A stretch of 64,000 nt of DNA from Pseudaquidulcibacter saccharophilus (GTDB taxonomy: Bacteria > Pseudomonadota > Alphaproteobacteria > Caulobacterales > Aquidulcibacteraceae). Position 1 is the first letter of the stretch. The number at the start of each line of letters is the position of its first letter. Of this stretch, positions 1-64,000 are shown in pieces. The position numbers and the translations under genes were made by a program. The notes below the pieces were generated by a model. The model saw nothing but the letters and a program-made list of their open reading frames with translations. It did no database searches and was not told the origin of the DNA. The stretch covers positions 372,001 through 436,000 of the forward strand of contig NZ_JAHWUS010000003.1 of the NCBI RefSeq assembly GCF_019455445.1, written 5' to 3'.

Positions 1-539
1 ACTGAAACTTCTTTGGTGTAAACCACGCCGCCATGAACCGCGTAATATGGCTTGATTGGGTTTTTAACCCAATTACCACCAAACCACTGACGCCAGCCAA
101 GTTCGAGCATATACTGTTCAAGATCGTTAGCGCTTCCGGTTAGGTTGGTATCGCAAACACCACTTGCCGCAACGCTTACTAAACAACCCATTTGCACATT
201 ATCTTTGGCAGAGGCATTGGTATAACCAATCGAGCCAAATACTTCGGTAAGGTTTGAAAGCGCATAGCGAACTTCGAATGATGTATGAATATTGGTTTTA
301 TACATATCATCATATTTACGACCGCGCATTTGTACGATGCTTGAAGTATATGCCGCATTATATGCACTTAGGTCGGTGGCGGTTCCGATGCCGTCATTAA
401 CGACAGTACCTTGGGCGCTTACTTCTGTGCCGATTGATGATGAAAAAATCCAAGGCGATGAATAGCCGTCTGCCATTGCATTGGTTGCAATTGCCGCGCT
501 GCTGATTATTGCAAGTGTAACTAAATTCTTTAGTCGCAT
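1..539 (-). CDS. Outer-membrane beta-barrel protein, 3' part cut by window start
   Basis: The reverse strand reads open from an ATG at 539 to the window edge, 179 codons with no stop, so the C-terminal part lies outside. The N-terminus is a signal peptide (MRLKNLVTLAI, small residues, likely cleavage after NAMA). The mature part alternates polar and hydrophobic residues in strand-like stretches such as NIHTSFEVRYALSNLTEVFGS and DLEQYMLELGWRQWFGG, and a Cys pair (GCLVSVAASGVC) could form a loop disulfide. This looks like an outer-membrane porin or OmpA/OmpW-like barrel; the exact family cannot be told from the fragment. The gene stands apart from bpt by 87 bp and a G-rich tract precedes the start. 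Confidence 0.7.
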   Translation of the reverse strand, partial: MRLKNLVTLAIISSAAIATNAMADGYSSPWIFSSSIGTEVSAQGTVVNDGIGTATDLSAYNAAYTSSIVQMRGRKYDDMYKTNIHTSFEVRYALSNLTEVFGSIGYTNASAKDNVQMGCLVSVAASGVCDTNLTGSANDLEQYMLELGWRQWFGGNWVKNPIKPYYAVHGGVVYTKEVS

Positions 540-626
540 TAAAACCCCCGTAAATAAAGGAAACTTCTTTTACGGAATCAGTATTTGCTGATTTGGTTAA
601 TAAATATTAACCATGTTTGAGATTTG

Positions 627-1385
627 TTAAATCTTGCCCCAACCTTGTAGTCCCAATGCCTCAAGTGGTTTAAAGCGGGCTTTGTATTCCATTTTATCAC
701 AGCCATCGATTAGATAGCCAAGATAAACATATGGCTTGCGCGCAATGCGGGTTTGGATAATTTGATCAAGGATTATAAAGCTGCCCAAAGATTGTTTCTT
801 ATAGTCTGGGTCGAAAAATGAATAAACCAGTGAACGACCATCGCTTAATTCATCAATCAAGCAGCAGGCAATTAATTGCCCTTTTTTACCCATTTCACAA
901 TCGGCGGCAAGGCGATAGTCATAAACCCTTGTGCTTTCGACACATTCCTCAAGCATAGCGATAAAATCATCGCCATTCATGCCTGACATACCTTGGTTAA
1001 GGTGACGGGTGTCAAGATATTTGGTTAGAAGTTCATAGCGTTCTTCGGTTGCGATAGGCAGACACTCAGTGGCAACAAGCATTTTGTTTTTTTCGATAAT
1101 GCGTCGCCACTTTTTATCAAAAACAAAATCATTCGCGATTACACGAACCGAAACGCATTTCGAGCACATGTCACAAGATGGACGATAAGCAATATTTTGC
1201 GAGCGCCTGAAACCCGCATGGGTAAGCGCTTCATTAAGGGCATTGGCATTAAGGTCGTTTAATGTCGTAAAAATCTTACGCTCCAACCTGTCGCCAAGAT
1301 AGGGACATATTTGGGGCGTGGTAAGATAAAATTTAATATTCGTTCCGGCGCCAATGCCAAAAAAACTATTCTCACCTGTGGTCAT
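627..1385 (-). CDS. bpt: Aspartate/glutamate leucyltransferase (arginyl-tRNA-protein transferase family)
   Basis: This 252-residue protein is of the Bpt/Ate1 family, which attaches Leu from Leu-tRNA to proteins with N-terminal Asp or Glu and so marks them for ClpS/ClpAP degradation. The N-terminal domain has the family's conserved cysteines, C27 (ICPYLGDRLERK) and the CDMCSKC cluster at 71-77, and the C-terminal GNAT-like domain carries VYSFFDPDY and the family ending YVYLGYLIDGC..MEYKARFKP. The length is normal for bacterial Bpt. It lies in the same direction as motB with a 60-bp gap; co-transcription is possible but not shown. Confidence 0.95.
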   Translation of the reverse strand: MTTGENSFFGIGAGTNIKFYLTTPQICPYLGDRLERKIFTTLNDLNANALNEALTHAGFRRSQNIAYRPSCDMCSKCVSVRVIANDFVFDKKWRRIIEKNKMLVATECLPIATEERYELLTKYLDTRHLNQGMSGMNGDDFIAMLEECVESTRVYDYRLAADCEMGKKGQLIACCLIDELSDGRSLVYSFFDPDYKKQSLGSFIILDQIIQTRIARKPYVYLGYLIDGCDKMEYKARFKPLEALGLQGWGKI

Positions 1386-1445
1386 TCTATGCTTCTTTTT
1401 GACAGCATATTACGCATTAAACGCATAAGAAATCAATATATTATT

Positions 1446-2309
1446 TTATAGTGATGGGTTACCCGGCAATGGCGGTGATGCTCGTTTTAATACGATGGCA
1501 ATGCGGCGGTTTGCAGGTTGGTACGGATCATCTGGAAACAATGGCTCTGTACCCGCTTTGCCAGCGATTTGTGAAACGCGCTCATCAGGAATGCCTGTCG
1601 ATTCTAAAACCCTGCGGGCGGCGTTGGCGCGTGCAGTTGAAATTTCCCAATTTGAATTATTAGGGTCATTATTAGGGGAGGCATCAGTATGACCATAAAT
1701 AATAATCTGGTTTGGCAATTGCATAATTACCCGTGATGCGGCGCGTAGCAAAACCTTGGCGCGGTCATTTGGTTCGGTTGAGCCTGGTTCAAACATTGGG
1801 CGGCCTTCTTGGTCAACCAATTGAATGCGCAGACCTTCTTTGGTTTGGTCAACAATAATATTGTTTGAAAGCTGTGCCAGCTCTGGTAAATCTTGTAATG
1901 CTTGGCGCAGTGAAATTTCCGCTTGCTGGAAATCAGCGCTTTCTTGTTGTGATGCCTCGGAATCTTCACCAGTTGAGCCAGAGGTTTCACCATTGGCATT
2001 AGGTGTTGCCTTGTCATCAGTCACAGCTGTTGAACCTTGTTGCATTGCGCCCGATTCACCAAGCGCAGTACCCGCAAGAATACCACCGGCGCCAGATGTT
2101 GTAGCCGAAAGTGAAGCAGGGGCAAAATAATCGGCGATACCGCGTTTTTGCTCAGGTGAAGTTGTGTTAATCAACCACATCAAAAGGAAGAAAGCCATCA
2201 TCGCGGTCACAAAGTCGGCATACGCAACTTTCCACGCGCCACCATGGTGACCGCCCGCAACCTTTTTAACCTTTTTGATAATAATCGGTCGATTACTATT
2301 TGCTGACAT
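1446..2309 (-). CDS. motB: MotB-type flagellar stator protein
   Basis: This is the peptidoglycan-anchored stator subunit of the flagellar motor. One transmembrane helix near residues 28-47 (AYADFVTAMMAFFLLMWLI) carries the proton-carrying Asp at position 32, as in E. coli MotB. An Ala/Gly/Ser/Gln-rich linker follows, then a C-terminal OmpA-like peptidoglycan-binding domain (IIIYGHTDASPNND, NRRIAIVL). I place the start at the ATG at 2309 because AGGGAA lies just upstream; a longer reading from 2333 adds eight residues. No motA or other flagellar structural gene is in the window, so the partner must be elsewhere. Confidence 0.9.
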   Translation of the reverse strand: MSANSNRPIIIKKVKKVAGGHHGGAWKVAYADFVTAMMAFFLLMWLINTTSPEQKRGIADYFAPASLSATTSGAGGILAGTALGESGAMQQGSTAVTDDKATPNANGETSGSTGEDSEASQQESADFQQAEISLRQALQDLPELAQLSNNIIVDQTKEGLRIQLVDQEGRPMFEPGSTEPNDRAKVLLRAASRVIMQLPNQIIIYGHTDASPNNDPNNSNWEISTARANAARRVLESTGIPDERVSQIAGKAGTEPLFPDDPYQPANRRIAIVLKRASPPLPGNPSL

Positions 2310-2387
2310 ATTAATTCCCTGAATTATGGGCAATATGCAATGAATTAGTTAAGTTTAGGTTTTTAAAACCCACTTTTGCAGCAAAAA

Positions 2388-2852
2388 TTAATCAAGCTCT
2401 GTTTGTGCGATTGCAACTTCGTTACCGTTTGCTTCGATTTTGCAAAGAACCAAAACCTGTTTTCCGGTAATTGGTGTCATAATTCTTATGATATGTTGTT
2501 TATTATCATCATACCACATCGGGTTTTTGCCATTAAATACGGTTGCATTAAAACCTTCGCCAAATACCTCAATCGGGCCATCATTACCATTGCGAATTAT
2601 GATGTAATCATAGGTGCTTGAGGTATTTACTGGCTTTAACCTGATGCCAACTTCCCAAACCCTGACACAAGTATTCCGCGTGTTGGACCATGTATAACCC
2701 GCAGAGGCTTTGCAGCCATGCGCATCACTATCACCGCCAACAATTGGCCCGCCAATGTTTGGTTGTTGTTCCATTGGTTTTGCCGCCTCGATATTTGGGC
2801 TTTGACAGCCAGATAAAATAATTGCACTGGTTAAAAAGATGATTTTCTTCAT
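2388..2852 (-). CDS. Small lipoprotein with a Cys/Trp motif
   Basis: The 154-residue product starts with a lipoprotein signal (MKKIIFLTSAIILSGC) with lipid attachment expected at Cys16. Residues 44-66 hold HGCKASAGYTWSNTRNTC followed by VRVWE, a short two-Cys motif that occurs in various secreted bacterial proteins of unknown role. The remainder looks like a small beta domain: TYDYIIIRNGNDGPIEVFGE, a WYDD segment, and a C-terminal part containing one more Cys. It ends with TELD. It sits 8 bp after the hemB stop in the same direction, so it may be co-transcribed with hemB. I do not recognise its function. Confidence 0.75.
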   Translation of the reverse strand: MKKIIFLTSAIILSGCQSPNIEAAKPMEQQPNIGGPIVGGDSDAHGCKASAGYTWSNTRNTCVRVWEVGIRLKPVNTSSTYDYIIIRNGNDGPIEVFGEGFNATVFNGKNPMWYDDNKQHIIRIMTPITGKQVLVLCKIEANGNEVAIAQTELD

Positions 2853-2860
2853 GTAAAACC

Positions 2861-3853
2861 TTACGCACCAAGTCTTTTTGCGGCCTCAATAGCCCAATAA
2901 GTTATAATGCCATCTGCACCCGCACGTTTAAAGCATTGTAATGCCTCCATGCGCACGCGTTCACCATCAAGCCAGCCATTGGCAATCGCCGCCTCCAACA
3001 TTGCGTATTCACCTGAAACTTGGAATGCAAAAGTTGGCATTTTGAATTCGTCTTTAATGCGGCGTAAAACATCAATATAAGGCAAGCCAGGTTTTACCAA
3101 AAGCATATCTGCGCCTTCTTCAATGTCCATTGCCACTTCTATCAATGCCTCATCACTATTAAGTGGATCCATTTGATAGGTCTTTTTATCGCCCTTTAAG
3201 GCACCTTTTGAACCAACGGCATCACGATAAGGACCATAGAAGCCAGACGCATATTTTGCGGCATAGGCCATGATTTTGGTGTTGATAAAATCATTCTCTT
3301 CTAATGCTTGGCGGATTGCACCAATACGGCCATCACACATATCGGATGGGCCAACCACATCCACACCGGCCTCGGCTTGGGCTAGTGCCTGTTTAACCAA
3401 TGCCTCGGTGGTTTCGTCATTAAGCATGTATCCGGTTTCATCAATTAAACCGTCATGACCGTGTGAGGTATAGGTATCGAGTGCGACATCGCACATAACC
3501 CCAATATTTGGCACTTTTGCCTTAACTTCGGCGATGAATTGCGGGATAAGCCCATCTGGATTGAATGCCTCTGTTCCCAATTCATCTTTTTTTGCGGGAT
3601 TAATGTGTGGGAAAACCGAAATCATAGGAATGCCCAAATCAGCCGCGATTTTTGCCTGTTCAACCGCACCTTTTAATGAATGGCGGGATATGCCCGGCAT
3701 TGATGGAATTGGTTGTGGTGCATCTTCCCCATCATGTACAATCAACGAAAGGATTAAATCATCCCGCGTTAAGGTTTTTTCACGCACCAAACGGCGTGAC
3801 CAATCTTGTGAACGTGTACGACGAGGGCGAAAATCAGGGAAGTATTGGGTCAT
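2861..3853 (-). CDS. hemB: Porphobilinogen synthase (5-aminolevulinate dehydratase)
   Basis: HemB joins two 5-aminolevulinate molecules into porphobilinogen, the second step of haem synthesis after HemA, which is also in this window. The two Schiff-base lysines are K200 (AYAAKYASGFYGPYRDA) and K254 (LLVKPGLPYID). The metal loop reads CDVALDTYTSHGHDG at 121-135, so the three zinc-binding cysteines of the E. coli enzyme are replaced by Ala124, Asp126 and Asp134; this is the zinc-independent, Mg/K-activated class usual in alphaproteobacteria. The 330-residue length is typical. A long non-coding region follows upstream of the start. Confidence 0.97.
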   Translation of the reverse strand: MTQYFPDFRPRRTRSQDWSRRLVREKTLTRDDLILSLIVHDGEDAPQPIPSMPGISRHSLKGAVEQAKIAADLGIPMISVFPHINPAKKDELGTEAFNPDGLIPQFIAEVKAKVPNIGVMCDVALDTYTSHGHDGLIDETGYMLNDETTEALVKQALAQAEAGVDVVGPSDMCDGRIGAIRQALEENDFINTKIMAYAAKYASGFYGPYRDAVGSKGALKGDKKTYQMDPLNSDEALIEVAMDIEEGADMLLVKPGLPYIDVLRRIKDEFKMPTFAFQVSGEYAMLEAAIANGWLDGERVRMEALQCFKRAGADGIITYWAIEAAKRLGA

Positions 3854-4408
3854 ATAAATTGCCTTTTAAAGATAAAGTGCGATTAGAACTTTTGTTGCCC
3901 GACCGCAACTTTTTTTATGATATGTCAACATAAATTTATAATCCAAATTTGCCCCCAAATTGTGTAATTCAAACCATACAATCATTTTGCCTATAATTTT
4001 AAGCGTTTTTAACAATTTGTAACAATGCATATTTTAAGCTAAATCATTATTAATCAATGCATTATGTTTATTTCGTGACCTTTTTTATGCGATCCGCCAA
4101 AATGTTGACATTTGTTGACATCCACCAAATTTAACACCGCCAAAAAACCTGACATTTCCTGATATACCAAAACCGCACTAATTAATTCAGCCAAACTAAC
4201 TACGCATGAATATTAATGGCATTTATTCAGGTGGGGATAGATGGATTAAGGATTTGCCACCTCTGTCACGATAAATCGTGACAGCTCCCCCGTAAACAGG
4301 GGATCATGGGCGCAATTTTTGTCCTCCCCTGCGTTAGCGGGGGAGGTGGCTGCGAAGCAAGTTGGAGGGGGCTGCTTCACCCTTGTGGGGAAGCAGAAAG
4401 GCATTATT
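3854..4408. other. 555-bp non-coding region upstream of hemB
   Basis: No credible gene is seen. The hemB-proximal half is very AT-rich and holds the direct repeat TGTTGACAT twice (4103-4121 region), a possible operator. The other half, from about 4250, is a GC-richer palindromic repeat block described separately. The region lies between hemB and the 3' end of the M20 peptidase, both on the minus strand, so it should contain the hemB promoter. Confidence 0.6.
4250..4405. repeat. Palindromic intergenic repeat block (family 2, copy 1)
   Basis: Several hairpins follow each other: CTGTCACGA-TAAA-TCGTGACAG (4263-4284, perfect 9-bp stem), TCCCCCGTAAACAGGGGA (4286-4303), and CCTCCCC...GGGGAGG (4323-4346). 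A related block, with GCCACCTC, CCCCCGT and ACAGGGGAT in common, lies at 47557-47625. Such GGGGAGGTG-type palindromes look like dispersed intergenic repeats. Stable RNA hairpins here could also end or protect the peptidase transcript. Confidence 0.6.
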
Positions 4409-5677
4409 TTAATTCGCGTTCAAAACCACAATTGCCAGATTTGCCGCAATTGCCTTTAAGTTCTTTTCTTTTTCAATCACCAAATATTCGTCTGGTGAGT
4501 GGGCATTAAAGCTTTCGATACCTGAACCAAGGGTAAGGGCAGGGATGCCCAATGACATTGGCACGTTGGAATCGGTTGAACTTGCCGAAGTGGTAAGCGG
4601 ATAACCAAATTTTTTATAAACACCTTCGGTGATTTTGAAAATTTCGGTATCGTGTGCGGTTTTACCAACCGGCCTTTCACCAATTATATTGGCCTTGTAT
4701 GAAATTTCGCCCTTGCGAGTGCTGCGTTTTGAATTTTCATTCTCTACCGCCTTGGGAAGGACGGAAACAAAATAATCATCAAGTTGTTTAAGATCATCAG
4801 CAGAGGCCGAGCGCATATCAACCGTCATTGAAACTTTGAATGGGATTGAGTTAACCGATGTGCCACCTTCGACAATGCCGACATTATATGTGGTTTGGTT
4901 TTTTAACTCATTGGGATATTCGGTAAATTTGGTAATTGCGTCCGCCATTGCATAGGCCGGGCTAACGATGCCAAAATCGCCGAACGAATGGCCACCCGGG
5001 CCATTGAAATCAACTTTATAGCGTTTTGAACCAATGCCCGCATCGGTAATATCGCCCGCGGCACCGGGTTCAAGCGAAATAAAGGATTTGATTTTCCCTT
5101 TATATTTTCCCTCATTAAATAGGTATTTTGTGCCGCGCAAATTGCCAGGGCCTTCTTCGCCAACATTGCCGACAAAAAGAATATCGTATTGGGTTTGAAT
5201 ACCACTGGCCTTGATTGCCTTGATTAATGATACCATTACCGCAAGGCTTACGGTATCGTCACCAATGCCGGGGGCCTTGTATTTATTGCCATCAATTTTT
5301 ACCTTAACATCAGTACCGGCAGGGAAAACCGTATCAAGGTGGGCGGCAACCACCAAAACCTTGTCATGTTTTTTGCCTTTATAAAGCCCCATAACATTAC
5401 CAACCGCATCGGTTTCAACATCTTCTAGGCCGGCGCTTTGCAAAAGCGTTTGGAAATATTTACCACGTTCAGTTTCTTTAAATGGCGGCGCAGGAATTTC
5501 TGTTAAATTGATGGTTTCTTTTACAATATTGTCAAAATCTTCTGCCAAATATTTGGTAGCTTCGCCGAATTGTTTTGATGCCAAGAATTTGTTTGAATTG
5601 CTTGATTGTGCAAATGCCGCCCCCGATACAAGGCTGGCACAGGTTACGCCAAGTAGAAATGATGATATGGTTTTCAT
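4409..5677 (-). CDS. Exported M20-family zinc metallopeptidase
   Basis: The protein is 422 residues with a Sec signal peptide (MKTISSFLLGVTCASLVSGAAFAQ region, likely cleavage after AFA). The M20 metal site is visible: H113 and D115 in AAHLDT, the bridging Asp in GIGDDTV (140-141), the catalytic and ligand glutamates in NVGEEGPG (174-175), and the C-terminal ligand His in FNAHSPDEYL. The dimerisation insert GGHSFGDFG is also present. It probably acts as a periplasmic di- or tripeptidase or carboxypeptidase (PepT-like), though the substrate is not readable. The divergent neighbour, 59 bp away, is an exported glycerophosphodiesterase. Confidence 0.88.
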   Translation of the reverse strand: MKTISSFLLGVTCASLVSGAAFAQSSNSNKFLASKQFGEATKYLAEDFDNIVKETINLTEIPAPPFKETERGKYFQTLLQSAGLEDVETDAVGNVMGLYKGKKHDKVLVVAAHLDTVFPAGTDVKVKIDGNKYKAPGIGDDTVSLAVMVSLIKAIKASGIQTQYDILFVGNVGEEGPGNLRGTKYLFNEGKYKGKIKSFISLEPGAAGDITDAGIGSKRYKVDFNGPGGHSFGDFGIVSPAYAMADAITKFTEYPNELKNQTTYNVGIVEGGTSVNSIPFKVSMTVDMRSASADDLKQLDDYFVSVLPKAVENENSKRSTRKGEISYKANIIGERPVGKTAHDTEIFKITEGVYKKFGYPLTTSASSTDSNVPMSLGIPALTLGSGIESFNAHSPDEYLVIEKEKNLKAIAANLAIVVLNAN

Positions 5678-5736
5678 TTATTATCCATTCGTTTATTAAT
5701 TATAAAATGTTGTAACATTCTCGAAAAGAATTCAAT

Positions 5737-6858
5737 ATGAAACTTACAAAAAGACAGTTAATTACGCATTCTTTGGCGATTGTTGCAATGGCGGGCGTTA
5801 ACGATGCCGCAAAAGCAGATGGGGGAAGTAAAGTGGTGCAAAAAATCAATTATAAAAAACCAATTATCATTGCACACCGTGGTGCATCTGGTTATCGCCC
5901 CGAACATACGATTGCGTCTTATGAATTGGCAATTAAAATGGGCGCCGATTTTATCGAGCCTGATTTGGTTTTTACTAAAGATGGTCACTTAATTTGCCGC
6001 CACGAAAACAATATTAGCGACACCACAGATGTTGCCGAAAAACCCGAATTTGCAAATCGTAAAACCTCAAAAACTATTGATGGTGAAAAGCTAACAGGTT
6101 GGTTCACCGAAGATTTCACCCTTGCAGAAATCAAGACATTGCGTTGCAAAGAAAGATTACCGCAATTGCGCCCGCAAAACACAAAATATGACGGGCAGTT
6201 TGCAATCCCAACCTTTGAAGAAATTTTGGAGCTTCGTGAAAAAGCATCAAATGAAAATGGGCGCGAAATTGGCGTTTACCCTGAAACCAAGCATCCATCA
6301 TATTTTTTAACCCAGAATCTTGATTTTGATGAACCCTTATTATCGCTTATCGATAAGTTTGGATTAAATAGCGCCGATGCACCAATCTTTATCCAAAGCT
6401 TTGAGGTTGAGAATTTAAAACGCCTTGGCAAAAAGACAAAGGTAAAACTAATCCAGCTTATGTCCGCAGAGGGTGGGCCGTGGGATAACCAAAGCGGTTT
6501 CACAACAACTTATCACCAAATGATTTCCCCTGATGGTCTAAAAGAAATTGCCACCTATGCCTATGGTATTGGTCCTGAAAAAACCATGATTATCCCGCGT
6601 GATAAAAATAATAAATCATTGCCGCCAACAACATTGGTTGCCGATTGCCACGAACTTGGAATTAAACTTCATCCATGGACATTCCGCGCCGAAAACTACT
6701 TCCTTGCCGATGAATTGCACCAAGGTAGCAGCCTTTCACCACTATATTTGCGCCATCACGGTGATTTAGTGACCGAAATTAAGCAATTTTTGGATGTGGG
6801 AATTGATGGTTTCTTCTGCGATTTTGCAGATATTGCAGTAAAAGCAGTAAACGGGTGA
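5737..6858 (+). CDS. glpQ: Periplasmic glycerophosphodiester phosphodiesterase (GlpQ type)
   Basis: The enzyme hydrolyses glycerophosphodiesters, such as those from phospholipid turnover, to glycerol-3-phosphate and an alcohol. The GDPD catalytic residues are clear: H47 and R48 in IIAHRGASGYRPEHT, the metal ligands E74 and D76 in FIEPDLVFTKDGHL, and H89 in CRHENNIS. The N-terminus (KRQLITHSLAIVAMAG) is a signal sequence. At 373 residues it matches the long GlpQ class with the insertion between strands. No glp transporter is adjacent, so the symbol rests on family alone. A GTGAATAA/TTATTCAC hairpin overlaps the stop codon (6855-6881). Confidence 0.92.
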   Translation: MKLTKRQLITHSLAIVAMAGVNDAAKADGGSKVVQKINYKKPIIIAHRGASGYRPEHTIASYELAIKMGADFIEPDLVFTKDGHLICRHENNISDTTDVAEKPEFANRKTSKTIDGEKLTGWFTEDFTLAEIKTLRCKERLPQLRPQNTKYDGQFAIPTFEEILELREKASNENGREIGVYPETKHPSYFLTQNLDFDEPLLSLIDKFGLNSADAPIFIQSFEVENLKRLGKKTKVKLIQLMSAEGGPWDNQSGFTTTYHQMISPDGLKEIATYAYGIGPEKTMIIPRDKNNKSLPPTTLVADCHELGIKLHPWTFRAENYFLADELHQGSSLSPLYLRHHGDLVTEIKQFLDVGIDGFFCDFADIAVKAVNG

Positions 6859-7194
6859 ATAAATATAATAAAATTATTCACTTATCGAAAAAATTTGCTT
6901 CAAAATTTATTAAAATTTGTACCGAATTGAAACATAGTTAATGGCAATTTGGCCTAAAGGTTAATGCGCCCCTTAACGCTTGTTGTGTTTGTTGGTGGTT
7001 TTATAGTGCTTGTTCGATATCTAGTGCATTGAAAATAAACGTATTATTGCAAAAGTAACCGGTGGGTAAGGATTTATTTATCATTCATAAAAACTATGCT
7101 TAGTCAAAGGTTAATGCCCCTTTAAATAGATTTTAGACATTTTTTGCTAGAACAATGAAATAATAAATGTCGAAGAAATTGACAGGGGTATAAA
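6859..7194. other. 336-bp regulatory region with a direct repeat, upstream of the LdtR-like gene
   Basis: No gene is seen. The motif AAAGGTTAATGC-CCCCTT occurs twice in the same orientation, at 6956-6975 (with an extra G) and 7106-7124, about 150 bp apart. They are candidate operator sites, perhaps for the regulator encoded downstream. AGGGG precedes the start of that gene. Confidence 0.5.
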
Positions 7195-7752
7195 ATGGGT
7201 GTGGTAAAATCTTTGGGGGCAACCCCTATTAAGAGCGAGGTTCTCTTAAGCGACTATATCGGCGGACACGAAGTTAAAAAAACCGATGCGGTTGAACAAG
7301 TTTCTACTTATAAAGAATCGCTTGCGTTGGTTGAACGTTTGCATAGACAGCTTTTGGACGTTGTAAAAGACGAACTTGACCGTTCTGGTCATGAGGAATT
7401 AACCCCAGTACAAGCGCTATTGATTTATAATATTGGTGCGGATGAATGGTCTGCGGGCGAGTTGCGCGCAAAAGGTTGCTATCTTGGTTCAAACGTTTCT
7501 TACAATCTTAAAAAATTGCACGAACTTAATTATGTCGAAAGCAAAAAATCAAATCACGACAAACGCCAATTAAAATTACGTCTAACACAAAATGGCCATG
7601 CAGTTCGTGAACAGCTTGAGGTTATGTTTAACCGTCAGGCGAATACAGTAACACCGGTGGGGGGCATCGATGCGGATTCGCTTAGCGCATCCAACAAAAC
7701 TTTACTTCGATTGGAACGTTTCTGGTCTGATCAGGTAAAATTCAAACTTTAA
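7195..7752 (+). CDS. MarR-family winged-helix regulator, LdtR-like
   Basis: The 185-residue protein has a MarR-type winged helix at about 65-140: LTPVQALLIYNIGADEWSAG, then the recognition-helix region GCYLGSNVSYNLKKLHELNY, and the wing SNHDKRQLKLRLT. It resembles LdtR, known from Liberibacter and other Hyphomicrobiales as a MarR regulator tied to peptidoglycan L,D-transpeptidase expression and stress tolerance. That role is family knowledge and was not tested here. It sits just before hemA with a terminator between them, so the two genes are separate transcription units. A repeated motif upstream may be its own operator. Confidence 0.85.
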   Translation: MGVVKSLGATPIKSEVLLSDYIGGHEVKKTDAVEQVSTYKESLALVERLHRQLLDVVKDELDRSGHEELTPVQALLIYNIGADEWSAGELRAKGCYLGSNVSYNLKKLHELNYVESKKSNHDKRQLKLRLTQNGHAVREQLEVMFNRQANTVTPVGGIDADSLSASNKTLLRLERFWSDQVKFKL

Positions 7753-7823
7753 AGATATTTAATGTTTACACCGATGCGGCAATCTTTTCTGGTTGCCGGA
7801 TTGCAAAAATAATAAAATAAACT

Positions 7824-7860
7824 TAAAACCCTCGTGATGAACGGGGGTTTTCGTTTTTTT
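7824..7860 (+). terminator. Rho-independent terminator after the LdtR-like gene
   Basis: AAAACCCTCG-TGATGA-ACGGGGGTTTT forms a stem with one mismatch or bulge and is followed by CGTTTTTTT. It closes the upstream gene and separates it from hemA. Confidence 0.85.
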
Positions 7861-8010
7861 AGCTTGCTTTAGGTCTGTTATTTGGCAAATTTGGTGCAAA
7901 TTAGCCTTTATTTACAGAGCTGCATTGCGCTAAAGCTTTAACCTGCGACATTTTGCGTCAAGGTAATTTCTTTTCATTGTTATTATATGCTAAAGAAATG
8001 TTGAATTAGC

Positions 8011-8050
8011 GGGGAGGGGGACCGTAGTCCCCATGAGGTATGGATTATAA
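8011..8050 (+). promoter_or_regulatory. Structured ribosome-binding region of hemA
   Basis: A strong SD-like GGGGAGG (8011-8017) lies too far from the hemA ATG at 8040. Between them GGGGAC-CGTA-GTCCCC (8017-8032) can fold into a 6-bp hairpin; folded, it would place the SD about 7 nt from the ATG. An out-of-frame ATG at 8033 opens a five-codon ORF (MRYGL, stop 8048-8050) that overlaps the hemA start. The layout suggests translational control. No function has been shown. Confidence 0.5.
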
Positions 8051-9260
8051 CAACGCTTTTGCAAATGCTGTTTCTGAAATCAAAGATGAAGGACGGTATC
8101 GCGTTTTCACCAATATCAGACGTTATAAAGGTAATTTCCCACACGCGCGTTATTATACGGACGCGGGCGTAAAGGATATTATCGTTTGGTGTTCAAATGA
8201 TTATTTGGGTCAGGGCCAGAATGATGAGGTTCTTGATGCAATGCGTGAGGCGCTTGATGATGTTGGCTCTGGTGCCGGCGGAACCCGCAATATTTCTGGT
8301 AACACCTATTACCATACTATGTTAGAACGTGAACTTGCGGACCTTCACCAAAAAGAAGCTGCATTGTTGTTTACATCTGGTTATGTTTCAAATGATGCGA
8401 CCTTGGCAACAATTGCCCGCATTCTTCCTGGCTGTATTATTTTCTCTGATGAATCAAATCATGCTTCAATGATTGAAGGTATTCGTCGTTCTGGCTGTGA
8501 AAAACGTATTTTCCGCCATAATGATGTTGCGCATTTGCGTTCATTGCTTGAAAAAGCGCCGCAATCTGCACCTAAATTGATTGCGTTTGAAAGCGTTTAT
8601 TCAATGGATGGCGACATGTCGCCAATGAAAGAATTCTTGGATCTTGCGGATGAGTTCAACGCAATGACCTATCTTGATGAGGTTCATGCCGTTGGTATGT
8701 ATGGCGAACACGGTGCCGGCGTTGCCGAGCGTGATGGCCTTATGCACCGCTTTGATATTATTGAAGGCACAATGGGAAAGGCGTTTGGCGTGATGGGGGG
8801 CTATATCACTGCCAACGCCACCATTATTGATGCTATTCGTTCTCTTGCGCCAGGTTTCATCTTTACAACTTCACTTGCACCAGTTCTGGCTGCGGGCGTT
8901 TTGAAAAGCGTGCAAATCTTGAAATCTGAAAAAGGTCGTGAGCTTCGCGCACAGCACCAACGTCAGGCACAATATTTAAAAGATGCGTTCCGCAATGCGG
9001 GTCTTCCGATTATGGAAACTTCAACCAGCCATATCGTGCCACTTTTTGTTGGCGATGCGGTTAAATGTAAACAGCTTTCTGATTTGTTGCTTGAAGAATA
9101 TGATATTTATGTGCAGCCGATTAATTTCCCAACCGTTCCACGCGGTACGGAAAGATTGCGCTTTACCCCAACCCCACTTCACACTGATGAATTGTGCGAT
9201 GAGTTGGTTCGCAAAGTATCAGAAGCCTTTGGTCGTTTGAAAATTGCCAAGGCGGCTTAA
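8040..9260 (+). CDS. hemA: 5-aminolevulinate synthase
   Basis: This PLP enzyme condenses glycine and succinyl-CoA to 5-aminolevulinate, the first step of the C4 (Shemin) haem pathway typical of alphaproteobacteria. The 406-residue product is full length. It shows the glycine-rich [12 protein letters not shown] (77-88), the PLP-contacting YLDEVHAVG (211-219) and the Schiff-base lysine K247 in EGTMGKAFG. The ATG at 8040 is the natural N-terminus, although its SD is separated by a hairpin (see the leader entry). Its substrate glycine can come from glyA, encoded 1.7 kb downstream. hemB and hemF are also in the window but not adjacent. Confidence 0.97.
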
Positions 9261-9303
9261 ATAATTCTTTTTAATAAGAAATATCTATGTTAAGCTCGCG
9301 TCT

Positions 9304-9489
9304 ATGAATGATAGGCGCGAGTTTTATTTTGAATTTGTGAACATTGGTAATTATACCCAAGTTCGGGCGGTCGATTCTTTGACTGGTCTTGAGGTTGCGG
9401 TAACGACTCCTGCGAATACTGCACGTGGGCACCAGATGGAACTTGCCAAAAGAAAATTACTTATGATGCTCGAAAAACGGGGCGTTTAA
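9304..9489 (+). CDS. DUF6898-family small protein
   Basis: The 61-residue product (MNDRREFYFEFVNIGNYTQV...) matches the pattern of short alphaproteobacterial DUF6898 proteins: an N-terminal FEFVNIGN..QVRAVDSLTG.EV segment and a C-terminal basic helix AKRKLLMMLEKR. Its function is unknown. It follows hemA by 43 bp in the same direction and may be transcribed with it. No signal peptide or membrane segment is present, so it is likely cytosolic. Confidence 0.75.
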   Translation: MNDRREFYFEFVNIGNYTQVRAVDSLTGLEVAVTTPANTARGHQMELAKRKLLMMLEKRGV

Positions 9490-9680
9490 TACCATAAAAG
9501 GTGTGACGATTTGCCGTGTTTAAAAAGCAATATTTACGCATCCTAATAATAGAATATTCTTGTAACATTTGCTAAAAAATTACCAAGCCTTCTGCCTATT
9601 TGAAGACTGTTCAATGCATGGCTAAGAGAGATTTTCACGTTTCGGCAAACCTTGGCCATTGCTTTAATGGAGGTTTGACT

Positions 9681-10037
9681 ATGAGAAAAATGCTTATCCC
9701 CGCAGCAGCTATTTTATTATTCGCCATTCCGGCAATCGCAGGTGATGAAACCGGAAATTGGAAGCGTCCTAATGGCGACATTGTCGAGGTAAAAGTTGTA
9801 AATAATGGCTTATTTTGCAAAATTACCAAAGGCAAAAAGGTCGGCTTTGAAATGTGCCACGGTATGAAAACCACCGGCCCAAATGTATGGAAAGGAAAGG
9901 GCATGAAGCACCCTTCAATGCCTGGCTTCATGACATTTAATGGAACGGTCACAATAAATCAGAGCAAACTTGAAATAAAAGGATGCGTTGCCGGAGACGG
10001 TGTCTGCGACAAGGAAGTTTGGTCCAAAGTAAATTAG
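9681..10037 (+). CDS. Small exported protein, DUF2147-like
   Basis: I start it at the ATG at 9681, preceded by ATGGAGGT, giving 118 residues; a longer reading from 9600 has no ribosome-binding site and would place the signal peptide internally. The N-terminus MRKMLIPAAAILLFAIPAIAG is a Sec signal. The mature protein begins GDETGNWKRPNGDIVEV and contains FCKITKGKKVGFEM and IKGCVAGDGVCDKEVW, resembling the small secreted DUF2147 beta-barrel proteins that often begin with a G.W..P.g..v.i pattern. Four cysteines could form disulfides in the periplasm. The role is unknown. Confidence 0.75.
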   Translation: MRKMLIPAAAILLFAIPAIAGDETGNWKRPNGDIVEVKVVNNGLFCKITKGKKVGFEMCHGMKTTGPNVWKGKGMKHPSMPGFMTFNGTVTINQSKLEIKGCVAGDGVCDKEVWSKVN

Positions 10038-10042
10038 GAAAT

Positions 10043-10072
10043 AAAAAAGGGTGGCAATGCCACCCTTTTTTG
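10043..10072. terminator. Bidirectional terminator between the DUF2147-like gene and mucR
   Basis: AAAAAAGGGTGGC-AAT-GCCACCCTTTTTT is a strong stem with A- and T-runs on both sides. It lies between two convergent genes and can serve both. Confidence 0.9.
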
Positions 10073-10076
10073 AATA

Positions 10077-10496
10077 TTATTTGCCGCGAACACCGCGCCC
10101 AAGGCCAATCTTCTTGGCAAAGTTTGAACGTTTTTCAGCATAGTTTGGTGCAACCATTGGATAATCAGCAGGCAAACCCCAACGCTTGCGATAATCTTCT
10201 GGGCTAAGGCCATAGTTTGAACGTAGGTAACGTTTCAACATTTTAAGCTTTTTACCATCTTCAAGGCAGATAATGTAATCGTCTGTAACAGATTTATTGA
10301 TGCTTATTGCCGGTTTTAACTTATCACCACTTTTATCGCTTTCGACATCTAATTCGCTGCTAAGCGCTTTTTTAACTGATGCGATAAGCGTAGGAATGGC
10401 ATCCATTGAAACAGGATTTGCGCCGACATATGCGGCAACGATGGTCGTCGTCATGTCCAACAATTCCAGTTTCTGGTTTGTTTTAGTTTCTGTCAT
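10077..10496 (-). CDS. mucR: MucR/Ros-family zinc-finger transcriptional regulator
   Basis: MucR/Ros proteins are alphaproteobacterial repressors that bind AT-rich promoters and control exopolysaccharide, motility and envelope genes. The protein, 139 residues from the ATG at 10496, has the N-terminal MTTTIVAAYVGANPV segment typical of MucR, then CLEDGKKLKMLKRYLRSNYGLSPEDYRKRWGLPADYPMVAP in two adjoining blocks, the family signature. In the finger the second zinc Cys is absent, as in MucR proteins whose pattern begins CLEDGK. GAGGGA precedes this start; the reading from 10517 has no SD. It could regulate envelope genes elsewhere in the window, which is inference. Confidence 0.93.
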   Translation of the reverse strand: MTETKTNQKLELLDMTTTIVAAYVGANPVSMDAIPTLIASVKKALSSELDVESDKSGDKLKPAISINKSVTDDYIICLEDGKKLKMLKRYLRSNYGLSPEDYRKRWGLPADYPMVAPNYAEKRSNFAKKIGLGRGVRGK

Positions 10497-10952
10497 ATTT
10501 CCCTCAACAAAATACACGATAGATTTGGAGGAAGTCCAAATCCATTAACCCCATAAATATGAAAAAATCTTATCTAATTATATTTCTGTTCTTGAACGCA
10601 GCATACAATAAAAAAATTGCACACCCACATATTTTGTGTTGCGACAAAGATAAGCTTCTCTATTTGACTTGAATGACTAAGACATAAATAAGTTACCAAC
10701 AAGTATAATTATCAGTTAAATATTTAATATATTAATCAATTCGTTAATCGAGGCGGAATGTAAAACAAATTTTTATTCTGTAAATAGGGTAATTAGAAAA
10801 AGTTTGCAAAAAACAATGAAAAACGAAAATAAATCTTGTTTATTCTGGCTATAACGCTATTAGAGGGGCGATTTGTATCAAAGGCTGCGTGCCTTTTACA
10901 TGGTTCTGAGAGGGTTTTCACGAATCCACGTTAATTTCAGGGGATAGTTAAA
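10497..10952. other. 456-bp divergent regulatory region between mucR and glyA
   Basis: No gene is seen. The region is very AT-rich near mucR, as expected for a MucR autoregulatory target. On the glyA side it holds a leader of about 100 nt with a hairpin AAAGGC-TGCGT-GCCTTT (10880-10896). I compared it by eye with glycine, SAM and THF riboswitch patterns and could not assign it. AGGGGAT lies 8-9 nt before the glyA TTG. Confidence 0.5.
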
Positions 10953-12242
10953 TTGTCATCATATATTTCAGACGAACTGAACGGTTTTTTCTCTGCGGAT
11001 CTTGCGCAAAGAGATAAGGATATTTTCACAGCAATCGAACAAGAGGCACACCGCCAACAAGAAGGTATCGAGCTGATTGCATCTGAAAATATTGTTTCAA
11101 AAGCAGTTTTAGAGGCTCAAGGCTCGGTTCTTACTAATAAATATGCTGAAGGCTATCCGGGTAAACGCTATTATGGCGGTTGCGAATGTGTTGATATTGT
11201 TGAAAATATTGCCATCGAACGTGCAAAGCAATTGTTCAATGCCCAATATGCAAACGTACAGCCGCATTCAGGTTCACAAGCAAACCAATCTGTATTCATG
11301 TCGCTATTAAAACCTGGTGATACTTTTATGGGGCTTGATTTGGCGGCCGGTGGTCACCTTACCCACGGTTCAAAAGTTAACCAGTCTGGTAAATGGTTTA
11401 ATGTTGTTTCTTATGGTGTTCGTGAAGATAATCATTTGATTGATTATGACAAAGTTCTTGAGACCGCAAAAGAAGCAAAACCAAAACTTATTATTGCTGG
11501 TGGTTCTGCATATCCTCGTACAATTGATTTCAAAAAATTCCGTGAGATTGCCGATGAAGTTGGCGCTTTCTTCATGGTTGATATGGCACACTTTGCTGGT
11601 CTTGTTGCCGGTGGTGCGCATGCCAACCCGCTTGAATATGCACATGTTGTAACCACAACAACCCACAAAACCCTTCGTGGTCCACGTGGCGGTATGGTGC
11701 TTTCAAATGATTTAGATATTGGCAAGAAAATCAATTCTGCAATCTTCCCAGGTATCCAAGGTGGTCCATTGATGCACGTAATTGCCGCCAAAGCAGTCGC
11801 ATTTGGTGAAGCGTTGCAGCCATCATTCAAAACCTATGCTAAAAATGTGGTTGAAAATGCGGCAATCCTTGCGTCAACCATCAAAGAAGGTGGCTATGAT
11901 TTGGTTTCCGGTGGCACCGATACCCACGTTGTTTTGGTTGACTTGCGCCCTAAATCACTAACTGGTCGTGATGCTGAAAACGCGCTTGGTCGTGTAAATC
12001 TAACTTGTAACAAAAATGGTGTGCCGTTTGATTCTGCGCCGCCAACTGTTACATCTGGTATTCGTTTGGGTTCTCCTGCTGGTACTTCGCGTGGGCTTGG
12101 TAAAGATGAGTTTAAATTCATCGGTCAAAAAATCGTTGAAGTGTTAGATGGCTTGGTAAATTCACCAGAAGGTGATAAAGCTATTGAAGCGAAAGTTAAG
12201 CAGGAAGTTGAGGCACTTTGCCAAAAATTCCCAATCTATTGA
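10953..12242 (+). CDS. glyA: Serine hydroxymethyltransferase
   Basis: GlyA interconverts serine and glycine with transfer of a one-carbon unit to tetrahydrofolate, supplying C1 units for purines and thymidylate and glycine for HemA. The 429-residue product shows [13 protein letters not shown] (40-52), the tyrosine motif [16 protein letters not shown] (63-78) and the PLP lysine K239 in [14 protein letters not shown]. The start is a TTG with CAGGGGAT just upstream, and the N-terminus aligns with the family. It leads a same-strand run glyA-nrdR-ribD-ribE-ribH-nusB-thiL with short gaps, so it is probably the first gene of that operon. Confidence 0.97.
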
Positions 12243-12253
12243 TAGGATAAAAA

Positions 12254-12736
12254 TTGCATTGTCCGTTTTGTAAATGCACTGATACAATCGTTAAAGATAG
12301 CCGCCCCACAGAAGACGGGGCGGCAATAAGACGGCGCCGACAGTGTCCGGAGTGTGATGCCCGTTTCACAACGTTTGAACGCGTGCAAATGCGCGAATTA
12401 AAAGTTATCAAACGTGATGGAACCAAAGAAGTCTTTTCCTATGACAAGCTTCATAAATCATTGTCGATTGCCCTTAGAAAACGTGAAATTTCTGATGAAA
12501 CCCTCGACAAGCTGATTAATTCCATTAGCCGTGAACTTGAAAAAACTGGCGAGAGTGAGTTTTCAACTACGGTTGTGGGCGAATATGTCATGAAGGCATT
12601 GGCGCAAACCGATCCTGTTGGTTATGTGCGTTATGCTTCGGTATATCGTGATTTTTCTAAACCAGAAGATTTTAATCGTTTTATTGAAGATGAATTGAAA
12701 CACGTCCTTGAACAGGATAAAACGCCTGCAAAATAA
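12254..12736 (+). CDS. nrdR: Transcriptional repressor NrdR
   Basis: NrdR represses ribonucleotide reductase genes in response to ATP/dATP. The N-terminal zinc ribbon has C3, C6, C31 and C34 (HCPFC... and QCPEC), followed by RFTTFER and an ATP-cone domain beginning VIKRDGTKEVFSYDKLHKSL. The start is a TTG 11 bp after the glyA stop. The 160-residue length is usual. The glyA-nrdR-rib order is common in alphaproteobacteria. Confidence 0.96.
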   Translation: MHCPFCKCTDTIVKDSRPTEDGAAIRRRRQCPECDARFTTFERVQMRELKVIKRDGTKEVFSYDKLHKSLSIALRKREISDETLDKLINSISRELEKTGESEFSTTVVGEYVMKALAQTDPVGYVRYASVYRDFSKPEDFNRFIEDELKHVLEQDKTPAK

Positions 12737-12752
12737 TTAAATTGGCTAAATA

Positions 12753-13415
12753 ATGCGCCCAAAAATTTATCTTAAACTGGCGACGTCACTTGACGGTAAA
12801 ATTGCGCTTAAAAACGGGCAAAGCAAATGGATTACCAATGAAAAATCGCGTGCCGATGTGCAAACATTGCGTGCAAATTCCGATGGTATTATTTGCGGAA
12901 TTGGAACGGTTTTAAAAGACAATCCCAATCTTAATATACGTGGGGTTGATTGTTTGCCTGCAAAAATGCCGGCGCGAATTATTTTTGATTCCAAACTTCA
13001 GACACCAAATGACTATAATATTGTAAATCAAGCCATTGGCGGAAAAACAATTATTTTCTTTGACAAAGATATTGCACAGAATGGCGAAAATCGATTTGGG
13101 GATAATGTGCAGCTTTATGGTATTGGGTGTGACGAATATGGGTTATCAATCCCACAAGCATTAGAAATTTTGGGTAATTTGGGGTTACGAAAACTAATGC
13201 TTGAAACTGGCGGCAGGCTTGCGGCAAGTTTTTTAAAACAATGCTTGGTTGATTATATATATTGGTTTTTTGCGCCGAAAATTATTGGCGGTGATGGGGT
13301 TGATGTTTTTGCCAATTTAGGTTTTGAAAACCTTGAACAAGTTATAAAATTGACGCAAATAAAACAAATTGAATTAGACGGCGACTTGTTGCGCGTTTTT
13401 GAGGTTAAGAAATAG
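12753..13415 (+). CDS. Riboflavin pyrimidine reductase domain protein (RibD C-terminal domain only)
   Basis: The 220-residue protein is the RibD_C (DHFR-like) reductase domain: RPKIYLKLATSLDGKIAL at the start, WITNEKSRADVQTLRANSD..ICGIGTVLKDNP, and RKLMLETGGRLAASFL. It would reduce 5-amino-6-ribosylamino-uracil phosphate using NADPH. The usual N-terminal deaminase domain (HAE and PCxxC zinc motifs) is missing; only 16 bp separate this gene from nrdR, so it was not missed upstream. The deaminase must be encoded elsewhere if the pathway is complete. The gene ends by overlapping ribE by one base. Confidence 0.88.
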   Translation: MRPKIYLKLATSLDGKIALKNGQSKWITNEKSRADVQTLRANSDGIICGIGTVLKDNPNLNIRGVDCLPAKMPARIIFDSKLQTPNDYNIVNQAIGGKTIIFFDKDIAQNGENRFGDNVQLYGIGCDEYGLSIPQALEILGNLGLRKLMLETGGRLAASFLKQCLVDYIYWFFAPKIIGGDGVDVFANLGFENLEQVIKLTQIKQIELDGDLLRVFEVKK

Positions 13416-14041
13416 TGTTTACCGGAATTATTGTTGCCCAAGGCGAATTAAAAAATATCGAAAATCTTGAAGGCGATAGGATTTTTACTTTTAATGGTGA
13501 AATCCCATTGTCTGCCTTAACGCTTGGGGCATCGGTTTGCCATAATGGAACTTGTCTAACCATCATTGAGGCCGGGCAGGTAAGTGGCGCCCAAAATTAT
13601 TGGAAAGTGCAAATTTCCGGTGAAACCATTGCCAAAACCACTTTGGGCGATTGGAAAATTGGTGACAAAGTCAATCTTGAACCAAGTTTGAAAATCGGCG
13701 ATGAATTAGGTGGCCATATTGTTTCGGGCCATGTTGATGGTGTTGGCTATATCGAAAGCATAACAAATGATGCCGAAAGCCATGTTATTATTGCCTCTGC
13801 CCCCAAAGAATTAATGCCATTGATTGCCAAAAAGGGATCCATTGCATTTGATGGTATTTCGCTTACGGTAAATGATGTAAGTGATACTAATTTTACATTA
13901 AACATAATACCGCATACTTGGGCGGTAACAAATATGTCGCAATCTTTTATTGGCAGAAAAATCAACCTAGAAATTGACCCTCTGGCACGATATGTTGATA
14001 GATGGTTGAGCTTTGGTAACAAAAGCAATAAAGACAAGTGA
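13415..14041 (+). CDS. ribE: Riboflavin synthase alpha chain
   Basis: This enzyme dismutates two 6,7-dimethyl-8-ribityllumazines into riboflavin and a pyrimidine that LumS recycles. Two lumazine-binding domains are seen: the first begins MFTGIIVAQG and has SVCHNGTCLTI; the second follows GGHIVSGHVDGVGYI (about 97-110) with SIAFDGISLTVNDV. The GTG start at 13415 shares its first base with the upstream stop codon (TAGTG), which implies translational coupling. The 208 residues are a normal length. ribH follows after 12 bp. Confidence 0.95.
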   Translation: MFTGIIVAQGELKNIENLEGDRIFTFNGEIPLSALTLGASVCHNGTCLTIIEAGQVSGAQNYWKVQISGETIAKTTLGDWKIGDKVNLEPSLKIGDELGGHIVSGHVDGVGYIESITNDAESHVIIASAPKELMPLIAKKGSIAFDGISLTVNDVSDTNFTLNIIPHTWAVTNMSQSFIGRKINLEIDPLARYVDRWLSFGNKSNKDK

Positions 14042-14053
14042 AAGGTTTAAATT

Positions 14054-14515
14054 ATGTCCAAAGACCCACTAAATATCTTACTTGTTGTTGGTGATTATTA
14101 TCGCCATATTGCGGATGAACTAATTGCTGGTGCCTCTGAAGTTATCAAGGCGTATGGCTCTAATTTTGATATTGTCCGCGCCCCTGGGGTTTTGGAAATT
14201 CCTGCTATTATTGCGGCGGCGGAGCGTTCGGGCCATAAACCAACCGGCAGAAACTTTGACGGCTATGTTGCTTTGGGCTGCGTTATTCGTGGTGAAACAT
14301 CGCATTATGTCCATGTTTGTACCGAAAGTGCGCGCGCAATTATGGATATGACGGTGCAGGGTTTGGCAATCGGTAATGGTATCTTGACCGTTGAGAATGA
14401 GGCACAAGCCTTGGCACGTGCATCACGCACTCAAAAGAACAAAGGTAAAGAGGCGGCGGTTGCGGCGATAACCGTTATTGAAATTAAAAAACGTCTTGAT
14501 AAAGGGGGCGTTTAA
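14054..14515 (+). CDS. ribH: 6,7-dimethyl-8-ribityllumazine synthase
   Basis: RibH forms the lumazine precursor from the pyrimidine made by the RibD activities and 3,4-dihydroxy-2-butanone 4-phosphate. The 153-residue product has RAPGVLEIPAII (about 39-50), GYVALGCVIRGETSHY with the catalytic-region His, and GLAIGNGILTVEN. It sits between ribE and nusB and overlaps the nusB start by one base (TAATG). A ribB/ribA gene is not in the window. Confidence 0.95.
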   Translation: MSKDPLNILLVVGDYYRHIADELIAGASEVIKAYGSNFDIVRAPGVLEIPAIIAAAERSGHKPTGRNFDGYVALGCVIRGETSHYVHVCTESARAIMDMTVQGLAIGNGILTVENEAQALARASRTQKNKGKEAAVAAITVIEIKKRLDKGGV

Positions 14516-15024
14516 TGACTTCTAAGCCAGTAGTTTCAAAATCAATTCAGGCATTACGCGGCGCACGTCTTGCGGCGGTTCAGGCACTTTATCAAATAGA
14601 GTTGACTGCAAAACCCGTTGATTATGTGGTGCGCGAATTTAACGAATACCGTATTTCAGATCGCTATGATTTGGATGATGGTGACGAAAGCGGTGACGCA
14701 CCACTTTTTGCCAATCGCGAATTCTTTGGCAAACTTGTAAAAAGCGCGTCTGAAGATTTGATTATGCTTGATGCGCAGATTGAAAAGCGTCTTGCCAAAG
14801 ATTGGACGCTTGAACGTATTGATCCGATTGCCCGTTCTGTATTGCGTACTGCGGTATATGAATTGATGAATTATTTGAATATTCCGGTTGCGGTTATCAT
14901 CAATGAATATGTATCAATCATTGCGTCTTTTGGCGATGGAAAAAATGCCGGTTTTGTTAATGGGATTTTGGAAAAAATCGCTAATGAAACGGGGGCAGCA
15001 AGCGCCCGTGAGCAACAAGCATAA
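14515..15024 (+). CDS. nusB: Transcription antitermination factor NusB
   Basis: NusB binds the boxA RNA with NusE (S10) and supports antitermination of rRNA operons. The all-helical 169-residue product has GARLAAVQALYQIELT near the start, the RIDPIARSVLRTAVYELMNY segment and a closing VAVIINEYVSIIASFGDGKNAGFVNGILEKIA in two adjoining blocks. The first acidic loop (DLDDGDESGDAP) is like other alphaproteobacterial NusB. The start overlaps the ribH stop. Confidence 0.96.
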   Translation: MTSKPVVSKSIQALRGARLAAVQALYQIELTAKPVDYVVREFNEYRISDRYDLDDGDESGDAPLFANREFFGKLVKSASEDLIMLDAQIEKRLAKDWTLERIDPIARSVLRTAVYELMNYLNIPVAVIINEYVSIIASFGDGKNAGFVNGILEKIANETGAASAREQQA

Positions 15025-15032
15025 TTTGAAAA

Positions 15033-15992
15033 ATGGATGAATTTGTAATCATCGCCGAAATCCTTAAGCCTTTAAGTGGCGGGGATGAAAACGCCATTGG
15101 TTTCACCGACGATATTGCAATTTTACCGACATTTGAAAAGCCTGCAATCTATACAACCGACACAATTGTTGAAGGCACACATTTCCTTACAAGTGATGCC
15201 CAGCAGGATGTTGGCTATAAACTAATTATGGTCAATGTTTCAGACATTATTGCCAAAGGGGCCACGCCACGTGCCGGCTTTCTAAACCTTTGCTTGCCAC
15301 GACAAATGGATGATTTCGCCATTAAATCACTGGTGAAAGGCATTGCCGAAGCCAAGGCATTATATGGCGATTTCCCAATCATCGGCGGTGATACCACGGT
15401 AACCAATGGTAATATGGTGCTTACGCTATCGCTAATTGGTGAAGCCATTGGTGAAAAGCCAATTTTGCGAAATGGCGCACAAATTGGTGATGATATCTAT
15501 GTAACAGGTGTTATTGGCGATGCAAAAATTGGTCTTGATTGCCTTTTGGGCAATCTAAACCCTGATAATTATCCCAAATGTATTGAACATTATAAACGCC
15601 CAAAGGTGCAGCCAATTCACGCCGCAAACCTAATCGCGCAATATGCCAATGCGGCAATGGATGTGTCAGACGGTCTTTTGGGTGATTTGCAAAAAATGCT
15701 TGGCGCTTTGGGTGCGGAATTAATTCTTGAACAAATCCCATATTCAAAAGAGGCGGATCAATACGCAATATGTTTGAAATCAATGTTGGAACTAATTAGT
15801 TTTGGCGATGATTATCAAATTTTATTTACCTCACCTGTGGAAAATGAAGTGGCTATTTTAAAATCTGATTTGAAAATTTCAAAAATCGGCAAAATTACGC
15901 AAAGTGGCGGCCTTAAATTGCTATCAAATGGCAAAGAAATTGATTTTGAACGAAATAATCTGTCTTTTTCACATAAAATTGGTGATTTTTAA
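15033..15992 (+). CDS. thiL: Thiamine-monophosphate kinase
   Basis: ThiL phosphorylates thiamine monophosphate to the active pyrophosphate form. The 319-residue protein has the PurM-like fold markers: an N-terminal GFTDDIAILP Mg/ATP loop (about 23-32), YTTDTIVEGTHFLT, the KLIMVNVSDIIAKGATPR stretch, the nucleotide loop IIGGDTT, and MDVSDGLLGDL (about 209-219). It starts 8 bp after nusB, in the usual alphaproteobacterial nusB-thiL order. The C-terminal ELISFGDDYQILFT is also diagnostic. Confidence 0.95.
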   Translation: MDEFVIIAEILKPLSGGDENAIGFTDDIAILPTFEKPAIYTTDTIVEGTHFLTSDAQQDVGYKLIMVNVSDIIAKGATPRAGFLNLCLPRQMDDFAIKSLVKGIAEAKALYGDFPIIGGDTTVTNGNMVLTLSLIGEAIGEKPILRNGAQIGDDIYVTGVIGDAKIGLDCLLGNLNPDNYPKCIEHYKRPKVQPIHAANLIAQYANAAMDVSDGLLGDLQKMLGALGAELILEQIPYSKEADQYAICLKSMLELISFGDDYQILFTSPVENEVAILKSDLKISKIGKITQSGGLKLLSNGKEIDFERNNLSFSHKIGDF

Positions 15993-16026
15993 GAATTTTA
16001 TTTACTTTATAACGTAAAATAATCTT

Positions 16027-16458
16027 ATGGGACACGAAATTTCAAAACGCAACTTTATCACATTATCTGCAATTGCCGCATTGGGCAGTATGTTACCTAG
16101 TGTAACTTTTGCAGAAGAGAAAAAAGAAGGGGTCATGTCGAACCCCTTAACCGTTGAAATTCCTGGTGTCGTTGTTCCTATTGCCAATGGCCGTCGTCTT
16201 GCAAATTATGTATTTATGACAATTGTCGTTACCTCTGCCGATGATAGGGGGGCAAATATTTTGCGAAATAATATGATGTTGGTCAAAGATGCGATTGTAC
16301 GCGAAGCATCGCGAAATCCGATTCCGCTTCGCAATCCGAGTAATTATTTCGACAAAGCCGATTTTAGTAGAAAATTTTTGCCAGCAGTTGGCGGTGCATT
16401 AATTGGCGTCAAAGTGACGCGGATTGATGTATTAGACGTGCAATTTATGAAGCGCTAG
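16027..16458 (+). CDS. Exported protein of unknown function, FliL-like pattern
   Basis: The 143-residue product has an N-terminal signal (HEISKRNFITLSAIAALGS, likely cleavage after TFA) with an SKRNF motif reminiscent of a Tat signal but lacking the double Arg. The mature part, with VEIPGVVVPIANGRRLANYV, a helix rich in LRNNMMLVKDAIVREAS and an ending VTRIDVLDVQFMKR, has the layout of FliL-type periplasmic domains. Similarity to FliL is by pattern only. It follows thiL by 34 bp and precedes hppA by 158 bp. Confidence 0.6.
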   Translation: MGHEISKRNFITLSAIAALGSMLPSVTFAEEKKEGVMSNPLTVEIPGVVVPIANGRRLANYVFMTIVVTSADDRGANILRNNMMLVKDAIVREASRNPIPLRNPSNYFDKADFSRKFLPAVGGALIGVKVTRIDVLDVQFMKR

Positions 16459-16494
16459 CCGAAAATCCTTATAAATCAAGCAATTTATTATCAG

Positions 16495-16616
16495 CTACAC
16501 TAATGTAATCAGTGTAGTTAGTGAATGTATGCAATTGCAAAATTAAAAAAAACGTGAAAGAGTTACCTCGCTGGGAGCAAAAAAATTATAATATGTATCA
16601 AAAGTGAGGAGATAAA
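16495..16616 (+). promoter_or_regulatory. hppA upstream region: inverted repeat, -10 candidate, strong SD
   Basis: An inverted repeat CTACACT-AATGTAATC-AGTGTAG lies at 16495-16517, without a T-run, so it may be an operator or a weak terminator. TATAAT at 16587-16592 is a candidate -10 box with no clear -35. GTGAGGAG stands just before the hppA ATG and promises high translation. Confidence 0.4.
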
Positions 16617-18764
16617 ATGGGTGCAAATGTCACTGGGGTGATTGCTGCGATTGCTGCCGGCATCGTGGCGATTGTATATGGGTTTGTCACAATCCAATCT
16701 GTATTAAAAAAGAGTGCGGGTTCCGAGCGTATGCAGGAAATTGCCGCAGCAATTCAAGAAGGCGCAAATGCCTACCTTAACCGTCAATATACTACAATCG
16801 GTGTGGTTGGTGTTGTATTGGCAATTGTTCTATTTGTTTTATTCGGGCCGCTAACTGCGGTCGGTTTTGTTTTAGGGGCAGTGTTATCTGGTCTTGCTGG
16901 TTATATCGGCATGCTGGTTTCAGTTCGCGCCAATGTCAGAACCGCCGAAGCATCACGTCACAGCCTAGCAGGTGGTCTTGACCTTGCGTTCAAATCCGGC
17001 GCTGTTACCGGTATGTTGGTGGCTGGTCTCGCACTTTTGGGCGTTTCTTCTTATTTCTATATCCTAGTTTCTGTATTGAAAAACGAAGTGACATCACGGG
17101 TTGTTGTTGATTCATTGGTTGCCCTAAGCTTTGGTGCATCTTTGATTTCAATTTTTGCCCGTCTTGGCGGTGGTATCTTTACCAAAGGCGCTGACGTTGG
17201 CGGCGACATGGTTGGTAAAGTTGAAGCCGGTATTCCAGAAGATGACCCTCGTAACCCTGCGACAATTGCTGATAACGTTGGTGACAACGTTGGTGACTGT
17301 GCGGGTATGGCGGCCGACCTTTTTGAAACCTATGCGGTAACTTTGGTGGCAACTATGGTTTTGGCATCAATCTTCTTCCGCGAAGCTGGTGCAGATGTCA
17401 TGATGGCATTGCCACTTGGCATCGGGGCGATGGCGATTGTTACCTCTATTATCGGTACATTCTTTGTGAAACTTGGTAAAAGCGGTAACATTATGGGTGC
17501 ACTTTACAAAGGTTTGATTGCGGCGGGCGTATTGTCGGCAATCGGTCTTTATTTTGTTGCCCAATATATGGTTCCAACCGCGCTTACCACTTCTGACGGT
17601 CATTCCGTTGGTGCAACACAAATCTTCTTGTCTGGTATGGTTGGTCTTATCGTTACTGCGGCAATTGTTTGGATTACCGAATATTATACTGGTACTGAAT
17701 ATGCGCCGGTTAAATCAGTGGCACAGGCATCAATTTCTGGTCACGGTACAAACGTAATCCAAGGCTTGGCGGTTTCTATGGAATCAACCGCACTTCCTGC
17801 GCTTGTTATTGTTGCTGGTATGATTGCGACCTTTACTATTGCTGGTCTATTTGGTGTGGCGATTGCAACCACAACCATGCTTTCGGTTGCGGGTATTATC
17901 GTTGCCTTGGACGCATTTGGTCCAGTAACTGATAATGCGGGCGGCATTGCCGAAATGTCTGAATTGCCTCCAGAAGTTCGTAAAACTACTGACGCGCTTG
18001 ATGCGGTTGGTAACACTACTAAGGCGGTTACCAAAGGCTATGCAATTGGTTCTGCGGGTCTTGGTGCATTAGTGTTGTTTGCGGCATATACCGCAGATAT
18101 TCGCCACTTTGCGGAAAACCCACAACAGTTCAAATTCTTTGACGGTGTTGTGGTTGACGGTATGTTTGACCTTTCAAGCCCTTATGTGGTTGCGGGTCTT
18201 CTAATCGGTGGTTTGTTACCATATTTGTTTGGTGGTTGGTCTATGACTGCTGTGGGTCGTGCTGCGGGCGCGGTGGTAGAAGAAGTTCGCCGCCAGTTCA
18301 AAGAAATCCCTGGCATTATGGAGCGTAAAGCAAAACCTGATTATGGTCGCGCTGTGGACATTCTTACCAAAGCGGCAATCCGTGAAATGATTGTTCCGTC
18401 ATTGCTTCCAGTGCTTTCGCCAATCGTTCTTTTCTTTGCAATTAATACAATTGCGGGCAAAGAAAATGCGCTTGCTGCGGTTGGTGCAATGTTGCTTGGT
18501 GTTATCGTTACCGGCTTGTTCGTGGCGATTTCAATGACATCTGGCGGTGGTGCATGGGATAACGCCAAAAAATCTTTTGAAGACGGTTTCATTGATAAAG
18601 ATGGTAATAAACACATGAAAGGTTCAGAAGCCCATAAAGCATCTGTAACCGGCGATACTGTTGGCGACCCGTACAAAGATACTGCGGGCCCTGCGGTTAA
18701 CCCAATGATCAAAATCACCAACATTGTGGCATTGCTATTGTTGGCGGTTCTTGCGCATCATTAG
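16617..18764 (+). CDS. hppA: Membrane-bound proton-translocating pyrophosphatase, K+-independent type
   Basis: The enzyme couples pyrophosphate hydrolysis to proton pumping across the inner membrane. The 715 residues form about 16 hydrophobic segments. The substrate site is visible: [19 protein letters not shown] followed by [20 protein letters not shown], and, late in the protein, [10 protein letters not shown] and [18 protein letters not shown]. In the subtype-determining motif GNTTKA, residue 469 is Lys; K+-dependent pumps have Ala there, so this one should not need potassium. It stands alone, with its own leader and a terminator after a repeat element. Confidence 0.97.
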
Positions 18765-18769
18765 AACTT

Positions 18770-18870
18770 AAAACCCCACCCTCGCATTACTCCGTAATGC
18801 TCACTCAGGGTTTTAGGAAATTAGGAAAATAAAAATCGAAAAGCGTGGTTTCCGATTTTTATTTACATAT
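18770..18870 (+). repeat. Composite palindromic repeat, copy A (left arm of a 52-bp inverted repeat)
   Basis: The first part is a nested hairpin: outer AAAACCC...GGGTTTT (18770-18814), inner GCATTAC-TCC-GTAATGC (18784-18800). The second part, 18819-18870, is an AT-rich imperfect palindrome (AAAAATCGAAA...TTTCCGATTTTT). Bases 18819-18870 are the exact reverse complement of 21127-21178. A diverged copy with the same two-part build lies at 47012-47120. Confidence 0.85.
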
Positions 18871-18877
18871 CAATTAG

Positions 18878-18907
18878 AAAGCCCCCGATTTGTCGGGGGC
18901 TTTTTTG
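18878..18907 (+). terminator. Rho-independent terminator downstream of hppA
   Basis: AAAGCCCCCGA-TTTG-TCGGGGGCTTTTTT is a strong GC stem with a T-run. It follows repeat copy A and closes the hppA transcript. Confidence 0.93.
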
Positions 18908-19013
18908 TATTGGGGGGAATATTGTTGAGAAAAACTCAACAATCGCTACCTGAAAACTCGCTTATTATTGTTTTGCATTTGGCTTAACAGCGTCCGGTTT
19001 TTTGGAGGTTGTT

Positions 19014-20210
19014 TTGGTTATATTTAAGTTACCATTTAGGCATTTGGTCATTTCGCTTTTTTTAGGCTTGGCACAGACAATTGCATTCGGGACGTCTTTA
19101 TATCTTTTGACGGTCTTTGGGGCTTATATTGCGCGGGATTTGGCTTTGCCGTTGTCGCTTGTGTCGTTTGGGATGACTTTTGGGGTTTTATGTGGTGCGT
19201 TGATTTACCCCCATGTTGGGCGTTTAATTAATCATGGACGCGGGCGGCAAATATTGGTTTTTAGCGCACTTTCATTTGCGTTTGGATTAATCATAATTGC
19301 GAATAGTCATTCGGCGACAATATATATCATTGGTTGGGGTTTTATGGGCTGTGCAATGGCTTCTGGGCTTTATGATGCAGTCTTTAGCCAATTGGGCTTG
19401 ATCTTTGGCAAAGATGCACGCCCGATGATTTCACTAATCGCGTTATGCGGCGGGTTTGCCAGCACGATTTTTTGGATAATAAGCGGGCATTTTGTTCGTT
19501 CAATTGGTTGGCGAGAAGCGTGTTTAATATATGCGGCATTGCATATTTTTATAAGTCTGCCGATTTATCTTTTCATTCTGCCGACTGGTAAATGGCATGA
19601 GATTCACGGGCAAAAACCTACCCAATTGGTACTTGATATTAATACCAAGCAAAAACTTATGATTATTACTTCACTTTTCATGTGTGAAACATTGGTTGCC
19701 GCCATTATTGGGGTGCATATTGTTAATATGCTTTCAGGGCAGGGGATTGGGGTTAATATTGCTGTGGCAATGGCGGCAATAATTGGACCTTCCCAAGTTG
19801 CAGGACGTTTTATCGAGCTAAACATTGGTCATAAAATCCGCCCAATCACTAGCGTATCAGCAGCATTGATTTTGATTATTATTGGCTTGGTGTTGATTGG
19901 AATTAATCCGCAAAATGCACTTTGGTATTTAATGATTTATGGTGCTGGGATTGGGGTTTTATCTATTGCGCGCGGCACATTACCGCTAGAGACTTTTGAC
20001 GCCAAAATCTATCCTTTGCTTATGGGTAAAATGGCGCGCCCAATTGCAATTACCCAGGCATTTGCACCAACAATTGGTGCATTGCTTGTGGCACGTTTCG
20101 ATTTGATAAGTATGTTATTGATTTTGTGCTTTATTGTTGCCCTATCATTGGCAGCATCAATCTATTTACGCTATATAAAAGAAGATATTGAAGCGAAAGA
20201 AACCATATGA
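19014..20210 (+). CDS. Major facilitator superfamily transporter
   Basis: The product has about 12 hydrophobic segments and MFS loops such as GRLINHGRGRQI between segments 2 and 3. The substrate is not readable. I start it at the TTG at 19014 because TTTGGAGG ends 5 nt before it; the in-frame TTG at 19002 overlaps that ribosome-binding site. This gives 398 residues. It overlaps the following lysR gene by 4 bp (ATGA), so the two are co-translated and the regulator may respond to the transported compound. The pair is bracketed by the perfect 52-bp inverted repeat and terminators, which suggests an inserted accessory cassette. Confidence 0.88.
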   Translation: MVIFKLPFRHLVISLFLGLAQTIAFGTSLYLLTVFGAYIARDLALPLSLVSFGMTFGVLCGALIYPHVGRLINHGRGRQILVFSALSFAFGLIIIANSHSATIYIIGWGFMGCAMASGLYDAVFSQLGLIFGKDARPMISLIALCGGFASTIFWIISGHFVRSIGWREACLIYAALHIFISLPIYLFILPTGKWHEIHGQKPTQLVLDINTKQKLMIITSLFMCETLVAAIIGVHIVNMLSGQGIGVNIAVAMAAIIGPSQVAGRFIELNIGHKIRPITSVSAALILIIIGLVLIGINPQNALWYLMIYGAGIGVLSIARGTLPLETFDAKIYPLLMGKMARPIAITQAFAPTIGALLVARFDLISMLLILCFIVALSLAASIYLRYIKEDIEAKETI

Positions 20211-21076
20211 AACGCCAAAAAATCCCATCCTTAAATGCGCTGCGTGCCTTTGAGGCTTTGTTCAGAACCGGAAGCGTTCACGCGGCGGCGGATGATTTGG
20301 GGGTTACGGCGGGTGCAATAAGCAAACAATTATCAACGCTTTCGGAAGCAATGGAGAATAGACTTTATAATATATCTGGTCGCGATATTGTATTGACCCC
20401 ATATGGCAAGCAATTGGGTGCGGCATTAAAAGGGGCTTTTGATTCTATCGAAAGTGCAATCTATGCAGGGAAGGGCGGTAATGTTCTTAATGTCTCTTGC
20501 CTTGGCACATTTGCGCTTAAATGGCTTATCCCACGTTTACCAAAATTCTATGCCTCACATGGCGGTGTAAGCGTGAATATTCTTGAAGCGTACGAACAGG
20601 TTGATTTTAAAAGCCATAAATATGATATTGCCATTCGTATGACCGGCTCAAAAGGGCTTGAAGGATATAGGGTCACACCTTTTTTGCGATATAGTTTCGG
20701 GGTTTTAATGTCGCCCAATCTATCGGGTGACATTAAAGAACCCGCAGATATTATGCGCTTGCCCAAGATTTCTTATAAAACCTATGACGATTCATGGAAA
20801 AATTGGCAAAAAGCAATGGGTCTTGATGAGGTTATGGAGGAACAATATTTTGAATTTGACCATACCTCGACTGCGATTTCGGCGGCAGTGGCGGGGATTG
20901 GCGCGGTAATAAGCTCATCAATTCTAACCCGGGCGGAACTTACGGCGGGTGAATTAATCGCCCCCTTTGGCTTTATCTCGTCTGGGCAAAGCTATGCAAT
21001 AATTGAACCCACAAATAAAACCCGCACATCATTGCAAGCAGCCTTTATTGATTGGCTATTAGAAGAAGGCAAATAA
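20207..21076 (+). CDS. LysR-family transcriptional regulator (GcvA-like)
   Basis: The 289-residue protein begins with a LysR helix-turn-helix: IPSLNALRAFEALFRTGSVH, AAADDLGVTAGAISKQLSTLSE. The PSLNALRAFEA start and the RDIVLTPYGKQL wing are typical of the GcvA/AmpR subgroup. The effector-binding domain follows (LGTFALKWLIPRLPKF, YDIAIRMTG). It overlaps the MFS gene by 4 bp in the same direction; LysR genes are more often divergent from their targets. The inducer is unknown. Confidence 0.92.
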   Translation: MKRQKIPSLNALRAFEALFRTGSVHAAADDLGVTAGAISKQLSTLSEAMENRLYNISGRDIVLTPYGKQLGAALKGAFDSIESAIYAGKGGNVLNVSCLGTFALKWLIPRLPKFYASHGGVSVNILEAYEQVDFKSHKYDIAIRMTGSKGLEGYRVTPFLRYSFGVLMSPNLSGDIKEPADIMRLPKISYKTYDDSWKNWQKAMGLDEVMEEQYFEFDHTSTAISAAVAGIGAVISSSILTRAELTAGELIAPFGFISSGQSYAIIEPTNKTRTSLQAAFIDWLLEEGK

Positions 21077-21092
21077 CCCAATAACCCTCAAT

Positions 21093-21120
21093 AAAAAGCC
21101 CCTCAAAAGAGGGGCTTTTC
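21093..21120. terminator. Terminator after the lysR gene
   Basis: AAAAAGCCCCTC-AAAA-GAGGGGCTTTTC is a near-perfect stem with A/T runs on both sides, placed between convergent lysR and petC. It can act in both directions. Confidence 0.9.
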
Positions 21121-21126
21121 TAGTTT

Positions 21127-21225
21127 ATATGTAAATAAAAATCGGAAACCACGCTTTTCGATTTTTATTTTCCTAATTCATCCAACTTGCTGAGTGAGGC
21201 ACGAAGTGCCGAAGGTGGCAAGTTG
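21127..21225 (-). repeat. Composite palindromic repeat, copy B (right arm of the 52-bp inverted repeat)
   Basis: Bases 21127-21178 are the exact reverse complement of 18819-18870. The attached hairpin part (CAACTTGC at 21183-21190 with GCAAGTTG at 21218-21225; inner GGCAC-GAA-GTGCC) is on the outer side, mirroring copy A. So the whole unit is inverted, not just its core. It lies 6 bp from the petC stop. Confidence 0.85.
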
Positions 21226-21231
21226 AGTTCT

Positions 21232-22044
21232 TTAGTGTTTCACATTTCTCCAAACCGCTTGGTAAGACATCCAAGTGAAAATGGTCATGATGAACAAGAA
21301 CAACAAGGTTGCGATACCAGCAGATTTACGTTCTGTCTGATGCGGGTCACCTGCCCAAGTCAAGAATGCAGCAACGTCTTTTGCTTCTTGATCTGCGGTT
21401 GCTTTAACGCCTTTATTTTCAGGGGTATCAGCATAGGTCACAAGATCGTCAACGATTTGTTTTGGCATACCAATAATACCGCCCGCGATATATGGGTTAT
21501 ATGATTTACCCTCAGGGATAACCAAATCGTGTGGAGGTGTATGGTCATAACCAAGCATCAATGAATAAACATAGTTTGCGCCGCCGTGACGTGCTTTGGT
21601 GATTACAGACAAGTCAGGTGGCAATGCGCCGCCGTTTGCTTGTTTTGCATCATAGTCGCTTGCAAATGGTGCAACAAATTTGTCCGCAGGAATGCCCGGA
21701 CGGTCAACAGGTGCGCCGTTCGCGTCAACGTCTTTAATGGTGTAACCTTTTGCAATTGCTTTGATTACAGGGTTATCATTTGGGTTTGGATATTTAGGGT
21801 CGTAATAAGGACCATACTTATCGCCCAAATTGCGGTAATGCAATTGGTTCATAGAGTGGCAAGAAGAGCAAACTTCTTTATAAATCTGGAAACCACGTTG
21901 CAATTGCGCACGGTCAAAACGACCGAATGGACCATTATAAGAACCACCGGCATCCATAAGCTTTGCCGCACCGGTGTTCGCAAATGCGGTACCCGCACTA
22001 AGGGCAGCAAATGCTATAACAACTGAAGTAATTATTTTACGCAT
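21232..22044 (-). CDS. petC: Cytochrome c1 of the bc1 complex
   Basis: Cytochrome c1 passes electrons from the Rieske protein to cytochrome c in complex III. After a signal peptide (MRKIITSVVIAFAALSAGTA) the mature chain carries the haem c site CSSCH in EVCSSCHSMNQLHYRNL. A single C-terminal transmembrane anchor (about LLFLFIMTIFTWMSYQAVWR) holds it in the membrane. The start is the ATG at 22044 with AAGGGTG upstream. It is the last gene of the petABC operon, and a repeat copy follows almost at once. Confidence 0.95.
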   Translation of the reverse strand: MRKIITSVVIAFAALSAGTAFANTGAAKLMDAGGSYNGPFGRFDRAQLQRGFQIYKEVCSSCHSMNQLHYRNLGDKYGPYYDPKYPNPNDNPVIKAIAKGYTIKDVDANGAPVDRPGIPADKFVAPFASDYDAKQANGGALPPDLSVITKARHGGANYVYSLMLGYDHTPPHDLVIPEGKSYNPYIAGGIIGMPKQIVDDLVTYADTPENKGVKATADQEAKDVAAFLTWAGDPHQTERKSAGIATLLFLFIMTIFTWMSYQAVWRNVKH

Positions 22045-22055
22045 ATCTATCACCC

Positions 22056-23354
22056 TTAGTTTTGAACAACGCCAACAATATTTGGATTCGGCTCTTCACC
22101 TTTTGGTGCGTCTGCAATTGAATCCGCAATTGATGCAGGAGGAGTTTTTGGTTTTTCAATCTTGCTAAGAACCGGAAGAATTACCAAGAAATACAAGAAG
22201 TAATAAACAAGACCGATTTTAGACAACCAAGTCCAAGGAGCTTGTGCAGGCATCGCGCCGCAAATTCCTAGGAAAATGAAGTTTGCAATCCAGATGAACC
22301 AGAAAATACGTGCCAATGGACGGTAGCGCATTGATTTGATTTTAGAGCTGTCTAGCACAGGAAGTGCCAACCAAACCAAAATCGCACCAAGCATTGCAAT
22401 AACGCCGCCAAGCTTAGCAGTGAAAATGCCAGGGATGATATCAAAGTCAACCGCACGCAAGATTGCATAGAATGGCAACAAATACCATTCAGGAACGATG
22501 TGCGCAGGTGTAACCTGATTATTCGCAGGAATATAGTTATCTGGGTGGTTCAAAGCTTCTGGAGCAAAGAACACGAATGCAAAGTAAACCATAAGGAATA
22601 CCAAAATCGCGAATGCGTCTTTGATAGTGTAATATGGGTGGAATGGAAGGGTTTCTTTTTCCACGTCTTTAACTTCAACACCAGTTGGGTTGTTGTTGCC
22701 AGGTACGTGCAATGCCCAAATGTGAAGAACAACCACACCCAAAATTACGAATGGTAATAAATAGTGTAGTGACAAGAAGCGGTTCAAGGTTGGTTGATCA
22801 ACCGCAAAACCACCAAGCAACCAATTGTGAATGCTTTCACCGACAAAAGGAATTGCCGAAGTTAGGTTGGTGATAACGGTCGCACCCCAGAAAGACATTT
22901 GTCCCCAAGGAAGAACGTAACCCATGAATGCAGTCATAACCATCAAAAGATAGATGATAACGCCAAGGCCCCACAATACTTCACGAGGCTCTTTATATGA
23001 ACCATAGTAAAGACCACGGAAAATGTGCAAGTAAACTGCAAGGAAGAAGAATGAAGCACCAGACATGTGCATATAGCGGATTAACCAGCCATAATTAACA
23101 TCACGCATAATGTGTGCAATTGACATAAATGCACGGTCAGTAGCAGGGATGTAGTGCATCACAAGGACGATACCGGTTACAATCTGAATCCCAAGGAAAA
23201 TTGCAAGAACTGCACCAAAAGTCCACCAATAGTTAAGGTTCTTTGGTGTTGGGAAATCAATCATTGTATCATAGGCAAAGCGCACAAGAGGAAGACGTTT
23301 GTCAATCCATTTTTCAAAGCCGCTTTGCGGAACATATTTAGAAGGACCGCTCAT
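22056..23354 (-). CDS. petB: Cytochrome b of the bc1 complex
   Basis: Cytochrome b holds the two haems and both quinone sites of complex III. The 432 residues contain the haem-ligating histidines in [21 protein letters not shown] (split over two helices) and [20 protein letters not shown], and the Qo-site PEWY motif in [13 protein letters not shown]. Eight membrane helices are expected from the hydrophobic pattern. It lies 5 bp after petA and 11 bp before the petC start. Confidence 0.97.
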
Positions 23355-23359
23355 ATTAA

Positions 23360-23929
23360 TTATCCAATCTTCACAATTGTATCAGATGTATAAAGGTACG
23401 GAGGAATCACAAGATTTTTCGGTGCAGGACCCTTACGGATACGACCAGCTGTATCATATTGTGAACCGTGGCAAGGGCAGAACCAGCCGCCGTACTCGCC
23501 CAAGTAACCAGACTCATTAACCCCAACTGGAATACAGCCAAGGTGGGTACAAGCAGCAAGCATGATTAGATATTCTTCTTTGCCCACTTTACCGTTAGAC
23601 TGTGTGATGCGCTTTGCATCAGTTTCAGGATCTTTAAGGTCTGTGGCTTTATCATCTTTTTTTGCCTGCGCAATTTCAGCAGCAGTTCTATGACGGATGA
23701 ACATTGGTTGACCGCGCCATAAAATCTTTGCCTGTGAACCCTCAGGAACAGCAGTAAGATCAAATTCGATTGAAGACAATGCCAAAGTATCGGCAGAAGG
23801 ATTCATTTGGTGAATTAAAGGCCATGCCGCCATAGCCGCACCGCCCAAAGCAACCGCACCAGATGCCAAATGTAAAGCATCGCGGCGATTTACAAGACCT
23901 TCGTCTTTAGTTGTGGTGTTATCTGACAA
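23360..23929 (-). CDS. petA: Rieske iron-sulfur subunit of the bc1 complex
   Basis: This subunit carries the 2Fe-2S cluster that takes electrons from ubiquinol. The cluster boxes are CTHLGC and CPCHGS, followed by GPAP.NL, the proline loop. One N-terminal membrane helix follows a twin-Arg-like [17 protein letters not shown], so it is likely Tat-exported. An insert rich in [15 protein letters not shown] is typical of alphaproteobacterial forms. I choose the TTG at 23929 ([11 protein letters not shown]), with TTTTGGAG nine bases upstream, rather than the GTG at 23950. It is first in petABC. Confidence 0.93.
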
Positions 23930-24319
23930 TTCAAAACACTCCAAAAGCACTTAATAATTAATAAGTAACAAGTTTAACTATCTAAAAAATAAATAGTCGA
24001 GACAAAATAGGCGGAATTTATGCGCCCCCATCGCTAATGTTTCGCTTAGCCTTGTCTTTAAAAGGATTCAAGGGTTTTAAGAGAATAAGATGTTACATTT
24101 TGTCCTACTTTAGCATTAATTTGCAGCAGAAAATTCATACCACCAATTAACCAATTGTGAAAAACGCAAATAAAACAATTGATTATGTAATTTTGCTAAA
24201 AATATAAGGTTTTTTGAAATTTAAAGTGGGATGAAAGGTCGCACCACAAATGTCGCAATTTTTTTTCGCCATAAGTGGCGGGAATCAAGGCAATCTCAAA
24301 ATATTAGATAGTAATAATA
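23930..24319. other. 390-bp AT-rich region upstream of petABC
   Basis: No gene is seen. The region should hold the petABC promoter and the 3' end of the winged-helix gene transcript. It is notably A/T-rich, with ATTTTGCTAAAAA-type runs. I could not pick a convincing -35/-10 pair or an FNR box. Confidence 0.4.
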
Positions 24320-24616
24320 TCACCTATTGATGAGAGATTTTAAACTATCAATATATTCGATGAATGCCTGCTTGCCATTTTCTGTCAAAATCACTTTTGT
24401 ATTAGGTTTTTTGCCCTTGAAAGATTTTTCAATTTTCAAATAGCCAGCGGCTTCAAGTTTTGTGATTTGTACTGATAAATTACCATCCGTTGCCTCTAGC
24501 TCACGTTTTAAAACCCCAAAATCCGCACTTCCAGCCGTAGATAAATAGGCCATTATCCCAAGCCGAAGGCGGGAATGGATAAGGTCGTTTATTTGTGAGA
24601 TGTTGAACTCGGTCAT
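24320..24616 (-). CDS. Winged-helix transcriptional regulator (MarR/PF13601-like)
   Basis: The 98-residue protein is a single winged-helix domain: INDLIHSRLRLGIMAYLSTAG, DFGVLKRELEATDGNLSVQITKLEAAGYLKIEKSF in two adjoining blocks, and the wing KKPNTKVILTENGKQAF. This is the pattern of the winged-helix family that regulates adjacent membrane proteins. Its start shares a base with the stop of the upstream membrane-protein gene (TAATG), so the two are co-expressed. It probably represses its own operon, which is inference. Confidence 0.85.
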   Translation of the reverse strand: MTEFNISQINDLIHSRLRLGIMAYLSTAGSADFGVLKRELEATDGNLSVQITKLEAAGYLKIEKSFKGKKPNTKVILTENGKQAFIEYIDSLKSLINR

Positions 24617-25341
24617 TACTCACTCAAAGATGATGATTTTTGAAGCATGGCAAAGAAAATTGCAGGTATAAGTAGTAACATCACAATTATACTTAGCTCA
24701 CCTACAAAGTATCCTTGCAAAAACACTAAATTATGTGCGTAAAATGGGGCAAGAATTAAACCAATAAAGCCGAATAACATAATAATTTTTTTTCGAGCTA
24801 ATGAACCACTAATCCACCAACCTAAGGAAAGAACGAGAATTAATTGTATATTACTGTAAGGAGAAAGAATGGTATTAAATATTCCCACATAATTTAAAGG
24901 TCCGATTTCCCAATCTTTAATTTTCTCTAGAAGCTTGCCGTTTGAAACTCCGTTAGCGAATGCAAGTTCACAAATTTGATTGGAAATCCAAAACAGAAAA
25001 ATGCCTGACCAAATTCCTTGAAAGCCTCTTTTAGATATTCTTGTTATCCATTTTCTGGGAATTAATGAAATTGCCCAAACGAAGGCATACCCAGAGGTGC
25101 ATATCCAAATAATAGACCCTAACAGTTCAAAAAATAGAGATATATTTCGGTGTGGTTGTAGTTCTTTGTATTTATTAATATAAAAATTTCCGCCTAATGC
25201 AAAGGTAAATCCAATTATTAATAAAATAGCGAAAAATGCGATTTTTTTATACTCACCTTTAGAAGGCTTTTCTCCACCTTCTGCTAAAGCTTTAATGTAT
25301 TCAATATCAGATTTTAAACTTTGTTTTTCATCATTTTCCAT
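24616..25341 (-). CDS. Multi-spanning membrane protein of unknown function
   Basis: The 241-residue product has a charged N-terminal tail (about 30 residues) and about six hydrophobic segments, the first near 31-53 (IAFFAILLIIGFTFALGG) and the last near 215-235 (IVMLLLIPAIFFAML). No catalytic motif is apparent. The codon choice is more A/T-rich than in the neighbouring pet and hem genes, suggesting late acquisition. AGAGG precedes the ATG. It forms a two-gene operon with the winged-helix gene. I do not recognise the family. Confidence 0.7.
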   Translation of the reverse strand: MENDEKQSLKSDIEYIKALAEGGEKPSKGEYKKIAFFAILLIIGFTFALGGNFYINKYKELQPHRNISLFFELLGSIIWICTSGYAFVWAISLIPRKWITRISKRGFQGIWSGIFLFWISNQICELAFANGVSNGKLLEKIKDWEIGPLNYVGIFNTILSPYSNIQLILVLSLGWWISGSLARKKIIMLFGFIGLILAPFYAHNLVFLQGYFVGELSIIVMLLLIPAIFFAMLQKSSSLSE

Positions 25342-25542
25342 TACAGCCTCTTATTATTCTTATAATAAAGAACTTTTGAAATTAATTTTACCCTTAGCTT
25401 TAATTTATGCTGCCGATATATTGATAAATAAGCTTTCTATCATATAACATCTTCACTTTATAAAATAAAGTAGTTTATAAATGATTTGCGTTATAATATT
25501 CACCTATGAATAATATGGTTTATTTCCACCGGTTCGGCGTTT

Positions 25543-26409
25543 ATGTCTTTTGGCATGTTTGAAGATAAAAAAATAACTGCCGCCAATTGGTTTGCTGCCC
25601 TTCGTGACGATATCTGCACACGCTTTGAAGAGCTAGAAGATATTGCCACACCAGAGCTTTATGGGCATGGGGCAGGGCGGTTCACAAGAAGCCCTTGGAA
25701 AAGACCTCAAGGCGGCGGGGGTGTAATGTCGATGATGCACGGGCGTCTTTTCGAAAAGATCGGTGTGCATATATCAGTCGTAGAAGGGGAGTTTTCGCCC
25801 GATTTTGCAAAAACCATGAAGGGGGCGGATGTTGACCCACGCTTTTGGGCGGCGGGAATTTCATTAATCGCGCATATGCGTAACCCACGGGTTCCGGCGG
25901 TGCATATGAATACCCGTATGATTATGACAAGGGATTGGTGGTTTGGCGGTGGTGCCGATTTAACCCCAACGCTTGATTTTCAACGTAGGCAAGATTTCCC
26001 CGATGCAATTGCTTTTCACGCGGGAATGAAATCTGCGTGTGACCTGCATGGCGATAATTACGATAAATATAAAAAATGGTGCGATGAATATTTCTTTTTG
26101 CCCCATCGTAATGAGCCGCGTGGTATTGGCGGTATTTTTTATGATCACCATAATAGTGGCGATTGGCAAAAGGATTTTGAATTTACCAAGGATGTCGGAA
26201 AAAACTTCCTTGAAACCTATGCCAATATTGTTGAAACCCGCATGAATGAAGAGTGGACCGATGCCGAACGGCACGAGCAATTGGTTCGTCGTGGTCGTTA
26301 TGTTGAATTTAATTTGCTTTATGACCGTGGAACAATGTTTGGACTTAAAACTGGTGGCAATGTTGAAAGCATCCTTTCATCCATGCCGCCAGAAGTTAAA
26401 TGGCCCTAA
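25543..26409 (+). CDS. hemF: Oxygen-dependent coproporphyrinogen III oxidase
   Basis: HemF decarboxylates two propionates of coproporphyrinogen III to form protoporphyrinogen IX, using O2. The 288-residue product shows the family markers [57 protein letters not shown] and, near the end, [22 protein letters not shown] split over two blocks. The ATG has no good SD nearby, and an 18-codon out-of-frame ORF begins at 25506 and overlaps the start. A TATAAT lies at 25492-25497. No anaerobic hemN is in the window. Confidence 0.96.
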
Positions 26410-26411
26410 TT

Positions 26412-28175
26412 TTATTTTACGCGGTAAATAACCAAATCCGACCCAGAATTATCAGGAACTTTTTCAAGATAATTTGGTGCTTTGCCATATAAAACATGGG
26501 CCATAAAGCTATTGGGTGAATATTCGGCAATGCGGCGTAATTCCATAGCACTTCCGCAATAAACGAGATAATTTATCCCGCGTTGTTTAATAAGGTTTTG
26601 CGCGGTTTCATCATCGCTAAGATAGATATTAAATAAATAATCGCGCCCCATATCGCGGTGGAATGGCGTTGTAATCACGTCATGGTGGGTATTTATCAAA
26701 ACATATGAACCAATGGCAATATTATTGGCAACCAAACCTTTGGGAAGGCTATTTAATGTGGCGTAGTTGGGTTTTGAATAACATTTACTACCGCCAAATG
26801 CCGCCACTTTGAAAACCGGAATAGATGAATGAAAAGGAACGTGCATCTCTCGCGCCAAATTCAATGCCCATTCGGGCACAAAGGGGTTAACAATGACGCA
26901 TAACAATATTGCAGATTTTTTGGGAAGCCTATCCACGGCCTCCGACAAAATTGCGATGCTTATTATAGTTGCAAGACCTGCCGCCTGTAAATTAACACGG
27001 GCTTGGAACCAGAATGTCATCACAACACAGACCAAGAGCATTACGATAAGTAACAAAAAATTATAAAATTTCGTATCAGTATTTTTTGCCAAATGTGCCG
27101 CCTTGAAGGCGCCGGCAATTAGAACCAAAACCGAAAAGCCGCCCAAAATAATTTGTTTATTGATGCCCATTTTTAAAAGTGGGAAAGTTTCACCAATATC
27201 AATAAACCAATATTTATAAAGGGTTGGGCTTACTTGCCAATAAAGCGGTTTAAGAAGGATTGGGAATTGGGTGGCAATACCAATTACCGGCAAGGCAATA
27301 ATAAAAAGTGCAACAAGGCGAATTTTTATTGTGCGTTGTGCCGCAACCCTTGCCACAATCGCCAATAATAATGCGCCAATTGCAATCGGTGCAGCTTGGG
27401 CAATACTTAGGCGTTCATTGGCGGATTGATAGATTTCATATGGCGCAACATTTATAAGCAATCCAACAATGATTGATATAAAAAGTGAAACCCCGAAATA
27501 TTGGGTGGAAACCGCACGCTCTTTGCTATTTAATGCCCACATTAATACAAGCCATAAAACGCCTATTATTTCTAATAACAGCATTTCAAGCCCGATGGTA
27601 AGGCTTGCGGCAAGGGCAATGCCCGCAATTATCCCGCCTTTTTTATCATTAGACGTGATGCCATATAAAAATAATGCAAAGCTAATTAATTGTAGGCCGT
27701 GGTGATCGACACGCCCGGGGGCAAAATTAACACCCAAGGCCCGAAAAAATACAACAACAAACAATGCAATCAATAGATTGTATCGCCCATTATAAAGGGG
27801 CTTTGATGCAAGATACGCACAATAGGTAAAAACCAACCCCAATAATAATGGTGTGAAAAATACCCCGATAATTTCGGCTTGTTGCGCGCCAAAAAATGGC
27901 CGCAATATCAATTCTACTAATGCCAGTGGGGCATCAGAAAGCCTTGACCAATGTAACTCACCGCCAAATGGTGGATTTGAACGATGAAGCATGCGGTCAT
28001 AAAACCCTTGCCCATCAAGCCACGCCCGAACTTCGAGTGTGCGGGTTATGTCATCACTATCGGTAAGTTGCCAATTTAAAATTCGCGCCCATTGTGGTGA
28101 AAGGGCATAAAAGCCATACCAAATCCCAAAAATCACCAATAAAGCCAAAAGGGCGGGGCGCGCATATTTTACCAT
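26412..28175 (-). CDS. Multi-spanning membrane protein, probable GT-C-type glycosyltransferase (paralogue 1)
   Basis: The 587-residue protein has many hydrophobic helices (about 11-13) and a soluble C-terminal part. After the first helix comes LTDSDDITRTLEVRAWLDG with an Asp-rich motif, then RSNPPFGGELHWSRLSDAP; a second acidic loop is FAPGRVDHHGLQLI. An acidic motif in the first outer loop plus many helices is the build of GT-C enzymes such as STT3/PglB and PMT. The loop DVITTPFHRDMGRD near the C-terminus is shared with the downstream paralogue. It would use a lipid-linked sugar, which is inference. It is convergent with hemF, 2 bp apart. Confidence 0.7.
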   Translation of the reverse strand: MVKYARPALLALLVIFGIWYGFYALSPQWARILNWQLTDSDDITRTLEVRAWLDGQGFYDRMLHRSNPPFGGELHWSRLSDAPLALVELILRPFFGAQQAEIIGVFFTPLLLGLVFTYCAYLASKPLYNGRYNLLIALFVVVFFRALGVNFAPGRVDHHGLQLISFALFLYGITSNDKKGGIIAGIALAASLTIGLEMLLLEIIGVLWLVLMWALNSKERAVSTQYFGVSLFISIIVGLLINVAPYEIYQSANERLSIAQAAPIAIGALLLAIVARVAAQRTIKIRLVALFIIALPVIGIATQFPILLKPLYWQVSPTLYKYWFIDIGETFPLLKMGINKQIILGGFSVLVLIAGAFKAAHLAKNTDTKFYNFLLLIVMLLVCVVMTFWFQARVNLQAAGLATIISIAILSEAVDRLPKKSAILLCVIVNPFVPEWALNLAREMHVPFHSSIPVFKVAAFGGSKCYSKPNYATLNSLPKGLVANNIAIGSYVLINTHHDVITTPFHRDMGRDYLFNIYLSDDETAQNLIKQRGINYLVYCGSAMELRRIAEYSPNSFMAHVLYGKAPNYLEKVPDNSGSDLVIYRVK

Positions 28176-28215
28176 TCCCCACCTTTAGCATAGGGGAAGC
28201 ATTATTCAAGCGAAG

Positions 28216-29958
28216 TTATTTTTTTACCACAAACACATAAATATCTGAATTTGCTGGCTTGGGAACAGGTGTAAGATATGACGGAACATGACCAGTGCTT
28301 ATTTGTGCCAGAAATGAATTGGGATAATATTTTTGAAAATTTGGCACTTCGGTATGGTAATTACAAAATGCAATATAATCGACCTTATCAGTCTTTAACA
28401 ACTCACCGGCTTTTTCAGGGGTGCTAAGGAAGATACGGTATAATTCATTGCGACCAGTGTCACGGTGAAAATGTGTCGCCATAACATCGTGATGGGTTGA
28501 TAATAATGTTTCAACCCCAAGGCTTATGTCGGTTGCCACCAAACCTTTTTTCAATTTTGCCAGATGCGCAAAATCAGGGGCCGCACGGCAATTTGCACTA
28601 TCACCATATTTGTATTTTGCAGGTGTTTTAGGAACAAATGTATCAACCACCCAAACATGGAATGGCGTGGCGGTTGGGCCAAGAACGATTCCGGCCAAAA
28701 GCGCCCATATAATTCCGCGCTGGTTTAAAATTTTGCCTACAAAAGGTGTGAAGACAATTATCGCAATTGCAAAGGCGTGAACCATAACCCGCATTTGGAA
28801 AAAATATGTCATTGCAGTTAGGCAAATTAATATTAGCGATAAAAGCGTCCAATTTTCGAAATTATTTTTGGATTTAAATGCCAGATAGGTTTGCCAAATT
28901 CCAACGATATTTGACACAAGTAAAAAGCCAAGCACCGCAAATTGCAATGATAAAGGGAAGTTCTTTAAGGGAAAGGTTTCGCCCACATCGCCAAACCAAA
29001 GTTTTACAAACAACGGCGAAATTTGCCAATAAAGCGGCTTTCGCAAAATTGGAAATTGCAAGGCAACCAATATCACCAAAAGACCAACCAAAACCATGGC
29101 AATAAAGCGGATAATTAGGCTTTTTTGGCTTGTGAAATTGACTGCTATAAACAAGCCAAATGTGCCGGCCAAAATTGGCATAACTTGGGCAATGCTTAGG
29201 CTGTCATTATATTGTGTAAGAATTTTTGACGGTGCAATATCAATTAATAAACCGGCAATTATCCCTATGAATAAAGCAATACAAAACCCTTTCACTAGTT
29301 TTGCGCAATCGGGATTGATTAGCCATCTTATACCTAACCAAGCAACAATCAAAAACTCAATTGGTAAAAGCTCAAAACCAATTGTTAGGCTTGCCGCAAG
29401 CGCAACCCCCGCCACCAAGCCACCCTTGAAATCATTTTTAAATGCCCCAAGAATGATTGTTATTAAGGCAATACTTTGTAAATTGTGATGATCAACACGC
29501 CCAACGCCAAAATTAAAAATCAGCATTGAGCAATTCAGGAACAAAATAGTCACAATTAAAATTGAGTATTTGGACCAATAAAGCGTATCGGCAACTTTGG
29601 CGGCGATATATAAAAAAATCGCGCCCAATAATGGCGGTAACAAAAATACGGCAATTTTTTCAGTTAATGGTAGCGGAAAAAATGGACGTAATATGACTTC
29701 GATTAATGCCAGTGGCGCATCCGACAGGCGTGACCAATGCATTTCGCTGCCCCATGGTGGGTTGGCACGGTGATTTAAAAAATCATAAAAACCTTGCCCG
29801 CCAAGCCATGAGCGAACCTCGAGGACACGCATTGCGTCATCACTGTCGCTAAGCTTCCAATTATTGATATTGGCCCATGCATCGAAATAACCATAAGTAA
29901 AAAGCACGATTAAAAAGAAACACAATGTTAGTGTTGTTATTAGCTTCTTATTGGTCAT
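28216..29958 (-). CDS. Multi-spanning membrane protein, probable GT-C-type glycosyltransferase (paralogue 2)
   Basis: The 580-residue paralogue of the next gene has the same plan: N-terminal helix, LSDSDDAMRVLEVRSWLGG, RANPPWGSEMHWSRLSDAP, then FGVGRVDHHNLQSI and a C-terminal DVMATHFHRDTGRNELYRIF. The two are aligned over nearly full length with conserved acidic loops and His pairs, so they arose by duplication and both are kept. The gap between them is 40 bp. The SDD and RVDHH motifs are the best candidates for the active site. The acceptor, such as LPS, a capsule or a protein, is not evident from the context. Confidence 0.7.
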   Translation of the reverse strand: MTNKKLITTLTLCFFLIVLFTYGYFDAWANINNWKLSDSDDAMRVLEVRSWLGGQGFYDFLNHRANPPWGSEMHWSRLSDAPLALIEVILRPFFPLPLTEKIAVFLLPPLLGAIFLYIAAKVADTLYWSKYSILIVTILFLNCSMLIFNFGVGRVDHHNLQSIALITIILGAFKNDFKGGLVAGVALAASLTIGFELLPIEFLIVAWLGIRWLINPDCAKLVKGFCIALFIGIIAGLLIDIAPSKILTQYNDSLSIAQVMPILAGTFGLFIAVNFTSQKSLIIRFIAMVLVGLLVILVALQFPILRKPLYWQISPLFVKLWFGDVGETFPLKNFPLSLQFAVLGFLLVSNIVGIWQTYLAFKSKNNFENWTLLSLILICLTAMTYFFQMRVMVHAFAIAIIVFTPFVGKILNQRGIIWALLAGIVLGPTATPFHVWVVDTFVPKTPAKYKYGDSANCRAAPDFAHLAKLKKGLVATDISLGVETLLSTHHDVMATHFHRDTGRNELYRIFLSTPEKAGELLKTDKVDYIAFCNYHTEVPNFQKYYPNSFLAQISTGHVPSYLTPVPKPANSDIYVFVVKK

Positions 29959-30003
29959 AAAGACCCAATATCAAATATATATTGATATTAAATTAATTGG
30001 AAA

Positions 30004-30474
30004 TTATCCGCGCCCGCGATAGGTTTGAACGCCCTGTTCGGGAATCCATGTTCCTTCGGGTGGGGTGCCGCTTTGCCAAAAGACATCAATTGGAATGCCG
30101 CCGCGCGGATACCAATAACCACCAATTCTAAACCAAACCGGATTTAGTAATTCAACCAGACGCTTGCCGATATAGATTGTACAATCCTCATGGAAGGCAC
30201 CGTGGTTGCGAAAACTTGTAAGGAATATTTTCAAAGACTTTGATTCTACAAGAAATTCGCCTGGAATATAATCAATCACCAAATGGGCAAAATCTGGCTG
30301 TCCGGTAACAGGGCAAAGTGATGTAAATTCTGGCGCAGTAAAGCGCGCAACATAATTTGTGCCTTTATGTGGGTTGGGAACGCGTTCTAAAACTGCTTCT
30401 TCTGGGTTGTCATAACCCTTTACTTGTTGCCCCAACATTTCAAGGTTTGCGTAAATGGAATTGTTTTCAGTCAT
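30004..30474 (-). CDS. queF: NADPH-dependent preQ0 reductase
   Basis: QueF reduces the nitrile of preQ0 to preQ1 in queuosine synthesis for tRNA. The 156-residue protein is of the short YkvM type. The nucleophile Cys54 is in [13 protein letters not shown] with the general acid Asp61, and the QueF motif [14 protein letters not shown] is at 77-90, followed by GAFHEDC. It lies 21 bp after a GNAT gene in the same direction and may share its promoter. No other que gene is in the window. Confidence 0.96.
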
Positions 30475-30495
30475 ATTTTTGCCGTTTAAAAATCG

Positions 30496-31008
30496 CTAAA
30501 TTTCATATGAATAATAACGAACTGTTTTGCCATTGCTTAGTGTTTTTTCACCAATCGCCTCAAAACCCATACCTTCATGGAAAGCAATTGAAATCTCATT
30601 TTCAGGATCAATATTCACTTCACAAAGCAATTTTGCCTTGCCTTCTTCGGCGGCCATTTCAATTAGGGTTTCATAGAAACCAGTGCCGATGCCCATGCCC
30701 TGATTTTGTTTATTGACCATAACGCGGTCGATATAAACAAAGTCTTTTTCAATTGATTTTAGATGTAGGAAATTCTCGCTGTCATAATCGGCATTTTCAT
30801 CAAATGCGATTAACATTCCGATATCTGGTGTAATGGCCAATGCGCAAAAAGCATTTGCCGCCATTTTTTCAAGCTTTTCGGTTGTAAGCAATGAGGTTTC
30901 GGTTGCGAAAACATTGTTTAGCGCAGTAAGTTTTTTGAATTGGTGATTTGAGGCATCATTAACATCAATCAGATTTAATGGTGCAGAAGTTCGTTTTATT
31001 TTTGCCAT
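30496..31008 (-). CDS. GNAT-family N-acetyltransferase
   Basis: The 170-residue protein has the GNAT acetyl-CoA site: VYIDRVMVNKQNQGMGIGTGF (about 91-111), where the NQGMGIG loop is motif A, and the later AFHEGMGFEAIGEK is motif B. The N-terminal 30 residues are a family-specific extension. The acceptor is unknown. It precedes queF by 21 bp and is divergent from the permease 250 bp away. Confidence 0.85.
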   Translation of the reverse strand: MAKIKRTSAPLNLIDVNDASNHQFKKLTALNNVFATETSLLTTEKLEKMAANAFCALAITPDIGMLIAFDENADYDSENFLHLKSIEKDFVYIDRVMVNKQNQGMGIGTGFYETLIEMAAEEGKAKLLCEVNIDPENEISIAFHEGMGFEAIGEKTLSNGKTVRYYSYEI

Positions 31009-31204
31009 TCCCTTCCCATAAAGCTTATGGAAGTTGCTGGCAAGTAATTATGCGCGTGAAGAGTTTCTTGACCCTAGTCATATGTCGAATTCATGTATTG
31101 TATAATTAGTGCATAAAAATACCCCATTTGTACAAAAATTATCCACTAATTGAATTGGATGCACAAATCTTATGCTTAAAGACAGTTGCGTAATTGAAAT
31201 ATGC

Positions 31205-31258
31205 AGTTTAGCGTGCTGTCCCTAAACTATAATATGACGCACTTTTGGAGGGAGCATC
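31205..31258 (+). promoter_or_regulatory. Promoter/operator region of the permease gene
   Basis: AGTTTAG (31205-31211) and CTAAACT (31222-31228) form a 7-bp inverted repeat, and TATAAT at 31228-31233 overlaps its right end, placing an operator over a likely -10 box. GGAGGGAG precedes the ATG at 31259. No clear -35 box is seen. Confidence 0.4.
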
Positions 31259-32800
31259 ATGAATAATTGGCGTGTTAAGCCACTAGACGCGATTTTGGCG
31301 ACTGCCGAGAAGAAATCGCTTCACCGTTCTTTGGGGGCATTCCAGCTAACTATGCTGGGTATTGGTGCCGTTATTGGAACCGGTATTTTCGTTTTAACCG
31401 CAGAAGCAGCACAAAAAGCAGGACCGGGCATGATCTGGTCCTTTGTTATTGCTGGTGTTGTATGTGCGGTTGCCGCCCTTTGTTATTCAGAGCTTGCGGC
31501 AATGGTTCCGGTTTCCGGTTCTGCCTATACTTATACTTATGCTGTTATGGGCGAAGTTTTGGCATGGATGGTTGGCTGGGCACTTGTTCTTGAATATGCG
31601 GTTGCTGCGGGTGCGGTATCTGTTGGATGGTCGGGCTATTTTGTTGGGCTTTTAGAACACCAATTGCATATAACGATACCACATGCACTTGCTGTTGGGC
31701 CAAATGATGGTGGTATTATCAACCTTCCTGCGATGATTATTGCACTCTTGATTACTGGGCTTTTGGTTCTTGGAACCACAGAAAGCGCAAGCGTGAACGC
31801 AATCTTGGTTGCGGTAAAAGTAACCGCACTTAGCTTGTTTATCTTCCTTGCATATAAAACCATTTTTGCAAATCCTACCGAGGCGGCAACGCATTTCCAG
31901 CCAATGTATCCATTGGGGATTGGCGGGGTTTCGGCGGCTGCGGCATCGATTTTCTTTGCTTATGTAGGCTTTGATGCGGTTTCAACGGCAGCAGAGGAAA
32001 CCAAAAACCCACAAGTTAATATGCCGATTGGTTTGATTGGTTCACTCGCAATTTGTACGGTTTTCTACATGTTGGTTGCCGGCGGTGTTATTGGTACAGT
32101 TGGCGCGCAGCCAATGCTGAATGCCGATGGCTCTGGTATTGCACCGGGTTCAAAAGAACTTGCGGCGGCATGTAGTGCAATTGGTGATAATGCGGTTGTT
32201 TGTTCAAAAGAAGCCTTGGCTTGGACACTTCGTAAAGTAAATTTTGCAACTGCGGGTAATTTGGTTGGCCTTGCCGCCGGTATCGCTTTGCCATCAGTTA
32301 TTTTGATGATGATGTTCGGTCAAACCCGTATCTTCTTCGTGATGAGCCGTGACGGTTTGTTACCTGAAGTATTCTCAAAAATTCACCCTAAATTCAAAAC
32401 CCCATATGTGATAACAATCCTTACCGGTGTCTTTGTTGCATTCTTTGCGGCGTTCTTCCCGGTTGGTGCATTGGCGGATATTTCGAATGCGGGTACATTA
32501 TTTGCGTTCGCGATGGTTTCAATTGCGGTGATGGTATTGCGCAAAAAAGATCCTGAAAGAAAACGCCCGTTCAAAACCCCTTGGGTTTATGTGGTTGCAC
32601 CAATTTCGATTTTGGGATGCGTTTATTTGTTCTTTAAACTATCATTCTACACCTTGGCGTTGTTTGTAGTTTGGGCGACAATTGGTCTTGTGGTTTATTT
32701 CCTTTATTCCCGCAATCACTCGCATGTTGGTAAAGGTTTGGTTGAAGTGCATGAGGAAGATGCCGATGTGCCGCCACAACCGGTTCCACCTATTGATTAA
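31259..32800 (+). CDS. Amino-acid permease of the APC superfamily (cationic amino-acid transporter type)
   Basis: The 513-residue protein has 12 or more membrane segments. Its first helix region LTMLGIGAVIGTGIFVLT, the ELAAMVPVSGSAYTYTYA motif and the FFAYVGFDAVSTAAEETKNP loop are characteristic of the CAT/YhdG-type amino-acid permeases. It probably imports one or more amino acids with protons; the substrate is not readable. A terminator directly follows the stop. Confidence 0.93.
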   Translation: MNNWRVKPLDAILATAEKKSLHRSLGAFQLTMLGIGAVIGTGIFVLTAEAAQKAGPGMIWSFVIAGVVCAVAALCYSELAAMVPVSGSAYTYTYAVMGEVLAWMVGWALVLEYAVAAGAVSVGWSGYFVGLLEHQLHITIPHALAVGPNDGGIINLPAMIIALLITGLLVLGTTESASVNAILVAVKVTALSLFIFLAYKTIFANPTEAATHFQPMYPLGIGGVSAAAASIFFAYVGFDAVSTAAEETKNPQVNMPIGLIGSLAICTVFYMLVAGGVIGTVGAQPMLNADGSGIAPGSKELAAACSAIGDNAVVCSKEALAWTLRKVNFATAGNLVGLAAGIALPSVILMMMFGQTRIFFVMSRDGLLPEVFSKIHPKFKTPYVITILTGVFVAFFAAFFPVGALADISNAGTLFAFAMVSIAVMVLRKKDPERKRPFKTPWVYVVAPISILGCVYLFFKLSFYTLALFVVWATIGLVVYFLYSRNHSHVGKGLVEVHEEDADVPPQPVPPID

Positions 32801-32822
32801 TAGGGATATGTGATATGAAATT

Positions 32823-32850
32823 TGGCGGGTGGCAACACCCGCCATTTTTG
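32823..32850 (+). terminator. Terminator after the permease gene
   Basis: GGCGGGTG-GCAA-CACCCGCC followed by ATTTTTG is a strong stem with a T-run. It sits before the next gene's ribosome-binding site, which argues against a start at 32815 for that gene. Confidence 0.9.
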
Positions 32851-32880
32851 ATTCTGCGCAATTTTTTGGAGATGGTGCGT

Positions 32881-33672
32881 ATGTTAAAGAAAAATCTTGT
32901 CTTTATTATCCCTGTGGCAATTATTTTGGGCGCAGGGGCTTATTACGCTTATAATAACCTCTCTAAAGTTGATGATAGTAAAAATCAGGTTTCAGCCCTT
33001 GATACTAGTGCGGTAAATAATGTTGAACCACTTGTTACCAATGCTGTGAATGAAATTGCGCCACCGCCACTTGAACTTACCACAAGTGACGCGTTCAAAA
33101 TGGCGTTCGGCCTAAATACACCTTCGCAAAATACAATGTTGAATGATATGAAATATAGCGTTGGTAAATTGGTTGATGTTGGCGATGAAAAGGTTTTGGT
33201 TTCAATTGGTTCTGGTGATTTACCACATGCCAATGGCGGTATTGTCCGCATGGATTATTTTAAACCCAATAATGACGTTTTTGAATATCAGCCCAAGCTA
33301 AATAAAACTGTGGAATCGGGTTCATTTGGGCAAATTGGTGATTGGGGCGTAAATTACAAACTTGGCACTAATCCAGTTGTATTTATCGAAGGCGGCGGCA
33401 CATGGCAGGGGACAACCTGTTCATTCACAACATTGGTTGAACTTACACCAAACGGTGCCAATGAGGTTTTCAATGCCCTTACATCCTTTAGCAATGACGG
33501 TGCAGTTGAAAGCGGTGGCGATAATTTAGAGGGTAAGATTACCAATATCCAAAAAGGTAAGTCTTTCGATGTTGTTTATACCGGTACAAAAAATATTACC
33601 GTGCATTATGAAAAACATGGTGGAAAATACGAAACCGCAACCGATGTAGATAGCGTGATTGGTGGTTGTTAA
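32881..33672 (+). CDS. Membrane-anchored exported protein of unknown function
   Basis: I start it at the ATG at 32881, with TTTGGAG nine bases upstream, giving 263 residues; a longer reading from 32815 would translate through the permease terminator. The N-terminus (MLKKNLVFIIPVAIILGAGAYYAYNN region) is a signal anchor. A Ser/Asn/Pro-rich linker (EPLVTNAVNEIAPPPLELTT) leads to a beta-rich domain with GDLPHANGGIVRMDYF and EGGGTWQGTTCSFTT, closing with GGC. Two cysteines may pair in the periplasm. I do not recognise the family. Confidence 0.75.
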   Translation: MLKKNLVFIIPVAIILGAGAYYAYNNLSKVDDSKNQVSALDTSAVNNVEPLVTNAVNEIAPPPLELTTSDAFKMAFGLNTPSQNTMLNDMKYSVGKLVDVGDEKVLVSIGSGDLPHANGGIVRMDYFKPNNDVFEYQPKLNKTVESGSFGQIGDWGVNYKLGTNPVVFIEGGGTWQGTTCSFTTLVELTPNGANEVFNALTSFSNDGAVESGGDNLEGKITNIQKGKSFDVVYTGTKNITVHYEKHGGKYETATDVDSVIGGC

Positions 33673-33704
33673 AAAAGCCGCCCATTTTCACAGGCGGCTT
33701 TTTA
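33671..33704. terminator. Bidirectional terminator between convergent genes
   Basis: AAAAAGCCGCC-CATTTTCACA-GGCGGCTTTTT is a strong stem with A- and T-runs. It overlaps the stop of the preceding gene and faces the minus-strand gene ending at 33723. Confidence 0.93.
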
Positions 33705-33722
33705 AAAACTATTTAAATCAAA

Positions 33723-34538
33723 TTATTGTCCGTCACAAACAATCATATATGTGCCTTGTGGGGTTTGAATAACCTGACCTGGTGCAGGCATAGGAACCGG
33801 CATTGGCATTGGTTGCGGTGCAGGCTGCATGATTACAGGCGGCGGAGTATATGGCGGTGCAGGAATATAGGTTGGGCCAGAATAAGTTTCTGAAACCACT
33901 ACCGGTGCGCCATATGATTGGCTGCTATAAGATTGGTTTGAATAATAATAGCTGCCATTTTGTTGTTGCCCATAATAGCTATATTGTGATGGAACATACC
34001 AACCGTTATTATAGCCATATGCTTGTTGTGGTGGTGCAACTGGGCGACCATTGCCATACGCATAGCCACCGTCATAATAATCATTATGACCCAATGGATA
34101 AAGTTCATCAGGTGTGCCGTCACGGTCATAAACCGGACGAGAGCCATTAACCACATAGCCTTCACCATATGAACGACCACGTGGATCACCGTAATAATTG
34201 CCATTCGCATCATTATAACGGCGGTTGCCGCCGTCGCGATATTCAAGATCTCCACATTCAACTGTCGCCTTACCAACTTGTGAGCCGATAACAGCACCAA
34301 CAACGGTTCCAAGAATCACCCCTTCAGGGCGAACTTTTGATGCCGCAAGCGCACGACCCGCAGCCGCACCAGCGCCAGCACCAAGGAAGCCGCCAACAAC
34401 GCCGCCATTTCTTTGTTGTTGCTTACATTCACGAACTTTGTCGTTATACGAATTATAGTCATGCGCCATTGCCGAAGTTGCCGAAGACATAATCGCAAAA
34501 ACGCTAACCAATCCAAACCCAAATATTGTTTTTTTCAT
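33723..34538 (-). CDS. Exported glycine-zipper protein with Tyr/Asn-rich and Pro-rich regions
   Basis: From the ATG at 34538 (CAGGAG upstream) the product is 271 residues. It has a signal peptide (MKKTIFGFGLVSVFAIMSSA, cleavage near AMA), a glycine-zipper 2TM domain (NGGVVGGFLGAGAGAAAGRA; VILGTVVGAVIGSQVGKA), a Tyr/Gly/Asn-rich middle (YDGGYAYGNG, SYYGQQQNGSYYYSNQS) and a Pro/Met-rich tail (PAPQPMPMPVPMPAPG) ending VCDGQ. The build suggests an outer-membrane or cell-surface protein. A related, shorter gene lies at 35535-36101. The function is unknown. Confidence 0.8.
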   Translation of the reverse strand: MKKTIFGFGLVSVFAIMSSATSAMAHDYNSYNDKVRECKQQQRNGGVVGGFLGAGAGAAAGRALAASKVRPEGVILGTVVGAVIGSQVGKATVECGDLEYRDGGNRRYNDANGNYYGDPRGRSYGEGYVVNGSRPVYDRDGTPDELYPLGHNDYYDGGYAYGNGRPVAPPQQAYGYNNGWYVPSQYSYYGQQQNGSYYYSNQSYSSQSYGAPVVVSETYSGPTYIPAPPYTPPPVIMQPAPQPMPMPVPMPAPGQVIQTPQGTYMIVCDGQ

Positions 34539-34580
34539 TTTATTCTCCTGAAATTCTTTCAGTTTAATTTCCAATTATGA

Positions 34581-35321
34581 TTAGCGCGGTGGCATCCAGC
34601 CCTGTGCGCATTTGCAAACCCATGCTTTCTGACCATAAGGATTGCTAATTGGGGCGCCATAACCACAAGCCTGACCATTGGCATAGCTAATCTGTGCTGG
34701 TGCGCCATAACGAATTACTTGGGTGCGGGTTGCAACCCATTGTTCGCCACGGCCGGCATATGCAGCCACAGGAACGCTTTGCGAATAGGCAGGTGCATTG
34801 TATGCGGCCGCATAATTAACTACACCATTTGATGATTGTCCGTAATTGTTATTTACATAACCAGTATTTGAACCATCGCTATAAGTACGAATCGTGCGGG
34901 TAACAGTTCTGGTGACAACTTTTTGAGAACCAGAATTGTTTTGGCTATAATTTGGCTTTTTTACAGGTTTAGCAGGGGCTTTATAAGAAACTTTATTTGC
35001 CCTAGCGTCGCGTAAACCGGCTTGATAGCCTGCTTTATAACAAGTCGCGCAAGATTTTGAAACTACCTTTTTAGGCGCAGGTTTTACAATTTTCTTTGCT
35101 TTAGTAACTTTTTTTGCTTTATGAACTCTGTTTTCAACGTAAACAACGCGTTCTTCAACTACTTCTGTTCGAACCTGTGGCTGTGGAGCAGGGGCAGTTG
35201 GGCAATAGATAAGATAGCATTTCGCTTCGGCTTTATCTGTAAGTAATGCAGACGCACCAAACGCGGCAATACCTGCTATTGCAACTAATGCACCGTTTCT
35301 AAACAGTCTATTCTTTAACAT
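34581..35321 (-). CDS. Exported Lys/Tyr-rich protein of unknown function
   Basis: From the ATG at 35321 the product is 246 residues, beginning with a signal peptide (MLKNRLFRNGALVAIAGIAA, ending near KAEA). The mature protein starts KCYLIYCPTAPAPQPQV, then has a basic Lys/Val block (HKAKKVTKAKKIVKPAPKK), a CATCYKAGYQAGLRDARAN block, a Ser/Asn/Tyr-rich stretch and a Cys-containing end (VCKCAQGWMPPR). Six or more cysteines suggest disulfides. It lies between two glycine-zipper proteins on the same strand; the three may form an envelope gene group. I do not recognise it. Confidence 0.7.
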   Translation of the reverse strand: MLKNRLFRNGALVAIAGIAAFGASALLTDKAEAKCYLIYCPTAPAPQPQVRTEVVEERVVYVENRVHKAKKVTKAKKIVKPAPKKVVSKSCATCYKAGYQAGLRDARANKVSYKAPAKPVKKPNYSQNNSGSQKVVTRTVTRTIRTYSDGSNTGYVNNNYGQSSNGVVNYAAAYNAPAYSQSVPVAAYAGRGEQWVATRTQVIRYGAPAQISYANGQACGYGAPISNPYGQKAWVCKCAQGWMPPR

Positions 35322-35483
35322 AATACTTCCGTTCTTGACTTGATAATAATAGATTTTCCTTATCACCTATAACCTATTTATTTGCAGAGTCATTGCGGTT
35401 TCTTCTATTTGGCGAATATTATGGCAACAATTACTGCATTTACAATTATTGAGATAAATATTTACTATGTTAGTTTACTATTG

Positions 35484-35516
35484 AAAAAGCCCCCGTTGTA
35501 AAACAGGGGCTTTTGT
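35484..35516 (-). terminator. Terminator after the second glycine-zipper gene
   Basis: AAAAGCCCC-CGTTGTAAAACA-GGGGCTTTT is a 9-bp stem with A/T flanks, 19 bp below the stop of the minus-strand gene at 35535. Confidence 0.85.
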
Positions 35517-35534
35517 TTAAATTAGTTAATTAAA

Positions 35535-36101
35535 TTAGCGACCTTGGATTACCCAAGTTCCACGTTCTTTGCACATGTAAACGTCTTGATGAGTTACACG
35601 GCCATTTGGAAGGCGGTAAGCCGCAGTTCCCCAACCACAACGGTCATTTTCAAAGCGATATGGTGGGTTATAGGTTATGTCGCGGCTGCGATAATCGCTG
35701 TATCCATTGCCATAATATGAAGAACGATTATAGTCATAATTACGGTTACGATCATAATATCCTTGGTTATAGCTTTGGTTATAATAACCATTTTGGCGGT
35801 GTTCATATTGGTAACGGTCGTCACAAGCGATACGGTTTTTACCAACTTGTGAACCAACTACTGCACCAACAACAGCGCCAAGTACTGAACCTTCGGTTTT
35901 GTTGCCGCGTCCTGCGATTTGTGAGCCGGCAATTGCGCCAACACCTGCACCGATTAGGCCGCCGCCAACAGTGTTGTCATTTACACGTTGTTGACATTGG
36001 GTGTCTTCATTATAACCACGATAACGGTAGTCATCAGCACTTGCAGCAGCAGGGATGACCAACATCGCAGTCAACGCAACTAAAATCATTTTGTTAGCCA
36101 T
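35535..36101 (-). CDS. Exported glycine-zipper protein, Tyr/Asn/Arg-rich
   Basis: The 188-residue protein has AAAGGAGA before its ATG and a signal peptide (MANKMILVALTAMLVIPAAA). A glycine-zipper 2TM domain follows (GGGLIGAGVGAIAGSQIAG; VLGAVVGAVVGSQVGKN), then a Tyr/Asn/Arg-rich stretch (YYNQSYNQGYYDRNRNYDY) and a C-terminal block RCGWGTAAYRLPNGRVTHQD with VYMCKERGTWV, resembling the ends of other secreted alphaproteobacterial glycine-zipper proteins. It shares its zipper and tail plan with the gene at 33723. It is probably in the envelope. Confidence 0.8.
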   Translation of the reverse strand: MANKMILVALTAMLVIPAAASADDYRYRGYNEDTQCQQRVNDNTVGGGLIGAGVGAIAGSQIAGRGNKTEGSVLGAVVGAVVGSQVGKNRIACDDRYQYEHRQNGYYNQSYNQGYYDRNRNYDYNRSSYYGNGYSDYRSRDITYNPPYRFENDRCGWGTAAYRLPNGRVTHQDVYMCKERGTWVIQGR

Positions 36102-36453
36102 TTTAAAATCTCCTTTGTGGTTGAGTTTTGTTTGGGGGCTGTCTCAACCTCATGACGCAAATATAAAACAACCAAGCTGAACGGAATATGAGTGTCAAAT
36201 TTAATTTTGTTCAGGTTGCAGATAATTTGAATTTGGAAAAAATGGGCATAGATTTTTGTAAAAAGACTTATGTAATTATCAAAGCCAACGCTTAATTTTG
36301 ATTTGTTTAAAACATATTATTGGTCGATAAATTTATCACAAGACAAAAATTATCCGCTTGCATTCACCAAAAATCTTGACTTTAGGCAATATTTGCCGCA
36401 CTGCGAGCAAAATAATATAAATTGCCAATAATTATGGTATTAAGAGAGATATT
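36102..36453. other. 352-bp divergent region between the glycine-zipper gene and the DEAD-box gene
   Basis: No strong gene is seen. A 35-codon ORF begins with ATGAGTGTC near 36189 but has only a weak ribosome-binding site and no recognisable features, so I do not call it. The region is AT-rich and should contain both divergent promoters. AGAGAGAT precedes the DEAD-box TTG start. Confidence 0.5.
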
Positions 36454-37992
36454 TTGCACGATACGAACATAAATGAAAATGAAGACGTTGTTTCTATCGC
36501 CGAGGGCGGTGATAGTAAGGTTGAAAACAGCGCTAGTTTTGATGACTTGGGTTTAGGCGCTACTGTCCTTGCGGCGGTAAAAGAGGCTGGCTACACAAAC
36601 CCAACCCCAATACAAGCAAATGCAATTCCGGAAATTCTAAAAGGCCGCGATGTTATGGGCATTGCCCAAACCGGAACCGGTAAAACTGCATCTTTTGTTT
36701 TGCCAATGCTTGAAATATTGTCACAAGGCCGTGCCAAGGCACGTATGCCGCGCACAATAATTCTTGAGCCAACCCGTGAGTTGGCGGCACAAGTGGCGGA
36801 AAATTTTGAGAAATATGGTAATAACCAAAAACTTTCCATGGCATTGCTAATTGGTGGGGTTTCTTTTGGTGACCAAGATGCGCTTTTGATGAAGGGTGTT
36901 GATGTTTTAATCGCTACACCTGGACGTCTTTTGGATCAGTTTGAACGTGGCAAAATCCTGATGAGCGGCGTGCAAATGTTGGTTATCGACGAGGCGGACC
37001 GTATGCTTGATATGGGTTTCATCCCTGATATTGAGCGAATTGTGAAAATGGTTCCTTTTACCCGTCAAACATTGTTCTTTAGTGCGACAATGGCAAAAGA
37101 AATCGAAGAGCTTGCAAACAAATTTTTGCACACTCCGGTGCGTATTGAGGTTGCAAGACCAAACCAAACCGCAAGCACAATCTCACAATATTTGGTTAAA
37201 TCACCGCATAATGATGCCAAGCATAAGCGCACAATTTTGCGCAATCTGATTAATAATCAGGGCGATAAAATTCAAAATGCGATTGTGTTCTGTAATCGCA
37301 AACGTGACGTTGATATCGTCTCAAAATCTTTAAATAAATACGGCATCAACGCCGAGGCTATTCACGGTGATTTGCAACAATCGCAAAGAACTGCTGTGCT
37401 TGATGGTTTCCGTGCGGGTGCGATTAAAATCCTTGTAGCATCAGATGTTGCGGCGCGTGGTCTAGACGTGTCTGAAGTTTCGCATGTCTTTAACTATGAT
37501 GTTCCATCTCATGCCGAAGATTACGTTCACCGTATTGGTCGTACGGGTCGGGCAGGGCGTGAAGGTCATACTTTTATGATTGCCACCCCATATGATGACA
37601 AGCAACTTGCCGCAGTTATTGAGCTGATTAAAAAACCAATTGAGGAAATTGATTTTGATGTCGGGCAAAATGATGAACCTGTTGCCAATCCTCGCCATAC
37701 GCAAAATCGTTATGAAAAGGGTGCAAAGCCGCAAAAACCGCGTGAACGTGAACAACAGGATAAAAAACCTATTGCTTCTGAAAGACCGGCAAAGCCGCAG
37801 AAACCTGCACAACGCAATAATGATTCTTTTGAAGATAGGCCGGTTAAAGGCTTTGGTGACAATGCCCCATCATTCATGTTTACAGAGGTAACATATTCCA
37901 CCAATCCAGAAGAGAAAACTGAGGCAAAGGCTGCGGCAAAAACAACCAAAAGAGCTAAAAAACCGGCTGCTAGTGCAAAAATAAAGGCCTAA
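36454..37992 (+). CDS. DEAD-box RNA helicase
   Basis: This RhlE/DeaD-class ATP-dependent RNA helicase has, in order, a Q motif (FDDLGLG...PTPIQANAIP), motif I AQTGTGKT, the DEAD box VIDEADRM, SAT in FFSATM, and the second RecA domain with VASDVAARGLDV and HRIGRTGRAGREG. The C-terminal 130 residues are a Lys/Pro/Arg-rich tail (KGAKPQKPREREQQDKKP) that likely binds RNA. The start is a TTG. The length of 512 residues is typical. It may assist ribosome assembly or cold adaptation. Confidence 0.95.
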   Translation: MHDTNINENEDVVSIAEGGDSKVENSASFDDLGLGATVLAAVKEAGYTNPTPIQANAIPEILKGRDVMGIAQTGTGKTASFVLPMLEILSQGRAKARMPRTIILEPTRELAAQVAENFEKYGNNQKLSMALLIGGVSFGDQDALLMKGVDVLIATPGRLLDQFERGKILMSGVQMLVIDEADRMLDMGFIPDIERIVKMVPFTRQTLFFSATMAKEIEELANKFLHTPVRIEVARPNQTASTISQYLVKSPHNDAKHKRTILRNLINNQGDKIQNAIVFCNRKRDVDIVSKSLNKYGINAEAIHGDLQQSQRTAVLDGFRAGAIKILVASDVAARGLDVSEVSHVFNYDVPSHAEDYVHRIGRTGRAGREGHTFMIATPYDDKQLAAVIELIKKPIEEIDFDVGQNDEPVANPRHTQNRYEKGAKPQKPREREQQDKKPIASERPAKPQKPAQRNNDSFEDRPVKGFGDNAPSFMFTEVTYSTNPEEKTEAKAAAKTTKRAKKPAASAKIKA

Positions 37993-38089
37993 AATAGCTT
38001 TTTTTAGCATGAAAATTGATTTGTTAACTCATTGGTCATTCAAACCTTATAATCATTGTGAGAATTATTATCATAGTTAGAGGTTGGAA

Positions 38090-39118
38090 GTGTCTGACAC
38101 TTGGGATTCAGCAATAGAAGCAATTGAGTTAATGCGTCAGCATGAAATTTTGCCGCGTTATGGCAATTATGCTGTCTTTATCGAATATATAAATAAATCA
38201 AACATTGAATTGGTTAGCGAATTCAATGATTTCATAACAGCAAACAAACGCATGACGGATGAGTTTTGCTCCGATTTATATGACAAACATATCGATAGAA
38301 CCTCTTCTGATAAAATTATAAATGCCGGCGATGATTTGGCAAAGGAAATGTCGCAAATCATTTCTGATATTAGCAATGTTGGCGAAAGCACCAAAACATT
38401 CAATAAAAAACTAACGCGCGCCAAAACCAAACTTAATAATGGTAAAGATATCAATGACCTGAAAGAAGTGGTCGATGATCTTTCTGATGCCACGGAAAAA
38501 ATGGGCAATAACTCACGCGAGTTAGAGGTTAAATTAACCAAAACCACCAAAGAAATTGAGGCATTACGCCACGAATTAGAAATCGCTAAAAGTGAGGCCT
38601 ATAAGGACGCTCTTACCGGGCTTTCAAATCGTAAAGCATTTAATAGCTTCTTAGATGCGCAGGTTACAATTGCCAATAAAGATGCAATGCCATTAACAAT
38701 GATTATTAGTGACATTGATAATTTTAAACAAATTAACGACACTTGGGGGCATTTAACTGGTGACCAAGTAATTACCTTTGTTGCCAGTGTGATGCAGCGT
38801 GAAACCCCAAAAGATGCAATGGTTTGCCGTTATGGTGGCGAAGAATTCTGCATGTTGCTTCCGAATGTCAAAACCGATGAAGCACAGGAACTGGCTGAAA
38901 AAATCCGTAATCACGTGCAAAACAAAAAACTTATTAAACGTAATTCAGGCCAAGATTTGGGTCGGGTTACGGTTTCTTTAGGCGTTGCGAGATATCGCAA
39001 CAAAGAAAGCACAAGCAGTTTTATCGAACGCTGTGATGCGGCACTTTATCAGTCTAAGAAGGGTGGGCGCAATATGACCACACTTGCCGCGCCTGCATCA
39101 AAGGTTAAAGCCGCATAG
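38090..39118 (+). CDS. Diguanylate cyclase (GGDEF domain) with an alphaproteobacterial N-terminal domain
   Basis: The C-terminal GGDEF domain makes cyclic di-GMP from GTP: LTGLSNRKAFNSFLD, ISDIDNFKQINDTWGHLTGD and RYGGEEFCMLLP, with GGEEF at about 249-253. The upstream inhibitory RxxD is not at its usual distance; the sequence there is RETPKDAMVC. The N-terminal 150 residues are helical, with RHEL/KLTKTTKEIEAL coiled-coil stretches, and have no PAS or membrane segment, so the protein is cytosolic. I start it at the GTG at 38090 with AGAGG upstream; a TTG at 38084 would add two residues. It may influence the biofilm-type curlin genes, which is inference. Confidence 0.9.
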   Translation: MSDTWDSAIEAIELMRQHEILPRYGNYAVFIEYINKSNIELVSEFNDFITANKRMTDEFCSDLYDKHIDRTSSDKIINAGDDLAKEMSQIISDISNVGESTKTFNKKLTRAKTKLNNGKDINDLKEVVDDLSDATEKMGNNSRELEVKLTKTTKEIEALRHELEIAKSEAYKDALTGLSNRKAFNSFLDAQVTIANKDAMPLTMIISDIDNFKQINDTWGHLTGDQVITFVASVMQRETPKDAMVCRYGGEEFCMLLPNVKTDEAQELAEKIRNHVQNKKLIKRNSGQDLGRVTVSLGVARYRNKESTSSFIERCDAALYQSKKGGRNMTTLAAPASKVKAA

Positions 39119-39194
39119 TATATTTTTCAAAAGTGATTAAAGATTTGCATTAATTCCTTGCGTACAACTCGGGAATAAATTATATGCGCGCATC

Positions 39195-40556
39195 ATGACA
39201 AAACTTAAAAGACCAGAATTACTTTCCCCTGCGGGTACTTTGAAATCAATGCGCCATGCTTTTGCATACGGTGCGGACGCTGTTTATGCGGGTGTTCCAC
39301 GCTATTCCTTGCGTGTGCGCAACAACACAATGTCAAAAGATGACAACCTTGCAAAAGGCATTGCCGAAGCACACTCTTTGGGTAAAAAGCTTTATGTTGC
39401 CGCAAATATCTTTCCCCACAATAATAAAATAAAATCCTTTATGGAAGATATGCAAGAAGTGATTGATGCCAAGCCTGATGCATTAATTATGGCGGACCCC
39501 GGCCTTATCATGCTGGTGCGCGAAAAGTGGCCGGAAATGCCAATCCATTTATCTGTACAGATGAACACAATGAATTATCAGGCAGTTAAATTCTGGCAAT
39601 CAATCGGTGTGGAGCGTGTGATTTTGTCACGCGAATTGTCATTGGACGATGTTGAACGGATCCGCCAAGAATGCCCTGATATGGAACTTGAAGTTTTTGT
39701 TCACGGCGCATTATGTATTGCATATTCTGGCCGTTGTTTGCTTTCTGGCTATTTTAGCCACCGTGACGCCAACCAAGGTACATGCACCAATACTTGTCGC
39801 TGGAAATATAACACCCACGAGGCCGAAGAAACCGAAACTGGTGATATTTTGCCAATCAAGGCATTTGAACGCCCACAACTATTCTCAAACGCGGGTCATG
39901 AACGCCACCCAGAAGCCGACAAGGTTTACTTCCTCGAAGAAGAAAATCGCAAGGGTGAATTAATGCCGGTTTATGAGGATGAAAACGGCACATATATCAT
40001 GAATTCAAAAGACCTTCGTGCGATTGAACACGTTGAACGCCTTGTGAAAATGGGTATCGATTGCTTGAAAATTGAAGGTCGTACTAAATCGCATTATTAT
40101 GTTGCCCGCACAGCGCAAGCATATTCAAAAGCGATTGATTTGGCGGTTAACGGTCAAGAGTTTGATCCAAAACTTATTGGGGTTTTGGAAAACCTTGCCA
40201 ACCGTGGTTATACCGATGGTTTCTATAAACGCCACGATACTTCTGAATATCAAAAATATATCGAAAATGCGTCACGCAGCCAAAAACAAATGTTTGTTGG
40301 TGAGGCAATTGGCCGTGATGGCGATGATTTAATTGTGCAGGTTAAAAACCGCTTTGAACAAGGTGATCGGGTTGAACTTGTGTTGCCAAATGGTCAAAAC
40401 CGCGATTTGGTTATTGAAAATATGCGCAATGCCGAAACCGATGAACCGATGGAAGTTGCACTTGGAAGCCATTATCAGGTGAAAATCCCTGCTAAAGGTG
40501 TTGAAGGCGAATTTGTGCTTATTTCCAAATATCTTGAAAAAGAAGCGGCTGAATAA
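39195..40556 (+). CDS. trhP: tRNA 5-hydroxyuridine formation protein (peptidase U32 family, TrhP/YegQ)
   Basis: TrhP uses prephenate to form 5-hydroxyuridine at the wobble position of some tRNAs. The 453-residue protein begins PELLSPAGTLKSMRHAFAYG and has VYAGVPRYSLRVRNN, DALIMADPGLI, HLSVQMNTMN and EVFVHGALCIAYSGRCLLSG, the U32 hallmark, with cysteines that may bind Fe-S (C in GRC, then GTCTNTCRW). The C-terminal part has LKIEGRTKSHYYVA and a beta domain. The length is right for YegQ. Confidence 0.93.
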   Translation: MTKLKRPELLSPAGTLKSMRHAFAYGADAVYAGVPRYSLRVRNNTMSKDDNLAKGIAEAHSLGKKLYVAANIFPHNNKIKSFMEDMQEVIDAKPDALIMADPGLIMLVREKWPEMPIHLSVQMNTMNYQAVKFWQSIGVERVILSRELSLDDVERIRQECPDMELEVFVHGALCIAYSGRCLLSGYFSHRDANQGTCTNTCRWKYNTHEAEETETGDILPIKAFERPQLFSNAGHERHPEADKVYFLEEENRKGELMPVYEDENGTYIMNSKDLRAIEHVERLVKMGIDCLKIEGRTKSHYYVARTAQAYSKAIDLAVNGQEFDPKLIGVLENLANRGYTDGFYKRHDTSEYQKYIENASRSQKQMFVGEAIGRDGDDLIVQVKNRFEQGDRVELVLPNGQNRDLVIENMRNAETDEPMEVALGSHYQVKIPAKGVEGEFVLISKYLEKEAAE

Positions 40557-40588
40557 ATCGATATTCGCAATTTTTATGGGGCAAAACG

Positions 40589-40945
40589 ATGCATATTTCT
40601 GATATTTTTGTTTTGCTTATTGCAATACTCCATATTTATATTTTGGTGCTTGAAATGTTTCTTTGGGATAAACCAAAGGGGATGAAGGCATTTGGCCTAA
40701 CCAAAGAATTTGCCAGCGCTAGCAAGAAATTGGCTGCTAATCAGGGGCTTTATAATGGCTTCTTAAGTGCCGGCTTGTTTTGGGGATTGTTATCAAAACA
40801 AAATGGGCATGATATTAAATTATTCTTTTTATCATGTATCATTGTTGCCGGTGTTTACGGTGCAATGACCGCGAATAAGAAAATTTTATTCATTCAGGCA
40901 CTACCGGCACTTGTTGCGATCTTGCTTGTGATTTTTAATTTTTAG
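40589..40945 (+). CDS. DUF1304-family membrane protein
   Basis: The 118-residue protein has four hydrophobic segments, with the DUF1304 pattern: HISDIFVLLIAILHIYILVLEMFLWD in two adjoining blocks, KAFGLT..FA...KLAANQGLYNGFLSAGLFWG, and a middle ASCIIVAGVYGA-like segment. Its function is unknown. It follows trhP by 32 bp. Confidence 0.9.
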   Translation: MHISDIFVLLIAILHIYILVLEMFLWDKPKGMKAFGLTKEFASASKKLAANQGLYNGFLSAGLFWGLLSKQNGHDIKLFFLSCIIVAGVYGAMTANKKILFIQALPALVAILLVIFNF

Positions 40946-41034
40946 GCTTGGGTATCACCCAAACTACTCACAACAAATATGAATTGCGATAATCCCACGC
41001 TTTGCTAAGCTGCCCTTACAAAAGGGGCAATTAA

Positions 41035-41856
41035 ATGGATTTTGATAAGTTCAAGGCAAATGGTAAAATAAACCTTGCAAAGACCGACACCAAATCAAAC
41101 GGCACAGATAAAGAAGCCGCCAAGATTAAGACGGCGGAAAATATCGAAAAATTAAAGGTTTTGCAGGAGGCATTATACGCCGAACATACCCAAAGCCTTT
41201 TAATTGTGCTTCAGGCAATTGACGGTGGTGGCAAGGATGGAACGATTGAAAATGTCTTTGGCCCACTTAATTCCGCAGGTACACGCGTTGCGGCATTCAA
41301 GGTGCCAACCCCGATTGAGGCCGACCACGATTTCTTATGGCGCGTTCATGCCCAAGCCCCGGCAAAGGGCGAAATTGTTCTTTTTAACCGCAGCCATTAT
41401 GAACAGGTTTTGGTCGTAAAAGTTCACGAACTAGAACCCAAAGAAGTCAATAAAACCCGCTATGACCAAATCAATGAGTTTGAAAAACTTCTAACCTCTA
41501 GCAATACCCATATTTTGAAATTCTTTTTGCATATTTCCAAAGAAGAACAATTAAAACGCTTTGGCGATCGCCTGAATGACCCAACAAAGCATTGGAAATT
41601 GTCGGCGGGCGATTATGCCGAACGCGCATTATGGGATAATTATATGGCTGCCTTCGAGGAATTGCTTGAAAAATGTAGCCACAACCACGCCCCATGGTTC
41701 ATAATTCCCGCCGATAATAAATGGTACCGCGATTATGTTATCTCCGAAATCTTGGTCAAATATCTTGAAGATATGAAAATCGGCTTGCCAGTCTTAAAAG
41801 AAGACATCAATGAGATTAAGAGATTGTATGAGGAAGAGGTGGGGAAAGAGAAATAA
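41035..41856 (+). CDS. ppk2: Polyphosphate:nucleotide phosphotransferase (PPK2, class III-like)
   Basis: PPK2 enzymes transfer phosphate from polyphosphate to nucleoside phosphates. The 273-residue protein has the P-loop AIDGGGKDGTIENVF (61-75), the lid-side LWRVHAQAPAKGE and the Walker B-like LFNRSHYEQVLV (116-127), then KFFLHISKEEQLKRF and PWFIIPADNKWYRD. The NRSHYE..LV form and overall pattern match the class III enzymes that can phosphorylate both AMP and ADP, such as that of Meiothermus ruber. The class is by pattern; the activity was not tested. It lies upstream of fabD in the same direction. Confidence 0.9.
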   Translation: MDFDKFKANGKINLAKTDTKSNGTDKEAAKIKTAENIEKLKVLQEALYAEHTQSLLIVLQAIDGGGKDGTIENVFGPLNSAGTRVAAFKVPTPIEADHDFLWRVHAQAPAKGEIVLFNRSHYEQVLVVKVHELEPKEVNKTRYDQINEFEKLLTSSNTHILKFFLHISKEEQLKRFGDRLNDPTKHWKLSAGDYAERALWDNYMAAFEELLEKCSHNHAPWFIIPADNKWYRDYVISEILVKYLEDMKIGLPVLKEDINEIKRLYEEEVGKEK

Positions 41857-41903
41857 TGCCTTTACCCCTTGCCCTTAGGTCAACAAGACGCTAACGAAAA
41901 ATC

Positions 41904-42848
41904 ATGTTTATTATACAGTTTCCGGGGCAAGGCTCTCAGGCGGTTGGCATGGGTGCGGCTCTAGCGCAAGAATTCGATGTTGCAAAGCGTGTATTCCAAG
42001 AGGTTGATGACGCCCTTGGTCAAAAGCTTTCCGACCTTATGTTTAATGGTCCGATTGAAACCCTTACCCTAACCGAAAATGCCCAGCCGGCGATTATGGC
42101 GTCGTCCATCGCAATCGTAAAAGTGCTTGAGGCTGAGTTTGGTTTTGATGTTGCCACCGCAAAATATGTGGCGGGGCATTCATTGGGTGAATATACCGCA
42201 TTAACCGCGGCAAAGGCGTTTTCAATTTCTGATGCGGCAAAACTTTTGAAACTTCGCGGGCAATCAATGCAGGCGGCGGTTCCGGCGGGGCAGGGGGCAA
42301 TGGCATCCCTAATTGGTCCAAAGGTTGATATCGCACTAGCAGAGGCCGCAGCCGCAGAAGGCGCAAAGGCGGGCGTTTGCACCGTTGCCAACGATAATAA
42401 TGCGGGCAACGTGGTTATTTCTGGCACCAAAGAGGGGGTTGATGCCGCAATTGCTGCTGCCAAGGAAATGGGCGCACGCGCAATCCCACTTAATGTTTCT
42501 GCACCGTTCCATTGCCCATTAATGCAACCTGCCGCAGAAGCAATGGCAAAGGCCTTGGCAGATGTACAAATGAACGCACCAATTACCCAACTTGTGCCAA
42601 ATGTTTCATTGGTTCCAACCACCGACGTTGAAACCATCAAAAAACTATTGGTTGAACAAGTAACAGGTCGTGTAAGATGGCGTGAAACTTTGGGCTTCTT
42701 CTCTGCACAGGGAATTGATACATTGGTTGAAATCGGCTCTGGCAACGTGCTTACTGGCATGTCAAAACGCACAATTGCCGATGCAAATCATGTCACCGTT
42801 TCAACTGCCGATGATATTCGCGCATTCTCACAAAATTTTCCAAAATAA
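41904..42848 (+). CDS. fabD: Malonyl-CoA:ACP transacylase
   Basis: FabD loads malonate from malonyl-CoA onto ACP for fatty-acid elongation. The 314-residue product begins FIIQFPGQGSQAVGMG and has the nucleophile S93 in AGHSLGEYTAL and the partner His in VSAPFHCPLM (about 202). NASGVL-like VEIGSGNVLTGM is near the end. It starts the fab run; fabG follows after 11 bp. Confidence 0.97.
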   Translation: MFIIQFPGQGSQAVGMGAALAQEFDVAKRVFQEVDDALGQKLSDLMFNGPIETLTLTENAQPAIMASSIAIVKVLEAEFGFDVATAKYVAGHSLGEYTALTAAKAFSISDAAKLLKLRGQSMQAAVPAGQGAMASLIGPKVDIALAEAAAAEGAKAGVCTVANDNNAGNVVISGTKEGVDAAIAAAKEMGARAIPLNVSAPFHCPLMQPAAEAMAKALADVQMNAPITQLVPNVSLVPTTDVETIKKLLVEQVTGRVRWRETLGFFSAQGIDTLVEIGSGNVLTGMSKRTIADANHVTVSTADDIRAFSQNFPK

Positions 42849-42859
42849 GGAATTAAAAC

Positions 42860-43594
42860 ATGTTTGATTTAACTGGAAAAAAAGCCCTTGTTACCGGTGC
42901 AACTGGTGGTCTTGGTTCAGCTATTGCCAAGGCATTGGCGGCCCAAGGGGCAATCGTTGCGATTTCTGGCACTCGTGAGGCGGTTTTGAACGAGCTTGCG
43001 GCACAAATTCCAAATAGCGTGCCACTTGTTGCCAATCTTTCTGGTGAAGGTGAGGCCGAAGGGCTTATCAAACGTGCCGAAGAAGCATTGGGCGGCCTTG
43101 ATATTTTGGTTGCCAATGCGGGCGTAACCCGTGACGGTCTTTTGATGCGCATGAAAGATAGCGATTTTGACGATGTTCTTAAAATCAATCTTTATTCATA
43201 TTTTGCAATGTGCAAGGCGGCAATGCGCGGCATGATGAAACAAAAATCAGGGCGAATCATTGGCATTGCATCAATCGTTGGCGTAACCGGAAATGCGGGT
43301 CAGGCCAATTATGCGGCATCTAAAGCGGGTATGATTGGTTTTACCAAATCAGTTGCACAAGAGGTTGCATCACGCGGCATCACCGCAAACTGTATCGCAC
43401 CAGGGTTTATCGTATCACCAATGACCGAAATCTTGACCGATGCGCAAAAAGCCGCAACAATGGCGCAAATTCCTGCTGGTCGTATGGGTGAGGCGGATGA
43501 AATTGCCGCACTGGCTTGCTACTTGGCATCTGATGAGGCGGCATATATAACCGGACAGACCATTAATATTAATGGTGGGATGGCGATGATATAG
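42860..43594 (+). CDS. fabG: 3-oxoacyl-ACP reductase
   Basis: FabG reduces 3-oxoacyl-ACP with NADPH. The 244-residue short-chain dehydrogenase has VTGATGGLGSAIAKALA, NAG (86-88 region), and the catalytic S138, Y151 and K155 in the SIVGVTGNAGQANYAASKAG block. TGQTININGGMAMI ends the protein. It is in the usual fabD-fabG-acpP-fabF order, with a 168-bp gap before acpP. Confidence 0.97.
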   Translation: MFDLTGKKALVTGATGGLGSAIAKALAAQGAIVAISGTREAVLNELAAQIPNSVPLVANLSGEGEAEGLIKRAEEALGGLDILVANAGVTRDGLLMRMKDSDFDDVLKINLYSYFAMCKAAMRGMMKQKSGRIIGIASIVGVTGNAGQANYAASKAGMIGFTKSVAQEVASRGITANCIAPGFIVSPMTEILTDAQKAATMAQIPAGRMGEADEIAALACYLASDEAAYITGQTININGGMAMI

Positions 43595-43686
43595 GCTCTT
43601 TCACACCTCAAGGGGTGGAAATTGTTAAATATAAGTGTTATCGGGTCTTTTCATTTTGTGTTAAAAATGACAAAGAGTTTTTATAC

Positions 43687-43739
43687 CTTTAGAATCCAAT
43701 ATTCTAAAGTTAGTTTGGAAGGTATATTCGCAAGAATAT
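43687..43739 (+). promoter_or_regulatory. Two consecutive hairpins in the acpP leader
   Basis: CTTTAGAAT-CCAAT-ATTCTAAAG (43687-43709) is a perfect 9-bp stem, flanked by TATACC and GGTATA. ATATTC-GCAA-GAATAT (43724-43739) has a 6-bp stem with a GCAA tetraloop. Both lie shortly before the acpP start in the fabG-acpP gap, and would form in the acpP 5' RNA. Neither has a T-run, so they are more likely stability or control elements than a terminator. Confidence 0.55.
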
Positions 43740-43762
43740 CATTTAATTAGGGAAAAAGGCAC

Positions 43763-43996
43763 ATGTCTGAAGTTTTGGAAAAAGTAAAAGCGATCGTTGT
43801 TGAACACTTGAACGCTGATCCTGAAAAAGTTGTAGAAAACGCAAATTTCATCGACGATCTTGGTGCAGACAGCCTTGATACCGTTGAATTGGTTATGGCT
43901 TTTGAAGAAGCATTCGGTATCGAAATTCCTGATGATGCTGCTGAAAAAATCCAAACAGTTGGTGATGCAGTAAAATTCATCTCTGAAAAACAATAA
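43763..43996 (+). CDS. acpP: Acyl carrier protein
   Basis: ACP carries the growing acyl chain on 4'-phosphopantetheine attached to S37 in [19 protein letters not shown]. The 77-residue acidic protein is of normal length, begins [16 protein letters not shown] and ends SEKQ. It needs high expression, and its own leader with two hairpins hints at separate control. fabF follows after 9 bp. Confidence 0.98.
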
Positions 43997-44005
43997 GGTA
44001 GTTCA

Positions 44006-45286
44006 ATGCGTCGCGTAGTCGTGACCGGTGTCGGCCTCGTAACACCGCTTGGTGTCGGGGCTGATTTCGTCTTTAAGCAACTGATTGCTGGTAAATCTGG
44101 CTGTGGCACAATCACCCGTTTCGATGCGGGCGAACTTAATGTTCGCTATGCGTGCGAAGTTCCGCGCGTAAATGGAATCGGTGGCGGTGGTCCGGACGTT
44201 GAAGGTAGCTTTGACCCCGACCAAACCATGCCTGTCCGCGATCAAAAACGCGTGGATGATTTCATCCTTTATGGTGTTGCTGCTGCTGATGAGGCGATTA
44301 AAGATTCGGGTTGGGTCGCCGAAACTGATGAGCAAAAAGAACGTACCGGCGTATTGCTTGGTGCGGGTATTGGCGGTCTTGAGACTATTGCAAAAACCGC
44401 AATTCAGCTTGAAAACGAAGGCGCGCGCCGCATAAGCCCGTTTTTCGTTCCTTCGGCGCTTATCAACCTTATTTCTGGTCACGTTTCAATTCGTCACCAG
44501 TTTAAAGGGCCAAACCATTCTGTGGTTACGGCTTGTGCCACTGGTGCGCACGCAATTGGTGACGCAACACGCCTTATTAAATATGGCGATGCCGACGTAA
44601 TGGTTGCCGGCGGTGCCGAGGCTGCGGTTTGTAAAATCGGTGTGGTTGGCTTTGCCGCTGCGCGTGCATTATCAACTGGCTATAATGACGACCCACTTTC
44701 TGCTTCTCGTCCTTATGACAAAGACCGTGATGGCTTTGTACTTGGCGAAGGTTCTGGGGTGGTTGTTCTTGAAGAATACGAACACGCAAAAGCACGTGGT
44801 GCAAAAATCTATGGCGAAGTTGTGGGCTATGGCCTTTCTGGCGATGCCTATCACATTACTGCCCCTGCCGAAAGCGGTGAGGGTGGTTATCGCGCGATGC
44901 GTGCGGCGCTAAAAGATGCCAATCTTGCGCCACAGGATATTCAATATGTCAATTCGCACGGCACTTCGACCCCATTGGGTGATGAGATTGAACTCCGCGC
45001 GATTGAGCGTTTGTTTGGCGAATATTGTGACGGTTTGACCGTTTCTTCGACCAAATCGGCAATTGGGCATTTGCTTGGTGCTGCGGGGGCAGTGGAGGCG
45101 ATATTTACCTTGCTTGCGATGCAAAATTCTATTGCGCCGCCAACTTTGAACCTTGAAAATCCTAGTGTGGACACAAAGATTGATTTGGTTCCAAAAGTGG
45201 CAAAACCAATGGAAATAAAGGCTGCTATGTCGAACTCGTTCGGCTTTGGCGGCACAAACGCGGCTTTGGTATTCGCAAAAGTGTAA
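44006..45286 (+). CDS. fabF: 3-oxoacyl-ACP synthase II
   Basis: FabF elongates acyl-ACP by condensation with malonyl-ACP. The thiolase-fold protein of 426 residues has the nucleophile C177 in VVTACATGAH, the decarboxylating histidines in NSHGTSTPLGD and KSAIGHLLGAAGA, and the GFGGTNAALVF ending. Its stop is one base before the mltG ATG, so the two are probably translationally linked. Confidence 0.97.
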   Translation: MRRVVVTGVGLVTPLGVGADFVFKQLIAGKSGCGTITRFDAGELNVRYACEVPRVNGIGGGGPDVEGSFDPDQTMPVRDQKRVDDFILYGVAAADEAIKDSGWVAETDEQKERTGVLLGAGIGGLETIAKTAIQLENEGARRISPFFVPSALINLISGHVSIRHQFKGPNHSVVTACATGAHAIGDATRLIKYGDADVMVAGGAEAAVCKIGVVGFAAARALSTGYNDDPLSASRPYDKDRDGFVLGEGSGVVVLEEYEHAKARGAKIYGEVVGYGLSGDAYHITAPAESGEGGYRAMRAALKDANLAPQDIQYVNSHGTSTPLGDEIELRAIERLFGEYCDGLTVSSTKSAIGHLLGAAGAVEAIFTLLAMQNSIAPPTLNLENPSVDTKIDLVPKVAKPMEIKAAMSNSFGFGGTNAALVFAKV

Positions 45287-45287
45287 G

Positions 45288-46364
45288 ATGGCAGACGCTG
45301 CGAAAGATTTTCGTAAAAAGCAAAAACAAAAAAAACAGAGCCTTGTAAAAGGTGCCGAGCGCGTGGGGATTTATGCCGCAATCGCGCTTGGCGTTTTGTC
45401 TGTTTTATTATTGATTTTCATATTCTTTGCCCCGGGGCCAAAGGCGCATGAGGGCAATAAAACCGTTTTCATTATCGATAGCGGTGAAGGGGCTGGCAAA
45501 ATTGCCGACAACCTTGGCAAGGCGCATCTTGTGCGGGTTCCTTTTGTTTTCAAAACATTTGCGGTTTTAACCAATTCGGGCAAAAAATTTATCCCTGGTG
45601 AATTTGAAATTCCATCGGGTGCAACCCCATTAAAAGTATTGAATATTCTTGCCAATGGCGATGCTTTAAAACGCAAAATCACCATCCCAGAAGGCTGGAC
45701 GGTGAATATGGCGTATAAACGAATTGCCGAAAATCAGGTTTTGACTGGTGATTTACCGATTATCCCAAAAGAGGGATATATGGCGCCCGATACATATCCG
45801 GTTAAACGTGGTGAAACCCGCGCCATGATTATTCAGCAAATGGTTGATCGCCAAAATAAAATTCTTGATGATTTATGGCTTGAACGTTCGGCTAATTTGC
45901 CAATCCGTTCAAAGGAAGAGGCTTTGGTCCTTGCGTCAATCGTTGAAAAAGAAACCGGCATCGCGAGTGAACGCCCACAGATTGCCGCCGTTTTCCTTAA
46001 CCGCTTGCGCCAAGGGATGAAACTTCAATCCGATCCAACAATTATTTATGGTATTACCAAAGGGTTGCCTTTGGGGCGTAAAATCCTAAAGAGTGAGATT
46101 ACGCAAAATACCCCTTGGAACACTTATGTTATCCAAGGTTTGCCGCCAACCCCGATTTGCAACCCCGGTAAAGACGCCATCAAGGCGGTTTTAAATCCAC
46201 CGCAGTCAAAAAATCTGTTCTTTGTTGCCGATGGTTCTGGCGGGCATGTTTTTGCCGCAACCTATGAAGAGCATACAAAGAATGTTGAAAAATGGCGGCA
46301 AATTCGGGCGCAAAAAGAATCAATGGAAGCAATTGCCGACCCCAATCTTGCGGGCGGTAAATAA
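45288..46364 (+). CDS. mltG: Endolytic murein transglycosylase MltG
   Basis: MltG cuts nascent peptidoglycan glycan strands and acts as a terminator of glycan polymerisation. From the ATG at 45288 the product is 358 residues with one N-terminal transmembrane helix (IYAAIALGVLSVLLLIFIF) and a YceG-type domain. The catalytic Glu is in VLASIVEKETGIASERP; QSDPTIIYGI and YVIQGLPPTPICNPG are also diagnostic. I reject a reading from 45246 because it overlaps fabF. It is followed directly by gmk. Confidence 0.94.
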   Translation: MADAAKDFRKKQKQKKQSLVKGAERVGIYAAIALGVLSVLLLIFIFFAPGPKAHEGNKTVFIIDSGEGAGKIADNLGKAHLVRVPFVFKTFAVLTNSGKKFIPGEFEIPSGATPLKVLNILANGDALKRKITIPEGWTVNMAYKRIAENQVLTGDLPIIPKEGYMAPDTYPVKRGETRAMIIQQMVDRQNKILDDLWLERSANLPIRSKEEALVLASIVEKETGIASERPQIAAVFLNRLRQGMKLQSDPTIIYGITKGLPLGRKILKSEITQNTPWNTYVIQGLPPTPICNPGKDAIKAVLNPPQSKNLFFVADGSGGHVFAATYEEHTKNVEKWRQIRAQKESMEAIADPNLAGGK

Positions 46365-47009
46365 ATGGAAAATGGGACAATGGTAAAAAGACGCGGATTA
46401 ATGTTGGTGCTTTCTAGCCCTTCTGGCACTGGTAAAACCACGCTGTCGCGTCGCCTTGTGGCCGAGGATGATGATTTGTCGTTGTCGGTTTCATGCACCA
46501 CTCGTAGCCCACGCGTGGGTGAGGGGGATGGTGAACATTACCATTTCATTTCCAAGGACGAATTCCGTGAAATCCGCGCCAAAGACGGCTTTTTAGAATG
46601 GGCCGAGGTGCACGATAATTATTACGGTTCACCCAAAGAGCCGATTATGAAGGCGCTTGAATCAGGTCGCGATATTATTTTTGATATTGATTGGCAGGGT
46701 GCGCAGCAATTGGAAAAAAATGCGCCAAAAGATGTGGTTTCTGTTTTCATTTTGCCGCCATCAATGAACGAACTTAGACGCCGTCTTACCGACCGTGCGC
46801 AAGACAGCCTTGAGACCATCAAAAAGCGTATGAACAACGCATATGGCGAAATTGCCCGTGCCGAGACTTATGATTATATCCTTGTGAATGATGATCTTGA
46901 TGCAACTTATGAAAAGCTAAAAGATATTATCAAGGCCGAACGCCTATCCCGCTACCGCCAACCGTGGGTGCATAGCTTTGTGCAACAGCTTTTAAGTGAA
47001 GATACGTAA
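46365..47009 (+). CDS. gmk: Guanylate kinase
   Basis: Gmk phosphorylates GMP to GDP. The 214-residue product has the P-loop SSPSGTGKTTLSRRL (17-31), the GMP-binding SCTTRSPRVGEGDGEHYHF and DIDWQGAQQL. The ATG at 46365 abuts the mltG stop; the in-frame ATG at 46380 is a possible alternative start. In related genomes a yicC gene often lies between mltG and gmk; here it is missing. Repeat copy C follows. Confidence 0.96.
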   Translation: MENGTMVKRRGLMLVLSSPSGTGKTTLSRRLVAEDDDLSLSVSCTTRSPRVGEGDGEHYHFISKDEFREIRAKDGFLEWAEVHDNYYGSPKEPIMKALESGRDIIFDIDWQGAQQLEKNAPKDVVSVFILPPSMNELRRRLTDRAQDSLETIKKRMNNAYGEIARAETYDYILVNDDLDATYEKLKDIIKAERLSRYRQPWVHSFVQQLLSEDT

Positions 47010-47011
47010 GC

Positions 47012-47120
47012 ATAAGTCGCCTCGCTCGCTTCGCTCACTTGGCTACTTGGAATAATTGGGCGACTTAGAAAAAAATAGAAAATTAAAATCGAAAAACGCG
47101 GTTTTTAAATTTAATTGGCA
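47012..47120 (+). repeat. Composite palindromic repeat, copy C (diverged)
   Basis: AAGTCGCC (47012-47019) pairs with GGCGACTT near 47059-47066 around CTCGCTCGCTTCGCTCACTTGG, split over positions 47019-47041. It is followed by an AT-rich part with AAAATCGAAAAACGCGG (about 47086-47102), matching the core of copies A and B with substitutions. Same order and orientation as copy A. Confidence 0.65.
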
Positions 47121-47207
47121 TTTATTAATCTTAAAACTTCCAATTGAAATTATTCAAATAAAGTATATGTTACCCATAGGTTTGGGCATATATTTTAAGA
47201 AAAATAT

Positions 47208-47555
47208 TTGAGGAAGATTTATTTATTCTTTTTGGTATTTTTGATAATCCCGTCGCCGATATTGGCGCATCCGGGCGGTCTTGATGCGCATGGTTGCCAT
47301 TTAAACCATAAAACCGGTGAATATCATTGCCACCGCCCACAAGGTCTATTTACTACTGGTAAACTCCGTAAAAAGGGTGAAAAAGGTCTAAATTATTATA
47401 AAGATTTCCAAAACGGTGATGGGTTAAGGTTTACGCCAAAAATTTCTGGTTCGGACGGTGAATGCTCATGTGTCAAAAAACGCGTTTGCATTGGTCCACG
47501 TGGCGGGCATTATTGCATTAATGGCAGTGGCAATAAACGCTATTTAAAACATTAA
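47208..47555 (+). CDS. Exported YHYH-type protein with a GPRGG C-terminal motif
   Basis: The 115-residue product starts at a TTG with weak SD and has a signal peptide (RKIYLFFLVFLIIPSPILA). The YHYH-type His motif DAHGCHLNHKTGEYHCHRP follows, which often binds metal. The C-terminal part, CIGPRGGHYCINGSGNKRYL, resembles the short basic GPRGG.Y.I....K.Y repeat seen in PBCV-type basic adaptor and phage head proteins. The Cys residues (GECSCVKKRVC) may form disulfides. The combination is unusual and the function unknown. Confidence 0.7.
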   Translation: MRKIYLFFLVFLIIPSPILAHPGGLDAHGCHLNHKTGEYHCHRPQGLFTTGKLRKKGEKGLNYYKDFQNGDGLRFTPKISGSDGECSCVKKRVCIGPRGGHYCINGSGNKRYLKH

Positions 47556-47556
47556 A

Positions 47557-47625
47557 AGTGGGTTATGCCCACTCCGTAAGCTTCGCTGCCACCTCCCCCG
47601 TTTCACAGGGGATGAGAAGCGCACT
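47557..47625. repeat. Palindromic intergenic repeat block (family 2, copy 2)
   Basis: AGTGGG-TTATG-CCCACT (47557-47573) is a perfect 6-bp stem, and CCCCCGTTTCACAGGGG (about 47595-47611) is another. The GCCACCTC, CCCCCGT and ACAGGGGAT segments match the block at 4250-4405. It lies between the convergent YHYH gene and rsmA and may end both transcripts. Confidence 0.55.
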
Positions 47626-48459
47626 CTAATTCTTCTTAACCGCCTCACAAAGCGCATAGAACCCCTCTGGGCTTAGTTGTTCGGGGCGAAGGGTTGGTTT
47701 TACCCCTGCGGCTTCACAAAGCGCCTCGGCATCGCCCAATGGCGCCAATGATGACCGCAGCATTTTACGGCGCTGGGAAAAGGCGGCTTGGGTAACTTTG
47801 CCCAAGGTTTCCAAATCATCATAACGATTTTTCTTTTTGGGCGTAATAACCGCAACCGCGCTTTCGACCTTTGGCGGCGGGCTAAAGGCAAGGCGGGGGA
47901 CGTGCATCCCAACATGTGCATGGCAAACCGCCTGTGTCAGGATTGCAAGGCGACCATAATGATTATCACCGGTTTGGGCGCAAATGCGTTTGGCAACTTC
48001 CATTTGGAACATTAATGCCATTTCCCAATCTTTTTCTTCGCCTGTTACCCAATTAAGGAATAATTGCGTGCCAACATTATATGGAAGATTGGCAATAATT
48101 TTCGCCGATTTGCATTCAATGCCATTGTCGCGCAAATATTGCGCAGGGAATATTTTTAGTGCGTCACCCGAAATCACCTCAAGCCGCCCCAAATCATCGC
48201 TAAAATAGGTTTTTAAATGCTCCACAAAGCGTTCGTCTTTTTCAATGGCAATGATTTTTTTTGCTTTGGTATTTAATAATGCTTGGGTAAGTCCACCGGG
48301 CCCAGGGCCAATTTCAAAAATCACGTCATCGTCATCAATTTGCAAAAGCCCCGCAATTTTTGACGTAAGATTAATATCCAATAGGAAATGTTGCCCCAAG
48401 GATTTTTTGGCGAATAATTCATTTTCGCGTATATATTCACCTAGTTTTGGGCGGCTCAT
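47626..48459 (-). CDS. rsmA: 16S rRNA (adenine1518-N6/adenine1519-N6)-dimethyltransferase
   Basis: RsmA (KsgA) dimethylates the two adenines of the 3' hairpin of 16S rRNA. The 277-residue product has KKSLGQHFLLD at the start, the SAM-binding VIFEIGPGPGGLTQALL (about 44-60) and the catalytic motif IIANLPYNVGTQ. It overlaps pdxA by 4 bp (the RsmA start within the PdxA end), in the common pdxA-rsmA order. Confidence 0.96.
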   Translation of the reverse strand: MSRPKLGEYIRENELFAKKSLGQHFLLDINLTSKIAGLLQIDDDDVIFEIGPGPGGLTQALLNTKAKKIIAIEKDERFVEHLKTYFSDDLGRLEVISGDALKIFPAQYLRDNGIECKSAKIIANLPYNVGTQLFLNWVTGEEKDWEMALMFQMEVAKRICAQTGDNHYGRLAILTQAVCHAHVGMHVPRLAFSPPPKVESAVAVITPKKKNRYDDLETLGKVTQAAFSQRRKMLRSSLAPLGDAEALCEAAGVKPTLRPEQLSPEGFYALCEAVKKN

Positions 48460-49478
48460 GCAATTTGCTTTCTGTTGGTGGCGATTGCGTTCGCCATTTT
48501 TAACGCGTTTTCAAAGCTGTCGTAGCGCGCAATATTCTTTCCTGCAATCCCAAAGCCTGTGCCATGATCGGGCGAGGTGCGGATGATGGGTAAATTAAGG
48601 CTGGTATTTACGCCACCATGAAAATCAAGCGCTTTTACAGGTATCAAACCCTGATCATGATACATCGCCAGATAAATATCATATTGCGTACGGTTAAAAT
48701 CGGCAAAGGCGGTATCGGCGGGCAGGGCATCGGTAATATCAACACCTTCGGCGCGCAATTGATTGGCGGCGGGGTTTATGATTTCAACTTCTTCGCGCCC
48801 AATTGCCCCATCTTCGCCCGCATGTGGGTTAAGGCCCAAAAGCGCGATCTTTGGTGCTTTAATCCCAAAATCATCCTTCATTGATTGGTTTAATGCGTGG
48901 GCGAGGGTGATGATTTTATCTTTGGTAATAAGTTCAGGAACTTTAAAAATTGGGTCATGAATTGTTACAAGTGCGACCCGCAAACCATCAACCGAAAGCA
49001 TCATGATGGCTTCATGGTTTTTAATATAATGCTCGCTACATAAATGGGAAATATATTCGGTGTGACCAGGGAATTTAAACCCCTCCGCATATAAAACCGA
49101 TTTGGCAATTGGCAAAGTTACAATGCCCGATACCTCACCAGAAATCGCCATTTCAGTGGCTTTTTTTATGGAGTTTATGATTATTTCGGCATTGTCTGAA
49201 TTGGGTTTACCGGCGTCAAAATCAGAAACCACCCCATCAATATCCAAAATCGGCAGGGCGCGAGTAAAGGTTTCGTGTGCCTGATTGGGGTTTGAAATAT
49301 TGGCAATATTTATCTCAAGCCCAAGTCTTTGTGCCGTTTGCACAAAAATTTCTTTTTTGCCAATAATGAAAAACGCTGGCAAATATTGCCGCCGTTCAAG
49401 CCATGCTTTTAGGGCGATTTCAATGCCAACCCCTGATGGGTCGCCCATTGAAACCGCAAAAAGCATTGTTTCAGGCAT
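48456..49478 (-). CDS. pdxA: 4-hydroxythreonine-4-phosphate dehydrogenase
   Basis: PdxA oxidises 4-phosphohydroxy-L-threonine in the DXP-dependent vitamin B6 pathway. The 340-residue product starts LFAVSMGDPSGVGIEI, has KFPGHTEYISHLC with the metal His, LLGLNPHAGEDGAIGREE and AMYHDQGLIPVKALDF. It lies between surA and rsmA, 4 bp after the surA stop. PLP is needed by HemA and GlyA among others. Confidence 0.96.
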   Translation of the reverse strand: MPETMLFAVSMGDPSGVGIEIALKAWLERRQYLPAFFIIGKKEIFVQTAQRLGLEINIANISNPNQAHETFTRALPILDIDGVVSDFDAGKPNSDNAEIIINSIKKATEMAISGEVSGIVTLPIAKSVLYAEGFKFPGHTEYISHLCSEHYIKNHEAIMMLSVDGLRVALVTIHDPIFKVPELITKDKIITLAHALNQSMKDDFGIKAPKIALLGLNPHAGEDGAIGREEVEIINPAANQLRAEGVDITDALPADTAFADFNRTQYDIYLAMYHDQGLIPVKALDFHGGVNTSLNLPIIRTSPDHGTGFGIAGKNIARYDSFENALKMANAIATNRKQIA

Positions 49479-49482
49479 ATGA

Positions 49483-50748
49483 TTACCTTGTTACGATTGC
49501 CGCTTCACGGCGAAGGTCACGCAAATAACGGCGTGCAATCAGGCTTAATTCCTGATCAAACATAGAATCTTCTAGCTGTTGCGCGGTTGGAATATCTTCA
49601 CCTGTAACTTCACGGTTACAAACTACAAGTGCCTCGGTGTTTGCGCCGCTTTGAATGCTATTTGAAACTTTACCTTCTGGAAGGTTCTCGACCAAGTTTT
49701 TATATTCATCGCTAAGGTCATTAAGTGCAACCTTGCCCAATTCATTTACGGTAACACCGTTTTTATCAGCAAGTTTTTTAAGGCTATCACAGCCTTTGAA
49801 TTGATTTCTTACATCATCAATAGCTTTGGCGCCTTTTTTATTGTTTTCGGCAACCACGAGTTGGCGCAAATCAAGATTTAGGCTTACGTTACCGCCACTA
49901 CGTTTGTTGCGAACCGCAACAATCATATAACCACCTTGAACCGGAATTGGATCAGAAACTTGACCAACTGGGATGGTATCAACAATTTTGGCAACTTCGG
50001 GACGAAGCTCACCTTGAACAACCCAACCCAAATCACCACCAGTAGCAGCAGAAGGGGAGAATGAGAATTGCTGTGCCACACGGCCAAAACTTGCACCATT
50101 ACGGATTTGTTCAACCAATGTGTTGGAACCAAGGCGCGCGCGCTCATCCTCATCTGGGCTTGCAACTTCGATAAAGATTTCAGAAACCTGATATTGCGGC
50201 TTATATGCCGATGCTTGAATACGCGCCAATGCGTCATCAAGTTGTTCTTTAGTGATTTTTACACGTGAAGAATAACGACCAGAAACAATACGTTGCCACA
50301 AAACTTCGGCGCGGGTTTTATCGCGGTAGCTTTGGATTGAAATGCCAGCCTGTCTAAGTTCATTGAAGAATTGGTCAAGCGTTGCGCCATTTTGCTTTGC
50401 CTGATTGGTAAGGATACGATCAACCTCGGCATCAGACATTGTAAGTTTATATTTTTTTGCCTCTTGGATTTGCAATTTTTCATTTATCAAAGAGTTAAGC
50501 GCCTGCTGTGATGCGGCAATAATGGCATCCTGTGAAGGACTAGCAACACCAGCAGTAATAAGAATAAAACGTGTTCTTTGGCGCAAATCAAAACTTGTAA
50601 TCGGTTCGTCATTGACGATTGCGGCAACACCTTCATTAAGGGTTACATCTTGGGCATAGGCGTTTTTAAAGGAAACATTTGCAAAGCCAGCAATCAGAAT
50701 TGCGGCAAGTACACCTTTAAAAATGGTTTTGTTTAAATTCTGCTTCAT
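49483..50748 (-). CDS. surA: Periplasmic chaperone/peptidyl-prolyl isomerase SurA-type
   Basis: SurA assists folding of outer-membrane proteins such as LptD. From the ATG at 50748 (GGAAG upstream) the product is 421 residues. A signal peptide (KTIFKGVLAAILIAGFANVS region) leads to the SurA N domain (EGVAAIVNDEPITSFDLRQR, LINEKLQIQEAKKY), a parvulin domain (QVSEIFIEV...FGRVAQQFSFSPSAATGGDLGWV) and a C-terminal segment. Two-thirds of the sequence is standard SurA; the second parvulin domain is less evident. It sits beside lptD. Confidence 0.93.
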   Translation of the reverse strand: MKQNLNKTIFKGVLAAILIAGFANVSFKNAYAQDVTLNEGVAAIVNDEPITSFDLRQRTRFILITAGVASPSQDAIIAASQQALNSLINEKLQIQEAKKYKLTMSDAEVDRILTNQAKQNGATLDQFFNELRQAGISIQSYRDKTRAEVLWQRIVSGRYSSRVKITKEQLDDALARIQASAYKPQYQVSEIFIEVASPDEDERARLGSNTLVEQIRNGASFGRVAQQFSFSPSAATGGDLGWVVQGELRPEVAKIVDTIPVGQVSDPIPVQGGYMIVAVRNKRSGGNVSLNLDLRQLVVAENNKKGAKAIDDVRNQFKGCDSLKKLADKNGVTVNELGKVALNDLSDEYKNLVENLPEGKVSNSIQSGANTEALVVCNREVTGEDIPTAQQLEDSMFDQELSLIARRYLRDLRREAAIVTR

Positions 50749-50834
50749 TTTTTCTTCCAAATCCGCCTATTAATAGTGCGCAATTGCCTATGCTTCAACT
50801 AGCTTTAACTGGCAATTGCTGATTTTTAATTTAA

Positions 50835-53204
50835 TCATTCAAATGGGTCGTCATCAATTACACCAAGTGTCTTGAACGCAATCTGAATTTTAAAGTTTTT
50901 AGATGGGGTCACAAAACGATTTGTTGTATTGATTTCTTCATAATAAATGCGGATATCAGTACATGCATCACCAAAAGAAACCCCAAAACGTGATTTCAGA
51001 TTAGTGTCAGTTTTGAAATCGTGCCAATTATCGGCAAATAATGTATAATCACCCAATTTATATTGCGCGCTGGTTATAAGTTCGCGGTTTGCGGTAGTAG
51101 CCGAATATTTCTGCGGTAATTCGTGATAGCGGGTTTGCACACTTAGATTCTTATAATTTATATTCGCCGATACTTCGGTGCGAATTAATTCACCTGTGTC
51201 GCCATCAATGCGCACATTCCCGCTTAGGGTCAGGAATTTTTTGAAATCTATTTCAAGATTTGAAACATAATCCCCATTTTTTGAATCGAGATTGCTTAAT
51301 GGGTTATATAATGGGTTATTTTTATTGCGATATTGTTTGCCAACAAACCAGTTGATTGAATTATTACTATTATCATAAACCGCAAGGTTCATGCCCAATG
51401 TGGCGCTTGCCCCACTGTCGTAAATATCATTAATTGCCGACACATCATTATAGAAATACGATGAATACGAATTTTCGTAATTATATGCGTCTTCAATAAC
51501 TACTTGATCACTTTTATCGTTGGTGGTGGCAATTCTTAAGTTTAATTTTGGCTCAAGAATGATTTTGTAATTTTGGGTATAGCGTTGTAATGGGATGCTA
51601 AAATCAGTGGCAACATTAGCGTTAAAACGGCTGAAATTGCTGGTTCCGACATCGTTTCCTGATGCATCACGGAAGTGATTATAATAGAAATAGTCGCCTT
51701 TGATTTCTGCGCTTGGCTTTAATAAAAAGCCATTGCCAATAATTTTTTGCCCACGCCAATTTACTGACGAAGAGAAGCGACCACTATCTAGTTTATCATC
51801 ATTGCGCGCTAGATAGACGCCACTAGTATTTGCGCCAATTGTTCCATTAAGGAAATCGGTTTGCCAGACTTTATGAAGTTCCATATCTGGCAGTACTTTG
51901 GGTGTATTTTTACGATATGCAAAACCTTGAAGATTTTGGAAGCCAATCCCCATAACGCGGGCATAGAAATCGCTTTCTTTACCTTCAAGATATAGCTGAT
52001 TGATAAGGCTGTTACTTGTAATGCGAACTGGGCCGCGCACCGTCCCTTGGCCACGGATTGAATAGCGGGCAAGATATAAGTCATCTGATGCGTTTTCTAC
52101 ACCAAAACCCCAATCCCAAGTGTCATTAATATTGAATTTTCCATCGGCAAAAATATGACCGCGCCAATCGGTATTGCCAAATTTATAGCCTTCGCGCGCG
52201 AAGAATTTTTCATTAGTAACGGAACCAGCAATATGAAGGTCGCCAGAATAAAATTTACGGCGGTAATCACCAAATACGATTGGGTTAACATATTGCGATA
52301 TTTGCGGAGAAATTGTTATATCCGAATAATCATCAATCACGTAAAGATATGGTTGTTCAATATTGTAACCAAGACGTGAAGAGCGACCAGGCTTTGATTG
52401 CAATAAACCTGATTGGCGCCCAGCGGTCGGGTCACCGTGCTTGAAATAGGGCGTGTAGAAAACCGGAACGCCTTTAACTTCAAACACCACGTCTTGATAA
52501 GAAATTTCTTTCTTTTGCGTGTCTTGAATTGCTTTACGTGCGCGAATATTCCAGGTTGGTTCAGGCTTTGCCGCACATACAGGGCAGGCGGTATATTTAA
52601 CCCGTGACAATGAGTTCCGACCGCCATCTTCTTTAACTGCGGTTGTTGCCGCAACGACACCATTATTAGGGAAGCGGGCGGCAAAATTATTTACCAAACC
52701 ACTATTTAGTTGATCGTCAACGGTTACTTCGTCTGCAAAGCTAACTGTTCCATCGGCTTCGATAATTGTCACGTTTCCAACTGCGGTAACTATGCCCGTA
52801 TCGCGATTATAAACCAGTTTATCTGATAATAGACGTCTACCTTTGTTTCTTGCCTCAACATTGCCAATGGCGATAATTTCGTTTTGTGTATCGCCTGATA
52901 CAACCTCATCGGCAACCAATAAAACCCTATCATCAAGGTTTGATGTCGTATTAGGTTGATTGGCATGGGTCGTTGCAATTGGCGTATTATTAGCTGGCTT
53001 TGGGCTTGTTTGTTGCGCGCTTTGTGAAAAGCTTATTCCGCCATTTTGCCCAACATCCTGATCCTGTATGAAAAAATGAATTCGATTACGAATTGCATCA
53101 TTGGCATTATAATTTTCATATGCCCGTGCTTGTCCTGCGCTTGCTAGGACGGCAAACGAAGCAATAATAAATGCAGGCTGTGAATGATGATAATCAAATT
53201 TCAT
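50835..53204 (-). CDS. lptD: LPS-assembly protein LptD
   Basis: LptD is the outer-membrane barrel that inserts LPS into the outer leaflet. The 789-residue product has a signal peptide (AFIIASFAVLASAGQARA), an OstA/LptA-like N-terminal domain (DRVLLVADEVVSGDTQNEI, GNVEARNKGRRLLSDKLVY) and a long beta-rich barrel with the conserved CPVCAAKPEPTWNIRARK stretch and GVPVFYTPYFKHGDPT. The C-terminus has GDACTDIRIYYEE. The position between lptG and surA is the usual alphaproteobacterial order. Confidence 0.96.
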   Translation of the reverse strand: MKFDYHHSQPAFIIASFAVLASAGQARAYENYNANDAIRNRIHFFIQDQDVGQNGGISFSQSAQQTSPKPANNTPIATTHANQPNTTSNLDDRVLLVADEVVSGDTQNEIIAIGNVEARNKGRRLLSDKLVYNRDTGIVTAVGNVTIIEADGTVSFADEVTVDDQLNSGLVNNFAARFPNNGVVAATTAVKEDGGRNSLSRVKYTACPVCAAKPEPTWNIRARKAIQDTQKKEISYQDVVFEVKGVPVFYTPYFKHGDPTAGRQSGLLQSKPGRSSRLGYNIEQPYLYVIDDYSDITISPQISQYVNPIVFGDYRRKFYSGDLHIAGSVTNEKFFAREGYKFGNTDWRGHIFADGKFNINDTWDWGFGVENASDDLYLARYSIRGQGTVRGPVRITSNSLINQLYLEGKESDFYARVMGIGFQNLQGFAYRKNTPKVLPDMELHKVWQTDFLNGTIGANTSGVYLARNDDKLDSGRFSSSVNWRGQKIIGNGFLLKPSAEIKGDYFYYNHFRDASGNDVGTSNFSRFNANVATDFSIPLQRYTQNYKIILEPKLNLRIATTNDKSDQVVIEDAYNYENSYSSYFYNDVSAINDIYDSGASATLGMNLAVYDNSNNSINWFVGKQYRNKNNPLYNPLSNLDSKNGDYVSNLEIDFKKFLTLSGNVRIDGDTGELIRTEVSANINYKNLSVQTRYHELPQKYSATTANRELITSAQYKLGDYTLFADNWHDFKTDTNLKSRFGVSFGDACTDIRIYYEEINTTNRFVTPSKNFKIQIAFKTLGVIDDDPFE

Positions 53205-53292
53205 AACAGAATCGATTGACCGCCTATTTTTCTAAATAATGTTTTGGATTTTTTGTTCAATAATGTCAAAGCCTATTGTCGGAATATTAAAA

Positions 53293-54399
53293 CTAGGAAA
53301 CCTGACCATCTTCGCGATAAGATATCAGGGCAAGTGTTAGTGCCAAAGTAAATACCGGCGGGCATATTGCGGCAATTAATCCAGGAATATTGCCGGAACT
53401 TGCCATTAAACCCGCTACTTCATTAAAGAAATACATTGATATACCGATTGCAATTGCAATCATAACACTTCGGATTTTGCCGCCAGAACGATCTAGCCCA
53501 ATACTCATAATTGCGGCAAATAAAACCATCGCCAACATATTAAAAGGCAACATTAACAAGCGGAAAAATCGCAACCAATATTTTTCTGGCGAGCCACCAT
53601 TTTGTTTTGCAAGATGCGCCTCGGCAGGAAGTTCCCAAAGCGGAACAATTCTTGGTTCGCGTGTGCCTTCAATTGATGTAGTATTCGAAAGCCCCATTTG
53701 GATGGTTGGGCTAAATTCTGATTGTGAACCTGTATAAGTAGTGTAGGCATCACTAATAATTAGTTGTTTGTTTTTTCTAATTGCAAGCTTTGCGTCAATT
53801 GTTTTTTGTAAATTAAGCCCCGATTTGTCGTAAACATAAATTGTGGCATTGTTTATGGCAAAACTAGTTTGTGTAATTGCTTCTTTACTATCACCATAAA
53901 TAATTAATTGCCCTTCGGTTGAGGGAAGTGTTACCCATAATGATTTTGTTGATTTTGACGCATCGGCAATTTGCACAATTGATGAAAGCCTGTCTTTTTC
54001 GGCCTCATATTGATCATTTAATTTGGCGGAAATTGGATCAATAAAAAATGTAACTGCAACACCGATAAAAACAGCAAGCCAACCAAGCGGCGCAAGAAAA
54101 CGCCACGCAGAAACCCCCGCTGCCCGCATTGCCGTGATTTCTGAACGGCGTGACAGGCCAGTAAAGCTTAGCAATGTTCCAACTAATGCCGTGATTGGAA
54201 TTGATTGTTCTGTAAGGCCGGGAAGGCGCATAAGAGTAAATTTTAATGCGGTAAAGAAATTGGCGTTTTGTATGCCGGCAACTGCGCGCGATTGTTCAAC
54301 TAAATCAACCATTATCACACTTGCAGATACGCCAAGAAAGGCAATTACCATTCCCGAAAGCGATTTTAAGAAAATGTATTTGTTTAAACGGTGCAGCAT
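53293..54399 (-). CDS. lptG: LPS export ABC transporter permease LptG
   Basis: LptG with LptF and the ATPase LptB extracts LPS from the inner membrane. The 368-residue protein has six membrane helices with a periplasmic domain between helices 3 and 4, as in the YjgP/YjgQ family: it begins LNKYIFLKSLSGMVIAFLGV and contains SRRSEITAMRAAGVSAWRFL. It is 4 bp from lptF. lptB is not in the window. Confidence 0.95.
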   Translation of the reverse strand: MLHRLNKYIFLKSLSGMVIAFLGVSASVIMVDLVEQSRAVAGIQNANFFTALKFTLMRLPGLTEQSIPITALVGTLLSFTGLSRRSEITAMRAAGVSAWRFLAPLGWLAVFIGVAVTFFIDPISAKLNDQYEAEKDRLSSIVQIADASKSTKSLWVTLPSTEGQLIIYGDSKEAITQTSFAINNATIYVYDKSGLNLQKTIDAKLAIRKNKQLIISDAYTTYTGSQSEFSPTIQMGLSNTTSIEGTREPRIVPLWELPAEAHLAKQNGGSPEKYWLRFFRLLMLPFNMLAMVLFAAIMSIGLDRSGGKIRSVMIAIAIGISMYFFNEVAGLMASSGNIPGLIAAICPPVFTLALTLALISYREDGQVS

Positions 54400-54403
54400 G
54401 TAA

Positions 54404-55558
54404 TCACACTAATTCCATCATTTCGGATGATTTTCGGCGTTTATTATTGCCGCCACCGGAAATTAATAGGTAATTCCAATTTTTAAACATTCCAAGTTTG
54501 AACATTATGAACAAAGATACCCCAATCGGTATAATATATTGGATAATATTTAATGTTGGTTGTTTCTCTATCACGCCTTCAAGACCTGATTGCGCCAAAA
54601 GCATTGCCAAAGCCGCCGCCGAGGTTTTGGCAATGTGAATGCTTTGACCACGGCGTGAAAAGCCGGTTCCAAAAATCGCAAAGAAACCCAATAATGCTGT
54701 GGCAATTGAATAGAATGGTGCAGAAAAACGGTGATTTGCTTCTACCAATAACTCACCCTTGTGGGATCTATCCCAATTGTGGGTCATATCTGGTGTGAAC
54801 AAGTCGGGTGTAAATCGGTCAGATGGTTTATAAAACAAATCTTTCTCATCTGAATTAAAGCCATCAAGCGTAATTACATATTGCGAAAAACCATAAAGAA
54901 TTGGTGCGCCATTTTCATCACGAGCATGGATTGAACCATCGTTTAATGACATCGCTGGGGTGCCGTTGATTTTAACAATCCCGCCAGAATTTGCCGAATA
55001 GGTGACGCTTTTATCTTTGTTTCGCGTGTCCGATATTAAAAGACCGCGCAAAGCCCCATTTTGGTCGATTTTTCTTGTATAAATGGTGACGCCTTTTACG
55101 CTCTCACGGAATTGCCCTTCTTTAACAAGCGTTGTGGCAATATCTGAACGGATTGCAAAAATCTTTTCACGCATAAGGCGGTATGTAAAGGGCTGAACAA
55201 ATGTGCCAATCGTAAGCACAAATAATGCCACAACCGAAGCCAGCCTAACCAATGGTTCGGCAATTTTCCAAACGCTCATGCCGCTGGCAAAGGCAACCAC
55301 AAGCTCGTTTTCTGAGTAAAGACGACCATATACCAAAATTGCGGATGCAAATAATGCAACCGGTGCAACTACCGCCATAAATTGCGGTGTTGAAAGAATG
55401 GATATTGAAAGAATCGTAAACGGGCTTTGGCCACGTTCAACAATCAAATCCAATTGCGTCAATGATTGGGTAATCAATGCCAATAGCGATAAGCCAATGG
55501 TTATCGCCAAAAATGGGCCTATAAGCAAACCTAATATATATTTTTGTATTTTTAGCAT
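54404..55558 (-). CDS. lptF: LPS export ABC transporter permease LptF
   Basis: The partner permease of LptG. The 384 residues show the YjgP/YjgQ pattern: LKIQKYILGLLIGPFLAITI at the start, GRLYSENELVVAFASGMSVWKI, and IRSDIATTLVKEGQF leading into the periplasmic domain. It starts the lptF-lptG-lptD-surA-pdxA-rsmA run and is divergent from pepA across 208 bp. Confidence 0.95.
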   Translation of the reverse strand: MLKIQKYILGLLIGPFLAITIGLSLLALITQSLTQLDLIVERGQSPFTILSISILSTPQFMAVVAPVALFASAILVYGRLYSENELVVAFASGMSVWKIAEPLVRLASVVALFVLTIGTFVQPFTYRLMREKIFAIRSDIATTLVKEGQFRESVKGVTIYTRKIDQNGALRGLLISDTRNKDKSVTYSANSGGIVKINGTPAMSLNDGSIHARDENGAPILYGFSQYVITLDGFNSDEKDLFYKPSDRFTPDLFTPDMTHNWDRSHKGELLVEANHRFSAPFYSIATALLGFFAIFGTGFSRRGQSIHIAKTSAAALAMLLAQSGLEGVIEKQPTLNIIQYIIPIGVSLFIMFKLGMFKNWNYLLISGGGNNKRRKSSEMMELV

Positions 55559-55766
55559 TCGCTTATAAATGACTCTCTAAAAACAAGCTCGTAAATTTCC
55601 TAATATGTGTGATTGAGGTGTAACGCAAGGGATAAGGTGGTGGCATATCAGACAAAAGAGGGTTAATGTGACCAAAAAACCATTGCTCTAAATTGTTGCT
55701 AACCAAATATGTTACTTTTAACGATTTAAAATTATTGGGTAATGTTCAAAAATACTGGAGAAAATC

Positions 55767-57179
55767 GTGAATATTAATTTTAAAAAGAATGACGATTGCA
55801 AATTAATTATCAAATTCGCCTTTAAAAATGATGCTATCTCGCCAATTCTTGCATTGCAGGGTTTTGATGGCTCTGCATCACAAACCGCCACCGAAACAAT
55901 TGACGGGAAATTAAATATTGTTGTTGGCGTGGGCGAAAAGGACAAACTTACTCTTGAGGCATTTGAAAAAGCGGTTGCCACCGGTGTAAAGGCGGCTTCT
56001 TCACTTGGACAAGCAAGTGTGCAAATCCTTGTAAGTTCAATTGATGCTGATGCAAAATATTCGGCCCATGCGGGTCTTGCGGCGTTAATGGCATCTTATA
56101 AATTTGATACTTATAAAACCGCGCCAAAAACCAAAACTGAACTTTCAGAAATTTTTGTTGATGGCAATGGTGAAGCGGATTTCGCGGCATTGCAATCGCT
56201 TTATGACGGTATCGCATTCGGTCGCGATTTGATGAATGAGCCGCCAAATGTTCTAAACACCGCTGAATTTGCAAAACGCCTTGTCGAATTAAAAGAACTT
56301 GGTGTCGAAGTTACCGTGCTTGGCGAAAAAGAAATGGAAGCATTGGGAATGGGTTCATTCCTTGGTGTGGGGCAGGGGTCAACTTCTGAAAGCCGTGTTG
56401 TGGTTATGAACTATAAAGGCGGTGGCGACGAGGCACCACTCGCGTTGGTTGGCAAAGGTTTATGTTTTGATTCTGGCGGTATTTCTATCAAGCCATCTGG
56501 TGGCATGGAAGAAATGAAGGGCGATATGGGCGGTGCTGCCGCTGTATCAGGCGCCATGAAGGCAATCGCGGGACGCAAGGCAAAAGCGAATGTTGTCGGT
56601 CTTGTCGGTCTTGCTGAAAATATGCCTGATGGCAACGCACAGCGTCCGGGCGATATTGTTAAATCAATGTCTGGCAAAACCATCGAAGTTTTAAACACCG
56701 ATGCCGAAGGGCGTTTGGTTTTATGTGATGTTTTAACCTATGCACAACAAACCTTTAAACCAAAATATGTTATTGATTTGGCAACATTGACGGGTGCAAT
56801 TATCATTTCACTTGGTCATGATTATGCGGGTTTATTCTCAAATAGCGATGATTTATCCGGCAAAATCACTGCTGCGGGTGACAATTGTGGTGAAAAAGTA
56901 TGGCGTCTTCCACTTGGTGCGTCTTATGACAAATTGCTTGATTCCAAAATTGCCGATGTGAAAAACGTAAATCGTTCTGGCCCTGGCTCTCCTGCGGGTT
57001 CAATTACTGCGGCACAATTCCTGCAAAGATTTATCGAAGAAGGAACACAGTGGGCGCATATTGATATTGCCGGAACCGCATGGAAAAATGGTAATGAAGA
57101 CCCGCGCGAACCATCATGGGCAACCGGATATGGTGTTCGCCTTCTTGATACCTTGGTCAAGGAATCGTTTGAGAAATAA
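55767..57179 (+). CDS. pepA: Leucyl aminopeptidase (M17)
   Basis: PepA removes N-terminal residues from peptides and in some bacteria also binds DNA. The 470-residue protein begins at a GTG with CTGGAG upstream. The M17 active site is VGKGLCFDSGGISIKPSGGM, GDMGGAAAV and NTDAEGRLVLCD, holding the two metals. The N-terminal 150 residues are the family's variable domain. It is first in a run with holC and ndk. Confidence 0.96.
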   Translation: MNINFKKNDDCKLIIKFAFKNDAISPILALQGFDGSASQTATETIDGKLNIVVGVGEKDKLTLEAFEKAVATGVKAASSLGQASVQILVSSIDADAKYSAHAGLAALMASYKFDTYKTAPKTKTELSEIFVDGNGEADFAALQSLYDGIAFGRDLMNEPPNVLNTAEFAKRLVELKELGVEVTVLGEKEMEALGMGSFLGVGQGSTSESRVVVMNYKGGGDEAPLALVGKGLCFDSGGISIKPSGGMEEMKGDMGGAAAVSGAMKAIAGRKAKANVVGLVGLAENMPDGNAQRPGDIVKSMSGKTIEVLNTDAEGRLVLCDVLTYAQQTFKPKYVIDLATLTGAIIISLGHDYAGLFSNSDDLSGKITAAGDNCGEKVWRLPLGASYDKLLDSKIADVKNVNRSGPGSPAGSITAAQFLQRFIEEGTQWAHIDIAGTAWKNGNEDPREPSWATGYGVRLLDTLVKESFEK

Positions 57180-57182
57180 TCC

Positions 57183-57635
57183 ATGCAATATTGGTTTTAT
57201 CATCTTGAAAAAACCTCAACAGTGGCGGCACTTGTGCCGCTGCTGGAGCGGTGTTTGAAAAACGATTGGACGTGCCTTATCCGCGCCCAAAACCCCGAAA
57301 CGCTTGTGGCACTTGATAAAGAGCTTTGGACTTTTCAGGAGCGTTTATGGTTGCCCCATGCGATAGAGGGGGCGGAAGGCATTGAACCATCAGAGCAACC
57401 AATTCTTTTAACCACTTCGCAAGAGAATAATAATTTTGCCCAAGCCGTTTTTCTACTTGAAGATGCGCCAATTGGTGATATTGATGGGATTGAACGCGCC
57501 TTTTATTTGATTGATGGGCAGGATGATGAAAAAGTCGCCGCCGCCCGCAAAACTTATAAAGCAGCCAAAGAAGCCGGGTTTGAACTATCCTATTGGAAGC
57601 AAAATACCGCAGGAAAATGGGAGCAAGTTGCGTGA
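57183..57635 (+). CDS. holC: DNA polymerase III chi subunit
   Basis: HolC links the clamp-loader complex to SSB during replication. The 150-residue product starts QYWFYHLEKTSTVAALVPLL and has EKCLKN/RCLKNDWTCLIRA, DKELWTFQERLWLPHA and a C-terminal LSYWKQN, matching the family. The ATG lies 3 bp after the pepA stop, the common pepA-holC order in alphaproteobacteria. Confidence 0.92.
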   Translation: MQYWFYHLEKTSTVAALVPLLERCLKNDWTCLIRAQNPETLVALDKELWTFQERLWLPHAIEGAEGIEPSEQPILLTTSQENNNFAQAVFLLEDAPIGDIDGIERAFYLIDGQDDEKVAAARKTYKAAKEAGFELSYWKQNTAGKWEQVA

Positions 57636-57711
57636 TTATTGCACCCGCTAATATTGCTCATTTCATCTAAAGAAGCTAAATAGCCGCCATATTTAATTTG
57701 GAGTTTTCAAA

Positions 57712-58134
57712 ATGGCTTTAGAGCGTACTTTTTCAATCATTAAACCAGATGCAACCAACCGTAACCTTACTGGTGCTGTAAACGCACTTATCGAAGCGGC
57801 GGGTCTTCGTATCGTTGCGCAAAAACGCATTAAAATGACCACCGAACAAGCAAAAACTTTCTATGCAGTTCACGCAGAACGTCCTTTCTTTGGTGAATTG
57901 GTTGAATTTATGACTTCTGCACCAGTTGTGGTTCAGGTTCTTGAAGGCGAAGACGCAGTTGCAAAATATCGTGAAGTTATGGGCGCAACCAACCCTGAAA
58001 ATGCTGCCGAAGGCACAATCCGCAAAACTTTCGCACTTTCTATGGGTGAAAACTCTGCACACGGTTCAGACAGCGTTGAAAATGCTGCAATTGAAATCGC
58101 GCAATTCTTTGCTGGAAACGAAATCGTAGGCTAG
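57712..58134 (+). CDS. ndk: Nucleoside diphosphate kinase
   Basis: Ndk balances nucleoside triphosphates by phosphate transfer through a phosphohistidine. The 140-residue product has [24 protein letters not shown] and the active-site His in [17 protein letters not shown]. The length is normal. A strong terminator follows. Confidence 0.97.
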
Positions 58135-58155
58135 TTAATAACTAGCATTAATAAC

Positions 58156-58189
58156 AAAAAGCCCCCGAATTTCGGGGGCTTTTCTTTTT
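58156..58189 (+). terminator. Rho-independent terminator after ndk
   Basis: AAAAAGCCCCCGAA-TTTCGGGGGCTTTT, followed by CTTTTT, is a strong GC stem with a T-run. Confidence 0.93.
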
Positions 58190-58210
58190 GTGATTTACAT
58201 TTCAGTGTTA

Positions 58211-58260
58211 CAGTAACCGGACGAAGTTTAATTTCAACGCGGCGGTTTTTGGTGCGACCA
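58211..58260 (-). pseudogene. Fragment of an OmpA-family gene 3' end
   Basis: 58211-58259 matches 58334-58382 at 45 of 49 bases. Read on the minus strand it encodes RTKNRRVEIKLRPVT, the C-terminal motif of the OmpA-like protein next to it. Upstream the homology stops abruptly and downstream the frame runs through the ndk terminator, so it is a remnant. Most differences from the intact copy are silent, suggesting an old paralogue that decayed rather than a fresh copy. Confidence 0.75.
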
Positions 58261-58328
58261 GTGATGAGGCAGGAAAAGTTGACAGACTTTTCCGTAAGCC
58301 GAAGAACCAGAAAAAACTGTTGCTCAGA

Positions 58329-59000
58329 TTACGCAGTAACTGGACGAAGTTTAATTTCTACGCGACGGTTTTTGGCGCGACCTTCAGGCGTTGAATTATC
58401 GGCAATCGGGTTGCTTTCACCCATTCCGGTTACATAAAGCCTTTGTGATGCTACCCCATGTCCGCTAAGATAGTTTGCAGCAGAGTTTGCGCGGCGTTGC
58501 GATAAATCAAGATTATATGCATCCGAACCGGTTGAATCTGCATAACCAATAACGTCAACATAGGTTGATGGATAATCAGACAACACTTTTGAAACGTCGT
58601 TCAAAACTGAATAGAATTGTGGTTGCAATGTGTCTTGGTTATATTCAAATGTAATATCACCAGGCATGTTAAGAACAATTTCATCACCATTACGGGCAAC
58701 GGTTACGCCGGTTCCTTCTAGTTTTTTGCGAAGTTCGGCCTGTTGTTTATCCATATAATCACCGATTGCATAACCACCCAATGCGCCAATGCCTGCACCG
58801 ATGATTGCATTCTTACGGCCGACAGATGATTTGTCGTTTGACGCATAACCCGCAGCAGCACCAACCACAGCACCAATTATTGCACCAGTTTTCGAATTAT
58901 CACGAACTTTTTCACCAGTGTTTGGATCAACGGTTGTACACGCGCCAAGCATAGAGACAAGAGCCATTGCGCCGATAGTCATTTTAATTTTGTTATTCAT
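58329..59000 (-). CDS. OmpA-family outer-membrane lipoprotein with glycine zipper
   Basis: From the ATG at 59000 (GCAGGAA upstream) the product is 223 residues. A lipoprotein signal ends at Cys21 (MALVSMLGAC). A glycine-zipper region follows (TGAIIGAVVGAAAGYASN; NAIIGAGIGALGGYAIG), then an OmpA-like peptidoglycan-binding domain (DVIGYADSTGSDAYNLDLSQ, RRANSAANYL, AKNRRVEIKLRP). It would tie the outer membrane to the cell wall, as in YiaD. The 3' end has a decayed copy 70 bp downstream. Confidence 0.93.
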   Translation of the reverse strand: MNNKIKMTIGAMALVSMLGACTTVDPNTGEKVRDNSKTGAIIGAVVGAAAGYASNDKSSVGRKNAIIGAGIGALGGYAIGDYMDKQQAELRKKLEGTGVTVARNGDEIVLNMPGDITFEYNQDTLQPQFYSVLNDVSKVLSDYPSTYVDVIGYADSTGSDAYNLDLSQRRANSAANYLSGHGVASQRLYVTGMGESNPIADNSTPEGRAKNRRVEIKLRPVTA

Positions 59001-59132
59001 TTCCTGCTCCATATTAAATTTGGAAAAACCAAATAAATTCACTTTTTTAATTTATAATCTTAAACCTGAATAGCAGATGAAAATATTGTTATTCAATTTT
59101 CAAAAGATTGCAATAAATCAAAAAACCGTAAA

Positions 59133-59702
59133 TTAGATTTTATGGCTTAGGAAAATGGCAATTTTACAGCCGGTTTTAATTATTGCCGATAATATTGGAT
59201 AGAGGGGCGCATCCTCGGCACCATTTTCAATGGCATCGTCACGATGTTCTGATTCCTCTTGGCGGAATTTGGTAATTATCGGCTTTAGCGGATTGTTATC
59301 CGAAAGCTTCTCTTCTTGATCCAGATAGTGCTGCTCGATAACTTCTTCGACTGCGGCGGTGCAGGCATGGGCCGCCTTTTCACCCATGAATGCGGTGGTA
59401 TAGCCAAGCAATTGCGCGGCAGGCTTCCATATTGGTTCAAGGATTGTTGGCCTTATCCCGCGCTCAATAAGGATTTCATCAAATGCTTTTTTATGGGCGA
59501 TTTCTTCGGCTTCTTGTTTGGCAAGAATCATATCTATGCCAGAAAGATTATTGGTATTGGCAAAAACTTTCCGCTGGGCACGGTAAATTTCAACCGCAGC
59601 CATTTCACCGGCATGATCAACCCGCAACATTTGCGATATTTCATCCATTCTCTCGTCATCATTATAATCAGATGGCGGGGTAGGGCGCTTATTTTTGCTC
59701 AT
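59133..59702 (-). CDS. coq7: 3-demethoxyubiquinol 3-hydroxylase (Coq7/UbiF-type)
   Basis: Coq7 is a di-iron enzyme that hydroxylates demethoxyubiquinol in ubiquinone synthesis. The 189-residue protein has RVDHAGEMAAVEIYRAQR with the first iron Glu, AKQEAEEIAHKKAF, AVEEVIEQHY and QEESEHRDDAIENGA, the Glu/His ligand set of the four-helix bundle. It supplies the quinone used by the bc1 complex encoded in the window. dsbB is 10 bp upstream in the same direction. Confidence 0.96.
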   Translation of the reverse strand: MSKNKRPTPPSDYNDDERMDEISQMLRVDHAGEMAAVEIYRAQRKVFANTNNLSGIDMILAKQEAEEIAHKKAFDEILIERGIRPTILEPIWKPAAQLLGYTTAFMGEKAAHACTAAVEEVIEQHYLDQEEKLSDNNPLKPIITKFRQEESEHRDDAIENGAEDAPLYPILSAIIKTGCKIAIFLSHKI

Positions 59703-59712
59703 TTAAAAATGC

Positions 59713-60240
59713 CTATTCAAAATCGGAAGAACCGGTATCACCTTTGAATGCACATATTAATGAAAACGCCGCAAGACACAATGAAATAATAACATTCCAA
59801 TTTGCCATTGAAAGGCCAAAGAGGCTCCAAGGTATTTTATCACAGCTTGGTGGGGCAACAGGTTTTGAAAGTGCGCCCAATAAATCACCAGAGATTTCTT
59901 TTGAACCACCGCCAACACATTCTGGCAAACCTTGCCACCAATGAAGTTCTACACCGGAATGAAAAAATGCAATTGCCGCACTGGCAAGGAATATTACACC
60001 CAAAACCGCATCAATCGCACGAACCAAGGAAGACGCTTTAATATAATGGGTTAGGGCAAAACCAATTAAACCAACAAATAATGCAACCCAATAAACCTCA
60101 CGCTGATGTAGGCAAAGCGCACATGGTGCCATGCCACCAAAGGTTTCAAACGCATGCGCCGCGGCAAGCATTGATGCAGAAATTAATGCCGCCAAAAGCG
60201 CCCAATGTTTTTGTGCCTGCTTAATTGGATATTGAAACAT
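59713..60240 (-). CDS. dsbB: Disulfide bond formation protein B
   Basis: DsbB reoxidises DsbA using ubiquinone. The 175-residue protein has four membrane helices, the quinone-side CALC pair (C40, C43) in GGMAPCALCLHQREVY and a periplasmic pair C108 and C133. Disulfides are expected in several Cys-rich exported proteins of this window. It precedes coq7 by 10 bp. Confidence 0.93.
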   Translation of the reverse strand: MFQYPIKQAQKHWALLAALISASMLAAAHAFETFGGMAPCALCLHQREVYWVALFVGLIGFALTHYIKASSLVRAIDAVLGVIFLASAAIAFFHSGVELHWWQGLPECVGGGSKEISGDLLGALSKPVAPPSCDKIPWSLFGLSMANWNVIISLCLAAFSLICAFKGDTGSSDFE

Positions 60241-60453
60241 ATTTGCCTTTTCAAATTTTTGAGTATGTGTTTGTCTAACTCTATTCAGCGAATATTTAAA
60301 GGTGGCTTAATGACACATGAGATGTATTTGCTGTAATGTAATGACAAATCATGCACTTCGCAAAAAAATAATTCAAAACTTATAATTGAAACAGTGGCGA
60401 CAAAAGCCACAATCAAAGTGATAAAAATAACTTAGGTGAAATATATAATGAAA

Positions 60454-60529
60454 TGGTGCCTGGAGCCGGAATCGAACCAGCGACACGCGGATTTTCAATC
60501 CGCTGCTCTACCAACTGAGCTATCCAGGC
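60454..60529 (-). tRNA. tRNA-Phe (GAA)
   Basis: The reverse strand folds as a complete cloverleaf: acceptor GCCTGGA/TCCAGGC, D stem GCTC/GAGC, anticodon stem GCGGA/TCCGC with loop TTGAAAA (anticodon GAA), T stem GCTGG/CCGGC with TTCGATT, discriminator A. The 3' CCA is encoded. A hairpin GTGGC-TTTTGTC-GCCAC lies about 40 bp downstream. Confidence 0.98.
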
Positions 60530-60647
60530 ACAATCCGCAAAATGCGTGTTGGTATTAAGAGGGGTGCTGAATAGACGATAGAATTAATTATGTAAACCCG
60601 CACTTTCAGCATTGAATGGAAAAACCTGCAATTTCTTCATAATCATC

Positions 60648-61313
60648 TTAGTTTTTGGGCTGTAAATTGTTGTTTATCATGTCAATCACTGCGTCTGGAA
60701 CGGTGGTTTTATCTGGTTGCGGCGTTTCTTGTGGCTGATTTTGGCCTGCGATATAAGTTTGTGCAACCGCCGCTGCGGCAAGGGCCTCAATTTCATTTGC
60801 GGAAAATGCCTTTTGCGCGGTTTTATTGGCATCTTTTGAAAGTGAGATATTGTTTTCTTTTGCCTGACTTAGTTCTTGGTTATCAATATTTATTTCGGGG
60901 CGCATTGCATTTTCAAATTCGCTGGCACGTTTTTCAATTGGGTTTTTGCATGCTGTTGTAACGTTACTGGTTTTATCATTATCACATGCGTCTTTGCCTG
61001 TTGGCTGTTTAATAACAACATTATTGGGATCTTTGGGAAGTATTGCGGGGTTTGGCTCGACAAGTTTTTTTGAATTTGATTTGGAGACTTGCTTTGCAAT
61101 TATTTCGTTTTGGGTTTCTTTTGGAACCGTAATAATTATAGGCTCGGCAGTTTTTGTGGCACTAAGCCCAGGTTGTTCAAAAATAACGTTATTGGTTGGT
61201 TTATTTCCGATTTGGTCAATGTCGGGGGTTTTTGTTTGCGCATTAGCATAAATAGGCATTGTGCAAACTATGCCTATTATAATTATGGATTTTTGTATTT
61301 GATAATTGCCCAT
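60648..61313 (-). CDS. Exported protein of unknown function in the curlin locus
   Basis: The 221-residue protein has a signal peptide (IQKSIIIIGIVCTMPIYANA, cleavage near ANA) and a low-complexity, Asn/Lys/Thr/Pro-rich mature part (KTPDIDQIGNKPTNNVIF, DPNNVVIKQPTGKD), one Cys pair (DACDND, TACKN), and a helical C-terminal segment AFSANEIEALAAAAVAQTY ending with NNLQPKN. It starts 10 bp after the curlin-repeat gene and so belongs to the same operon. It has no curlin repeats; it could be a fibre assembly, anchoring or secretion factor. I do not recognise it. Confidence 0.7.
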   Translation of the reverse strand: MGNYQIQKSIIIIGIVCTMPIYANAQTKTPDIDQIGNKPTNNVIFEQPGLSATKTAEPIIITVPKETQNEIIAKQVSKSNSKKLVEPNPAILPKDPNNVVIKQPTGKDACDNDKTSNVTTACKNPIEKRASEFENAMRPEINIDNQELSQAKENNISLSKDANKTAQKAFSANEIEALAAAAVAQTYIAGQNQPQETPQPDKTTVPDAVIDMINNNLQPKN

Positions 61314-61323
61314 TTTATAGCCT

Positions 61324-61959
61324 TTAGCTACCGTTTTGGATTATTGTTGCACTTGCGCCACCGGTTTGCTTAATGAATAAGTCTGGGTTTGCATCACCAT
61401 TTTGTTGCCAATTAAGGCTATTGATGCCGCCGGCTTGTTCGGCGCTTATGGCATTGTGGTTGCCATCTTGGCTAAGGTTGGCCTGATTATCGTTTCCATC
61501 TTGTTTAAGGTCGATTTTATTGTCATCACCGCTTTGGCTTACGTTCGATAAATTATTATCACCATTTTGGGTGATTTTAGCGATATTGGGCATAATTACG
61601 CCTCCTGATTGATTAAGGTTTGCAACATTAAATTCGCCTTTTTGGGCAATTTCAGCAATATTGCTTAGGTCGTCATAATTTGCGCCGGTTTGCGAAACAT
61701 TGGCGACATTATTGTTTCCAGCTTGTGTAATAATGCTTTTATTTTTTCCGCCAGACTGATTTATTATCGAGATATTTTTATTCCCTGATTGTTTTACATT
61801 TGCCAAGGATCCGTTTCCGCTTTGATTGATTATTGTTTTGTTGGAAACCTGCGGGATATAGGCAATGGATTGGGCTTGTATGCTCGTTGCAAGAAATGAA
61901 CCCGTAAAAATGCAAAGCAATGAGATATACGAACACATTATTTTGATATTGTTTTTCAT
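61324..61959 (-). CDS. Curlin-repeat protein (small, amyloid-fibre subunit candidate)
   Basis: From the ATG at 61959 the product is 211 residues; a reading from 61998 would start inside an intercistronic hairpin and lack a signal peptide at its N-terminus. After the signal peptide (CSYISLLCIFTGSFLATSIQA) come about 15 repeats of the curlin type: IINQSGNGSLANVKQSGNKN, QAGNNNVANVSQTG, QNGDNNLSNVSQSGDDN. The regular N..Q.G..N spacing forms the beta-solenoid amyloid of curli. It is likely exported to the surface with the larger paralogue upstream. Confidence 0.88.
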   Translation of the reverse strand: MKNNIKIMCSYISLLCIFTGSFLATSIQAQSIAYIPQVSNKTIINQSGNGSLANVKQSGNKNISIINQSGGKNKSIITQAGNNNVANVSQTGANYDDLSNIAEIAQKGEFNVANLNQSGGVIMPNIAKITQNGDNNLSNVSQSGDDNKIDLKQDGNDNQANLSQDGNHNAISAEQAGGINSLNWQQNGDANPDLFIKQTGGASATIIQNGS

Positions 61960-61985
61960 GATCTTTGCTTTCGTAAAAAAGAAAT

Positions 61986-62023
61986 CATTCCCCGGCATTG
62001 GGGCATTTGGGGGCCGGGGAATG
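61986..62023 (-). promoter_or_regulatory. Intercistronic hairpin between the two curlin genes
   Basis: CATTCCCCGGC (61986-61996) and GCCGGGGAATG (62013-62023) form a perfect 11-bp stem with a 16-nt loop. No T-run follows on the minus strand. It lies between the larger curlin gene's stop and the smaller one's ATG, where it could partly end transcription or protect the mRNA, setting the ratio of the two proteins. Confidence 0.6.
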
Positions 62024-62038
62024 TAGTATGTGTGTATT

Positions 62039-63316
62039 TTATTGGTTGATGTTGGCAGTATGTCCAGAACCAGACTGATTTACCCAAGAATATGAATAGT
62101 CAGTGGTTTGTGTCACATTTGCTGTATTGCCGTTACCGCTTTGAATAACGCTGGAATATCCCATGTCTGCAAGCTGGCTTACATTGGCAACTTGGTTGCT
62201 TCCAGATTGGTCAACTTCAGAATCGTTACCATCGCCATCTTGGAACACATTTGCAAGTTGGTTAAAGCCACGTTGTTTTAGGCGGCTGTCATTGCGGTCA
62301 CCGGTTTGGGTAACATGGGCAAATTGATCACCGTTCAATAGGCCAGAGCCATCTTGATCAATCAAAGATTCGTTGAAGTCACCCGATTGATTGACAGTTG
62401 CGACAATTGTTTTGCCAAGCACCGTTCCGCCAACCTGATTAACTTCACTGTAATTGTCATGACCAGATTGATCAACATAAGCATCTGGATAAGCACCGGT
62501 CAAATTGCTTGATTGGTGGACCACACTTGCGTTGAAAGTTCCGCTTTGGTTAACAATTGCACTTGCAAATTCGGCGGCCTGTGTAATGTCGCTTGAGTTG
62601 CTGTCACCAAGCTGGTTAACATGCGCTTCGTTATTGCCGCCAGCCTGCACAATTGAAGACAGGTTGAAATTACCCATCTGTGAGTTGGATGCAAGGTTAT
62701 TGCCTCCTGGAGGGGCGAATATAGCAGGGGTTCCAGTATTTTGCATAATCACAGAACGGTTGCCGATGGTTGCAGTTCCGGCATCACCCTGATTGATTGA
62801 TGCAGAGTTTCCGCCACTGTCGCCCGCACCGCCGCCTTGGCCAATTCTTGCTTCGTTGTTTTTAACATCAGCATTCCAAGGCATTGCGTTAGAGCGATTG
62901 TTGTTTTGGAAAATATTTGCGGTTTGTCCTGCTGCACTGCCTGATAATTGATCAATATAGGCAATGTTTTGAACGCCAGGGTTATAAGATGGGGTGTCGT
63001 CCTTTTGGCTAACATTTGCGGTGTTTTTCAAAGAGCCACCCTGATTAACGATTGCGGTGCCGCTGTTACCCAAAGCCTGATTGACATTGGTTAAATGGCC
63101 GCCAGTACCAGATTGGTTTACAACAGATGTGTTGTTTGCATTAACTGGTATATAGCCCGGTCTGCCAACTGCTGTTGGGGTAACGTTGCCATTGCCGCCA
63201 TTATCATAGTTTCCGAAATTGTTTCCTGACAAATCATTATCATTTGTCATACCTTGTGCCATTGCAGCAGTAGAAATCGCCGAGATGGCAAGTGTTGCCA
63301 GTAATAATCTACGCAT
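62039..63316 (-). CDS. Large curlin-repeat protein
   Basis: From the ATG at 63316 (AAGGAGAA upstream) the product is 425 residues with a signal peptide (MRRLLLATLAISAISTAAMA). A Asn/Gly-rich linker (GNNFGNYDNGGNGNVTP) precedes about 28 curlin-type repeats, such as VVNQSG, VNQLGDSNSSDITQ, VNQSGDFNESLIDQ, VTQTGDRNDSRLKQ, VFQDGDGNDSEVDQSGSNQ, ending with HTANINQ. It is more degenerate and longer than CsgA of E. coli (five repeats). It is a likely major or nucleating fibre protein. The next gene of the strand is the small paralogue. Confidence 0.88.
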   Translation of the reverse strand: MRRLLLATLAISAISTAAMAQGMTNDNDLSGNNFGNYDNGGNGNVTPTAVGRPGYIPVNANNTSVVNQSGTGGHLTNVNQALGNSGTAIVNQGGSLKNTANVSQKDDTPSYNPGVQNIAYIDQLSGSAAGQTANIFQNNNRSNAMPWNADVKNNEARIGQGGGAGDSGGNSASINQGDAGTATIGNRSVIMQNTGTPAIFAPPGGNNLASNSQMGNFNLSSIVQAGGNNEAHVNQLGDSNSSDITQAAEFASAIVNQSGTFNASVVHQSSNLTGAYPDAYVDQSGHDNYSEVNQVGGTVLGKTIVATVNQSGDFNESLIDQDGSGLLNGDQFAHVTQTGDRNDSRLKQRGFNQLANVFQDGDGNDSEVDQSGSNQVANVSQLADMGYSSVIQSGNGNTANVTQTTDYSYSWVNQSGSGHTANINQ

Positions 63317-63585
63317 TGTCTTCTCCTTATTATTGTTATCGCCTGTGCTCATACCCGTCCGTATGATCCAAAGGCTTCACCATATCCCAGCCGCCTTATT
63401 TAACGGTGCGATGTATAGACTTAAGTATAGTAAAGTAAAAATAGCAATTGTGTTTTATTGCGTAGATTAAAAACTAGGTAAAATTGCGTAATATTGCTAA
63501 TAATTATAGTATAGATACAAATATACGCGCCAATTATTACAATTATTGGCGTGGTATTAATTATGTTTATTGTAATTGTGCTGCC

Positions 63586-64000
63586 TTAGTATGTGGCAAC
63601 ATTTCTTTTTATTATAAGTTGGGGTGAATTGCTAACCCCAACTTTGGCAAGAATCTTGGCGCGGTGTACATCGACGGTACGGGGAGAAATATCCAAAACC
63701 CTTGCTATTTCCTTAGTTGACAGCCCGTTTGAAATTAATTCACAAACATCTTTCTCGCGTGCCGTCAGTCGGTCAAAAACATTTTCACGAATTTGCAGAT
63801 TGATTTTATCTTGAAGGGCATCAAGCCCATCAACCAGATGTTTCTCGCTAAATGGTTTGAAGACATAATCAACCGCCCCACTTTTTAAACAACAGACTGC
63901 AAATCTTGCGTCGTCATAACGTGAAACTATAAGCGTATTGATAAACATATTTTTATTTACCAATGGGGTTATATTTGTTTGTGGTCGCCCACTAATTTCA
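63586..64000 (-). CDS. FixJ/LuxR-type response regulator, 5' end cut by window end
   Basis: The reading frame is open from the window edge to a stop at 63586, so the start lies beyond 64000. The visible part begins within the receiver domain (TLIVSRYDDARFAVCCLKSG, AVDYVFKPFSEKHLVDGL), where KPF is the conserved receiver Lys/Pro; the phosphorylated Asp is outside the window. The LuxR helix-turn-helix follows (LTAREKDVCELISNGLSTKE, IARVLDISPRTVDVHRAKI). An internal TTG at 63963 is not the true start since the receiver fold extends upstream. Lying 270 bp from the curlin genes, it may control them as CsgD does, which is inference. Confidence 0.88.
   Translation of the reverse strand, partial: EISGRPQTNITPLVNKNMFINTLIVSRYDDARFAVCCLKSGAVDYVFKPFSEKHLVDGLDALQDKINLQIRENVFDRLTAREKDVCELISNGLSTKEIARVLDISPRTVDVHRAKILAKVGVSNSPQLIIKRNVATY

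Follow-up and report, generated by a model that had tools for sequence, protein, structure and literature searches.

Tandem STT3/AglB-like GT-C proteins of Pseudaquidulcibacter saccharophilus as candidate transferases of single lipid-linked sugars

The window, the whole stretch of 64,000 nucleotides of Pseudaquidulcibacter saccharophilus DNA considered here, contains two adjacent genes for related multi-spanning membrane proteins. The question they raise is whether these are glycosyltransferases and, if so, what kind of donor they use and what they modify. The reading that we favour, and consider reasonably probable, is that both proteins are the GT-C component of a three-component system of the GtrA/GtrB type, in which a single sugar would be moved from polyprenyl phosphate to a periplasmic acceptor.

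The gene pair and its surroundings

A first-pass annotation had described the genes as tandem paralogues, and this is well founded: the two co-directional open reading frames (Table 1) encode proteins with 42% identity (580 positions aligned, E 3e-149). The length of 580 residues that it gave to both applies to copy 2 only, copy 1 having 587. Similarly, HWSRLSDAP, GRVDHH and HRD-x-GR are common to the two proteins as it had listed, but SDSDD is exact only in the 580-residue copy and reads TDSDD in the other. Both genes are conserved relative to a sister genome with dN/dS values of 0.086 and 0.080, indicating purifying selection on each, so neither is a chance reading frame. The shared strand and the 40-bp gap make it probable that the two form an operon. 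The annotation had taken the keeping of two diverged copies as a hint of two substrates; the genome holds three paralogues, the tandem pair and a third copy.

The flanking genes that were scanned encode coproporphyrinogen oxidase (25543-26409, + strand), QueF, a GNAT acetyltransferase, an amino-acid permease, cytochrome b and a 241-aa protein without a Pfam family. As the annotation had remarked, no sugar or lipid-carrier gene is found among them.

Table 1. Features of the gene pair, with positions in the window; conservation is given for alignment A4 (42 sequences)
Feature	Position	Strand	Basis or conservation
Copy 1 (downstream gene), 587-aa paralogue	26412..28175	-	ORF and AlphaFold model
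Intergenic gap, 40 bp, both genes on same strand	28176..28215	-	ORF coordinates
Copy 2 (upstream gene), 580-aa STT3/AglB-fold GT-C protein	28216..29958	-	ORF and AlphaFold model
Copy 2 D38-S-D40-D41, EL1 acidic motif, place of first OST DXD	29836..29847	-	D38, D40, D41 in 42/42
Copy 2 H74-W-S-R-L-S-D80, first external loop	29719..29739	-	H74, W75, R77, D80 in 42/42
Copy 2 R154-V-D156-H157-H158, second external loop	29485..29499	-	D156 41/42, H158 42/42
Copy 2 fifth external loop (EL5), W321...E327, the latter the counterpart of the TIXE/SVSE glutamate	28978..28998	-	W 42/42, E 40/42
Copy 2 sixth external loop (EL6), R390, counterpart of PglB R375	28789..28791	-	42/42
Copy 2 C-terminal periplasmic domain, residues 442-580	28219..28635	-	Model and profile A1 matches to AglB C-terminal domains
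Copy 2 residues 477-481 (DISLG), WWDYG place, motif absent	28516..28530	-	Alignment of profile A1 with 3vgp (AglB C-terminal domain)
Copy 1 D39-S-D41-D42 acidic motif	28050..28061	-	Alignment column mapping
Copy 1 R155-V-D157-H158-H159	27699..27713	-	Alignment column mapping
Copy 1 E329, fifth external loop	27189..27191	-	Alignment column mapping
Copy 1 R393, sixth external loop	26997..26999	-	Alignment column mapping

Fold, kinship and active-site residues

AlphaFold models of copy 2 (pLDDT 93.6, pTM 0.93) and copy 1 (pLDDT 89.8) are both confident, and their comparison with the PDB supports the GT-C fold that had been proposed. STT3 and AglB are the best structural matches, followed by PglB, DPY19 and ArnT. 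Against AglB 3waj, copy 2 gives a VIA Z of 27.6 (3.5 Å over 507) and copy 1 a VIA Z of 25.5 (3.7 Å over 505); copy 2 matches yeast STT3 with a Foldseek E of 4.3e-10. By these models, both proteins are inner-membrane GT-C glycosyltransferases with the 13-helix STT3/AglB-type fold, an active site facing the periplasm and a small C-terminal domain on that side, an architecture like that of AglB, STT3 and PglB (GT66). In the modelled topology 23 of 24 conserved polar positions are periplasmic, bearing out the expectation that the conserved acidic and His residues would lie on one membrane face.

Kinship with AglB can also be detected in sequence. A profile of a broad alignment (A1, 27 sequences) finds the C-terminal domains of AglB-S in the PDB (3vgp, E 2.7e-8; 3vu0, E 1.8e-6). 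The window-centred profile A4 reaches AglB domains only at E 0.11 and 1.5, among chance matches to glucose transporters, so it is the broad alignment and the structures that carry this link. The archaeo_STT3 model weakly matches 16 of the 27 members (best 1.2e-9), and four of the 27 match the LA_3751/LA_3752 family model, on which a search of open-licence PMC papers found nothing. A PDB search with a single sequence gave no credible match. For the two window copies Pfam returned no family: there was no match to PF02516 or to PMT-type models to E 5, and none to RND models. PF02516 also had no match in the window genome (0/1), though it found four archaeal controls.

The active site was compared with the oligosaccharyltransferase (OST) pattern as set out in the motif accounts of PMC6801728 and PMC8342417, equivalence being assigned by loop order. 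Judged in this way, the OST catalytic-equivalent residues are kept (acidic residues in EL1, D-x-H in EL2, a glutamate in EL5, an arginine in EL6), and residues of this type rank among the most conserved positions of the family. The D-x-H form is that of AglB, the archaeal version of the second DXD motif in the motif comparison of PMC6801728. The assertion that the motifs differ from those of STT3 therefore needs qualification: WWDYG, the motif that binds the sequon, is indeed missing (0/42 in A4, 0/27 in A1), its place being occupied in most members by x-[IV]-D-x-G, but the catalytic layout corresponds to that of STT3, AglB and PglB. Unlike GT66 enzymes, the family also lacks DGGK (0/42 aligned sequences) and seldom keeps T[IV]xE in EL5 (only 3/42, with W-x3-[IV]-x-E in 38/42), and at about 580 aa its members are shorter than the matched OST chains.

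Genomic context in relatives

Of 299 Pseudomonadota genomes, 43 carry a family member, and 39 of the carriers belong to the class of the window. A further difference from GT66 is that the genomic context in relatives is one of lipid-phosphate monosaccharide machinery. Of 80 loci in relatives, 58 have a GtrA flippase gene at a distance of up to 5 kb, and in 54 it is no more than 1.5 kb away, counts that come mostly from related sphingomonads; a GT2 gene of the GtrB type (polyprenyl-phosphate glycosyltransferase) lies within 5 kb in 34, and both in 31. The neighbouring GT2 matches GtrB sll0501 (5ekp, E 1.3e-76). An independent, class-wide draw gave GtrA within 3 kb in six of 35 family-bearing genomes, against 0.11 expected by uniform placement. 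GtrA also adjoins the family gene on annotated plasmids of Sphingomonas parapaucimobilis and Novosphingobium sp. MBES04. Methyltransferase genes and, in some loci, a UGM-like oxidoreductase gene are present as well. In Novosphingobium the family gene adjoins one for a 615-aa protein that contains a GtrA domain; tested as a GtrA/GT-C fusion, this protein proved unrelated to the family.

In the window genome there is one GtrA gene (L144:9209-9619) and only a distant GtrB-like candidate (L172:8004-8750; 27%, E 3.4e-15), and both are unlinked to the pair, which speaks against the favoured reading. The GtrA gene is flanked by what we take, from reading the sequences, to be peroxiredoxin-like and ABC-transporter-like reading frames, and the GT2 gene has a 114-aa open reading frame on one side and a gene for a 140-aa membrane protein on the other; the expectation that either gene would belong to a glycosylation cluster was not borne out.

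The donor, which the first-pass annotation had called unknown, is indeed not apparent from the window by itself, but the neighbourhoods of relatives point to a polyprenyl-phosphate sugar. Since the genes next to relatives serve to synthesise lipid-linked monosaccharides and to flip them, the enzymes probably add one sugar at a time to the cell surface. On the pattern of these neighbourhoods, the route would begin in the cytoplasm, where a GtrB-like enzyme would form polyprenyl-phosphate-sugar; GtrA would then flip this lipid, and the STT3-like enzyme would pass its one sugar to an acceptor in the periplasm. If AglB is a guide, the aspartates of EL1 together with D156 and H158 may bind a divalent metal, E327 may position the acceptor and R390 may bind the carrier phosphate. 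With WWDYG gone, we tentatively take the acceptor to be an envelope glycan, a glycolipid or some other protein site rather than the Asn-X-Ser/Thr sequon.

Alternatives and relation to known systems

The best structural matches and the retained EL1, EL2, EL5 and EL6 residues would also suit a true oligosaccharyltransferase, transferring a preassembled oligosaccharide en bloc from a lipid-pyrophosphate carrier to protein and recognising an acceptor signal that is new or degenerate. We regard this as unlikely, given the complete loss of WWDYG and DGGK, the silence of PF02516 where its archaeal controls were positive, and the monosaccharide-lipid genes that adjoin the family genes of relatives. 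A monosaccharide-type GT-C enzyme might also have a partner other than GtrA: the sphingomonad GtrA and GtrB might serve another transferase or the 536-aa membrane protein of no known family that occurs in the cluster at 16 of the 80 loci, leaving the family to use another flippase and donor. It would fit this, and counts against the favoured reading, that none of eight loci from the window's genus group (L064-L071) has GtrA nearby and that a detectable GtrA is missing from ten of the 35 family-bearing genomes. Against it, 27 of the 80 loci have GtrA but no GT2 within 5 kb, with GtrA as the direct divergent neighbour of the family gene in the Phycosocius and Aquidulcibacter loci, and at L160 and L164 the family gene runs in the same direction as GtrA and the gene for a UDP-galactopyranose-mutase-like protein. 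A partner other than GtrA seems distinctly improbable.

It is hardly credible that the proteins are not enzymes at all, but transporters or inactive relatives. One Sphingomonas record is publicly named an AcrB/AcrD/AcrF family protein, but a Pfam RND match is absent both from the window copies and from the record so named (L173:6902-8671), and the modelled GT-C fold, the strong conservation of catalytic-type residues and the purifying selection on both copies all speak for enzymes.

The favoured assignment to a GtrA/GtrB-type system draws on the three-component systems and GT-C enzymes treated in PMC11127046. The likeness lies in the GtrA and GtrB-type genes adjacent to many relatives and in a third component that is, by model, a GT-C protein with a periplasmic active site. 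The differences are that this component is here STT3/AglB-like, that GtrA and GtrB are absent from the window locus itself, and that methyltransferase genes and, at some loci, UGM-like ones are present too. DPY19 C-mannosyltransferases share the STT3-like 13-helix fold and use a lipid-phosphate monosaccharide, Dol-P-Man, comparable to the donor class suggested for the family; they are eukaryotic, however, with different EL motifs and a lower structural similarity (CeDPY19: Z 20.4, rmsd 4.5 Å, 536 aligned) than STT3 or AglB. ArnT, the lipid A aminoarabinose transferase, is a bacterial GT-C enzyme with a donor of the undecaprenyl-phosphate type (Z 19.8, 4.7 Å over 437), but identity to it is 8%, the Foldseek E is only 0.049 and there is no PMT-type Pfam match.

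The family is itself unnamed, the literature covered being open-licence PMC papers. In Table 1 of PMC10920833, GT66 is the sole GT-CA subclass family listed with a lipid-pyrophosphate oligosaccharide donor. It is possible, and we put it forward tentatively, that the present proteins represent a widespread bacterial family of STT3/AglB descent that no longer recognises the sequon and has been taken into GtrA/GtrB systems as their transferase, applying an OST-type active site to single lipid-phosphate sugars. If so, sequon-free descendants of STT3/AglB would found a new GT-C family bridging GT66 and the monosaccharide-using GT-C enzymes. A common bacterial STT3/AglB relative that has the catalytic residues, lacks the sequon motif and lies near monosaccharide-lipid genes would make such a switch of donor type testable in cultivable sphingomonads. 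An envelope-glycosylation step may be going overlooked in many alphaproteobacterial genomes, because the family has no Pfam model and one public record bears the name of an efflux-pump protein. What sets the tandem copies and the third paralogue apart is probably their acceptor or linkage, and tandem pairs are seen repeatedly across the family.

Predicted fold and catalytic layout

The GT-C fold on which the first-pass annotation had staked its reading beforehand is borne out, at the level of predicted structure, by both models. The AlphaFold model of copy 2, the upstream gene of the pair, has a pLDDT of 93.6 and a pTM of 0.93 (42-row alignment); that of copy 1, the downstream gene, has 89.8 and 0.90 (25 rows), and in it the stretch 445-462 is loose. 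A Foldseek search with copy 2 places yeast and human STT3 at the top (E 4.3e-10 to 8.1e-10), followed by AglB (5.6e-9), CeDPY19 (1.4e-8), PglB (2.9e-6) and ArnT (0.049). The VIA-align Z scores of copy 2 are 27.6 with AglB (3waj; 3.5 Å, 507 aligned), 26.0 with yeast STT3, 20.6 with PglB, 20.4 with DPY19 and 19.8 with ArnT, the corresponding values for copy 1 being 25.5, 23.7, 18.1, 17.3 and 18.2. The expectation that conserved acidic and His residues would gather on one membrane face also appears to hold: of 24 polar positions that 38 or more of the 42 sequences conserve, 20 are predicted to lie in periplasmic loops, three at periplasmic helix ends and one at a cytoplasmic helix end, with sidedness taken from the alternating topology of the model's helices. 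Cytoplasmic loops carry 1.6-2.6 Lys plus Arg each, except for 0.95 at the N-terminus, and short periplasmic loops carry fewer (0-1.05).

Sequence kinship points to AglB. A Pfam search with the two copies gave no family at a meaningful score, and the most-matched Pfam family among 27 diverse members was the AglB core, PF22627 (3/27, best E 0.004). The NCBIfam archaeal STT3 model matched 16 of the 27 (best E 1.2e-9), copy 1 scoring 14 bits against a model cut-off of 450. A profile of the 27 sequences matches AglB of Archaeoglobus in its C-terminal domain (3vgp, E 2.7e-8; 3vu0, E 1.8e-6), aligning the AglB WWDYG segment opposite LTDINLG of the family consensus; the window-centred profile of 42 sequences reaches 3vgp at E 0.11 only. 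The literature search covered open-licence PMC papers and found none describing the family.

The catalytic residues of PglB are given in PMC6801728 as D56 in external loop (EL) 1, R147, D154 and D156 in EL2, E319 in EL5 and R375 in EL6, with His replacing D156 in AglB. For oligosaccharyltransferases (OSTs), PMC8342417 describes DXD motifs in EL1 and EL2, TIXE in EL5, and binding of the sequon Ser/Thr by WWDYG with DK/MI. In the family (copy 2 numbering), D38, D40 and D41 of EL1, H158 of EL2 and R390 of EL6 are each present in 42/42 sequences, D156 of EL2 in 41 and E327 of EL5 in 40. T[IV]xE is present in three of the 42. No counterpart of PglB R147 with the same spacing was found in the family, the conserved R154 preceding D156 by two residues, not seven. 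WWDYG and DGGK are absent from all 42 sequences and from all 27 diverse members. Thus, the catalytic layout is OST-like whilst the acceptor-recognition motif is gone. By these models, the family would act as a GT-C transferase of the STT3 fold; it shares its predicted fold and catalytic layout with the OSTs (STT3/AglB/PglB), but because it lacks WWDYG and is not recognised by PF02516, we do not file it amongst them.

Two conserved cysteines in the C-terminal domain of copy 2, C457 (42/42 sequences) and C532 (41/42), could possibly form a periplasmic disulfide.

GtrA and GtrB neighbourhoods in relatives

A species-genome scan yielded 313 confirmed stretches; the 80 best, mostly from Sphingomonas and relatives, were kept as loci, with at least 5 kb available on both sides in 65. 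Neighbours were counted, misses included, with local profiles built from neighbour clusters. GtrA lies within 1.5 kb of the family gene in 54/80 loci and within 5 kb in 58, a GT2 enzyme within 5 kb in 34 and both in 31, with a methyltransferase in 40 and a 536-aa membrane protein in 16, in loci that are not independent and from whose own clusters the profiles derive. Pfam assigns the cluster representatives to PF04138 (GtrA) and PF00535 (GT2). The GT2 representative is closest to sll0501, a GtrB protein (5ekp, E 1.3e-76); undecaprenyl-phosphate formamidoarabinose transferases and dolichol-phosphate mannose synthase come next. Across the class, 6 of the 35 genomes with the family have GtrA within 3 kb of it, against 0.11 expected under uniform placement.

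Particular loci show the arrangement. At two (L160 and L164), gtrA, an FAD oxidoreductase gene and the family gene are co-directional, the L164 oxidoreductase resembling UDP-galactopyranose mutase (E 7.2e-20). An annotated Sphingomonas parapaucimobilis plasmid has a methyltransferase, GtrA and then the family gene divergently. On the annotated plasmid of Novosphingobium sp. MBES04, the family gene (named 'hypothetical protein', its product 26% identical to copy 2) comes after an FAD oxidoreductase and GtrA, and the opposite strand then encodes a 615-aa GtrA-domain protein, a methyltransferase and a glycosyltransferase. PMC4728340 describes GtrB as a polyisoprenyl-phosphate glycosyltransferase. 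In the three-component systems outlined in PMC11127046, it synthesises undecaprenyl-phosphate glucose, the flippase role is proposed for GtrA, and transfer is finished by a GT-C enzyme. The relatives are likely to belong to this class.

Against extending this to the window copies, GtrA was found near the family gene in none of the eight loci of their closest relatives (L064-L071), the window genome has one unlinked GtrA and one distant GtrB-like protein, and 10 of the 35 family-bearing genomes gave no GtrA match. For these reasons, and since the loci are not independent, we infer the donor class from relatives; the sphingomonads and the Phycosocius group provide the strongest case, the window organism a weaker one.

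The 536-aa protein is possibly another GT-C enzyme. Profile comparison shows no relation between the 615-aa protein and the family. The public name of the S. parapaucimobilis family protein is probably a misannotation, no RND model in Pfam having matched it.

The gene pair, its paralogue and distribution

The two copies are 42% identical and 40 bp apart. The motifs that the first-pass annotation listed as shared do occur in both, except that SDSDD reads TDSDD in copy 1. A coproporphyrinogen oxidase gene converges on copy 1, with 2 bp between the two ends, and the other Pfam-assigned flanking genes are QueF, a GNAT acetyltransferase, an amino-acid permease and cytochrome b; as originally remarked, no sugar gene is among them at the window locus.

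Family genes and genes observed at family loci
Feature	Location	Strand	Remarks
Copy 2	window 28216-29958	-	580-aa ORF, upstream of pair
Copy 1	window 26412-28175	-	587-aa ORF, downstream of pair
Third paralogue, window genome	G000:C4:542795-544471		39% identical
Third paralogue and WD40-repeat-like gene	L145:8224-10970		WD40-like gene downstream, 4-bp overlap
DegT/DnrJ/EryC1 sugar aminotransferase	L145:10962-12143		PF01041, E 9.5e-98; convergent to third paralogue/WD40-like pair
DPM1/GtrB-like gene and the gene following it, window genome	L172:7499-8750		followed by 140-aa membrane protein, not GtrA-like by eye
Family protein, S. parapaucimobilis	L173:6902-8671		public name AcrB/AcrD/AcrF family protein
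615-aa protein, Novosphingobium plasmid	L174:6282-8129		GtrA domain 7-121, then about 490 residues without Pfam family
536-aa membrane protein	L119:6072-7682		no Pfam match; within GtrA/GtrB/methyltransferase cluster; 15 more loci

Among named records, the closest is Hyphomonadaceae bacterium UBA1933 (90% identity to copy 2), which carries both copies in the same place. In a 24-row tree, each window copy groups with its UBA1933 counterpart (100/100 each), and all four fall within an eight-row clade (100/99) that leaves the third paralogue outside; support for the branching of copy 1 versus copy 2 within it is moderate (83-92). The dN/dS values between the window genome and UBA1933 (0.086 for copy 1, 0.080 for copy 2 and 0.057 for the third paralogue) indicate purifying selection on all three.

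Copy 1 finds matches in 35/289 genomes of the window's class and copy 2 in 19/61 relatives; the 27-sequence profile, at E ≤1e-10, finds 43 of 299 phylum genomes, 39 from the window's class and four from other classes. Family members are tandem neighbours in five of the 35 class genomes (the window genome, G010, G021, G251 and G281; the latter four checked as ORFs), so the tandem arrangement recurs in the family. The WD40-like partner of the third paralogue follows the family gene at 12/80 loci by clustering, or 10/80 by profile with overlapping starts dropped.

Follow-up and report, generated by a model that had tools for sequence, protein, structure and literature searches.

The end of the window, as the whole 64,000-nucleotide stretch of DNA analysed here is called, belongs to a complete curli operon of the csgE-less alphaproteobacterial type, whose secretion genes lie just past the window edge and whose last gene encodes an exported protein of 221 residues designated C3, a label used both for this protein and for its family. 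The operon by itself is a regular representative of its class, and its novelty resides in C3, a conserved accessory family for which no description was found in the literature searched (subscription papers and preprints being outside the coverage). The window comes from a 598-kb contig in a genome of 2.84 Mb that is scored as 100% complete.

Organization of the curli operon and its regulator

Read 5' to 3' on the minus strand, the operon comprises csgF, csgG, a gene for a LuxR/FixJ-type regulator, curlin 1, curlin 2 and C3. The csgF gene (150 residues, window-equivalent positions 65136-65588; PF10614, E 2.2e-31) and the csgG gene (312 residues, 64211-65149; PF03783, E 3.8e-59) are intact and lie on the same strand directly upstream of the regulator, 0.2-1.6 kb past position 64000, and were therefore missed by the original prediction. 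The regulator gene (63586..64000 in the window, extending to window-equivalent 64173; 195 residues as a whole gene) is followed by the main curlin, curlin 1 (62039..63352; 437 residues as called; PF07012, E 2.4e-13), by curlin 2 in the CsgB position (61324..61998; 224 residues as called; PF07012, E 2.7e-16, and NCBIfam CsgB, E 1.4e-21) and, after a gap of about 10 bp, by the C3 open reading frame (60648..61313), which has a signal-peptide-like start. In 10 of the 23 relatives checked, the junction between the curlin 2-type gene and C3 is a 4-bp stop/start overlap. Of the components by which a curli (type VIII secretion) locus is recognized, curlin-repeat subunits with PF07012 in two ORFs, the CsgG secretion channel and CsgF were found. 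The prediction of two curlin-repeat proteins, a 221-residue exported protein and a LuxR/FixJ-type regulator on one strand agrees with both the ORFs and the PF07012 matches, and its remark that csgE, csgF and csgG are not visible holds for the window, with csgG and csgF present just outside and csgE not found in the genome.

A search for csgE with PF10627 gave no match in the whole 100%-complete genome, with the E. coli control being positive. This non-detection is not decisive for membership among curli loci, because csgE is reported missing from all Alphaproteobacteria by a survey of this system (PMC3521004). Likewise, neither NF041112 nor PF21112 revealed csgH in the genome, a result to be read with the finding that the CsgH of a relative scored below the cut-off, so that a diverged CsgH could escape. 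Compared with the E. coli curli or type VIII secretion system (csgBAC-csgDEFG), the operon has in common the curlin-repeat subunits, the CsgG channel, CsgF and a regulator of the LuxR/FixJ family. However, it differs in its arrangement on one strand in the order F-G-regulator-A-B-C3, in having no csgC in the operon and no csgE found in the genome, in its longer curlins and in the extra gene C3. With the alphaproteobacterial csgH curli operons, as described in PMC3521004 and PMC4838910, it shares the class, the lack of csgC and csgE and a small exported extra gene beside csgA/B, but csgH is undetected in the window genome and C3 is a different family, which in relatives is usually encoded just before csgH.

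Judged from the sequence and from the nearest named relative found, Hyphomonadaceae bacterium UBA1933 of the same genus (CsgF 98% identical), curlin 1 likely starts at MRRLLL.., preceded by the Shine-Dalgarno sequence AGGAG, and is 425 residues long, while the likely start of curlin 2 at MKNNIK.. gives 211 residues. Counting of strand patterns in the mature proteins yields about 28 sites in curlin 1 and about 15 in curlin 2, as compared to 10-11 in E. coli CsgA. The latter has five repeats by the usual convention, by which curlin 1 has about 14 repeats and curlin 2 about 7.5. The figures of 28 and 15 originally put forward as repeats are hence right for strands, that is half repeats, and two-fold too high for repeats. 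Nor can the stress laid on the repeat number as unusual be upheld, since the more than 8,000 unique curlins of another survey (PMC10192328) range from 4 to 62 repeats, with peaks at 5, 7-8, 15 and 22, which places both window proteins in common classes.

The regulator has the HTH and receiver architecture of LuxR/FixJ proteins that is looked for in a CsgD-type regulator, with a GerE match (E 6.4e-18) and a partial receiver in the Pfam scan. It is closer to FixJ (E 1.7e-21) than to CsgD (E 1.2e-7) in the NCBIfam scan, and aligns with StyR over the whole length and with FixJ over the C-terminal part. It retains the candidate phospho-acceptor Asp and the KPF lysine and has lost one acidic-pocket residue (the second acidic residue). 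Its position in the operon makes it a candidate activator of the curlin genes. The sensor kinase that had been suggested as worth seeking did not turn up, there being no kinase gene within the 18 kb of surrounding sequence that was read. Of the operons that were compared, only those of the window's genus have a regulator gene placed between csgG and the curlin gene, and the nearest copy of the window's regulator among the loci is that of the sister genome (95%). LuxR-type relatives with about 35% identity occur near several Sphingomonadales csgF operons (L095, L096, L099, L102, L107, L118), some of them divergent from and close to csgF. These are possible counterparts of CsgD in a class said to be without csgD, or may reflect a general family. 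Between the regulator stop and curlin 1, an imperfect inverted repeat at 63528-63551 (CGCCAATTATTACAATTATTGGCG) could be a regulator site or the separator of two operon halves.

C3 is followed downstream by a tRNA-Phe gene, behind which lie dsbB, coq7 and an OmpA-like gene. In the sister genome UBA1933 (G018), a tyrosine-integrase-like gene with a DUF4102-type start stands directly after the C3-adjoining tRNA-Phe (L026, oriented about 9100-14000), at the place occupied by dsbB and coq7 in the window genome, which suggests that an element integrated at this tRNA-Phe of the sister genome. A second CsgG-domain protein (G000:C4:3128-3514, locus L008; E 1.8e-12) is encoded outside the curli operon and is possibly a holdfast-type HfaB.

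The C3 family and its co-occurrence with csgF

Searching the GTDB family retrieved a homologue of 82% in the same genus and, in another genus, weak matches located 4-5 kb downstream of csgF; with the single query used in this first search, the Aquidulcibacter-type genomes gave only weak matches that were rescued by synteny. The csgF operons of that second genus encode, at the place of C3, an exported protein of 242 to 259 residues with the core C...C-x3-IETRSxEF...LSPEQRLL. Iteration of the profile over 80 named csgF loci and further fetched loci raised the family to 36 members, some of which are duplicate records of one genome. They come from Hyphomonadaceae, Caulobacteraceae (Brevundimonas), Sphingosinicella, Sphingomonas, Blastomonas, Novosphingobium and Sphingobium, and the family thus spans the curli operons of two orders, Caulobacterales and Sphingomonadales, with C3 directly after the CsgB-position curlin in the operons of relatives. 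Operons of this kind occur in Brevundimonas variabilis DSM 4737, Aquidulcibacter paucihalophilus TH1-2 and Blastomonas natatoria, among others. Plasmid p2 of Sphingomonas sp. NY01 (L184, 8737-9456) carries a short csgF-csgG-curlin-like-C3 operon, whose C3 is annotated as the hypothetical protein WP_342659252.1.

Because these loci had been picked by csgF, whole genomes were tested as well. Among 299 genomes of the order, 34 contain csgF, and all 12 strong matches to the C3 profile (E < 1e-27), one per genome, fall in csgF-positive genomes; four further matches (E > 0.001) are to parts of frames unrelated to C3 and seem to be fortuitous. The probability of 12/12 arising by chance is 6e-13 when counted by genome and 1.2e-4 when counted by genus (6/6 among 14/54), the latter being the fairer figure given the relatedness of the genomes. 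In the genus of the window, csgF and C3 are both present in two of five genomes and both absent from the other three, and in the second genus they are likewise present or absent jointly. A class-wide sample added no weight, its csgF genomes being too few (five matches, one below the cut-off), with C3 only in the window's own genome. By the original prediction's own standard, a 221-residue protein lying apart from curlin genes in the majority of genomes would speak against it; the 12 strong matches in csgF-positive genomes show the contrary. This co-occurrence, together with a literature search that returned no description, supports its proposal of a curli-dedicated partner outside the known csg genes; in their available parts, PMC3521004 and PMC10192328 do not mention C3.

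Sequence features of C3 and of other last-position proteins

After a signal peptide of about residues 1-25, the N-terminal region of C3 is of low complexity and bears Q-motifs at Q34 (DIDQIG), Q47 (NVIFEQPG), Q75 (EIIAKQVS) and Q103 (NVVIKQPTG), and this half contains proline. Asp108, Cys110 and Cys122 do not vary among the 28 members aligned. No Pfam or NCBIfam entry matched the protein, including PF07012 for curlin subunits, NF041112 and PF21112 for CsgH, and the families of CsgE and CsgC, and the family profile had no match in the PDB. AlphaFold2 models from 28 and 27 sequences were of low confidence (pLDDT 58 and 60, pTM 0.21 and 0.26), for which reason a fold assignment was dropped; both have a disordered N-terminal half and helices behind the cysteines, and the model with pLDDT 58 predicts disorder at about 25-115 and helices at 120-191. 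In the comparison with the sister species, C3 has a dN/dS of 0.13, curlin 2 one of 0.08 and the other operon genes 0.04-0.05, and C3 is hence under purifying selection and yet evolves faster than any other gene in the operon.

In Caulobacterales and Sphingomonadales, the last gene of most other csgF operons encodes an exported protein or a lipoprotein other than C3, 150-260 residues in length, and no such last-position protein was seen in the curli operons of Azospirillum and other Rhodospirillales. Sorting by eye gave four groups, namely a Sphingopyxis/Erythrobacter type with RGQQPTPELIAREIGPD, a Henriciella/Hyphomonas type with a wide Cys pair, a Parvularcula type and a second Hyphomonas type. 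Homology among the C-terminal parts of types I-V is unclaimed, the best probability in profile comparison being 31%. A lipobox is present in 8/28 other-type proteins, and none was found in the C3 type (type I, window protein included).

Common to C3 and the other last-position types is an N-terminal motif, [VIM]-[DE]-Q-[ILV]-[SG], spaced by about 13 residues, with V/I/M enriched at -2, D/E at -1 and S/G at +2 around the Q. In 16 non-redundant C3 members, 23 of 40 Q-[ILV] spacings are of 11-14 residues as compared to 4.7 +/- 2.0 under uniform placement. The other types, from position-selected and mutually related operons, were scored with the motif defined beforehand on the C3 set and hence provide a fair independent test; they contain 74 motifs versus 23.6 by shuffling, and 18 spacings of 11-14 residues versus 0.9 expected. 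The original description of the 221-residue protein as one without repeats is thus valid for curlin repeats and does not extend to this short recurrent Q-[ILV] motif in the N-terminal half of the family. An interpretation of the N-terminal region of C3 as degenerate curlin half-repeats was rejected, as the matrix scan gave 6 sites versus 1.6 +/- 1.3 in shuffles, mostly from one other type; what is left standing is a phi-x-Q-phi pattern with a 13-residue period.

Possible roles of C3

At confidence just short of even, C3 is regarded as an accessory factor dedicated to curli, and most likely as an adaptor associated with the cell envelope that serves in assembly or anchoring. Such a protein would cross the inner membrane by its export signal, and several copies of the Q-motif in its flexible N-terminal half may attach as short strands, at several points, to curlin subunits or to the end of the growing fibre, while a helical C-terminal module, probably closed by a disulphide, would keep the complex close to CsgG/CsgF at the outer membrane and could be lipid-anchored in some relatives of other types. 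C3 would in this manner act alongside the CsgB-like curlin. Binding to curlin is a conjecture, since the motif fails the curlin matrix and profile comparison of C3 with CsgB-like proteins revealed nothing shared beyond the signal region. The lipobox in other-type proteins weakly favours an envelope anchor. Like CsgB, the minor curlin, and CsgF, whose part in nucleation and anchoring is played at the cell surface, C3 is a small exported protein, but it has neither curlin repeats nor the N-terminal NPxFGGxxF segment of CsgF. It also resembles CsgI (YccT) of E. coli, described in PMC10002515 as an inhibitor of curli formation acting on CsgA polymerisation, in being a non-classical protein, but differs in length and composition and is tied to it by no Pfam match.

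The main rival to an adaptor or anchor is a CsgE-like escort: in the periplasm, C3 would serve as an escort or as a chaperone against aggregation and would replace CsgE, and here CsgH too, by keeping curlins unfolded through the Q-motifs and delivering them to CsgG. Without CsgE, which is lacking here and reported absent from all Alphaproteobacteria (PMC3521004), some protein should do its work, and C3 would suit by its export signal, its predicted disorder and its confinement to csgF operons, in a genome where csgH likewise is undetected. However, similarity to CsgE, CsgC or CsgH is missing in the Pfam and NCBIfam scans, many relatives carry C3 along with a CsgH-like gene, so that C3 is not simply a CsgH substitute, and lipidated relatives suit an anchor better, though a periplasm-facing lipoprotein also fits; an escort function is possible and rather doubtful. 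It is improbable that C3 serves as a matrix protein or adhesin on the fibre, decorating curli or coupling them to other surface material with variable C-terminal modules for species-specific binding: the N-terminal motif common to the types, the C-terminal modules differing by lineage and the fastest evolution within the operon agree with such a function, but the modules are short, and the two cysteines invariant across type I look more like a structural element than like a binding surface on which selection shifts. That C3 is a divergent curlin subunit, a CsgB slowly decaying and without a function of its own, is very improbable despite the adjoining CsgB-like gene and the resemblance of the phi-x-Q pattern (NVIFEQ, NVVIKQ) to a curlin strand, given the missing PF07012 match, the failed matrix test, the purifying selection, the invariant cysteines and the presence of C3 in two orders.

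Beyond the adaptor proposed for C3 itself, it is conceivable, as a clearly minority expectation, that one unrecognised core component is common to the csgF operons of Caulobacterales and Sphingomonadales, namely an exported protein or lipoprotein encoded by the last gene, in which a docking region of repeated [VIM]-[DE]-Q-[ILV]-[SG] would be combined with an interchangeable C-terminal module, replacing the function of CsgE or anchoring the fibre. The 2012 survey left curli assembly without CsgE in Alphaproteobacteria as an open matter, in which alternative proteins must do the work (PMC3521004). Found only with csgF operons and directly behind the curlins, C3 is a concrete and testable candidate for CsgE-less curli assembly, and its family gives a handle for annotating hypothetical proteins such as the one on the Sphingomonas plasmid.
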